Origin: a virus
DNA: 33,778 nt
Virus record (IMG/VR): IMGVR_UViG_3300011113_000503
Coordinates: 1 to 33,778 of that record
Strand: one strand, 5' to 3'
Below the pieces are notes generated by a model. The model did not search any database. It had not been told where the DNA came from and worked only from the letters and a program-made list of their open reading frames with translations. Within the stretch, counting starts at the first letter, position 1, and each line of letters begins with the position of its first letter. Below are positions 1 through 33,778 of this stretch, piece by piece. The translations under genes and the position numbers were made by a program.

Positions 1-127
1 GCGGTGTAGTCTGTGCCACAGCCAAGGTGGGAGGCGTAGGACCTTTGTACTGAACAATCGTTACATCATTGCCGAGCTTATCAATCGAAGCAGAGCCAGC
101 GGGAACCATCCACTTAGGATGGCTAAC
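1..127. repeat. terminal direct repeat, left copy (circle junction)
   Basis: These 127 bases are identical to positions 33652-33778. The portal reading frame continues without interruption when the two copies are merged. The length equals a common assembly word size, so I read this as the overlap of a circular contig, not a true phage terminal repeat. The unique genome length is then 33651 bp. Confidence 0.93.
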
Positions 128-1246
128 CAGTAATAGGTTACGCAGGATGATGTTGGTGAGATTGTTGTAGGTGCCAGTCAAGCCTTTGACGATCTCATAG
201 AAGCTGTGACCGTAAAGCTCACCAGGGAAGTCAATGTCTGTGAATCTCACAAACGGAAGACCACGCATGGAGTAAGGGCTTTCTGAGTTTTCTAAGATGC
301 AATCACGAGTGAACTTAATCACTCGGCCCTTCTCCATGCCGGGCTGGCGCTTAGCATAGAACGTATAGACACGGCACTCGTTGCGCGTGGGTCGCAACTC
401 CATGCGATCATAGTCATAGACTTGATCGTTATGCGTTCTAATCTGCGCCGCTTTTTCCGGGTACTTAATCCTAAGTGCGTCACAGCTCACCATCTCAGAA
501 GTGAAGCAATGTAGCACTTCACCCATGGTGTTCTTCTTGTCGAGTAACACCTCTGGCGAAAGCGTGACCTTGTATTCAACGTCCCCGATATGCACCGGAT
601 CTTCTACATAGAGCAGATTGCCGAAATCATCTTTCTGCTGCTGGCCACTGTCATCAAGAAGCGGGATCTTTTTTCCATACTTCTTTTTGGACTCTACATA
701 AGCAGGCGAGAGCGGTCCTAGCTTTGAGTTCCAAGTGATGAACAGATAGCTCTCACCCAAGATCATTGCGTGAGTAGCGAGCTGAAGCTGGATCACGCCC
801 TCAAAGTCGTTCTCGTACCAGATATGATCGAGGAGCGACTTACAGGCTTTTGCTGCGAGCTTATCACCAAGCTCATCGTTAGTTGGGAGAACGGCGACTG
901 CGGGCCGAAACTTGATCAGGCGGGACGCCCTATTTTTTGTGAGGTCAAATAGATGATTCGCTACGATTTTCCGTAGGAAGGTTGAACGGTCGGCAGCGCG
1001 GTCACGGTTCTCCGCCCTAGCTTCGCTCTCTTGGTATTGAATGCCTTTGTAGAGGGCGAGGTTACGGCGCTGAACGCGAATGCGCGGTTCGTTTTCATGT
1101 TCTAAAAAACTAAGCTCGGTCGTGAGCCAGTTTAAAATCTCCTTCTCGTTCCTCGGATCATCAAGATCAATAGAGAAGAGCGGCCTAGCTGGCTGCGCAT
1201 AATTCTTCTCTGTGTTGAGATCGTCGAACGAGTAGGAGACTGTCAT
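1..1246 (-). CDS. portal protein, N-terminal part (gene crosses the contig junction)
   Basis: The portal protein forms the dodecameric ring at the capsid vertex through which DNA is packaged and ejected. Reading the minus strand from ATG at 1246, the frame stays open to base 1 and continues from 33651 to the stop at 32675, giving 740 residues, close to the P22 portal (about 725). The N-terminal part starts MTVSYSFDDLNTEKNYAQ and is charged and helical. It is followed by the aromatic and beta-rich stem/wing region typical of portals. The identification rests mainly on position (terminase upstream, scaffold and capsid downstream), size and overall character. The start has only a weak Shine-Dalgarno, but an in-frame TAG lies just upstream, so no earlier ATG is possible. 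Confidence 0.85.
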   Translation of the reverse strand, partial: MTVSYSFDDLNTEKNYAQPARPLFSIDLDDPRNEKEILNWLTTELSFLEHENEPRIRVQRRNLALYKGIQYQESEARAENRDRAADRSTFLRKIVANHLFDLTKNRASRLIKFRPAVAVLPTNDELGDKLAAKACKSLLDHIWYENDFEGVIQLQLATHAMILGESYLFITWNSKLGPLSPAYVESKKKYGKKIPLLDDSGQQQKDDFGNLLYVEDPVHIGDVEYKVTLSPEVLLDKKNTMGEVLHCFTSEMVSCDALRIKYPEKAAQIRTHNDQVYDYDRMELRPTRNECRVYTFYAKRQPGMEKGRVIKFTRDCILENSESPYSMRGLPFVRFTDIDFPGELYGHSFYEIVKGLTGTYNNLTNIILRNLLLVSHPKWMVPAGSASIDKLGNDVTIVQYKGPTPPTLAVAQTTP

Positions 1247-1256
1247 GGTAAGAATG

Positions 1257-1466
1257 TTAAGCTAAATTCTCAAAAATGTCCTTCTGTAAAGAATCTTTAA
1301 TTTCATCATTCATCTTTTGAAATTGAGAATCAGCAGGGACAAACTGGACGCTATGCGTTGATTTCTGCATGGCTTTGAGTTCAGTAGTGGCCCACCACAG
1401 GCCGATCAAGCAAACGACTTGAAGAACGAGAACGATTCCAAAGGCTGCGGCAATTAGCGGCATCAT
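1257..1466 (-). CDS. small membrane protein of unknown function
   Basis: A 69-residue protein with one strong hydrophobic segment (about residues 3-26, PLIAAAFGIVLVLQVVCLIG then LWWA), followed by a polar tail ending NLA. It is expected to span the inner membrane once. It starts at the ATG that overlaps the stop of the preceding 53-residue gene (ATGA) and ends 10 bases before the portal start, so it is part of the packaging operon. A one-span protein between terminase and portal could be a holin-like or head-assembly accessory protein, but nothing in the sequence decides this. Confidence 0.7.
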   Translation of the reverse strand: MMPLIAAAFGIVLVLQVVCLIGLWWATTELKAMQKSTHSVQFVPADSQFQKMNDEIKDSLQKDIFENLA

Positions 1467-1624
1467 AGTTTTACTTTCTTAAGCGCCTCCGCTGCTAAAC
1501 AGGGGTCGCATTTTAGTTTTGTTTGCCGCATCCATGGCTCACAGGTGCATCCGGGCTCAGCAATTTTAAACAGAACTTTTTTCATGAACATGTGCTCTGT
1601 CTTCAATTGCTCTGCGAGTGTCAT
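1463..1624 (-). CDS. tiny cysteine-containing protein (53 aa)
   Basis: A 53-codon frame starting at the ATG that overlaps the terminase stop (ATGA at 1624-1621) and ending in a second ATGA overlap with the next gene (1466-1463). The protein begins MTLAEQLKTEHMFMKK. It carries a C-x-C pair (GCTCEP) and a C-x2-C pair (KCDPC), a plausible zinc-binding set. Coupling at both ends and exact filling of the gap between two real genes support it as a true gene. Function unknown. Confidence 0.7.
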   Translation of the reverse strand: MTLAEQLKTEHMFMKKVLFKIAEPGCTCEPWMRQTKLKCDPCLAAEALKKVKL

Positions 1625-3027
1625 GTCTCCAATTCATCCACAGACTCACCCCAATCGTCAAACGCTGGGAAGTCGTGTGAAGGTCTAGCGCCACGCCACA
1701 TATTGGAAATCTCTGCAGGGATAGGCTCTGGTGAGTCTTTCGTCGTGTAGTTTGCAGCATCCAGTGCATAGCGAAGGCAGTCGATTAAGTGGTCATTGGC
1801 TTTAATGATCTTACCGTTCTGGTCTTTGCGGTAGTTCTCCATCTCCCAATAGAGATTTACACAACGATCAGAGAACGTGACTAAGCCATCAACTAGGGCG
1901 TCTTTGATCAGGGCAAGGCCAGAGATCTTATCTGACTTAGCTTTCTGGCTTGGCTCAAAGTGTTCGCTAAACACGTCAAGCATCTCATTAGCAAACCATG
2001 TCTCAGCCTCGTCATAACCTTGACGCCACTCTACTTCAGGCATCTCCATTAGATCTGCGCGCATTCCTAGGAGCCGTCGTCCGATCTGACCCACAGTCAT
2101 GTCAGCTTGAGACTTCTCATAGATTTCATCTAGCAAGTAGATGCGCCTGGAATAGGGGTTGATAGCCAGGAACAGAACCGCAAAGCAGGAAGCCCCAGCA
2201 GGGTCAGCCCACAAGATCCACTCTAGCTTTCTCCTGTCTCGATACAGCTCACGCATGAGTTGCTCATGTGACCTAATGATCTGCTTAGAAAGCATCGGGA
2301 AGATGGCCGAGCGTCCGCCCTTAACGAAGCGGGCCATGTATTCTCGTTCCCACTGATCTCCATCACCGCGAGCATAAAGCTCTGCTTTCTTAGCCTCTAA
2401 CCAAGCGCGACTAATATGAGGATTTGAGTCGCTCGGGAACGTGAAGAAGCGCTTTCTAGGATCGCGTTGATAGGCTTCTGCTACCTGGGTAAACTGACAG
2501 TCATGATCGGGTGGAGTACCTACGATGAGAAGAGGAGTATCGTGTGCAGCGCGGTTAGGATCGTAGGCTTCATAGAACTCAGGCCTGAAGTCTTTGAACT
2601 CATCAAACACCGATAAGCCTTTAGGCTTAACACCCCGGTAAGCCTCTACGTTGTCAGAACCGTCGAGCTTGATGAAACTGCCGTTAGTGAACGTGACACG
2701 CATCTCTGTGTTGTTCACGTCTTTGATCCAGTCCTTGGGTCCAAAGTCTTGGATCCTCCTGCTGGCCCACAGAATTTCACGGGCCTGCTTCATATAAGGA
2801 GCGAAATAGTAGTTCTCACTGCCAGAGTAGGTCCAAGCCCAACGCCAAAGCAGGTAGCCAACTAACTCGCTCTTCCCTAAGTTTCGACCGCACTGAGCAA
2901 AGACTTCTTTAATGTCGTCCTTGATCATAGCTCGCCCGATTTCAATCTGCGCCGGGTGAGGTCTCCACTTTGTGTGTAGCTGATCAAGCCCGCGTACTAT
3001 GCGTTCGATCTCCGGATGCGGTTTCAT
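1621..3027 (-). CDS. terL: terminase large subunit (packaging ATPase-nuclease)
   Basis: The motor that drives DNA into the procapsid and cuts it; 468 residues, normal for the family. The ATPase half shows a Walker A variant at about residues 45-53 (CGRNLGKSE, K52), Walker B at 138-143 (LSVFDE, D142/E143) and a coupling motif at 167-173 (LIVGTPP). The nuclease half has an acidic residue at D275 (ILWADPAG) and the typical C-terminal signature NDHLIDCLRYALD at 411-423 (D412, D416). The start overlaps the small-subunit stop by ATGA (3027-3024), which fixes it. The stop overlaps a tiny downstream gene in the same way. Confidence 0.97.
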   Translation of the reverse strand: MKPHPEIERIVRGLDQLHTKWRPHPAQIEIGRAMIKDDIKEVFAQCGRNLGKSELVGYLLWRWAWTYSGSENYYFAPYMKQAREILWASRRIQDFGPKDWIKDVNNTEMRVTFTNGSFIKLDGSDNVEAYRGVKPKGLSVFDEFKDFRPEFYEAYDPNRAAHDTPLLIVGTPPDHDCQFTQVAEAYQRDPRKRFFTFPSDSNPHISRAWLEAKKAELYARGDGDQWEREYMARFVKGGRSAIFPMLSKQIIRSHEQLMRELYRDRRKLEWILWADPAGASCFAVLFLAINPYSRRIYLLDEIYEKSQADMTVGQIGRRLLGMRADLMEMPEVEWRQGYDEAETWFANEMLDVFSEHFEPSQKAKSDKISGLALIKDALVDGLVTFSDRCVNLYWEMENYRKDQNGKIIKANDHLIDCLRYALDAANYTTKDSPEPIPAEISNMWRGARPSHDFPAFDDWGESVDELET

Positions 3028-3485
3028 TCTTCGGCTTCTTGTTCAACTGGACGCGCTAAAAGAAATGGATCGTTAGTTAAAGCGTCTTGAATTTCTTTGT
3101 GGCTAAGCGGCCTAACTTCAGCGGTGATTTCTTGCTTTTGTTCAAGCTTGTCGCTCATGCCCAGATGCTGCTTCGACAACCATACGCACATCGTTGGATT
3201 ACCACTAAGTGCCATTTCGAACATCTTACGGCGCAGCGAAATCTTTCCATCAGCAGAGTACTTTTTATGGGCCTCCGCAAAAGTGACGCAGTACGTCTTT
3301 TGACACCACCGCTCAATCGTGTCTTCGGAGCACTTAAACCAACCAGCGATCTCAACCAACGTACAGTTAATAGAGCAAAGTTTTTCAAACTCTACCTGGT
3401 TGATCGGAATTGGCGGGCGACCCATTTTCTTTGCTGTGAGCTGCATAGGTTCGCCGACTATTTTCGAGGTGTCTTTTTTTTCCAA
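3024..3485 (-). CDS. terS: terminase small subunit
   Basis: The DNA-recognition subunit that loads the large terminase. About 153 residues with a helix-turn-helix-like stretch at roughly residues 42-62 (TLVEIAGWFKCSEDTIERWC) after a GRPP linker. A later segment, RRKMFEMALSGNPTMCVWLS, is typical of small terminases that count on a helical oligomerisation domain. It sits immediately upstream of terL with a 4-base overlap. The start is uncertain: the longest frame begins with TTG at 3485, and an internal ATG at 3446 would give about 140 residues. Confidence 0.88.
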   Translation of the reverse strand: MEKKDTSKIVGEPMQLTAKKMGRPPIPINQVEFEKLCSINCTLVEIAGWFKCSEDTIERWCQKTYCVTFAEAHKKYSADGKISLRRKMFEMALSGNPTMCVWLSKQHLGMSDKLEQKQEITAEVRPLSHKEIQDALTNDPFLLARPVEQEAEE

Positions 3486-3537
3486 ATCTCTACACCAAAC
3501 GACTTATAGAGGGCGGATACGTTGCGTCATGCTCTTT

Positions 3538-3804
3538 TTACTCTGGCTTTGCTTCAGCGGGCTTCTTCGCCTTCACCGGACGACTGCGGGCGTGAACTTC
3601 GGTCTCTAACTTGAGGAGTTCCGGGATCGGCCAGTCGCGGAAGCGCTGGAAGATATAGTCCTGGATCCGCGTCTGAATGATCTGACGCACCTGCTCTCGA
3701 AAAGCAGGGTAATCGACCTCAATATTAAAGACGCGCTGGCAGTATTCCTCGACGGCTTCGACCTCTGATCTAATGGCCGACTCGTTCCTTGGTCCAATAA
3801 ACAT
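3538..3804 (-). CDS. unknown protein, first gene of the late strand
   Basis: 88 residues beginning MFIGPRNESAIRSEVEAV, helical and acidic at the front, aromatic in the middle (DYIFQRFRDWPIPELL) and with a lysine/proline/alanine tail (KAKKPAEAKPE). It is the first gene transcribed leftward from the divergent control region, followed after 52 bases by the small terminase. This position suits a packaging accessory or a regulator of late genes; no motif decides. The ATG at 3804 lies very close to promoter-like sequences, so its leader must be short. Confidence 0.7.
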   Translation of the reverse strand: MFIGPRNESAIRSEVEAVEEYCQRVFNIEVDYPAFREQVRQIIQTRIQDYIFQRFRDWPIPELLKLETEVHARSRPVKAKKPAEAKPE

Positions 3805-3883
3805 AGTTAAACATTATTAAATCATGTCAAAAGATTCAACAGAATTGAGTAGTTATCTTAACCAACTGTATAACCTTTTGACA
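3803..3883. promoter_or_regulatory. divergent early/late control region
   Basis: The only place where the two gene blocks diverge. A perfect 9-bp inverted pair, TGTCAAAAG (3825-3833) and CTTTTGACA (3875-3883), gives two outward-facing TTGACA boxes. Rightward, another candidate is TTGAGT (3845-3850), an 18-bp spacer and TATAAC (3869-3874). Leftward -10 choices (AACTAT or TAATGT) are weaker. The 9-mers may be -35 elements, operator half-sites or both. Confidence 0.55.
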
Positions 3884-3938
3884 CTAAAGCATAAAACGAC
3901 ACACTAGAAACATCGGCGCACCGTGTTAATATGAGGGC

Positions 3939-4178
3939 ATGAACTACAATCAACGCGAATTGAGAAAGTTTAAATCCGGTCAATGGTGCAACCTTCAGTT
4001 ATTGACCCTGGACTACACTAGCGAGTCGGAGAGGCTACAACGCCTCGGTGAGCTTTCATCAGTCAACTACGATGGCTGTGGCCGAAGGTGGTTCGATATC
4101 AGTTCTGGGCGTCTGAACGACGACGGCATCGGCGTTCAAGTTGAGCTGTCATGCTGGGCTATGCGGAGGGCTTTATGA
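3939..4178 (+). CDS. unknown early protein (79 aa)
   Basis: First gene of the plus-strand block, starting MNYNQRELRKFKSGQWCNLQ, about 55 bases after a promoter-like TTGACA. The protein is polar with no membrane segment or recognisable motif. It ends in an ATGA overlap with the next gene, so the two are translationally coupled. First early genes of phages are often host-takeover proteins; that is only an inference here. Confidence 0.65.
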   Translation: MNYNQRELRKFKSGQWCNLQLLTLDYTSESERLQRLGELSSVNYDGCGRRWFDISSGRLNDDGIGVQVELSCWAMRRAL

Positions 4179-4366
4179 AACCAAACCTAGACCGAATCGC
4201 TGATGAATTGCTCGCCGACCGCCCTCTTGAGGTGTTGCCTGATCATACTGTCTTAGCGAACCTGCTTCGACAGGGCGCTCTCCCGATTGAGATTTTGAAC
4301 CATCCCGCCTGCGATCGTTGGCCTGAAACCTATACATGGCTTCGAGTTGAACTAAGCCAGGAATGA
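4175..4366 (+). CDS. unknown early protein (63 aa)
   Basis: I place the start at ATG 4175 because GGAGG stands 5 bases upstream and the ATGA overlap with the preceding stop is exact; an earlier in-frame ATG at 4151 has neither. The product begins MKPNLDRIADELLADRPLEV, acidic and helical, and ends ELSQE. No family recognised. It lies in a run of five small early genes ending at a terminator near 5341. Confidence 0.65.
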   Translation: MKPNLDRIADELLADRPLEVLPDHTVLANLLRQGALPIEILNHPACDRWPETYTWLRVELSQE

Positions 4367-4373
4367 GGCTCTT

Positions 4374-4592
4374 ATGGATTCATCCAACCTGGAACAAAAA
4401 GTTGAAGAAATCCTTTTGAAAGCGCGGCAAACGAAAACCCATTGGCGTGAGCTAATTCGGTTCACAGTCTCGATTAACGGCGCTCTCTGGGTCAATGAAG
4501 GCGGTCAGAACGGGAATCCGTGGGACCTTTGGCTCGTTAAACAGGGAACGGCTGGCAAGACCAGAAAGACTTTTCGACGCATCAGCCTATAG
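4374..4592 (+). CDS. unknown early protein (72 aa)
   Basis: Starts MDSSNLEQKVEEILLKARQ, a short amphipathic helix, then mixed sequence with several tryptophans (WRELIRF, GALWVNEGG, NPWDLWLV) and a basic tail (GKTRKTFRRISL). It follows the previous gene after 7 bases, with AGG upstream of the ATG. No family recognised. Confidence 0.6.
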   Translation: MDSSNLEQKVEEILLKARQTKTHWRELIRFTVSINGALWVNEGGQNGNPWDLWLVKQGTAGKTRKTFRRISL

Positions 4593-4606
4593 AACGAAGG
4601 TGCAGC

Positions 4607-5134
4607 GTGAAAACGGATTCTTTTGTAATGAGTTATGTTCAGAGCGAAGCCGACAGGCGAGCTCGCGCACTTCTAGAGAATCCCGGCTTAGTTAAACTAC
4701 TTTTAAACGCCGCCGTATTCAGGGGTTCGCTGCCGAAGTTTTGGCGCATTCTGCGCGACGAAGAGTATCTAAAGCTTAGGCTCAAGGGTCTTAATTACGA
4801 CACGGCAGGAGCTTGGGTGGTCGCGTTTAATGAAGTAGCCCAAAGTGTGCTGCGCGATGCTCGCAGGCAGTTTGACATTCTTCTACGAGATGGCAGGATC
4901 TTCACGATAATCGAGCGCTTTGATCCACTAAAGTGTAAGTGGGTATTTTCCAGTGCTTTTGAGAATTTTAGCAACGACACTCACTGGCGCATGAAGTTTA
5001 CGAGAGCGTCTAAGTTCTCCAAAGACTATCGCGCATCGCTTGATCACAGAACGCGTCAAGAAGTTGTCAAATGCACTGAGTGCAGCAAAGCATTTAAACC
5101 AAACTCATGCGCCAACTCATCACCAGAGAAATGA
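4607..5134 (+). CDS. unknown early protein (175 aa) with C-terminal cysteine motif
   Basis: Begins at a GTG with GAAGG upstream. The 175-residue product is rich in arginine and lysine. Its C-terminus carries KCTECSKAFKPNSC (about residues 154-168), a C-x2-C with a later cysteine that could bind zinc. The middle is hydrophobic and aromatic (LPKFWRILRDEEYLKLRLKG). It overlaps the next gene by ATGA. A nucleic-acid-binding role is plausible but unproven; I do not recognise the family. Confidence 0.65.
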   Translation: MKTDSFVMSYVQSEADRRARALLENPGLVKLLLNAAVFRGSLPKFWRILRDEEYLKLRLKGLNYDTAGAWVVAFNEVAQSVLRDARRQFDILLRDGRIFTIIERFDPLKCKWVFSSAFENFSNDTHWRMKFTRASKFSKDYRASLDHRTRQEVVKCTECSKAFKPNSCANSSPEK

Positions 5135-5337
5135 GCCTAACGCGAGAGCAAGCAAAACTCGTTAGGGAATTCATCGCACTCAACAAGGGTAATCTTGAAC
5201 CGCCTCATGGATACCTTGCTGGACGGCTCGACCCATCTCCCGGCCCGTTCACAGGCTTTCCACGACTTTACCTAGTCAGCCTAGAGAGTGATCTCTGGCA
5301 TGAGGCGTTAACGCGAGTGCTTCAGTGGACTAAATAA
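5131..5337 (+). CDS. unknown early protein (68 aa)
   Basis: Start chosen at ATG 5131, which overlaps the preceding stop (ATGA); an upstream in-frame ATG at 5107 lacks a ribosome site. The product begins MSLTREQAKLVREFIALNKG and has a proline/glycine-rich centre (DPSPGPFTGFPRLYL), then a helical end. Last gene of the first early group, directly before a terminator hairpin. Confidence 0.6.
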   Translation: MSLTREQAKLVREFIALNKGNLEPPHGYLAGRLDPSPGPFTGFPRLYLVSLESDLWHEALTRVLQWTK

Positions 5338-5340
5338 AAA

Positions 5341-5382
5341 AGCCCACTCGGGATCAACCAATCCGAGCAGGCTCTTCTATTG
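5341..5382. terminator. intrinsic terminator, probably bidirectional
   Basis: A hairpin AGCC..CTCGG / CCGAG..GGCT (5341-5373) follows the early gene group. TCTTCTATT lies on its right and AAAAAA on its left, so the minus-strand direction has the better T-run. Confidence 0.75.
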
Positions 5383-5445
5383 TAGCGCGGAAAAGGAACA
5401 ACTACCGCGCCTCACCTCTTGCCTCAAACGAATCCCCTCACGCAA

Positions 5446-5485
5446 CAAAAAAGGGCAGCACTCCCGATGAGAGCAATGCCCCTTT
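5446..5485 (-). terminator. intrinsic terminator facing left
   Basis: Bulged hairpin with AAGGG..CCCTT arms (5451-5485) and a run of A at 5446-5452, which becomes a T-run on the minus strand. The rightward T-run is poor, so it should stop leftward transcription, although no minus-strand gene is visible to its right until the convergent block near 9569. Confidence 0.6.
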
Positions 5486-5870
5486 AGGTGTTCGCCGGGA
5501 CTAACGAACCCGCCTAGAATGACAAAGTTACGACGGTTGGTCAACTATTGTAATTTAGACCTTGGACGGTTCGACAGTTTTCACTTCCCCAGCTAGCATC
5601 GAAGAAGTAGGACATGAGTCATAACAGGCCACAAGAGGGTCTGCCCTGACTGTAGCTAAGCTGGCGAGCACGTCGCGATGATGTTCCAGACAGCAGTTCT
5701 AAGCCCGTAAAGGCTAGCAGGTCGAGAGTCCGAGAGGGAAGGGGATCACAGTTTCCGGCTTTACGGTGCGGAAGCAACTCTTGGTTTAACTTGGGATGCG
5801 ATGATCGGAGAAATGATCTAGGCCCCTCGTTAGATAGCAAAGTGGGACACGGTTATAAAAAACCATGCGG

Positions 5871-5884
5871 CCTCTATATAGGGG
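5871..5884. repeat. 14-bp near-perfect palindrome
   Basis: CCTCTATATAGGGG reads the same on both strands apart from one T-G pair. This suits a dimeric regulator site, and the TATATA core could also serve as a -10 element. Confidence 0.45.
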
Positions 5885-5945
5885 AACGTGTATCTAAAAT
5901 CTGTGTAACCCAGTAGTTCTTCAGTTCTTCAAGATGGACCACTGT

Positions 5946-6000
5946 TCTGGGGCTCCACCCCAGACCCCGGGCTTGCCGATCGGATTACCGATAGCCAAGC
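5946..6000. repeat. tandem stem-loops
   Basis: First hairpin: TCTGGGG (5946-5952) with CCCCAGA (5958-5964) and loop CTCCA. Second: a 13-position stem at 5971-6000, GCTTGCCGATCGG with CCGATAGCCAAGC around an ATTA loop and two mismatches. Neither has a T-run, so these look like structural elements, not terminators. Confidence 0.55.
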
Positions 6001-6067
6001 TCTCAACAAGGGAAACACCTCGGATTTAGCTTAATCTACTCTGAATCCAATCAAGGCTAACCAGGTC

Positions 6068-6117
6068 AAGAGAGGTTTATAACCTCTCTTTATCAAGTGA
6101 ATACCCTTGCTAGCAAG
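6068..6117. repeat. two perfect palindromes
   Basis: AAGAGAGGTT-TAT-AACCTCTCTT (6068-6090) has perfect 10-bp arms. CTTGCTAGCAAG (6106-6117) is a perfect 12-bp palindrome. They lie about 80-125 bases before the zinc-ribbon gene and are candidates for operator or origin sites. The first is followed by TTTATC and could be a weak terminator. Confidence 0.55.
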
Positions 6118-6173
6118 CCGAGTGAGAACTTTCGTAAACCACTAGACGACCGACTCCTCTACACAAACGATGA

Positions 6174-6189
6174 ATATTCTATAGAGTAT
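6174..6189 (+). promoter_or_regulatory. 16-bp near-palindrome at the start of the second early group
   Basis: ATATTCTATAGAGTAT pairs with itself at all but one position and ends 5 bases before the ATG at 6195, where a ribosome site should be. It could be an operator or include a -10 element; no good Shine-Dalgarno is visible here. Confidence 0.4.
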
Positions 6190-6194
6190 CACTC

Positions 6195-6386
6195 ATGAGC
6201 GAGTTCCCTCACAAGCTAACGATCTGCCCTAACTGTCACCTCTCGCTTTTAGAGCAAGTGAGTCTAACGAGTGACGGTGAGAAGAGAAAATGCCCGATCT
6301 GTGGCTTCACGGTCATTAGACGAACGAAACATAAGCAAGAAGACCTTGACGATCCGTTTCATGCGTTGCAAGAGCGAGAGCTATGA
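6195..6386 (+). CDS. small zinc-ribbon protein (63 aa)
   Basis: MSEFPHKLTICPNCH... contains C11-P-N-C14 and C33-P-I-C36, the two knuckles of a zinc ribbon, followed by a basic and acidic tail (RRTKHKQEDLDDPF). Such proteins usually bind nucleic acid or a transcription partner. It overlaps the next gene by ATGA at 6383-6386. The leader is full of palindromes, so tight regulation is likely. Confidence 0.75.
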   Translation: MSEFPHKLTICPNCHLSLLEQVSLTSDGEKRKCPICGFTVIRRTKHKQEDLDDPFHALQEREL

Positions 6387-6784
6387 ATCAACCAAACAAC
6401 CAACCCACTCATTTCTGCATCTGGTGCAATAACGATGGCTTCGTAACAGCGATTACGAAAGACATGGCTGAGCGTCTAAACGCGGCAATCGAAGTAAAGC
6501 CAGAAGTCGATTATCAATACGTCTTTCGCTGCCTCTGTTCATCAGGGCAGCTTCGAGAAGAAGTGGCAATCCCGATGCTAGCAGGAGCGTTTGCTAACTC
6601 CTACGTCCCGTATGATCCCATCTATAAGCGAACGCTTGAACCCTTGCCGGTACTTCCTGTGAAAGCCAAACCGTTTAAACGACCGAACCAACCTGCACAG
6701 ACTTCAGTCATTGATCGAAGAAGCCTAAGCAGCGAGAGACCAAGCGAAGCCGATGAGTCTTCTCACCAAGATGCCCTGTGGTAG
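6383..6784 (+). CDS. unknown protein with cysteine pairs (133 aa)
   Basis: The N-terminal half has C12-x2-C15 (FCIWCNNDGF) and C50-x-C52 (VFRCLCSSG), which could form a zinc site. The C-terminal half (from about residue 85) is a proline-rich, basic, disordered tail ending HQDALW. It is translationally coupled to the zinc-ribbon gene. This architecture resembles small phage replication accessory proteins, but I do not recognise a family. Confidence 0.7.
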   Translation: MNQPNNQPTHFCIWCNNDGFVTAITKDMAERLNAAIEVKPEVDYQYVFRCLCSSGQLREEVAIPMLAGAFANSYVPYDPIYKRTLEPLPVLPVKAKPFKRPNQPAQTSVIDRRSLSSERPSEADESSHQDALW

Positions 6785-6806
6785 AATCGTCTTAGGAGAC
6801 TCCTAA
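6760..6806 (+). promoter_or_regulatory. possible promoter and palindrome over the ribosome site
   Basis: TTCTCA (6760-6765), a 16-bp spacer and TAGAAT (6782-6787) form a candidate sigma70 promoter. Just downstream, TTAGGAG-A-CTCCTAA (6792-6806) is a perfect 7-bp inverted repeat that contains the Shine-Dalgarno of the following gene. Confidence 0.4.
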
Positions 6807-6808
6807 AC

Positions 6809-7006
6809 ATGAAAGATCAAGAAAACGGAAGTAAGGTAAAAGAACTCATGGGCAAAGGCGGACGCGACGCCTCTTCCTACAAGTCCGATGTCGGCGGAGC
6901 TGGCATGGGCGGCAAAAAGATGGATAAGCTTGCAGGAAGCTGCGGAAGCGACTGCAAGACCAAAGACGAAGCCGCTTATAAGAGCGCAAAGCTTCAAGAC
7001 TACTGA
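6809..7006 (+). CDS. small glycine/lysine-rich protein (65 aa)
   Basis: Starts MKDQENGSKVKELMGKGGRD and has glycine-rich stretches (VGGAGMGGKK) with two cysteines (GSCGSDCKT). It has no membrane segment. It has its own possible promoter, an inverted repeat over its ribosome site and a strong terminator just downstream, so it may be expressed as a single-gene transcript. Function unknown. Confidence 0.7.
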   Translation: MKDQENGSKVKELMGKGGRDASSYKSDVGGAGMGGKKMDKLAGSCGSDCKTKDEAAYKSAKLQDY

Positions 7007-7031
7007 TAGACGATAGCACCACCACACGACG

Positions 7032-7074
7032 GCCCGGCTTAGGCGATAATCCTAGGTCGGGCTTTCTTCTTTCT
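7032..7074 (+). terminator. strong intrinsic terminator
   Basis: A 12-bp stem (7032-7043 with 7051-7062, including two G-U pairs) around CGATAAT, followed by TTTCTTCTTTCT. It ends the second early group. Confidence 0.88.
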
Positions 7075-7076
7075 AC

Positions 7077-7104
7077 TTGACACTTGTTATACAGAAAGTA
7101 GAAC
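7077..7104 (+). promoter_or_regulatory. promoter of the recombination group
   Basis: TTGACA (7077-7082), 16 bp, TAGAAC (7099-7104). A 7-bp inverted repeat TTCTACT (7071-7077) / AGTAGAA (7097-7103) brackets the spacer and could be an operator. The box shares TTGACACT with the one at 3878. Transcription would begin at about 7111, the ATG of the next gene. Confidence 0.5.
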
Positions 7105-7110
7105 CACGGC

Positions 7111-7356
7111 ATGCGAGAGACCAAGACGAAAAAGCCCAGGAAGCGGCTCACACTCTATGCGCTTAGGCTCTATGCTTCAGACGTTCAAGCCGCTGATGAG
7201 CTTAAATTAAAGTTACGGTTTCTCATTCGTGACTATGTTTCGGCCTTAATCAAGCGAGAGCGCAGGTTAGCTCTTCTTGAAGGCCGCATCACTCAAAGTG
7301 AACCCATTAGAACTAGAAAGAAGAAGTCGTGGACAATTACCCCGCACCAAAACTGA
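7111..7356 (+). CDS. basic protein (81 aa), possible regulator
   Basis: MRETKTKKPRKRLTLYALRL... is strongly basic and helical (LKLRFLIRDYVSALIKRERR) with a basic tail. There is no Shine-Dalgarno before the ATG, and the ATG falls near the predicted transcription start, so translation may be leaderless. As the first gene behind a promoter with an inverted repeat, it could be a DNA-binding regulator of its own group. No family recognised. Confidence 0.6.
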   Translation: MRETKTKKPRKRLTLYALRLYASDVQAADELKLKLRFLIRDYVSALIKRERRLALLEGRITQSEPIRTRKKKSWTITPHQN

Positions 7357-7727
7357 AGCTCTGCCGGATTAACCGCATTAGCCTAATCGCCCCTAGTGAC
7401 AAGTATGAAGGCAAATGGGTTGTGGATCTTAACATCAACGGAGTTGAGAAGGATCGCTTCTTTGTCTCTGAAAAGCAGGCAAGGTCGGTCGTAAGGGTGC
7501 AGCAACGCCCTGTTGCTTACTGCTTACTTGATTTCGCTCCAGTTAAGGGTCCTCGCTTTGTCTTTGCCTCAGACAACAAGACCTGGCTCTGCGATACATT
7601 CGGCAAGGGCAAGGAAATTCCAAGCCTCTCGCTGACTGAAGAGCTGAAAGACTCAAACAACTCAAAGCCTGTCATTCCTGTTGGCTACACAGCTCAGAGC
7701 TTCAACGAAGAAGACCTTCCCTTCTAA
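7329..7727 (+). CDS. probable single-stranded DNA-binding protein
   Basis: 132 residues starting at a GTG (after GAAAGAAGAAG) that overlaps the previous gene by 28 bases. The N-terminal 90 residues look beta-rich (KWVVDLNINGVEKDRFFVSE), as in an OB fold. The C-terminus is a flexible segment ending FNEEDLPF, which closely matches the acidic hydrophobic tip of bacterial SSBs (DDDIPF) that recruits repair proteins. The next gene is RecT-like, a partner commonly found with SSB. The fold itself is inferred. Confidence 0.65.
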   Translation: MDNYPAPKLKLCRINRISLIAPSDKYEGKWVVDLNINGVEKDRFFVSEKQARSVVRVQQRPVAYCLLDFAPVKGPRFVFASDNKTWLCDTFGKGKEIPSLSLTEELKDSNNSKPVIPVGYTAQSFNEEDLPF

Positions 7728-7736
7728 GGATTAACC

Positions 7737-8573
7737 ATGAACATCATTCCGATTTCCGACATGGAACGAATGGCTCAAGCGGTCTCTAAATCTGGCCTGT
7801 TTGGCATTAAACAACCTGAGCAGGCTTTGGCTCTGATGCTGATTGCTCAGGCCGAAGGGCTTCACCCGGCTGCCGCAGCACGCGATTATCATTTGGTGCA
7901 AGGCCGTCCTGCGCTTAAGGCCGATGCCATGCTTGCTCGCTTTCAGGCTGCCGGAGGTAAGGTCAACTGGATCTCTTACACCGATGATGAAGTGAAGGCG
8001 ACCTTTAGTCACCCTGCTGGCGGCTCTGTCACGCTTGCCTGGACGATCGCTCAAGCTAAGGCTGCTGGCCTGACCAACAAGGACGTGTGGAGGCAGTACC
8101 CAAGAGCCATGCTGAGAGCGCGAGTCATCAGTGAAGGTATCCGTACGGTTTACCCTGGTGTTGCTGTTGGCGTTTACACGCCTGAAGAGATTTCTGATTT
8201 CGATACCAAACGAGAAGTAAAAGAGGTGAGCAGTGACTCTGTTTCGATCACTCAAGCGGCTCAGGCAGTTAAAGAGAGCGTTAGCATCAGCACTCCCAAG
8301 GTGGAGGCAGAACCCAAGGCTCCCAAGCCTTCATCAGCTCAAGAGACGACTGGGCCGGATAGCCGTGAAACACACTTGGCTAGGATTAAGGCCTCTGGTT
8401 GGACGCGACTTGAGCTGGCTCAGTTTGCCGCACAAGCCTTCCAGGTGAAAGAAGCCTCTAAGCTTAGCACTGAACAGCTTGGACTCATGTGCACTCTAGT
8501 CACCACTCGCTCGTTCGATCAGGCCATGAAGCAGATCACGCCAGAGATTGAGGCAGATGATGACAAGATTTGA
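7737..8573 (+). CDS. RecT-like single-strand annealing protein
   Basis: 278 residues with a good AAGGA ribosome site. Residues 20-155 carry the pattern of phage RecT-type recombinases: a front segment GLFGIKQPEQALALMLIAQ, then GLHPAAAARDYHLVQGRPAL, KADAMLARFQAAGGKV, and later YPRAMLRARVISEGIRTVYP. These proteins coat single-stranded DNA and pair complementary strands in recombination and replication. Residues 160-225 are a linker rich in Ser, Lys and Pro. The last 50 form a helical domain (GWTRLELAQFAAQAFQVKEA). No partner exonuclease lies next to it; a VRR-NUC nuclease is encoded about 1 kb away on the other strand. Confidence 0.75.
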   Translation: MNIIPISDMERMAQAVSKSGLFGIKQPEQALALMLIAQAEGLHPAAAARDYHLVQGRPALKADAMLARFQAAGGKVNWISYTDDEVKATFSHPAGGSVTLAWTIAQAKAAGLTNKDVWRQYPRAMLRARVISEGIRTVYPGVAVGVYTPEEISDFDTKREVKEVSSDSVSITQAAQAVKESVSISTPKVEAEPKAPKPSSAQETTGPDSRETHLARIKASGWTRLELAQFAAQAFQVKEASKLSTEQLGLMCTLVTTRSFDQAMKQITPEIEADDDKI

Positions 8574-8757
8574 TCACGAAGAGCTTCGTCGCATCGTGCT
8601 CGACATGATCTCAGAGCATAAGGCGCAAGCCAAGAAGCACGGCGTTGATCGGAAGGACGTCATCGGCAAAGACGCGTTCTTCATCGAGCAAGAAGCTGAT
8701 AAGGACTTCATCTCTCAGTGGGGAGATGAGCACGGCAATCTGCCTGAGTGGAGTTAA
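8557..8757 (+). CDS. unknown small acidic protein (66 aa)
   Basis: Starts at ATG 8557 or 8560 behind GAGG, inside the end of the annealing gene. The product runs MMTRFDHEELRRIVLDMISE... and is charged and helical, ending DEHGNLPEWS. The overlap implies translational coupling with the recombinase. Function unknown. Confidence 0.65.
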   Translation: MMTRFDHEELRRIVLDMISEHKAQAKKHGVDRKDVIGKDAFFIEQEADKDFISQWGDEHGNLPEWS

Positions 8758-8760
8758 GTG

Positions 8761-9006
8761 ATGCTAACAATCAAACGCGCAGAAAACGGATGGGCGGTAA
8801 CTCAAGTGGCCACAGGCGAAGCACCTGAATCACTTCTAGTCTTTTCAGATGATCGTTGCACCGATGTTGAAGCGTTTACTGATCTCCTTAGATATTTGTT
8901 GGATGAACTAGGCCCTTCAACGAGCCGGTATTCAGAGCAACGCATCTATATTGAGATTAGGCCTGGCGATAAAAGAGATCCGGTGCTTTTGAGAGACAGT
9001 ACATGA
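8761..9006 (+). CDS. unknown small protein (81 aa)
   Basis: ATG 8761 is preceded by GGAG; an in-frame GTG directly before it at 8758 is an alternative. The product MLTIKRAENGWAVTQVATGE looks alpha/beta and acidic (FSDDRCTDVEAFTDLLRYLL). It ends in an ATGA overlap with the next gene. No family recognised. Confidence 0.65.
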   Translation: MLTIKRAENGWAVTQVATGEAPESLLVFSDDRCTDVEAFTDLLRYLLDELGPSTSRYSEQRIYIEIRPGDKRDPVLLRDST

Positions 9007-9179
9007 GCGAACATTCTAACTACTGCGATCACCCTGTGAACTCATGCCTCTATGAGAAAGAGATCAAGCGCCTAGAGGCTGAGAACGCATGTCTTCTCGA
9101 AACGATTCGACAGCTTCGAGAGCATGTTGAAGACGGCAATAAAACTGAAAACGCTTGCAATGACTCTAATTCCCCTTAA
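9003..9179 (+). CDS. tiny coiled-coil protein (58 aa)
   Basis: A 58-residue frame whose ATG overlaps the previous stop (ATGA, 9003-9006). Residues 17-44 have a leucine-zipper-like heptad pattern (YEKEIKRLEAENACLLETIR), with cysteines at 8, 15, 30 and 52. Small coiled-coil proteins of this kind often dimerise and act as regulators; the role here is unknown. Confidence 0.65.
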   Translation: MSEHSNYCDHPVNSCLYEKEIKRLEAENACLLETIRQLREHVEDGNKTENACNDSNSP

Positions 9180-9205
9180 TGATTTTATTTCCTAGGGGGG
9201 AATTT

Positions 9206-9403
9206 ATGCCGCTGAAAAAAGGTTACTCGCAAGCTACCGTGTCTGGAAACGTCCGCGAAATGATGGACTCTGGCCGTCCTCAAAAGCAGGCCGTCGCTAT
9301 CGCTCTTGAAACCGCTCGTAAGGCTAAGAAAGCTGCTGGTCTTAAGATCAAGCAACAGCCTAAAAAAATCGTCAAAAAGCCCGCGATCAAGAAGAAAAAG
9401 TAA
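9206..9403 (+). CDS. small conserved phage protein, DUF6496-like (65 aa)
   Basis: Start set at ATG 9206 because AGGGGGG lies about 6 bases upstream; an earlier frame opening at 9179 has none. The sequence MPLKKGYSQATVSGNVREMM followed by SGRPQKQAVAIALETARKAK matches a small family common in podophages, which I know as DUF6496. The C-terminus is a lysine-rich tail. The family function is not known; the basic tail suggests nucleic-acid contact. Confidence 0.78.
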   Translation: MPLKKGYSQATVSGNVREMMDSGRPQKQAVAIALETARKAKKAAGLKIKQQPKKIVKKPAIKKKK

Positions 9404-9594
9404 TGCGGTCTATTACCGACTACTGCAAGAAATGCGGTAGAGAGATGACCATTAACAGGCATCAGCTATGCCTAGAGTGTCGCTCGGTGCCCTGTCACAA
9501 GTGCAAGGCATTAACCACGACCAAACCGAAACGTAATGGATCAATCGTCTGCTCGAAATGCTCTAACGCTAACAGGTCTTCCCGACGTGCTTGA
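9403..9594 (+). CDS. double zinc-ribbon protein (63 aa)
   Basis: Eight cysteines in four C-x2-C knuckles: C8/C11, C23/C26, C31/C34 and C50/C53, enough for two zinc sites. The tail is basic (NANRSSRRA). The ATG overlaps the preceding stop (TAATG). Its 3' end overlaps the convergent nuclease gene by 26 bases, so the two gene blocks meet tail to tail here without a spacer. Confidence 0.72.
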   Translation: MRSITDYCKKCGREMTINRHQLCLECRSVPCHKCKALTTTKPKRNGSIVCSKCSNANRSSRRA

Positions 9595-10003
9595 GTTTCT
9601 TGAGGTCAACCGCGTCAAAAAGCTCGCATTCTGTTTTTGCCCTGATTGCGTCGTCGATCTGCTTTAGAACGAATTGAACATCCTCAAGCGATCGCGCGAC
9701 AAACGCTAAAGCCCCAAGGTTAACCATCTGAGTAAGCCACGCTTCTTGGTGCTCAGTCACTACACCCTTGGGGCGCTTTACTTCGATCGCTAAGAAATAC
9801 CCGTTATAGATACCTAGAATATCGGCGCTACCGATGTTTGAGAACTTACCTGGCTTTAAGAACGCCTTACGGGTTGGACTGTACAGGCCGACTGAGTTAT
9901 TTCGCCAAGCCTTGGTTCTTGGCTGAAGTGCAAGCCACTCAAGGATGCTCATCATGATTTGCTGTTCAGTCGGCTGAATGGCCTTTGGTTTCTTCGTTCT
10001 CAT
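9569..10003 (-). CDS. VRR-NUC domain nuclease
   Basis: 144 residues from ATG 10003; the frame extends upstream only through a TTG inside a terminator hairpin, which I reject. The PD-(D/E)xK core of the VRR-NUC family is visible: GSADILGI with D61, then FLAIEVKRPKG with E74 and K76, and Q86 in TEHQEAWL. The N-terminus PTEQQIMMSILEWLALQ is also typical. Phage members are small stand-alone nucleases, often near recombination or replication genes, and are thought to resolve branched DNA. It lies on the late strand but behind the late terminator. There is no clear Shine-Dalgarno. Confidence 0.85.
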   Translation of the reverse strand: MRTKKPKAIQPTEQQIMMSILEWLALQPRTKAWRNNSVGLYSPTRKAFLKPGKFSNIGSADILGIYNGYFLAIEVKRPKGVVTEHQEAWLTQMVNLGALAFVARSLEDVQFVLKQIDDAIRAKTECELFDAVDLKKLKHVGKTC

Positions 10004-10018
10004 ATAATGATAGAACAA

Positions 10019-10054
10019 TAAAAAACCCCGGCTGTCACTGGCAGACAACCGGGG
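10019..10054 (-). terminator. strong late-operon terminator
   Basis: Hairpin CCCCGG-C-TGTC / GACA-A-CCGGGG (10026-10054, one mismatch) with AAAAAA on its left, giving TTTTTTAT on the minus strand. It ends the late block after the haloperoxidase gene. Confidence 0.9.
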
Positions 10055-10095
10055 CCCTCATCACTCAAACGAATCCAAAACTCAACAGTGACTAA

Positions 10096-11634
10096 TTACA
10101 CTGTGACAGAAGATCCGTCAAACTTGACGATCGTAACATCACCGATCGCTTCGTTTTGTTGTTTCTTGAGGTCTTTGAACCACTGAAGAGCGACCTTTTC
10201 GCCAAGCTTCATGCCTTCGTCACCATCCGAGCGGAAGTGAACGCCAAGCATGTTCCGACCAAGCGAAATGTTCGAGGCTAGTTTGTTCAACTCGCCGTGA
10301 ATCGTCATCTGAGAAGCATCAGCATCGGTGTAGCTGTTCAAGGCAGAACCATCGGTAGATTGAACAGCACTGAGGCCAGTCGAAGACCAAGCAGCATCAG
10401 CAATGTACAGCTTGATGATGGTCACACATGCGCCAGCGATGGCTGCGTGTCCAGCAGGGTAGCTAGGATGCAGCGGGCTACCTTCAGCAGCGAGCATAGC
10501 CAGGAACGGCTTGCTAGCGCCACTCGACCGAGCCAAGTTAGCTGCGTTCGTTGCAGTGACAGTCGCAGAACTCTTGAGGTCAGCGTGGACCGTTCCGACT
10601 GGAAGCAGACCGTCGATCTCCATCGCACAACGTGCTGCGACGACTTCAGGACGCGGAGCCAAGTGGTGACGCCACTTCTGAACCCACGTCGCTTTCAGTG
10701 CGTGACGTGCAACTTCTGTCACAGCACAACCCAGGTCAACTGGACCGCCGTTGGTAACGAATCGGTCTTCGTTTGCAAGCACCGGGAATCCGCTTTGACG
10801 GCTCATGCCGTTAAGCATGATCGCAGCATACAAGAATTGTTGAAAAACATAGTCAACGTGAGCCACTGAAGCCAGCAAGCGAGGGCTGTCAACGTATTTA
10901 GTGACGCCGATGCCCTGAGATGTAGGGATGGTTCCGTTTTGGATGGCGAGGTAGTTTGTCTTATTATAGCCGTATGCACCAGTACGCTCTTTGTATTTTT
11001 GCGTAATCGTGTGCGCACCGAAATCAAATGGGTGCAACAAAAGCTGAGAAACGTAGGGGCCTACCAACTCACCCGGAGCATTACCGCGAAACAAAGATTT
11101 ACGGGTTACGACTCCACCGATCTTTGGACCCTTGAAGTCAGAACCGAAAGCGTTGAGCGAGTCAATCGCGCGCTGGATAGACGAATCAACAGAGTTTCCG
11201 CTCAGCACGGCGAAGGTCTTATCCGTCAAAAGCGACATCTCATAGACTTCGACCATCTCAGCAGCTTTTTCACGCGAGTTAAGCGCGAATGGAGCTGGCA
11301 TGGTGAATCCCTCAGGGTCACCGCCCATGTTCTCGTAAGCTAGTCCGCCTTGCGGAGAAACCTGCTTACGGGTGCCGGCTTTGTCTAATTTATTAAAGTC
11401 AGCTTGTAGACCAGTCTCCATTGCAATTTGAAGCTCTTTAATCGAGGCTTCAGTTGCTAGAAGCGTGCTGCTATCGTGGGTCATGCCCTTTGAATACAGG
11501 CCTGCGTACTTATCGTTCAACTTATCAGGGTTGATCACCTGGCCGGTTTCAACGTCTTTAAACTGTGCCAGTGCTTGTTCCTGGCGATGCGCGAGCATGT
11601 TCGCTGCGACTTTTGCGCTTTCTTTCTTAGCCAT
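10096..11634 (-). CDS. vanadium-dependent haloperoxidase-like enzyme
   Basis: 512 residues. The vanadate-binding motifs of the haloperoxidase family occur in order and with the correct spacing. Motif 1 is KWRHHLAPRPE at 320-330, with K320 and R328 eight residues apart as in algal bromoperoxidases. Motif 2 is HPSYPAGHA at 389-397, with G395 and H396. Motif 3 is GRNMLGVHFRSD at 459-470, with R460, H466 and D470. LFRGNAPGELVGPYVSQLLL at 181-200 is another familiar stretch of bacterial members. One known vanadate contact, the Ser of P-S-x-P-S-G-H, is Ala394 here. Known enzymes use hydrogen peroxide to oxidise bromide, iodide or chloride to hypohalous acid; related proteins are phosphatases. No signal peptide. 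It is the last late gene, behind the lysis genes, with its ribosome site in a hairpin. Confidence 0.88.
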   Translation of the reverse strand: MAKKESAKVAANMLAHRQEQALAQFKDVETGQVINPDKLNDKYAGLYSKGMTHDSSTLLATEASIKELQIAMETGLQADFNKLDKAGTRKQVSPQGGLAYENMGGDPEGFTMPAPFALNSREKAAEMVEVYEMSLLTDKTFAVLSGNSVDSSIQRAIDSLNAFGSDFKGPKIGGVVTRKSLFRGNAPGELVGPYVSQLLLHPFDFGAHTITQKYKERTGAYGYNKTNYLAIQNGTIPTSQGIGVTKYVDSPRLLASVAHVDYVFQQFLYAAIMLNGMSRQSGFPVLANEDRFVTNGGPVDLGCAVTEVARHALKATWVQKWRHHLAPRPEVVAARCAMEIDGLLPVGTVHADLKSSATVTATNAANLARSSGASKPFLAMLAAEGSPLHPSYPAGHAAIAGACVTIIKLYIADAAWSSTGLSAVQSTDGSALNSYTDADASQMTIHGELNKLASNISLGRNMLGVHFRSDGDEGMKLGEKVALQWFKDLKKQQNEAIGDVTIVKFDGSSVTV

Positions 11635-11639
11635 TTTCT

Positions 11640-11662
11640 ATCTCCTAATTAGGTTAGGAGAT
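11640..11662 (-). promoter_or_regulatory. hairpin over the haloperoxidase ribosome site
   Basis: On the minus strand ATCTCCTAA-CCTAA-TTAGGAGAT forms perfect 9-bp arms. The right arm holds the Shine-Dalgarno AGGAG, 7 bases before the ATG at 11634. Folding would hide the site, so translation could be controlled, or coupled to ribosomes finishing the upstream gene, whose stop lies in the left arm. Confidence 0.65.
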
Positions 11663-11859
11663 TATTTTCGTACGCGCTCGAATAGAAGGTCAATCTTGTT
11701 TTCAATTCTTTCAAGACGACGCTCGACTAACTCGCTGCGTTCTTTCACAGTCTGCTTGGGCTCAAAAGTCTCGTAACTCCAGCCAACGATAGCAGCGCCA
11801 GCAGATAGCACACCGGCTAGTGTAATAATAGGTGAAGCTAAATCACTAAAGTCCTTCAT
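11662..11859 (-). CDS. one-span membrane protein with coiled coil (65 aa)
   Basis: Residues 8-28 (ASPIITLAGVLSAGAAIVGW) form a membrane segment. Residues 38-64 form a charged coiled coil (ERSELVERRLERIENKIDLL). It overlaps the lipoprotein gene by 14 bases. This layout (short N-terminus, membrane anchor, coiled coil) suits a small holin or an inner-membrane spanin subunit next to an outer-membrane lipoprotein, but it is short for a spanin. Confidence 0.65.
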   Translation of the reverse strand: MKDFSDLASPIITLAGVLSAGAAIVGWSYETFEPKQTVKERSELVERRLERIENKIDLLFERVRK

Positions 11860-12088
11860 CTTTGATGCACCTTAGCCTCATGTAATCCATGACCCGCTTA
11901 AAATCATCGGGACTTAGAGCGATATAGTTTTCAGCTTCCTCTAGTGTCAAAACACTGACACGGCCAGCAGGATCAGAACAAACAAGCACAGAGTCTTTTG
12001 ACTCAATGACGCACACGGTAACCTTTGGGCCGTCTTTACATCCTGCGAATAAGAGCGGCAAGATTAGCAGCAGCTTGAGCTTTTTCAT
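11846..12088 (-). CDS. small lipoprotein (80 aa), possible outer spanin
   Basis: MKKLKLLLILPLLFAGCKD is a clear lipoprotein signal with lipobox LFAGC; C17 would be lipidated. The mature part is about 64 residues, acidic, with two more cysteines near the front (VTVCVIESKDSVLVCSD). The gene starts inside the end of the preceding 73-residue gene in another frame (53-base overlap), an arrangement seen in Rz/Rz1 spanin pairs. Unlike Rz1 it is not proline-rich, so the spanin role is tentative. Confidence 0.7.
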   Translation of the reverse strand: MKKLKLLLILPLLFAGCKDGPKVTVCVIESKDSVLVCSDPAGRVSVLTLEEAENYIALSPDDFKRVMDYMRLRCIKDEGL

Positions 12089-12257
12089 CCCGTGTCTTTG
12101 CCTCTTTAATCATCTTAATCGCTTCAGCGTGTTCTTCAATCGCCTTAGCCGGATTATCCCCAAAATTAGCTTTAAGCCAATTAGCCATTTCTTCAACAAG
12201 CCGCATTAAAGCTGGCAGCGAAGTTAGGATGATTTTAAGAGCCGACAGGAAGCTCAT
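12036..12257 (-). CDS. small helical protein of the lysis cassette (73 aa)
   Basis: MSFLSALKIILTSLPALMRLVEEMANWL begins with an amphipathic hydrophobic helix; the rest is a charged helix (HAEAIKMIKEAKTRDEKAQA) ending AALIRRM. The ATG overlaps the upstream stop (ATGA). The last 17 codons overlap the lipoprotein signal peptide in another frame. It could be a membrane-associated lysis accessory or spanin partner; not certain. Confidence 0.6.
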   Translation of the reverse strand: MSFLSALKIILTSLPALMRLVEEMANWLKANFGDNPAKAIEEHAEAIKMIKEAKTRDEKAQAAANLAALIRRM

Positions 12258-12451
12258 TCTTCCAGCTTTTCAGGCTTCTTCGAGAACTTCGCCAAGAAAT
12301 CGACTATCTTATACAAGGTCTTTTCCGGCTGCTCGCCAGGGATCAGCATGAACAGCGCAGCCAAAGCACTAAGCACCGCGACGATTGCGCCTAAGTAAGC
12401 AGGGCCTTGTTCAATAATCACTTTAATAACAACTAAAACCTTTTCCATCAC
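12254..12451 (-). CDS. probable holin (65 aa)
   Basis: One strong membrane segment at about residues 17-38 (AYLGAIVAVLSALAALFMLI), then PGEQPEKTLYKIVDFLAKFSKK. The IPG-QP-KTL...DFLAKFS ending recurs next to endolysin genes in many phages. A holin makes the inner-membrane hole that releases or activates the lytic enzyme. It overlaps the transglycosylase stop by ATGA. Confidence 0.65.
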   Translation of the reverse strand: MMEKVLVVIKVIIEQGPAYLGAIVAVLSALAALFMLIPGEQPEKTLYKIVDFLAKFSKKPEKLEE

Positions 12452-12951
12452 TTGCCTCCGTGCATGTCTTGGATGATTTGAATCGCGTTATTTACCTTAT
12501 CAACGTAAGCCTGATTCTTATATTTTCCATCGAGCGACTTCACAGGCGTTCCGGCATTATAAGCCGCAATAATATCATCACGCTCTTTAAACCGCGTGGC
12601 TAGCCGTTTGATGAGTTTACTTGCGTAGGTCAGATTGATCTTTGGCTCAAGTAGCTGAAGGATAGAACCCTTTAGACCATACTCTCTCGCGACGGCTCCC
12701 ATAAGCTGGCAAAGGCCCCAGCTAGTCATCTGAAGCATCATCTCAGTCGTTTCAGTGATGCGATTATCGAGAGCGTTCTTTTTAGTCTCGAAAAGATACT
12801 TATAGTCTTTTTCGAACCTGCAAGCGAACGGATTGCCTCCGCTTTCAACGAAGACAATCGCAGCGAGTAGATTCTTTGGGACGTTTTCAAGTGATGCCAC
12901 ATCGTCAATCACATCCCAAGGAAGCTCAAAAACCCAGTGCCGTCCTAGCAT
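12448..12951 (-). CDS. lytic transglycosylase (endolysin or virion lysin)
   Basis: 167 residues with the SLT/lysozyme-like pattern: catalytic E36 in FVESGGNPFA, then WGLCQLMGAVAREYG at 78-92, and DDIIAAYNAGTP at 125-136. It would cleave the glycan strands of peptidoglycan. There is no signal peptide; it would need the neighbouring holin or delivery with the virion. It starts at an overlapping TAATG with the ejection-protein gene and is followed by holin-like and lipoprotein genes, favouring a role as the endolysin. Position next to ejection proteins leaves a virion role open. Confidence 0.85.
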   Translation of the reverse strand: MLGRHWVFELPWDVIDDVASLENVPKNLLAAIVFVESGGNPFACRFEKDYKYLFETKKNALDNRITETTEMMLQMTSWGLCQLMGAVAREYGLKGSILQLLEPKINLTYASKLIKRLATRFKERDDIIAAYNAGTPVKSLDGKYKNQAYVDKVNNAIQIIQDMHGGK

Positions 12952-15527
12952 TATCGCTCCATTCTGCGTTCAGCCTTGATCGCATTAAAAGAGTTAAACC
13001 CTCTCGGTGTAATGGTTGTTGGTTCGCCAATCGCAATCTTGCTTACGATTCCACTATCAATAATACCAAAGCGCTCCATCTTGAGAGTAGCTCTCGCCTT
13101 TTCAAGCGGTGAAAGAGCGCGGCTAGTTTTAATCTCTTGAAGGTACATAGGCCGCTCTACATCACTAACAGGGACTTCTTCTGGAGTGCTGACAGAAAAT
13201 GATCTGATTAAATCGTCTTTAATCTGGTTAATTAAAGGCTTTGGAAGGCCGGAAAATGCGCGGTCAATCTTTTGAAGCGTTGGAATGCCATCTATTTTTA
13301 AATAGCCATCAAGCACTCGTTGAGTCATGCGAGGGCCGAAGCGATCAACAAGAGAACCAAATCCACCGCCAAGCCCTGCAACAGCAAGAGCAGAAATAGG
13401 CTCACCAGTGAAAGCGTACATAGTAGCGCCAGTGCCGAGCGCCCACAGATTTACGTTTCTTGACCCTATTCTGAATTCTTTTCCGAACTGCTCAGCAAGC
13501 CTAAGATCATCAATCGCCTTCATGAAGTCTTCACCGCTTAATTCAGTTAGACTCTGAAGGTATTTTTTAAACTCAGGGTTCTTTTCTGAGACGGCAGCTC
13601 TGACTGCCGAAATGTTAGTGGCACTTCGAGCTAGTGGACCAATGGATTGAATTCTAGCCTGTGCATCAGCAAGAACCTGTTGCCGACGGGCCAGCTCTTC
13701 TTCTGCTTGAGTCACTGCCTGAGCAAGCGGGCCTTGTAGAATTGGCTCAACTGCTTTTTGTTGTGCCAGTGGAAACTTAAAAGCCTCAAGTTCTTGAGCC
13801 GCTCTTTGCGCCTCAATTCCAACAGGCTTTGCCATGACAGCAGCCTCTAAGCCGCCAGCAAGCTGAGTCTGACCTTGTTGAATTTTTTTAATAGCTGACT
13901 CAAAGTCTTTTTGAGTGGCCTGGCCTAACTGAATCAGTAGACTACGATCCAAATCACGCTCTGGAAGATCAACCCTGGCTGTTCGACCCTGAGCACGCTC
14001 TAAGTTCCCGAAGGCCTTGTTAGCGCGCGTCAAAAGATCCGTGTCAGCGCTCACCTGCTGCATAATTTTAGCGTAAGGTGCATAATCTTTTAGCTGTGCG
14101 TCAATTGATCTGCGAATAGCTCTTAGCGCTTGCTGTTCGATCTCAGTAAATTCGCCGGATGTAATGGCAGCCTGAAAGTCTTGATCAAGCTGTTGAATCT
14201 TTCGTTTTGCATCACGAGTCGAAAGAATGTTTTTGTAGCGTTTAAGATCATCAACATAGCCTTGAATCTTTTTATAAGCTGCGGCAGCTGCTCCGGTAAC
14301 TGGCACCTTTCCTTGAACCTTTAAGTTCTCAAGTTGTTCTTTTGCAGCATTCAACGCGGGCTTAACCTGAACAACTCTTCCAGACTTTAAAAGAGCTTCA
14401 TAACTCTGTGCAGAGCCAGCTTTCACCTTTTCTTTAAGTGCTTCAACAGCCGAAACAGACTCATCTCGAAGGTTTAATTTCTGCGCCGTTAAGCGTGACT
14501 CTGTATCTATTTTTGCAATTCGAATGGCATCGTCGAGCTTTTGCTTTGCCTCTCTGGCAGTAGCGGTAGCATCAAACTTCTCCATTCTGAATTCATCAGC
14601 CCGCTTCGCCGCAGCCTGCTTCAAATCATCTTGAACAGTTTTAAACGCCTCTTTGGCATCATCGGCAGAGAGCTTGGCGTCTTCTACGTCTTGCGCAAGT
14701 TTTGAGACAAACTGATCAATCGAATCCTTGATCTGTTCTGGGCTCTTTGCTCTGGTAATTGCTCCAGGATCTTTGATGTAATCTTGAATCGCCTCTTCTG
14801 AAACCCCACCAAGGGCAGACAGAACTTTAGGCACACCAGCTTTAAGTGCTCTAGCGCCAGATGCGACAGCCTGAAGACCACCGCCTAGCTTTGCGCCAAA
14901 TCCAGCAGCCTGTGCAATATCAAACTCCTCGGCAGGGCTAACGCCTGTTGGAACCTGAGCGGCTGCCTTAATTGCTTCAGCTCCGCCAGCAGACAAGGCT
15001 CCTCTAACAGCAGCCTGACCAACAGTAGTTGGAATCTTTTTAGCGGCTGCTCCAGCAAGCGCCTCAAGGCCGCGAATTGGCGCAGTTAACCCCTTAGCTA
15101 AGCCGCCAACTTGAGCAGCTCCACCAGTCGCTAAACCAGAGAGCACACCACCTGCGATCTCAGCGGGAATAGCGATTTCAGGAAGTTTCGCTTCAAGCTC
15201 CTTACGGCGCGCTACTTCTTTTGTGTATTCCTGCTCAATTCCAGGACCACTTGTTGCGCGAGCGATGAAATCGTTAATGTCCGTAGCATCAAAGCCAGCA
15301 TTGATAAGATTTCCAAGAACGGCGTTAGCACCTGAAATGGCAGGTTCTGACAATCCAAGTGTAATGCCCTCAAGAGCCGATCTTCCAGCTGTCTCGATCA
15401 TTTCTGGAATGCCTGGGCCAGATGGTTCAGCAGCGACTTCAAATGGCTTTGAAGGATCAAACGGCGGCTTTTGTGAACCGACTGCCTCAAATGGCTTGCT
15501 TGGATCAAAGGCTGGCTTTTGTGGCAT
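12951..15527 (-). CDS. internal virion / DNA-ejection protein (858 aa)
   Basis: The N-terminus has a repeated PxFDPSKPFE element (residues 5-14 and 21-30). Hydrophobic Gly/Ala-rich segments follow (about 115-205, for example IPAEIAGGVLSGLATGGAAQ). Then comes a long coiled-coil region (about 265-640) rich in Ala, Lys, Gln and Glu, and another glycine/alanine hydrophobic patch near 705-735. This composition is typical of large podophage ejection proteins that leave the capsid and form the trans-envelope channel. Its place after the tail hub and before the lysin fits. The identification rests on architecture and order. Confidence 0.7.
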   Translation of the reverse strand: MPQKPAFDPSKPFEAVGSQKPPFDPSKPFEVAAEPSGPGIPEMIETAGRSALEGITLGLSEPAISGANAVLGNLINAGFDATDINDFIARATSGPGIEQEYTKEVARRKELEAKLPEIAIPAEIAGGVLSGLATGGAAQVGGLAKGLTAPIRGLEALAGAAAKKIPTTVGQAAVRGALSAGGAEAIKAAAQVPTGVSPAEEFDIAQAAGFGAKLGGGLQAVASGARALKAGVPKVLSALGGVSEEAIQDYIKDPGAITRAKSPEQIKDSIDQFVSKLAQDVEDAKLSADDAKEAFKTVQDDLKQAAAKRADEFRMEKFDATATAREAKQKLDDAIRIAKIDTESRLTAQKLNLRDESVSAVEALKEKVKAGSAQSYEALLKSGRVVQVKPALNAAKEQLENLKVQGKVPVTGAAAAAYKKIQGYVDDLKRYKNILSTRDAKRKIQQLDQDFQAAITSGEFTEIEQQALRAIRRSIDAQLKDYAPYAKIMQQVSADTDLLTRANKAFGNLERAQGRTARVDLPERDLDRSLLIQLGQATQKDFESAIKKIQQGQTQLAGGLEAAVMAKPVGIEAQRAAQELEAFKFPLAQQKAVEPILQGPLAQAVTQAEEELARRQQVLADAQARIQSIGPLARSATNISAVRAAVSEKNPEFKKYLQSLTELSGEDFMKAIDDLRLAEQFGKEFRIGSRNVNLWALGTGATMYAFTGEPISALAVAGLGGGFGSLVDRFGPRMTQRVLDGYLKIDGIPTLQKIDRAFSGLPKPLINQIKDDLIRSFSVSTPEEVPVSDVERPMYLQEIKTSRALSPLEKARATLKMERFGIIDSGIVSKIAIGEPTTITPRGFNSFNAIKAERRMER

Positions 15528-15530
15528 GGC

Positions 15531-16517
15531 TTACTCGTATTTTCCAGTCTGTGGGTTTAAGTAATAAATAAACCCATTTTGAATAATTGTAGCTGGCCTT
15601 TCATTAGCCACAGCTTCTTTTGTTCCAGGAAACTTTTTAGTCGGGGCTGGAGCTGTAGCCGTTTCAGCGCCGATCAATGGAACTAATTGAAGAGCTTTTC
15701 CAGCCTCTGCCTGAAGCGATTTAATCTCTTGAATTCGGTTAGCTTTCTTTTGAGCAATAATTTTTTCTGAATCCCCAGGACGTGGGAAGTATTGCTTTTG
15801 CGCTTTTGAAATCTCAGCAGGCGTAATCGTAGCGCCTGACTTTCGTCTCAACACAGCTTCTACAAAACTCAATTCGGCCTGTGTTTGGCGTCGTAATTCT
15901 TCCGGCTGAAGCTCACCAGGAAGAATGCCTAGTGTCTCTTGGTATCTACTTTCTCGACCATAACCCTGCTGTTCAAGATCATCAAAAACAGATTGCGCTT
16001 GTTCTGCGGCCCGTGCGTAACCTGCTGCTAAATACTTAGAAGCTGGCATTTCTTCTTTTTTAGCTTCTTTTGTTTCCTTAGCCTTCTCTCGCTCGGTGAC
16101 AGCTTTTTGCTTCTCAAGAGCTAGACGCTCTTTAGCAATTCCAAGCTGTTCTTCTTTTCTGGCTTCATCACGCTCTTGTTTAGAGAGCCTTCCCGTCAAT
16201 AAAGCGCCCTGAAACTTTGCAGTAGCCTGCTCTTTAGCAAGATCCTGTTGCATCTTGATAGCCTGTGCTCCACCTGATGCACCACCGCCAAGACCAATCA
16301 ATGCACCTTGAGGAGCGCCGCTTAATGCGCCAACGGCTGTTCCAATCGCTGTTGGAATCAACCCAGTCAAAAGCGCTTCTGTTGCGCTTGGCTGAGCAGC
16401 CGCGACAAGTCCAGATAGACTTTTGGCGCTGAGACCCGTTGGGTCTGTATCTGTGTCCAGCTCAAGCCCGGTTTCGGTTCGGTAAAGATTGATCAAGTCA
16501 GCAAGATTATCGCCCAT
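15531..16517 (-). CDS. internal virion / ejection protein (328 aa)
   Basis: A hydrophobic glycine-rich stretch near residues 45-85 (TGLIPTAIGTAVGALSGAPQ) is followed by a lysine/glutamate coiled coil (110-160). The C-terminal part holds ELSFVEAVLRRKSGATITPA and YFPRPGDSEKIIAQKKANR (about 210-260). That last block (FV-AVLRR-SGA-I-P-E, then YFP-PGDS) recurs in many podophage internal or injection proteins. It ends GFIYYLNPQTGKYE. It lies between the other two ejection-type genes. Confidence 0.72.
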   Translation of the reverse strand: MGDNLADLINLYRTETGLELDTDTDPTGLSAKSLSGLVAAAQPSATEALLTGLIPTAIGTAVGALSGAPQGALIGLGGGASGGAQAIKMQQDLAKEQATAKFQGALLTGRLSKQERDEARKEEQLGIAKERLALEKQKAVTEREKAKETKEAKKEEMPASKYLAAGYARAAEQAQSVFDDLEQQGYGRESRYQETLGILPGELQPEELRRQTQAELSFVEAVLRRKSGATITPAEISKAQKQYFPRPGDSEKIIAQKKANRIQEIKSLQAEAGKALQLVPLIGAETATAPAPTKKFPGTKEAVANERPATIIQNGFIYYLNPQTGKYE

Positions 16518-16533
16518 ATTAAATCCTTACCGT

Positions 16534-17112
16534 TTATTTTTTTTTGGAATACACGTCGCGGTACAACTGGCGCTCTTCAGCGCCTGCACGTGCCGCTTCT
16601 TCTGCTCTCAACTGTTCGACTGCCAGGCTGACGTTAGCAAGCTGCTGTTGACGTTCAAGCTCTTGCCGCGCGGCAAAGCGTCTTGAGACTTCATCAATGT
16701 TTTTAATTCCAAGCTCTTGAGCACCCATGGCTCTTTGAGCTGCAAACTGTTGTTGAGCGCGTGCAAGCTGAGCAGAACCAGCCCCACCTCGAATGCCCAT
16801 TTGCGCCTGTCTAGCAGCTAGCGCCCGTTGAGCGGCTTGCTGTTGCGCGTTTGCCCGTGCTGCCATCTGAGACCACATGGCCTCCTGCTCTGGTGCTGTA
16901 TAACCGCCTTCGCGCTTTTTAAGTTCTTCAATCTGAGCGCCCAAATCAACCTTTGGCAGCTTAGCAAAACGTGCAGCGGTTTGTTGTGCTCTCAAATTGA
17001 CAGCTAGCTCTTTTTGTTTCTCAAGATTCTGTAGAAGTTGTCTCGACTGCGCCTCTACAGACGGTTTTTTTCTTGCACTAAGAGAAAGACGCTCGCTTGT
17101 TCTAATTGCCAT
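16534..17112 (-). CDS. Ala/Gln-rich coiled-coil virion protein (192 aa)
   Basis: Almost wholly helical, rich in Ala, Gln, Arg and Glu (RANAQQQAAQRALAARQAQ; ARQELERQQQLANVSLAVEQ), with a glycine turn at GIRGGAGSAQ. This is the usual look of the smallest of the three podophage ejection proteins. It sits directly upstream of the two larger ones. Function is inferred from position and composition. Confidence 0.6.
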   Translation of the reverse strand: MAIRTSERLSLSARKKPSVEAQSRQLLQNLEKQKELAVNLRAQQTAARFAKLPKVDLGAQIEELKKREGGYTAPEQEAMWSQMAARANAQQQAAQRALAARQAQMGIRGGAGSAQLARAQQQFAAQRAMGAQELGIKNIDEVSRRFAARQELERQQQLANVSLAVEQLRAEEAARAGAEERQLYRDVYSKKK

Positions 17113-17115
17113 AAG

Positions 17116-17463
17116 TCACCCAAGAATTATTAAACTGATCGTCTGCGGAGTTGCGCCGGTGCAGCGCAAATAAATGTTTTCTTTAGTCCAGGCAGTGGAG
17201 CCATCAATAATATCGTTAGAACTAGACCTAATGATGATTCTTCCAATCGGAACAACGCCAAGACCGTGTCTTATCGGCGTGTCATCTGATCCGTTTAAGA
17301 TTGTAGCCGTAACCCGCTCAGCTTTAAAGTTATCGTCGAAAGTTAATCGAGTTAAAGCCGTAGAAATATCAGTCAGACTGTTTTGCAGATCAACAGCCAG
17401 GTATCTTTCCATTCTGGCTGAATCCTCACCCTGCCTAAATTTATTTGGCCGCTTGATTCTCAT
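17116..17463 (-). CDS. small virion protein near the tail hub (115 aa)
   Basis: A charged N-terminus (MRIKRPNKFRQGEDSARMER) is followed by a beta-rich domain containing IRHGLGVVPIGRIIIRS. The H-G-L-G-x-x-P-x-G pattern recurs in small phage structural proteins and fibre ends. It sits between the hub gene and the ejection genes. Probably a minor tail or connector component. Confidence 0.6.
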   Translation of the reverse strand: MRIKRPNKFRQGEDSARMERYLAVDLQNSLTDISTALTRLTFDDNFKAERVTATILNGSDDTPIRHGLGVVPIGRIIIRSSSNDIIDGSTAWTKENIYLRCTGATPQTISLIILG

Positions 17464-17466
17464 CTA

Positions 17467-19992
17467 TTAGCTCTTCATTGCAGGCTTGTAAGGAGTCACG
17501 ACTTCTAATTCGTAGCCGGTAATAACCAGGTCCTTTTGCTGCTCTGAGTTTTTAAACACCATGGCCAAAGCCTTGGCTCGGCCATTACTGATTTTGTGCT
17601 TTGCGCTACTGTTTTGTGGGTCGCCATAGAATGACCCATAGGGTGAGTTGCCATAGCCAGCAGCACCGACGTTTACAGTAAACTGACTGACTGGGCTTTC
17701 TTTGGTGAAGTTAAGCTCAGTTTCACATTCAAGCGTGAAGTTGTTTGGCACAAGATCAGTCGTAAACACCCGAAGCACTAAATAGTTCTTAAGCACCGAC
17801 GCCTCGCCCATGAAATCCCATGGGCTTCTGTAAAAGACGCTGATGGCTTGATTATGGTCGTTGTAATCGACGCCAGTGTCAGTTGTTTGACGCCGATACA
17901 GAATGTTTCTCTGAGTAGAGCCAGTGCCAAGACCACGCTCATGGTAAAAAACATTATTGTCAGAAAAAACTAACCCGGCTCCAGCGTTAATGTCCTGCCA
18001 CTCAAGCCATGCGTCCCGCGCATAATCATAAACTAGAAGCGTGCTTTCAGAGTTACAGTATCGAACGCCTCCGCTTACTGATTCTTTAGGCAGAAACAGC
18101 AGATACTTTTGAGCCGAACGATCATGCAGAGCCCATGCTCTTGAGAGTCTAAAAACAGTCTCAGCAGGAGCGGCGGCACTTTGAACGAATAAAGGATCAA
18201 TCCGGCTTACAAGACGATTGTCTCCAAACAGCCCAAGCGCTTGAGGCAAGTCAGAGCCAGTCATGGCTCTTGGCCCAAGCGGACTTAAAAAGTAAATAAC
18301 GCCGCGAATATCTCTAACCGTCTGATGAGCAACACAACCCACATCGTTTGTGATTTGCTCCACTCGGTAATTAAGCTCGGGAAGATCTCCAGAAAGCGCA
18401 TGAACAGCGCCCCTTTGGAAAACAACTAAAACGTCATTACTTGAGGCGACTGCTGTGATTCGATCGCCTTCAATATTTTGAATGATCTGCTGATTGTCTG
18501 GCGTCGGAAAATACTCGGGCGACTCAATATCAGACCATGCAACAGTGTTTGGAGCGTCTTTTAGGCTTCCGATAATTAGAAGATTTTGAAAGCCGGTCAG
18601 ATACCTACCAATAGGCGGCGGGCTTCGATCAGTTAAAGGCTCAACAAGCTCAGTAACGAGAGAAGCATCAGCAGTGTTATCAGTGTATGTTTGAGTAGCG
18701 CCAGCAAAGGCGTTGTGCGGAATCTCCTCGACCACATACCAGAGCGTCGGATCTGTACCGATCGAACGATTACGATAAATAATGACCCGAAGGTTAGCAG
18801 AAATGACCGCATTATCGGCGACAGTGACGGCTGCTCCGGCCACTGTGATTGAATATGTTGGAGCAGTTGTGTCAACAGAAAGCACCTCTCTCTCAACGTA
18901 GCCGCCTGAAACAGCATCATAAAAGTAGGCTGTATCTCCTACTTTCATCGTGTGAACGCCGCCAGATCCGTTATCAACAACGATTGTGTTAACTGAGGTC
19001 TGAGCCCCAGCAACAATAGCACAAGCCGTGTTATAACCGCTTGAACTTGAGATTGAGTTAAAGGTCACATCAATCTTTTGATTAACCGGGTTCAGGTTTG
19101 CGCCAGAAATCCTAGTCAAGTTTCCGTAGACTTCGTTTCCTACCGCATCCTTTTGATAAAACTGAACGCGGTGAACGTAGTTTGTTCCAGTGATTCCAGG
19201 ACTAGCTCCTAGAGCAGACGTGACGTTAGTCGGCGTCGGTACACCGGCATTATAGATTTTTACGCCATCATACTTTTGGATCGCGTCGCTTCCCGTCGCA
19301 AAATACATGACGTTATAGAGCTGAACCGCTGATGCCGGTTCAAAGTCTACACTGTTGCGATTTGCATAAGCTGTTGCAAATTGCGTCGAAACAACACCTT
19401 GAACATTAGACCAATAGCCAGCAGAGAGCGTGTAAGCTGCAGTCTTAATGTCTTGCTCGACGACGTTTTGACAGTAGGCAGCCGGAACCGATCCATCGCC
19501 TGTAATTGTAGCTGTTATATCAGTTAGAGCATCAATTGCCGCTCTCAGTTGCGTGCAGGTGTAAGGCACGGCTTCATCAATGCCAAGTCCAAGCGCTTGA
19601 TCTAAGACAAGCGAAGTGCCGACATAGATTTGGCATCGGTACTGAGCTGAAGTCTGATTGTAGTTTAGGCTCAGACTGGCAGAAACAGCAGCGCCAGTAT
19701 AAGTAACGACGATCTCAGTTTTCTTGAGCTTCTTCAGCGTGTCTGCAACTGACAGAATCTCTGGAACCTGAACGCCAGAAGAGTTTAAGCGGTTGTAAAC
19801 GAATGTTCCAAGCGAGCCCCCGCTTTGAGCAAAAGGAGCTGTGCCCTTTCGTTTCACCAGGCTTCCCACCTGGTTTAAGTCAAAATTTATGCATGACTGT
19901 GCATATTGTTCGGGGAATGTTAAATCAGAGCTTTTAAGATCAAAGCCGTAGAAGTTCTGATAGCGTTTGATGAATTGGTTTTGGGAAGCCAT
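17467..19992 (-). CDS. tail hub / stabilisation protein, P22 gp10-like (841 aa)
   Basis: A large beta-rich protein in the position of P22 gp10, directly after the adaptor gene (overlapping TAATG). The N-terminus, with YGFDLKSSDLTFPEQYAQSC then INFDLNQVGSLVKRKGTAP, is typical of podophage hub proteins. Later blocks (TVAWSDIESPEYFPTP; DVLVVFQRGAVHALSGD; VIYFLSPLGPRAMTGSD) look like blades of a beta-propeller. This type of protein forms the nozzle below the adaptor and holds DNA in the capsid. The assignment rests on order, size and these blocks. Confidence 0.72.
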   Translation of the reverse strand: MASQNQFIKRYQNFYGFDLKSSDLTFPEQYAQSCINFDLNQVGSLVKRKGTAPFAQSGGSLGTFVYNRLNSSGVQVPEILSVADTLKKLKKTEIVVTYTGAAVSASLSLNYNQTSAQYRCQIYVGTSLVLDQALGLGIDEAVPYTCTQLRAAIDALTDITATITGDGSVPAAYCQNVVEQDIKTAAYTLSAGYWSNVQGVVSTQFATAYANRNSVDFEPASAVQLYNVMYFATGSDAIQKYDGVKIYNAGVPTPTNVTSALGASPGITGTNYVHRVQFYQKDAVGNEVYGNLTRISGANLNPVNQKIDVTFNSISSSSGYNTACAIVAGAQTSVNTIVVDNGSGGVHTMKVGDTAYFYDAVSGGYVEREVLSVDTTAPTYSITVAGAAVTVADNAVISANLRVIIYRNRSIGTDPTLWYVVEEIPHNAFAGATQTYTDNTADASLVTELVEPLTDRSPPPIGRYLTGFQNLLIIGSLKDAPNTVAWSDIESPEYFPTPDNQQIIQNIEGDRITAVASSNDVLVVFQRGAVHALSGDLPELNYRVEQITNDVGCVAHQTVRDIRGVIYFLSPLGPRAMTGSDLPQALGLFGDNRLVSRIDPLFVQSAAAPAETVFRLSRAWALHDRSAQKYLLFLPKESVSGGVRYCNSESTLLVYDYARDAWLEWQDINAGAGLVFSDNNVFYHERGLGTGSTQRNILYRRQTTDTGVDYNDHNQAISVFYRSPWDFMGEASVLKNYLVLRVFTTDLVPNNFTLECETELNFTKESPVSQFTVNVGAAGYGNSPYGSFYGDPQNSSAKHKISNGRAKALAMVFKNSEQQKDLVITGYELEVVTPYKPAMKS

Positions 19993-20936
19993 TACGGGTA
20001 ATAGTCCTCCACTCCCAGGAACTGCATATCAAGCAGAGGAATACGGTCAGGATCATTGTCTGGCTCGGCGAAGGCTAGTCTTAGCGTTTCCTGAACCTTT
20101 AATAAAATTTGGCCAACTTCTTGGCTGTCTGTCTGAGAGTCTCGAATCAGAATTCGAGCATTACAGTATTCCAGCAGATACTTCTCGCAAACATCCGGAA
20201 GCTCACTATTCGTGCTAGAAAACTTCCCTTTTAGTCCGTAATTGCCGACTGAAATTGTTTCGCCATCTTTGTAAACAAAGCCAGGCTCAAGTGTGACAAC
20301 GCCCGTTGTTTGGCTGACTGAGGCCACTGGAATATCGCGCATTTTGACTGTTCCGCTAACATCAACAATCGTGATGAAGCCTTCTTCCATCAAGGCTGCT
20401 GCATCCAGATCAACGCTAGGATCAAAACTAAGCGCCGTAATGGTTCTGTTTACTGTATCCAGTGTCACCGAAAGAACTGTTCCACGGCGAACATCGAGCT
20501 TTGGAATAGCTCGCTGATAGCTCCAGCGGATCACGCCAGACTGCTGTGGTTTTGGCTGAATCAAAATCTGATCACCACGGCGAATATAAAAAGCAGGGTT
20601 TCCAGCCTGAGTGTTTAAACGCTCTTTGAGTTGGCCTTTTTTAAGCAGGTAATAGTCTTGAGTCCTGCCAGAGATGCTGTATTCGATCATGTCGATACGA
20701 GTGCCAAGGTACAGATCCCGTGGCATCGAATATGCTTCTTGCTGAGAAACGGCCTGCTCTTCTTTATACGCAGTCAAAATGCTTGGAAACGTGCTCTGAA
20801 GGATCGAGTGAATCTCTTCCTGGCCGTTGTTTAAATATTCCAAAAACTCCGAGTCTTGAATCCCAGCCGTAGCTGTAAATTCTTCGTTCTCGGTAGCTCT
20901 GCGTGATGCTGAAATGAGCAGGTCAACCCTTCGCAT
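19992..20936 (-). CDS. head-to-tail adaptor protein (314 aa)
   Basis: The N-terminal half is helical (SRRATENEEFTATAGIQDSE; FLEYLNNGQEEIHSILQSTF) and the middle is beta-rich (YIRRGDQILIQPKPQQSGVI; IRWSYQRAIPKLDVRRG). The C-terminal helix (LLKVQETLRLAFAEPDNDPD) is followed by an aromatic end (LGVEDYYP). This is the usual plan of adaptor proteins that dock on the portal ring (P22 gp4 / T7 gp11 class). It is directly followed by the hub gene, as in P22. Confidence 0.65.
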   Translation of the reverse strand: MRRVDLLISASRRATENEEFTATAGIQDSEFLEYLNNGQEEIHSILQSTFPSILTAYKEEQAVSQQEAYSMPRDLYLGTRIDMIEYSISGRTQDYYLLKKGQLKERLNTQAGNPAFYIRRGDQILIQPKPQQSGVIRWSYQRAIPKLDVRRGTVLSVTLDTVNRTITALSFDPSVDLDAAALMEEGFITIVDVSGTVKMRDIPVASVSQTTGVVTLEPGFVYKDGETISVGNYGLKGKFSSTNSELPDVCEKYLLEYCNARILIRDSQTDSQEVGQILLKVQETLRLAFAEPDNDPDRIPLLDMQFLGVEDYYP

Positions 20937-20939
20937 GGG

Positions 20940-21161
20940 TTATTCTTTCTGACCGTTTTTCATTTTGGCGATAATCAAGGCAATCTTGCCTTTGTCAGCC
21001 ATAGGCTTTTCTTCGCCCATGTCCTCAGATTCCATGTCATCGCCTTCCATCTCTTCTTCGCCAGCGACCTGCTCGACCAGATCATCAAGCGACATGCCTT
21101 CTTTCTCGGCAATCATCTTGAGTGCATCAACGTGCTTCTTGGCTTCTATCATCATTTTCAT
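20940..21161 (-). CDS. small acidic protein (73 aa)
   Basis: I place the start at ATG 21161, where it overlaps the preceding stop (ATGA) and has GGAG about 9 bases upstream; a GTG at 21176 is possible but less likely. The product MKMMIEAKKHVDALKMIAEK has a very acidic middle (GEEEMEGDDMESEDMGEEK) and a basic end. Small acidic phage proteins of this kind occur next to connector genes; the role is unknown. Confidence 0.65.
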   Translation of the reverse strand: MKMMIEAKKHVDALKMIAEKEGMSLDDLVEQVAGEEEMEGDDMESEDMGEEKPMADKGKIALIIAKMKNGQKE

Positions 21162-21424
21162 TGCCCGCATCTCCACCGTTTTAATGCCGCTCCCTTTGGA
21201 GTCAGCTTTCCATCTTTGCTAGTTGGCCCCGATACACCACTCATTCTTGCACAGAATGAACGCTTTCTCTTCTCTCTCTCGCCACTGGGATCTTTTTCTG
21301 TGACCGGCGCTTGAAGGTTTGATCCAGTCTCGCGATTGAGCCTTTTTCGATAAGCCTCATTTAACCCGCCGGTCCTGGCGTGCTTCTTTGGATTGTATCC
21401 TTTGAAGGGCTTTTTTGTTTTCAT
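21158..21424 (-). CDS. small basic conserved phage protein, DUF6321-like (88 aa)
   Basis: Contains the pattern ARTGGLNEAYRKRLNRETGS and then NLQAPVT, followed by KRKRSFCARMSGVSGPTSKD and GAALKRWRC. It matches a small basic family common in podophage genomes, which I know as DUF6321, found among structural genes. The two cysteines in SFCARM and RWRC are part of that pattern. ATGA overlaps join it to both neighbours. Confidence 0.75.
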   Translation of the reverse strand: MKTKKPFKGYNPKKHARTGGLNEAYRKRLNRETGSNLQAPVTEKDPSGEREKRKRSFCARMSGVSGPTSKDGKLTPKGAALKRWRCGQ

Positions 21425-21579
21425 TTCATTCTAATTTTAGAAACAAGCGCAGCCATTCGCTTCTTTCGCTCATCTTCCATAACCGGCTTTTGCATCACCG
21501 CTGGCTTGGACGGGCGCATTACCGGCTTTTGCATCATTGCCATTCGCGCTGCTTGTACTTTCATCAGGTTTGGATTCAT
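21421..21579 (-). CDS. methionine-rich small protein (52 aa) overlapping its neighbour
   Basis: A frame with a good ribosome site (GAGG) and an exact ATGA overlap with the next gene (21424-21421). The product begins MNPNLMKVQAARMAMMQKPV and contains MQKPVM twice, then EDERKKRMAALVSKIRMK. The first 110 bases lie inside the 3' end of the 84-residue gene in a different frame. The two coupling signals make it more likely real than the tail of its neighbour. Function unknown. Confidence 0.72.
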   Translation of the reverse strand: MNPNLMKVQAARMAMMQKPVMRPSKPAVMQKPVMEDERKKRMAALVSKIRMK

Positions 21580-21724
21580 CTTTTTTTCCTCTAAAACTAT
21601 CTACCAGTGCTCCAAGAGAACTTGGCTGCTCTTGAGCACTAAAGCCTGGAACCGGGGGCAAAATCTCAGGAAATCTTATAGCAGGCTGCTCCGCCGGTCT
21701 GGAAAGCACGTCGAACGGATTCAT
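21470..21724 (-). CDS. unknown proline-rich protein (84 aa)
   Basis: Begins at ATG 21724 (an overlapping TTG at 21730 is an alternative): MNPFDVLSRPAEQPAIRFPE. Residues 10-50 are proline-rich with a short conserved-looking block (SSLGALVDSFRGKK). The last 35 residues are low-complexity and lie over the start of the 52-residue gene in another frame, so this end may be recent or non-functional. Probably a virion-associated linker protein. Confidence 0.55.
   Translation of the reverse strand: MNPFDVLSRPAEQPAIRFPEILPPVPGFSAQEQPSSLGALVDSFRGKKDESKPDESTSSANGNDAKAGNAPVQASGDAKAGYGR
21482..21536. repeat. 16-bp direct repeat pair
   Basis: ACCGGCTTTTGCATCA occurs at 21482-21497 and again at 21521-21536. 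It encodes the two MQKPVM elements in one frame and the two DAKAG elements in the overlapping frame. Confidence 0.85.
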
Positions 21725-21726
21725 AA

Positions 21727-21948
21727 TCAACCCATCAAACTAGCACGATAAGACTCGATCAAATTAGCAAGAGCACTTTGCTGAAGTTGCTGCTCGCGAG
21801 CTTTAGAAGCCATCTGTTGATTAGCAAAGTTCATCAACGCTTCTTGTTCTTGACGCTTTTTCTCGGCAGAAGCGCCAAATAACCCAGACGCAACGCTTCC
21901 AAGTCCGGCAAGTGCTCCACCAATAATCGGGGCTAATGGTAATGGCAT
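21727..21948 (-). CDS. small virion-associated protein (73 aa)
   Basis: A hydrophobic glycine/alanine-rich front (PIIGGALAGLGSVASGLFGA) is followed by a glutamine/lysine coiled coil (EKKRQEQEALMNFANQQMAS) and YRASLMG. This resembles small podophage internal or membrane-interacting virion proteins found next to ejection or connector genes. No specific family recognised. Confidence 0.65.
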   Translation of the reverse strand: MPLPLAPIIGGALAGLGSVASGLFGASAEKKRQEQEALMNFANQQMASKAREQQLQQSALANLIESYRASLMG

Positions 21949-21957
21949 AAAATCTCC

Positions 21958-22488
21958 TTAACTCCAGGCTAACTGCCAGTCTCCGTAGTAGTTGGTTCCA
22001 TCGAAATACAACGTCACGCGGTCAATGTTAGAAACCCCCTGACAGACTTGATCGCCGTACTTCTCGCCCTGTGGCCACTTCACTTCAACAGGCCAGGTAA
22101 TGTCTCTAATCGTTGAAGCATGCTGAAGAATGAAAATCTTATATTCAGCTCCAGCAATCGCGTTAGAGAAGCTCACCGTGACATTGCCAGTCGAGGAAGT
22201 CAGATCAAGCGTCTGAATGTTGCCGTTATTGAAATCAATCGCCTGCGTCGTGCCAGCAGGAACAAGGGTCGTTGCAACACCAAACGCTAGGTTTTTAGCC
22301 AGCTTTGCGCTTGTAATAGCGTTAGCAGCTAAACCGTTAGTCCCGATTTGATTTCCATCTCCAGACCCAGTGTGCGCGTGGCTAGAAATCTTAGTCCAAG
22401 TGGTGTTCTTGAGCTGAGTTCCCCAGTTCGAAGTGCCTGTAGTCGGGAGAGTTAGGTTAATACCTAAGTTTAGTGTCTCGTAAGGCAT
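21958..22488 (-). CDS. tail-fibre-like protein (176 aa)
   Basis: MPYETLNLGINLTLPTTGTS is followed by WTKISSHAHTGSGDGNQIGT, a phrase common in phage fibre and collar proteins, then a beta-rich C-terminal domain with DITWPVEVKWPQGE and VTLYFDGTNYYGDWQLAWS. Likely a receptor-facing or fibre-end subunit. It shares a TAATG junction with the gene before it. Confidence 0.7.
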   Translation of the reverse strand: MPYETLNLGINLTLPTTGTSNWGTQLKNTTWTKISSHAHTGSGDGNQIGTNGLAANAITSAKLAKNLAFGVATTLVPAGTTQAIDFNNGNIQTLDLTSSTGNVTVSFSNAIAGAEYKIFILQHASTIRDITWPVEVKWPQGEKYGDQVCQGVSNIDRVTLYFDGTNYYGDWQLAWS

Positions 22489-22913
22489 TAGGCCCCCGGC
22501 TTTGGATACTTGGTTTTGATCTCAAGTCTCTTCATTTGCAGAACGCCAAGAGCTTCAGGGCCGCCGTCAAAGTAGGCGTTCATAAACTCTTCTGAAGAAG
22601 GATACTCCAGCTTTCGCTTCATGATCACCTGTTCAAGTGCGTATTGAGAAGAAATGTCTTCAATTTCGATTGTGTACTCGGCTTTTAGCTTAACAAACTT
22701 TTTCTCAACGCCGAGATCATCAATAACAATCTTCTCTTCCAGTACGTCTTCTTCCGCATAGCTCTCAGCTCCAGGCGCATCCTTATGCGGAACCAACCGC
22801 TCGGGTTTACCCCACCAGTTTCCTTCAATCCCTTTAGCAATCCACTCGCTTGGGTCTTCAATGGCAGCGCCAAACTGTTGACCGTACTTATTAGAAATCT
22901 GAATGCGCTTCAT
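22488..22913 (-). CDS. unknown protein in the fibre block (141 aa)
   Basis: Starts MKRIQISNKYGQQFGAAIED; acidic centre (AEEDVLEEKIVIDDLGVEKK), helical end (ALEQVIMKRKLEYPSSEEFM). Lying between two fibre genes, and not itself fibrous, it could be a fibre-assembly chaperone. No signature confirms this. Confidence 0.6.
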   Translation of the reverse strand: MKRIQISNKYGQQFGAAIEDPSEWIAKGIEGNWWGKPERLVPHKDAPGAESYAEEDVLEEKIVIDDLGVEKKFVKLKAEYTIEIEDISSQYALEQVIMKRKLEYPSSEEFMNAYFDGGPEALGVLQMKRLEIKTKYPKPGA

Positions 22914-22915
22914 GG

Positions 22916-24934
22916 TTAGTTCCCCACACGAGTAATCGAAAGGACGTTTACGCCCGCTGTTGTATCCAACGCCCTGGCTGAGCCTTCATTGTGCTGCACC
23001 GTTATTGAAAGTGTATCTCCAGCTAAAACATCAATCGTTGTTGAGCCACTAAGCCCTAAAGCTCCGGTATAGGCTGCGGTTGGATTATAAAGTGTTATGA
23101 ATTCCGTAACAGAAGCTGATCCGGATTTAATTACTTGAATAGACTTAGCTGTTCCCGTCCACGATAAAGATCCCCAATAAACGTGACAGTTGACTTGATA
23201 CTTTCCACTTACTGGCGCAGTAAAAACAGACCCGCTCCAAGCATTGTGGGAGTCATAAGACTTTGTTGCAAATGCAACCTGTGCAAGTGACGGCGCAGAA
23301 ATACTTGTTCCGGCTGTATTGCTTGCCCGCATTGCTACCGTTTCAGTCGCAGCAACCGTGGCAGGGCCGGAAAGGCGTTCGATTGAAAGCCCGCTGGAAG
23401 CGTTAACGCCAGTGATGTTTTGAGAACACCGAATATCAATCAAAACACCAGCATTGAAAAAATACGTATTGCTTCCAAGACCTGCGGTAGTTCCAGTTGC
23501 AATTGTTCCTAAAAACGCCGTTTGCTGCACGTTGTCCGCATAAACATACAAAACCGCATTTGCAGCAGGAGTTGCAACCATTGCAGTCGACACCCTGTAG
23601 TATCCACTTACTGGGATGGTGTATTTTCCAGTTGAGGCATTATAGCCACCGTGCGTATCTCGCTGAACAGTCGGAAAAATAATTGGGTTGAGGGCCGTAG
23701 CGTTTGCAGCAGCACCAGTAACCTGGGCAGCAACAACCCGAGTATCGCTCGAATCGCTCATCACCGTGTTAGATGACCAGCCAGCGATGGGAGCAATAAA
23801 GTTAATGGTTAATTGGTCAGTATTTCCCCATGAAAATGGAACCGTGCTTGACCACGTTCCACCAGCGTTTGAGTTTACACCAACGGTGGTTGCTGAAAAA
23901 TACCACACGGTTCCAGTATAACCATTGGTTCCGGTATCACTTGCTTGAGCGACGCCAAGAGCGTTTTCACCAGCGGTTATAGAATTTAATTTAGATGTGT
24001 CTATTGATAATCCAGACGGAATCCCAACTTGAAGTTGAGTCGCAGTTGGAGCACCAGATAAAGACACTTTGACCATGACTTGAATGGAGTCCCCAATTCG
24101 ACGATATTTTCCCGTGTATGTCGTATTGGTTACCCATGATCCTGTTGGCGTGTAATTTTGCCAATCAGTAACCGCCGCACCAGCAGCCGTAATCTGAGGG
24201 CCTACCACCACGTTATCAATAGCGAGTGTGTAAGCAGATGCGGAAGTAGAAGCTACATGCAAGCACAGGCGGTAGCTCTGTCCACTTGATTGAGTCTGGA
24301 ACGTAGCGCGTGCAGTCAGCTTGGTTCCAACCGTGCCAGCGACAATCTGGTATCCAGCAGGCTGAATGACAATCGGAGTGCCAGCAGGATCAGCGATCAA
24401 GTAAATCGTGAGATCACCGCTTGCATAAGTTCCGCTTAATACTTCGTAGTCAAAGCTAACTTGAAGAACTTTAGCTTGGTCAGCCAGATCAATCGTGAAG
24501 TCTGTTGCAACGCCTTCACCCTGTCGGTTAGCTGCGTCTTTAACAAGGTTGAAGTCAGCGGATCCGCGAAGCGGGGTTGAGGTAGACCGCGAGAAAGTGA
24601 CGTTGGGAGATCCGCCAGCGCCATCAACAGGAGCGGAACCAGCAGCATCAGCGTAGGTGGTCCAACCGGTTGTGTTGGTAGCCGCATTCGGGTTAGTGAT
24701 GTAGTTAATCCCTGCACCACCGCTGCCAACCTCACTCCAGTTAGTCGAGCTACCGGAGTCGTTCTTTCGGTACAGCTTGCCGCTTGTGGTGTTGAGAAGC
24801 AGCGATCCTGGCTCTGCGCTTACTGCGCTAGAAGTAGGATCGGTGGTCGAGCTGATAACATCAGCGCCGCCGTTCAGGCTTAACGTGCTCTTTAGTGTTT
24901 TGACTTTTGATCCTGCAAAAATACTCGCTGGCAT
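22916..24934 (-). CDS. tail fibre / receptor-binding protein (672 aa)
   Basis: The N-terminus shows a common fibre start (SAEPGSLLLNTTSGKLYRKN then DSGSSTNWSEVG). A carbohydrate-binding-like beta sandwich follows (about 75-250), with WQNYTPTGSWVTNTTYTGKY next. Two C1q/TNF-like jelly-roll domains come at the end: one near 405-520 (VSGYYRVSTAMVATPAANAV) and one near 545-672 (VSGKYQVNCHVYWGSLSWTG). The repeated GxY-V-x pattern marks such domains. Probably trimeric and involved in host recognition. Confidence 0.72.
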   Translation of the reverse strand: MPASIFAGSKVKTLKSTLSLNGGADVISSTTDPTSSAVSAEPGSLLLNTTSGKLYRKNDSGSSTNWSEVGSGGAGINYITNPNAATNTTGWTTYADAAGSAPVDGAGGSPNVTFSRSTSTPLRGSADFNLVKDAANRQGEGVATDFTIDLADQAKVLQVSFDYEVLSGTYASGDLTIYLIADPAGTPIVIQPAGYQIVAGTVGTKLTARATFQTQSSGQSYRLCLHVASTSASAYTLAIDNVVVGPQITAAGAAVTDWQNYTPTGSWVTNTTYTGKYRRIGDSIQVMVKVSLSGAPTATQLQVGIPSGLSIDTSKLNSITAGENALGVAQASDTGTNGYTGTVWYFSATTVGVNSNAGGTWSSTVPFSWGNTDQLTINFIAPIAGWSSNTVMSDSSDTRVVAAQVTGAAANATALNPIIFPTVQRDTHGGYNASTGKYTIPVSGYYRVSTAMVATPAANAVLYVYADNVQQTAFLGTIATGTTAGLGSNTYFFNAGVLIDIRCSQNITGVNASSGLSIERLSGPATVAATETVAMRASNTAGTSISAPSLAQVAFATKSYDSHNAWSGSVFTAPVSGKYQVNCHVYWGSLSWTGTAKSIQVIKSGSASVTEFITLYNPTAAYTGALGLSGSTTIDVLAGDTLSITVQHNEGSARALDTTAGVNVLSITRVGN

Positions 24935-24960
24935 CTCAGTAGCCCTCCAAGGCTAGTGCG

Positions 24961-27174
24961 TTATCCAATGAAATTGATAGCTACAATTCCGCTAGATACA
25001 GCAGTGGTAGAATCCAAACGCTTCAAACTAATCCTGGTTCCAGCAGGGATTGAGTGCTCAATCGTCTGATCAGAACCAGGCCCCATGACAAATTGCAAAA
25101 CTTCAGACAGTGCAGCGCCGGTGTAAACACCGATGAACGCGCCAGTCGTATCTAAGAGCTGGAGCATCTTTACAGCAGCTGCCAAAGACGAAACGACTTG
25201 AGTCGGGTTGGATGCGCTTCCAGCGATGTTGGTGGACGACGTGTCCAGAATCCCAGCATCAAGCAAATCAACAACGGACAACGTGTTTACATCGACCTTA
25301 CCGATTGTGTTTGCGCCGACAGGAAGTGCAGTGCTGATCGTAACAGCACCAGTGTTACAAGCCGTAACCTTTCCATTAATAGCAGAAAGGGTGGTTTCCG
25401 TTGCAGCGCCGGTTGGCAACGTAACTGAGCCTGAAATATTATTTATATTCCATGTACCGCTTTGAGTAGCTGCTACCGTCCCGCTCACATCCGCTACGAG
25501 TGCTCCAGACGGGTTGACCTTCACGTTAACGTATCCGCCACCGCCTCCAGTCGTGACGCCCGTTATGACTGCACGGGTAAGTCCAGCCAATGAGTTATCA
25601 GTCAGGGTATCAGTGATGCGCGTGAACTGAGAGCTTGTTCCGCCAGCCCAACATGCGGTTGCTACAATAAGGTTTGTCGCATTCGAAGCCGTCTTTTTTA
25701 CATCAAGTGTAATCGGAAGGTTTGGATTTTGAATCGAAGGATTCAAAGAGCTGTTTGGTTGTTTAATTGTGTGAAAGTTAATCCACACGCCGTCTGGGCT
25801 AAACACATCAAACAAAATTGAAGCAGAACCAAGCCAGCCATAACGAATTCGGAAGAGGTTACTGTAAGCAAGATTGATTGCTTCTGGGCTTCCGTTTCGA
25901 GTGAACTTCGAACTAGCCGATCCGTTTAAAAGGTCGCCATTAAAGCTAGCTCTTGGAATAGTTGTGTCAGATGCACCACTGCGCACAGTGACGCCAAAGC
26001 TCGTTCCTTCATAACCAAGAAAAAAGCCGTTGTTGGTGTCGTAAATACCGATACGCTGATAAGAAGCCGCTGACGTGGGAGCTGTGAACGCAGCGGTGAA
26101 GTAACCGTAGCTTTCATGTCCAGGGCGATAAATAACAGATCCTACAGACACAGCCTTCGCTTGAGCCGATGCCGCTGTTCCAGTGGAGTAAAGCGCATGT
26201 CCGTCAACGTGCGATACTGCGCCGCCGCCTGAAAACGTCTGTGTAATATAGGTAGCGCCAGGAGCAGTCTCAAAATTGACTTCAATCTGGTTGTAGCGCG
26301 TTCCAGTAATGGCCGTAGCGAAAACGTCGTTTCCTGGATCAGCAGCGGATTTAACTACGTTTACATCTAGCGATTTAACTGGGCCGACGGTCGTTGATGT
26401 AATTACATTGCCTAAGCTGTCAGTAATTTGGCTCTTCTGACTTCCATCGGTTTGTGCTGCGCTAGTAGCTGCGCCAGCGGGCAAAGGTAAAGAAGCGGCT
26501 GAAATAGGCTGAGTCACAGCAGATCCATCGACCTTAAGCGCGGTCATGGAAGCAATACCTTGCACGGTAATTACATCAGCAGAAGCTGAACCTGCGGTTC
26601 CTAAAGCTGGCTGTTTTGCCGCTGTAGCAGCGCCGGAAGGAAGCGCACTAGAGAGCACGTCGACTTGAAGCTCGCCCGCAGCATCAGTCTTAATAACTTG
26701 AACTGCGCTACCATCGTAGCCGCCAACGACCTTAACAACGGCAGGCAGTGCGCCGCCATCGGCAGCAGTAGCTACTTCGCTGAAGGTTCCGCTGACATTC
26801 ACTTCACCAGTCGCGGTAACAGTTGGATATTTATGGCGGAGGATTTGAAACGTGACGCCAGTCGCAATCGCTGATGGCAGATCCTCCGCCAAGTTGATTT
26901 CGTCGGCAGAGACCGAAACAACTTTGATCTCTTTCCCCGACTGAGCGCCCGAGGTCAAGCGGATTACATCGCCCTCAAGGGCTGCATGCGCGGTGGCTAC
27001 AATCTTTCCAACAGTAGAGCCTGCTTCAGCAGCGTCGGTTCCGACTTCGTAGACGTATTGGTGCGCGACAACGCTTGCACCGTTTTGTTCTTTGTGTACC
27101 GGCTCAACAGTTACGAATTGAATCGGCGTGCGTTCGAGCTTCTGCTGTGAAGGATAACCCCGTTGTGCTGACAT
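24961..27174 (-). CDS. large fibre or appendage protein (737 aa)
   Basis: A beta-rich protein with recurrent LP-x-GAAT blocks (LPSGAATAAKQPALG; LPLPAGAATSAAQTDG; LPTGAATETTLSAING), a repeat style of phage baseplate and fibre proteins. A lectin-like middle lies near 330-460 (YRPGHESYGYFTAAFTAP; GIYDTNNGFFLGYEGTSFGV). The C-terminal domain is compact (IPAGTRISLKRLDST). Good Shine-Dalgarno (GGGGAG). It begins after a strong terminator, so it needs read-through or its own promoter. Confidence 0.65.
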   Translation of the reverse strand: MSAQRGYPSQQKLERTPIQFVTVEPVHKEQNGASVVAHQYVYEVGTDAAEAGSTVGKIVATAHAALEGDVIRLTSGAQSGKEIKVVSVSADEINLAEDLPSAIATGVTFQILRHKYPTVTATGEVNVSGTFSEVATAADGGALPAVVKVVGGYDGSAVQVIKTDAAGELQVDVLSSALPSGAATAAKQPALGTAGSASADVITVQGIASMTALKVDGSAVTQPISAASLPLPAGAATSAAQTDGSQKSQITDSLGNVITSTTVGPVKSLDVNVVKSAADPGNDVFATAITGTRYNQIEVNFETAPGATYITQTFSGGGAVSHVDGHALYSTGTAASAQAKAVSVGSVIYRPGHESYGYFTAAFTAPTSAASYQRIGIYDTNNGFFLGYEGTSFGVTVRSGASDTTIPRASFNGDLLNGSASSKFTRNGSPEAINLAYSNLFRIRYGWLGSASILFDVFSPDGVWINFHTIKQPNSSLNPSIQNPNLPITLDVKKTASNATNLIVATACWAGGTSSQFTRITDTLTDNSLAGLTRAVITGVTTGGGGGYVNVKVNPSGALVADVSGTVAATQSGTWNINNISGSVTLPTGAATETTLSAINGKVTACNTGAVTISTALPVGANTIGKVDVNTLSVVDLLDAGILDTSSTNIAGSASNPTQVVSSLAAAVKMLQLLDTTGAFIGVYTGAALSEVLQFVMGPGSDQTIEHSIPAGTRISLKRLDSTTAVSSGIVAINFIG

Positions 27175-27241
27175 AGACTCCCCGTCCTAGTGGCGGATCT
27201 TAGATCCTTAAAAGTTCTTCAATATGTTACTAAAGTTAAAC

Positions 27242-27279
27242 TAAAAAAAAAGGCCAGGGAACTAAAAAGCCCCCCGGCC
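27242..27279 (-). terminator. strong intrinsic terminator inside the fibre block
   Basis: On the minus strand GGCCGGGG pairs with CCCTGGCC (27279-27252), followed by nine T (27251-27243). It lies directly after the coiled-coil fibre gene. Confidence 0.9.
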
Positions 27280-27302
27280 CAAAAGTCTAATCAGTGATTA
27301 GA

Positions 27303-28502
27303 TTAGACGACGTACCAAACATGAACAATGTCACCTGCGACCAAGGCTTCTTCGCCGCTAGGACCGACGCTTGCGACGTTCCAAGTGATGCGAGCATTGA
27401 CGCGAGTGAAGTCATCCGTAGGAACCAACCACAGACGATCCGGGTACACCAAGAGCTTAGGCGTGGTGCCAACTTTCGGAGTTTGAGCCAAATCGATGTA
27501 GCCGTTAGAGATCATCTGCGAAGTAAGCACGATGCGCTCATGTTGTTCGCTAGAGCCCTGAAGAGCTGCAACGTCAGACTGCAACGCATCAATATCGCTT
27601 TCAGCAGTATCAAGGCGTGCTTCTACAGCGTCAATCGCGCCTTCAGCAGTAGCCATCGAGCTTTGAAGAATCCCCACATCGCCTTCAACAGCGTTCATGC
27701 GGGTTTCAAGGCTATCAATGTCGCCTTCAGCAGCCGTCAACCGAGGGCCAGCATCGTCCATGAAGTTGTTCAGTGTGACGATCGCAGCTTCTGCATCAGT
27801 CAGGCGAGTGCCCTGACCAGCAATGTCGCCTTCGGCCATCGACATACGGCCTTCGAGCGAATCAATATCGCTCTCGGCAGTCGTGACGCGACCGTCAAGC
27901 AACATCAGGTTCGTTTCAGTAAGGTCAGCCTGGCCTTCAAGCGCAATAAGATCGCTCTGAAGGGTATCAATTTCCCCTTCAGCAGTCGAAAGACGGCTGT
28001 CAAGGTTTTGACCTTCAAGAGTGTCCAACCGGCTTTCGTGATCGCCAAGCTGAGACAGCATGGAGGCGCCAGCAGCGGCGTCACCAGCGATGTAGTCAGC
28101 GATTTCCTTCAGGGTATCGTATGCACCGTCAACACCGTTTAAGATGCCATCGATAGCAGCAGCAACCTTGAAATCAACCGAGCCAGAAACAGAAGAGTTT
28201 CCGTTCAAAGTCGAAATAGCAGATTCAGCAGAATCCATTCGACCTTCAACAGCGTCAACCTCACCTTGAACGCCAGCAACTTCAGCGTCAATATATGCCT
28301 TTCGAGCAAGCTCGTTAGCATTAACAGGGTCAGAGCCGAACTCTGGAACCTTGCTGAAAACCAACTTGTCAGAACCGTCAACTTTGAACAAATCAACAGC
28401 AGATCCAGCAGCATTCGTTGCTCGGAACGACTGATTGTTTGCAAGTTTAATCTTGGAACCGTCTACCTGGTTTGCACCAATAAACCGTTTTGAAATTGCC
28501 AT
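27303..28502 (-). CDS. coiled-coil fibre protein (399 aa)
   Basis: Three parts. Residues 1-150 are an N-terminal adaptor region with GAYDTLKEIADYIAGD near 126-141, a phrase common in phage structural proteins. Residues about 158-316 form a long coiled coil built of 14-residue units (for example RLTAAEGDIDSLET and ARLDTAESDIDALQ) with Leu, Ile or Val at core positions. Residues 325-399 form a beta-rich head (SQMISNGYIDLAQTPKVG) ending HVWYVV. It is likely a trimeric rod with a C-terminal tip. It alone has a strong promoter before it and a strong terminator behind it. Confidence 0.75.
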   Translation of the reverse strand: MAISKRFIGANQVDGSKIKLANNQSFRATNAAGSAVDLFKVDGSDKLVFSKVPEFGSDPVNANELARKAYIDAEVAGVQGEVDAVEGRMDSAESAISTLNGNSSVSGSVDFKVAAAIDGILNGVDGAYDTLKEIADYIAGDAAAGASMLSQLGDHESRLDTLEGQNLDSRLSTAEGEIDTLQSDLIALEGQADLTETNLMLLDGRVTTAESDIDSLEGRMSMAEGDIAGQGTRLTDAEAAIVTLNNFMDDAGPRLTAAEGDIDSLETRMNAVEGDVGILQSSMATAEGAIDAVEARLDTAESDIDALQSDVAALQGSSEQHERIVLTSQMISNGYIDLAQTPKVGTTPKLLVYPDRLWLVPTDDFTRVNARITWNVASVGPSGEEALVAGDIVHVWYVV

Positions 28503-28541
28503 CTATGAGAGCCTCCCGCTCTATTTTTGGTCTGAATTTAA

Positions 28542-28571
28542 ATTATACGCACACTATTTAATAATAGACAA
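28542..28571 (-). promoter_or_regulatory. sigma70-like promoter for the coiled-coil fibre gene
   Basis: On the minus strand TTGTCT (28571-28566), an 18-bp spacer, and a perfect TATAAT (28547-28542). The leader then forms AGAGC-GGGAG-GCTCT, with the Shine-Dalgarno in the loop, just before the ATG at 28502. Confidence 0.75.
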
Positions 28572-28944
28572 CCCGCAGCTCATCGCCTGCTTCAAAAATT
28601 CCGTCAAATCTTCCGCCTGACCACGTTAACACTTTTCCGCTAACCGTAAAGTCTAGGCCATAGCGAAGCATTCCGCCGCCGTTTGCTGCGTCAACCAGTG
28701 TGCGTTCTGGAAATTCTGGCTCAACTTCGAGCGTCAATTCTTTGTCGATAATGTGCTCTTGGGTCAGATCAAAATACTCAACAAGATGCGTTGAACCAAT
28801 GCGCGTTGCATTAGTTAAAAGCTGAGACTCAACGCCACTATCGTTTTTAAGATAAAGATTCTTATCTACTTTGGAATAGACAGACACCTGGCCCGCTGGC
28901 GGCGTGTTGTCTGAGGCGATAGTAGCAAGTCTTATGCGGGCCAT
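28558..28944 (-). CDS. unknown virion protein (128 aa)
   Basis: MARIRLATIASDNTPPAGQV with KVDKNLYLKNDSGVESQLLT (residues 26-45) is the kind of start seen in phage fibre and appendage proteins. The rest is beta-rich (KVLTWSGGRFDGIFEAGDEL), ending RVVYY. The promoter of the next gene lies over its 3' end. Confidence 0.65.
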   Translation of the reverse strand: MARIRLATIASDNTPPAGQVSVYSKVDKNLYLKNDSGVESQLLTNATRIGSTHLVEYFDLTQEHIIDKELTLEVEPEFPERTLVDAANGGGMLRYGLDFTVSGKVLTWSGGRFDGIFEAGDELRVVYY

Positions 28945-28947
28945 AGG

Positions 28948-29169
28948 TTAGGGTAATAAAGTAATAGTAGAGCCCGGCTCTAACAAGATTTCAGATCCGC
29001 CAGTTGTTGCAATTCCGTTTATCATCTCAAATGCAACACCACCTGGCAAAGTCAGTGTACCACTTGTAATTGTTCCACCTGAACCACTGCCTGCGCCTAC
29101 GCCAGATCCAGAATCTAACTTTCGTAACTCAAAGTTACCAGAAAGAGGCTCATAGACCAGCTTCCACAT
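28948..29169 (-). CDS. small glycine/serine-rich virion protein (73 aa)
   Basis: Starts MWKLVYEPLSGNFELRKLD, then a flexible SGSGVGAGSGSGG linker and a short beta-rich end (GSEILLEPGSTITLLP). The ATG overlaps the preceding stop (TAATG). Probably a minor appendage subunit. Confidence 0.6.
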   Translation of the reverse strand: MWKLVYEPLSGNFELRKLDSGSGVGAGSGSGGTITSGTLTLPGGVAFEMINGIATTGGSEILLEPGSTITLLP

Positions 29170-29459
29170 TAGAGGATGCTCCAGTTAGCGATGAACTGCT
29201 TGGTGGTGTCGGTATAGTTGATCGTAACCGTGCGCACGATGACGCTGTTTTTCCTGTAGATGTAAATCTCTTGGGTAGAACTCGCGTAGGATACTTGAGC
29301 CTCATCGTAATCCGCTGGAACAGCAGCAGTGCCAATGACAATGCTTCCGCCAAGGATGTTTGCATCCAAGCCAACCTTGTCGCCAACCTGCGTCCCTGTT
29401 GCAATCTTGGCTTCATCTGGTCCAGAGTCAGACTGTGGATAGAGGTCAATTCGGCTCAT
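29169..29459 (-). CDS. small beta-rich virion protein (96 aa)
   Basis: MSRIDLYPQSDSGPDEAKIA, beta-strand-rich after residue 35 (AQVSYASSTQEIYIYRKNSV), ending FIANWSIL. ATGA overlap with the upstream gene. Lies in a run of four small structural genes behind the tRNA-like gene. No family recognised. Confidence 0.6.
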   Translation of the reverse strand: MSRIDLYPQSDSGPDEAKIATGTQVGDKVGLDANILGGSIVIGTAAVPADYDEAQVSYASSTQEIYIYRKNSVIVRTVTINYTDTTKQFIANWSIL

Positions 29460-29821
29460 CGTCGCTTATCGTGGAATACGCTAAAAACTACTGTTGCCGT
29501 CGTCGTTCCACCAGTCAGGGTCCAGGAGAACCTGACATTTCCGTAAACCGGAACGGTGTTAGCGATCTCCTTCAGCATAATTCCGACAGCAGTCAGGCCA
29601 GAACCACCGGCAACGGTTTCAAGAGCTGCGACCGTCTTCCAGTTTGTCTTATTGGGCGAGTGCTGAAAGCTAACGGCCAGAGTGGTGCCTGCACCAAGCG
29701 CACTGACTTCAACGGTAGGGATTAAGTCGGTAGCAAACATCTCCAGACTAAACGCATCAGTCTGCCCACTCGCACCAGACAGATTCCCTACATAAGAAAC
29801 AACTTTATTCACACTCGCCAT
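29456..29821 (-). CDS. beta-sandwich virion protein (121 aa)
   Basis: MASVNKVVSYVGNLSGASGQ, with alternating hydrophobic strands (TTLAVSFQHSPNKTNWKTVA; GNVRFSWTLTGGTTTATVVF), a pattern of small head-decoration or appendage proteins. First gene behind the tRNA-like gene. Confidence 0.62.
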   Translation of the reverse strand: MASVNKVVSYVGNLSGASGQTDAFSLEMFATDLIPTVEVSALGAGTTLAVSFQHSPNKTNWKTVAALETVAGGSGLTAVGIMLKEIANTVPVYGNVRFSWTLTGGTTTATVVFSVFHDKRR

Positions 29822-29840
29822 GAGTCACCTTGATTTAAAA

Positions 29841-29923
29841 TGGATGCGGGGAGGGGATTCGAACCCCCGACGCAGTGGGAAGCGTCCTTGCGCCACTTTG
29901 CTCTGCCACTGAGCTACCCCGCA
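29841..29923 (-). tRNA. tRNA-like gene with aberrant anticodon arm
   Basis: On the minus strand an 83-nt element has a perfect 7-bp acceptor stem TGCGGGG/CCCCGCA, encoded TCCA end, a normal D arm (GCTC-AGTGGCA-GAGC) and a normal T arm (GGGGG-TTCGAAT-CCCCT). The anticodon region is not canonical. AGTGG/CCACT forms a 5-bp stem but closes a 14-nt loop, and the alternative GACGC/GCGTC gives an 8-nt loop (TTCCCACT) with no variable region. The U before CCA and the TTCCCA stretch recall glycine tRNA(CCC). It lies in the late operon between virion genes. It could be a functional odd tRNA, a tRNA needing processing, or a decayed or decoy one. Confidence 0.75.
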
Positions 29924-29934
29924 CCCATCGTTAC

Positions 29935-30264
29935 TTAGTACTGATCTACTGCGTCAAAGCCCTGCACGATCAGGTAAAAGTCTGAATCGACAGCAGCTCC
30001 ACCTGTGTTTGCCTTACAAAGAATTTGCACAGAAGAAGCCGAGCAAGCGGCTACTTCAAGTACAGATCCAGCCGTAATGACAGAACCAACTGCAACTGCG
30101 GCTCGTGCAAACGGTTTTGAAAAGGTCAGGGTATAGTTGCCCGTCGAGTTTTTAACCAACGCTGCATCCTTAGATCCAATAACCAAGGAAACAGTTCCGG
30201 TGCCATCAACATGAAAATGAAGTTGGCGAGGGAGGCGCTGCGAACTCTTAATTTCTCTCAACAT
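29935..30264 (-). CDS. small beta-sandwich virion protein, likely head decoration (109 aa)
   Basis: After a basic start (MLREIKSSQRLPRQLHF) comes a beta-rich domain with GTGTVSLVIGSKDAALVKN, NYTLTFSKPFARAAVAVGSV and FYLIVQGFDAVDQY. This pattern (GTGTV-L...G-Y-LTF..PFAR) recurs in small phage structural proteins. It is the first gene after the capsid protein, a common place for decoration proteins. Confidence 0.65.
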   Translation of the reverse strand: MLREIKSSQRLPRQLHFHVDGTGTVSLVIGSKDAALVKNSTGNYTLTFSKPFARAAVAVGSVITAGSVLEVAACSASSVQILCKANTGGAAVDSDFYLIVQGFDAVDQY

Positions 30265-30288
30265 AGGTTTGTTCTCCGTGGAACAGAA

Positions 30289-30312
30289 GGGTGGGAGCTT
30301 TTACCCCCACCC
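30289..30312 (-). terminator. weak terminator or attenuator behind the capsid gene
   Basis: GGGTGGG (30289-30295) pairs with CCCACCC (30306-30312) around a 10-base loop. The T-run on the minus strand is poor (TTCTGTT), so partial termination or transcript end protection is more likely than a full stop. Confidence 0.4.
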
Positions 30313-30322
30313 GACCGAATGA

Positions 30323-31516
30323 TTAGACAGCCAAGCCCGAGATCACGCCGTGGAAAGACGGCACGATGTAGGCTTCCAAGTAGCCGCCGTAGCGCGCTTC
30401 GTAGGCATCCTGCGAAGCAGTACGGAGGAATACAGATCCGTCGTCGTCGAACCAGCCAAAGTCAGGGCGGTGCTTGATTTCTAAATAGTTGTCATTTAAG
30501 AAATACATGCGATCGTTTTCGATGAAGCGCTCGGGGAACACGCCGACTGCACCAGCAGAAGACATGAACTCAACGCCACGGAACGACACCTTGCCCTGAA
30601 GCTCAGGAGAGCGGGGCTCGATGATGTATTGCTTTTGGTCTTCGAGAAGGTTCAAGAGCTTACGGTATTGATCGAAAGAGCACATGATCAAGTTCGGCAC
30701 CTTGCCGGACTTGCGTTGCACTTCCAACATGACTTGGTTCATAAGGTCAGGAGTCAAGCCTGCGCCACCTGCTGCCACTTGGGTAGCCTGCCAACGACGG
30801 CCAACCGGAACAGCATATTGGTTGCCGGAAGTTGCATCCAAAACGCCCTTCAGACCGCTTGGGTCGTTGTTGCGGGAGTTTTGCATGTACACCGTGTGCG
30901 AGCCTGCACCGATCGAAGTCAGGTCATCAGAACCGCTGATGCGGCTCAAGCTGATCTCACGAGTGACAGGATTGACGCTCACAACTTCCCAGACAGAGCT
31001 GAGAGTGTTGACGTTTACATAGTCTTTTTCTTCAAAGTTAGCTTCTTTGAACGATGCAGCCGTGATCGTGATCACAGGAGCCGAAGCGGTTCCAGAAGCG
31101 TTGCCCGAGAAAACGCCCAACGAACCAGAGCCGTCGTTGAACAAAGCGCGGGACATGTTGCGCATCCAGCTCTCAACGCCCTTTTGGACGCTGAACTTGG
31201 TCAACTCAACGAACGCACCTTCGTTGTTCGAAGCTGCCTTAATCGACTCGCGGTCAATTTGGATGACCGAGTACATTTTCTTAGCAGTGATTTGTGCATC
31301 TTCGATTGCTGCGTAGTTCGGGGTTGGGAGAGAGCCAGAGCCCACGCCGCCTGCGAAAGAGGTCGGGACAGCAATATCCATGCGCTTACCGGTGAAGTCA
31401 TAAGACTTCTTCACGCGAGCAAGCAGGACGTTTGCGCTGTTGTAGGTGTTATCCGAAAGTTTACCGTACTTGATCTTGAAAAGATTAGTAGCGGTGGTCA
31501 GGTTAAACTGTGCCAT
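30323..31516 (-). CDS. major capsid protein (397 aa)
   Basis: Located right after the scaffold with a good AAGGAAA ribosome site. Blocks typical of HK97-fold capsid proteins are present: VPNLIMCSFDQYRKLLNLLE, VEFMSSAGAVGVFPERFIEN and YLEIKHRPDFGWFDDDGSVF, plus a C-terminal stretch ARYGGYLEAYIVPSFHGVIS. It starts MAQFNLTTATNLFKIKYG with no sign of a cleaved propeptide, consistent with a separate scaffold gene. Confidence 0.92.
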   Translation of the reverse strand: MAQFNLTTATNLFKIKYGKLSDNTYNSANVLLARVKKSYDFTGKRMDIAVPTSFAGGVGSGSLPTPNYAAIEDAQITAKKMYSVIQIDRESIKAASNNEGAFVELTKFSVQKGVESWMRNMSRALFNDGSGSLGVFSGNASGTASAPVITITAASFKEANFEEKDYVNVNTLSSVWEVVSVNPVTREISLSRISGSDDLTSIGAGSHTVYMQNSRNNDPSGLKGVLDATSGNQYAVPVGRRWQATQVAAGGAGLTPDLMNQVMLEVQRKSGKVPNLIMCSFDQYRKLLNLLEDQKQYIIEPRSPELQGKVSFRGVEFMSSAGAVGVFPERFIENDRMYFLNDNYLEIKHRPDFGWFDDDGSVFLRTASQDAYEARYGGYLEAYIVPSFHGVISGLAV

Positions 31517-31531
31517 TTGCTATTTTCCTTT

Positions 31532-32674
31532 TTAAATATCGTCAAAAAACAGTGGGTCTTTTGACGGGTTTTTGACTTTAGTTTCAGCCGCAGCTTTCAA
31601 CTGTGACTTGTTAATCTTTTTGGCCAGCTTGCGTTCAGCGTTTGAAGAGTAAAGCTGCTCAATGATCAAGTCGATTTCTTCGTCAGATGCATCATTCTGA
31701 AGAATCAACGTCATTAGCCGTTCCACTTCTTCTCTGTTTTCCGCGACTTCAGGGTTCTTCTCAGCAAGTTTAGCCTCAACCCGGTTAATCACTTGGAGGT
31801 TATGATAATAGCTTCCAATCTGATCTGGGGTCAGCTCATCTGCTTTAAATCCTAAAGAAACTAGCTCATCGTAACTCTTTACGAAGGCTGCCTTGTCCAT
31901 GCCGGACTTCTGAAGAACGCTCTCAACATGAGTTTCCAATTCCTTTTGGGCCTTGGCTTTTACTGCTTGTTGCTTTGATTCTTCTTGTTTTCGACGATAG
32001 TAAGCCAGCTCTTCTTCAAGAGTCTTTGCTTTCCGCTCTTCTGGGGACAGTGCTTGTGCCTCCTCGAACTGAGACTCTAGCTTCTCACGCATCTCTTGAT
32101 AGACTTGAGAAGGGTCTAGGCCCAAGGGTTCAGCTACAAGCTCAATAAAGCCGCGAATATCCTTCTTGTTCACAAGCAGGTCATTCACAGCTTCAAGGGT
32201 TTCACGAATCTTTGTGCGTTCAGATTCGAAATTGGTGCGCTCTTTTTTAAGCTCTTGGTACTTTTGATCTAGGTGCTTCTGCTGCGAGTAACGCGCTTGA
32301 AGTTCTTGCAAGCTGACGTTCTCGGTTTTACCGTCGATCTTAACTGGAATTGCAACATCCAGAGGAAGGTCTAAATCCTGTTCATTATGTTTGAGCTTCA
32401 GTCGCTTGATCTCTTGCCGAGCTTCTTCGGCCTTCTTATCGGATTTATCCTTGGATACTTTCTCGGACTTCTCGACGGCTGACTTGTCTTTGATGCCAAG
32501 ATCTTTCTTGGCTTGAGACTCGGCTGACAGTTCTTCTTTGGCTTCTTGCTTTGCGACTTCTTGTCGATAATTCGAAACGCTTTCCAGTGCGTCCCAGCTT
32601 ACAGGAGCTTCTCCACCGCCTGCTGCGATAGGTTGAGAAATCTCTGCTGTGTTGGTGTTAACTACTTCGCTCAT
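31532..32674 (-). CDS. scaffolding protein (380 aa)
   Basis: Highly charged and helical with long coiled-coil stretches (EEELAYYRRKQEESKQQAVK; KYQELKKERTNFESERTKIR), no hydrophobic core regions, and a basic C-terminus (KINKSQLKAAAETKVKNPSK). This fits an internal scaffold, whose basic C-terminal end binds the coat protein in P22. It lies between portal (start directly after the portal stop) and coat. Confidence 0.85.
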   Translation of the reverse strand: MSEVVNTNTAEISQPIAAGGGEAPVSWDALESVSNYRQEVAKQEAKEELSAESQAKKDLGIKDKSAVEKSEKVSKDKSDKKAEEARQEIKRLKLKHNEQDLDLPLDVAIPVKIDGKTENVSLQELQARYSQQKHLDQKYQELKKERTNFESERTKIRETLEAVNDLLVNKKDIRGFIELVAEPLGLDPSQVYQEMREKLESQFEEAQALSPEERKAKTLEEELAYYRRKQEESKQQAVKAKAQKELETHVESVLQKSGMDKAAFVKSYDELVSLGFKADELTPDQIGSYYHNLQVINRVEAKLAEKNPEVAENREEVERLMTLILQNDASDEEIDLIIEQLYSSNAERKLAKKINKSQLKAAAETKVKNPSKDPLFFDDI

Positions 32675-33778
32675 TTACGCTCCACGAGTTGGCTCAACTG
32701 GACCGGGTGCGGCCATGAGTTGAGTTTCGAGTGATGGCAGCTCGGCCTGCGCTGGCTCACCGGGAATTGGACTGAGGGCCGGATTGACTGGAAGGTTTGG
32801 CTCTTGTGCAAATGGTCCGCCAGTTGCTCCCATAGCCTGTGCTTCTTCTGGCATCACTTCAGGAGCAGGCGCTGGCTGAGGCAGACGATAGAACATTGGA
32901 AACAGCTCAAGCTGTGCAAGCATCTCAGAGAACTTTGCGTTGATCTTTGCCTGCTCGATCATGAACATTTCATGAACCAACACATGATCAATTAAGTTCT
33001 TTTGCTTGTCTGGCGGCGTCTTATATTTAAACGAAAACTCTTGAATCTGCTTGGTGTGCGTGCGCCAGTGAATGAGGTGGTTCTCAAACTCTTGGGGCTG
33101 CATCGCTTCTGCTTGCTTTTGATTAGCTTCAAGCAGCTTCTCAGTCTCGGCTTCTGCTGTTCTGACTGCAACAGTCGCCGAATCAACAAACTTGTCACTT
33201 TGAGCAAGGTCGAGCATGTCGATCACTTGCTCTGCTGTGAACTGAGTGGGAAAGCGCTCGGACAGATCAAGAAGCGTTTGGGTTCTTGCTGCGACCGACT
33301 TAGGCAATGCAGAGCTATTTTGAATTCTAATGTCAAAGTCGTGATTTAGATCAGCGGCTTTGAAAAACTCGGTCATGTACTCTTGGTTTTTGCCAAGCGT
33401 TCTAATCGTGCGCTCATCGGAATCATCAACGAAGTCTGCCATGACCTGAAGACTCATCTCAGCGGTTTGCCGAATGACTTCATTCCACTTAAGTACAAGC
33501 TCGTTGTAGCGCTCGCTCTCTTGCTCGGACAAGAACTGAAGCGCAACACCCGCTTTGATTCCAGGAGGCGGCTCACCACGGCTCACGCCAAAGACGCCGC
33601 TGATCTGCTGGAACTCTTCTTTTAGCTGCGTTCTGAAGCTGTAGACCTCTGGCGGTGTAGTCTGTGCCACAGCCAAGGTGGGAGGCGTAGGACCTTTGTA
33701 CTGAACAATCGTTACATCATTGCCGAGCTTATCAATCGAAGCAGAGCCAGCGGGAACCATCCACTTAGGATGGCTAAC
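32675..33778 (-). CDS. portal protein, C-terminal part (gene crosses the contig junction)
   Basis: Continuation of the portal frame that starts at 1246; bases 33652-33778 repeat 1-127. Residue 380 of the whole protein is the Met of MVPAGSASIDKLGNDVTIVQ at 33760. The crown region is helical (RTQLKEEFQQISGVFGVSRG; RYNELVLKWNEVIRQTAEMS), as in portals. The C-terminal barrel is long and helical, followed by a proline-rich tail ending GPVEPTRGA. Total length with the N-terminal part is 740 residues. Confidence 0.88.
   Translation of the reverse strand, partial: VSHPKWMVPAGSASIDKLGNDVTIVQYKGPTPPTLAVAQTTPPEVYSFRTQLKEEFQQISGVFGVSRGEPPPGIKAGVALQFLSEQESERYNELVLKWNEVIRQTAEMSLQVMADFVDDSDERTIRTLGKNQEYMTEFFKAADLNHDFDIRIQNSSALPKSVAARTQTLLDLSERFPTQFTAEQVIDMLDLAQSDKFVDSATVAVRTAEAETEKLLEANQKQAEAMQPQEFENHLIHWRTHTKQIQEFSFKYKTPPDKQKNLIDHVLVHEMFMIEQAKINAKFSEMLAQLELFPMFYRLPQPAPAPEVMPEEAQAMGATGGPFAQEPNLPVNPALSPIPGEPAQAELPSLETQLMAAPGPVEPTRGA
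33652..33778. repeat. terminal direct repeat, right copy (circle junction)
   Basis: Exact copy of positions 1-127. Merging the copies restores a single uninterrupted portal gene and gives a circle of 33651 bp. Confidence 0.93.

Follow-up and report, generated by a model that had tools for sequence, protein, structure and literature searches.

The window analysed here, an IMG/VR viral record of 33,778 bases, begins and ends with the same 127 bp, and joining the ends at this repeat leaves a genome of 33,651 bases, with the portal gene lying across the join. This exact direct repeat, together with the portal gene across the join, indicates that the window is a complete phage genome. The lysis cluster, the structural genes and those for terminase, portal, scaffold and major head protein lie on the minus strand (Table 1); one of the plus-strand genes is RecT-like. 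The only tRNA gene of the genome, a tRNA-Leu with anticodon CAA (29841-29923, minus strand), is located between structural genes of the late strand.

Table 1. Positions in the window of the terminal repeats and of the genes and signals discussed in the text.
Feature	Position	Strand	Remarks
Direct terminal repeat, copy 1	1..127		Spanned by the portal gene
Terminase large subunit	1621..3027	-	Query for finding related phages
Nuclease/Holliday-junction-resolvase-like gene	9569..10003	-	Beyond the inserted haloperoxidase gene and terminator
Strong intrinsic terminator	10021..10059	-	16-pair stem and T run; -27.9 kcal/mol, z -4.6
Predicted vanadium haloperoxidase gene, 512 aa	10096..11634	-	ATG start; ligands; fold
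Short inverted repeat	11640..11662	-	Overlaps the haloperoxidase ribosome-binding site; folds only weakly better than shuffled sequences
Small protein, one hydrophobic segment	11662..11859	-	Final lysis-cluster gene; borders the insertion on the left
Small lipoprotein-like gene, probable outer spanin	11846..12088	-	LFAGC lipobox; weak Rz-like spanin match
Small membrane protein, holin candidate	12254..12451	-	Sequence only
Transglycosylase SLT-domain endolysin	12448..12951	-	Pfam SLT, E 3.9e-14
Major head protein	30323..31516	-	
Direct terminal repeat, copy 2	33652..33778		Identical to copy 1

The lysis cluster comprises, in order, the SLT endolysin, a small membrane protein, a 73-aa protein, the lipoprotein-like spanin and a second small membrane protein. 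It is followed by the predicted haloperoxidase gene, the strong terminator directly 3' of this gene, and the nuclease gene. An earlier reading of the sequence without database searches (hereafter the sequence-only reading) had placed the haloperoxidase gene on the late strand, at the end of the late/lysis operon, and its position directly after the lysis genes and ahead of the terminator agrees with this. The gene is preceded by a well-placed AGGAG ribosome site. A weak sigma-70-like match (TTGACC-18-GAAAAT, 11693-11664) was also found, and such matches were no more numerous than in shuffled sequences. Hairpins directly ahead of the haloperoxidase ribosome site, differing in sequence, were also seen in the viral contigs L006 (about 5902-5925) and L007 (9898-9930); a hairpin at this place thus occurs in phages of two unrelated types.

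The scan for terminase relatives returned 79 loci, nine of which cover the junction between lysis cluster and nuclease gene (L120, L125, L126, L128, L133, L134, L137, L141 and L192; terminase 62-78% identical). In all nine, the last lysis gene adjoins, closely precedes or overlaps the nuclease gene, and the haloperoxidase gene is absent. It was found in none of 35 related records, several of which are fragments, so that only records spanning the junction establish its absence firmly. Because the junction is closed in the nine related contigs, the haloperoxidase gene represents an insertion of about 1.6 kb, and since gene and terminator together occupy this junction, the gene is accessory late cargo (a moron) of a podovirus-like phage. 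Like other phage morons, it lies where relatives have a closed junction, has its own ribosome site and terminator, and is read from the late-gene strand; it differs from them in that enzymatic cargo of the haloperoxidase kind is undescribed in the records and the open literature searched.

Protein family, active site and predicted fold

In a phmmer search of the PDB, the protein matched algal and cyanobacterial vanadium bromoperoxidases with an E-value of 4.7e-43 over residues 89-213 and 248-510. Its length of 512 aa is somewhat below that of the algal enzymes (556-598 aa) and may fairly be called normal. The residues considered here are W317, K320, R328, H389, A394-G395-H396, R460, H466 and D470. 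The sequence-only reading had listed the vanadate-site residues with the spacing of the family, and rightly so: K320, R328, G395-H396, R460 and H466 align with the vanadate ligands of the Corallina and Acaryochloris bromoperoxidases, and D470 follows them. The six ligands (K320, R328, G395, H396, R460 and H466) are kept in 12 of 12 close phage sequences, in all 17 viral rows when five more distant ones are included, and in nearly all of 77 bacterial rows drawn from the best 80 matches of the genome scan. These bacterial enzymes (from Verrucomicrobiota, Acidobacteriota, Bacillaceae, Streptomyces and others) and the Acaryochloris marina enzyme (5LPC) belong to the same family as the phage protein, with identities of up to 40%.

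Two neighbouring positions deserve comment. Ala394 had been regarded as unusual and as possibly altering halide preference or favouring a phosphatase-like role. However, Ala precedes Gly-His in 61 of the 77 bacterial enzymes (from the best 80 matches) and in Acaryochloris 5LPC; being the usual residue in the group, it carries no special meaning, and that suggestion must be abandoned. Three residues ahead of the catalytic Lys, W317 is Trp in all the viral and in 75 of the 77 bacterial sequences (again from the best 80 matches), as well as in the Ascophyllum and Curvularia enzymes, whereas Corallina has Arg. In the Corallina pilulifera enzyme, Phe or Trp in place of the corresponding Arg397 increased chlorination, while the matching change of Arg425 to Trp in the Acaryochloris enzyme had little effect (PMC11871015). 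Because the effect of Trp differs between the two enzymes, halide preference is not readable from the sequence.

The AlphaFold model, built from 87 aligned sequences (window, viral and bacterial), reached a pLDDT of 96.2 and a pTM of 0.95, whereas an alignment of eight phage sequences alone had produced a useless model (pLDDT 33.5). The model shows the all-helical haloperoxidase fold, with the ligands on matching elements. Its best Foldseek matches in the PDB were the Corallina, Ascophyllum and Acaryochloris bromoperoxidases (E 9e-30 to 2e-26). Structure prediction and overlay on algal enzymes, a check that the fold could have failed, thus recovered the expected fold, with TM-scores of 0.88-0.90 to the Corallina (1QHB/1UP8) and Ascophyllum (1QI9/5AA6) enzymes. 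These share with the phage protein the vanadate ligands, H389 and the GELNKLA-GRN-GVH segment, at about 25% identity in the structure alignment; the present gene also differs from theirs in being carried by a phage. The two E-values (4.7e-43 by phmmer and 9e-30 by Foldseek) exclude a chance match.

A PAP2-superfamily phosphatase, engaged in phosphate chemistry rather than halide oxidation, would have the same kind of active site, which haloperoxidases share with PAP2 acid phosphatases, and weak similarity to Pfam PAP2 was indeed seen (25.4 bits, below the curated cut-off of 27.2). Bromoperoxidases are nevertheless close to the phage protein (E 4.7e-43, TM about 0.9) and phosphatases distant: all had Foldseek E-values above 0.1, with a best value of about 0.16 compared with 9e-30 for the best bromoperoxidase. 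In addition, the protein has the haloperoxidase-type His389, an extra active-site residue shared with bromoperoxidases, and the GELNKLA segment. With sequence, fold, His389 and GELNKLA all on the haloperoxidase side, the phosphatase reading, which is very improbable, was rejected. The profile searches proposed earlier gave a sub-threshold PAP2 score alongside clear bromoperoxidase homology by phmmer. No match to the protein was found in NCBIfam, in PHROGs (at E < 0.1) or by PADLOC; given the sub-threshold Pfam score and the empty NCBIfam and PHROGs results, automatic annotation could miss the gene. By sequence, modelled fold and active site, the phage protein is a predicted vanadium haloperoxidase of the algal bromoperoxidase type, as the sequence-only reading had proposed; that it is active we infer from these likenesses.

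A strong hydrophobic leader was detected in none of 17 viral proteins, as against 18 of the 77 bacterial ones (from the best 80 matches), by a crude hydrophobicity measure. On this crude test, the phage enzyme appears to lack a signal peptide.

Viral homologues and their lineage

Five scans of IMG/VR yielded about 20 contigs with homologues of the haloperoxidase, including T4-like and podovirus-like ones and one of 619 kb. The closest homologue (56% identity) is carried by L004, whose phage is of the same kind as that of the window and distantly related to it (major head protein 57%, terminase 42% identical); here the gene has another place, with tail-fibre-like genes on one side and a structural gene on the other. 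In L006-L009 it follows the major head protein by one to three genes; the portal, protease and major head protein of these contigs belong to PHROGs 213, 207 and 138, a set which we take to be T4-like. It precedes a head-tail connector in L093, lies near another major head protein in L107, and in L108 follows a gene that the window also has and precedes a coiled-coil fibre-like gene. In all the close loci, the gene is on the same strand as its main neighbours. The search of viral databases suggested earlier thus found the gene again, with head or tail genes, not lysis genes, around it in several phages.

More distant homologues occur on contigs of 36-619 kb. Further proteins of viral contigs (L115-L119, L104 and L105) show the haloperoxidase/PAP2 signature at about 26-33% identity or weaker. 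In L002 and L001, the haloperoxidase neighbours (among them Hsp20, ATPase-like, nucleotidyltransferase-like, dehydrogenase and DNA ligase genes) are unlike the structural surroundings in other phages. A T4-type late promoter (TATAAATA) was not found ahead of the haloperoxidase gene in L006 and L007. In the large-phage loci L099, L100 and L102, a short conserved reading frame ahead of the gene was discarded as spurious, since its GIEPSP/GIRTRD segments, judged by eye, have the look of translated tRNA genes.

Among the predicted viral structures of BFVD, good matches to the model were found only among giant-virus proteins, and no phage entry matched. Virus-encoded proteins of this fold therefore exist in giant viruses of eukaryotes (Sylvanvirus, Hokovirus and Yasminevirus; TM normalised by query 0.77-0.94), at 23-29% identity to the phage enzyme. 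Three of them (A0A3G5AI90, A0A1V0SGK0 and A0A5K0U6L7), which are annotated as PAP2 or as uncharacterised, share the bromoperoxidase fold; they may be haloperoxidases that have gone unrecognised.

The nearest homologues of the window protein lie on other phage contigs, not in bacteria. When 84,980 genomes were scanned with phage-type patterns, neither a relative nor a close bacterial source emerged; bacterial haloperoxidases were found with patterns that included algal sequences, and most of those among the best 80 matches resemble the phage protein in the Ala that precedes Gly-His and in the Trp ahead of the catalytic Lys. In a tree of 77 bacterial, 2 solved and 17 viral sequences, all the viral rows fell on one side of a branch with an SH-aLRT of 99, and the same value separated 21 viral rows after four had been added and two long bacterial ones removed. 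Both trees are quick searches without bootstrap, with bacterial rows taken from the best 80 matches, and a bacterial sequence may be nested inside the viral lineage. Values of dN/dS between phage homologues were 0.09-0.16 (the nearest relative of the window protein being too distant for a reliable value), which points to constraint by purifying selection in several phages. The lineage has so far been seen only in viral contigs, which points to retention and exchange of a halogen-oxidising enzyme among phages.

These data also bear on whether the gene was joined to phage sequence by an assembly error, as its absence from the junction in nine related contigs might indicate. Against this, the contig closes by its 127-bp repeat, the nearest homologues lie on other phage contigs rather than in bacteria, the distant relative L004 also carries the gene, and no close bacterial source was found among the 84,980 genomes. 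With a genome that closes on itself and the gene present within phage modules of related phages, such an error is highly improbable, and the linkage to phage sequence claimed by the sequence-only reading holds.

Fifty thousand six hundred and ninety-seven phage records (50,697) gave no match to the haloperoxidase, and five plasmid records matched at about 30%. A search of the open literature, with subscription journals and preprints outside its scope, gave no report of a phage-borne vanadium haloperoxidase. A 'haloperoxidase' of mycobacteriophage TM4 is mentioned in a review (PMC9317374); as a member of the same family it was set aside, since the phage collection, as far as tested, contained no match to the query. 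The enzyme family is already known, and its phage-borne lineage is new with respect to the phage records, PHROGs and open literature searched.

Possible role in the phage

The account that best explains these data, and to which we give roughly even chances as a whole, is that the moron encodes a competent haloperoxidase which would be made late, released at lysis, and would there form hypohalite from peroxide and halide. The gene, which entered the podovirus-like phage between the final lysis gene and the nuclease gene and brought its own ribosome site and terminator, would encode a catalytically competent enzyme of the Corallina/Ascophyllum type and would be transcribed together with the lysis genes, late in infection. 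The enzyme, having no apparent signal peptide, would build up in the cytoplasm of the host. Phosphate there probably competes with vanadate at the active site and could hold the enzyme inactive until release. Once freed at lysis, it would take up vanadate from the surrounding water and use hydrogen peroxide to oxidise bromide or iodide, and possibly chloride, to hypohalous acid. Peroxide near the fresh virions would be consumed, and diffusible oxidants would be produced that could affect cells nearby or the signals of these cells. Production late in infection and release at lysis are favoured by the position after the lysis genes, the apparent lack of a signal peptide and the stable enzyme fold.

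Algae, fungi and bacteria are known to have vanadium haloperoxidases, which make hypohalous acids and volatile halocarbons; those of the algal type are very stable, and phosphate in the cytoplasm competes with their vanadate. In the algal and cyanobacterial enzymes, halide is oxidised with peroxide and the product diffuses freely, and non-selective haloperoxidases have roles in defence against fouling and grazing, in the breakdown of outside molecules and in oxidative stress (PMC8407465).

Release at lysis may be questioned on the ground that the enzyme of a single lysed cell may be too dilute outside, and the location among head and tail genes in several other phages would fit packaging equally well. 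The main rival to release is therefore packaging on or in the virion, for example with the tail fibres, where the enzyme could halogenate or oxidise the host surface or shield the particle from peroxide. The stability of algal-type enzymes and the recurrent presence of the gene among structural genes in L004, L006-L009, L093, L107 and L108 speak for packaging. However, the gene is absent from close relatives whose structural genes are otherwise collinear, which argues that it is not a needed part of the virion, and neither the model nor the fold search revealed an extra virion-binding domain beyond the haloperoxidase fold. On balance, packaging appears rather unlikely.

More doubtful still is a role during infection inside the cell, with the gene serving host metabolism or removing peroxide so that the cell stays alive until lysis. 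No viral copy has a detectable signal peptide, as would suit such a role, and in L007 and L008 the haloperoxidase gene is the second after one for a small protein (8595-9296 and 8596-9297, respectively) that looks ferritin-like by eye (DEAVHFRMVKE, EDEFIAKSYAKIAKDEGFH) but has no Pfam match; a link of this protein to peroxide chemistry is only a guess. The late, lysis-linked position would leave little time for an intracellular function, competition by cytoplasmic phosphate would also oppose it, and hypohalite formed inside the cell would be toxic.

A broader proposition would accommodate both release at lysis and carriage on the particle: that several unrelated phage types share and exchange a virus-only haloperoxidase lineage as late cargo, which would make extracellular hypohalous acid against peroxide or neighbours. 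We consider its chances to be somewhat below even. That halide oxidation would be useful to phages we infer from the separate viral lineage, from purifying selection, and from the position of the gene next to lysis genes in one phage and amid head or tail genes in others. Other viral proteins labelled PAP2 may likewise be haloperoxidases. The phage protein is small and testable, and might represent a new kind of phage-released oxidant and, with it, a way in which viruses contribute to the chemistry of halogens and peroxide in water.
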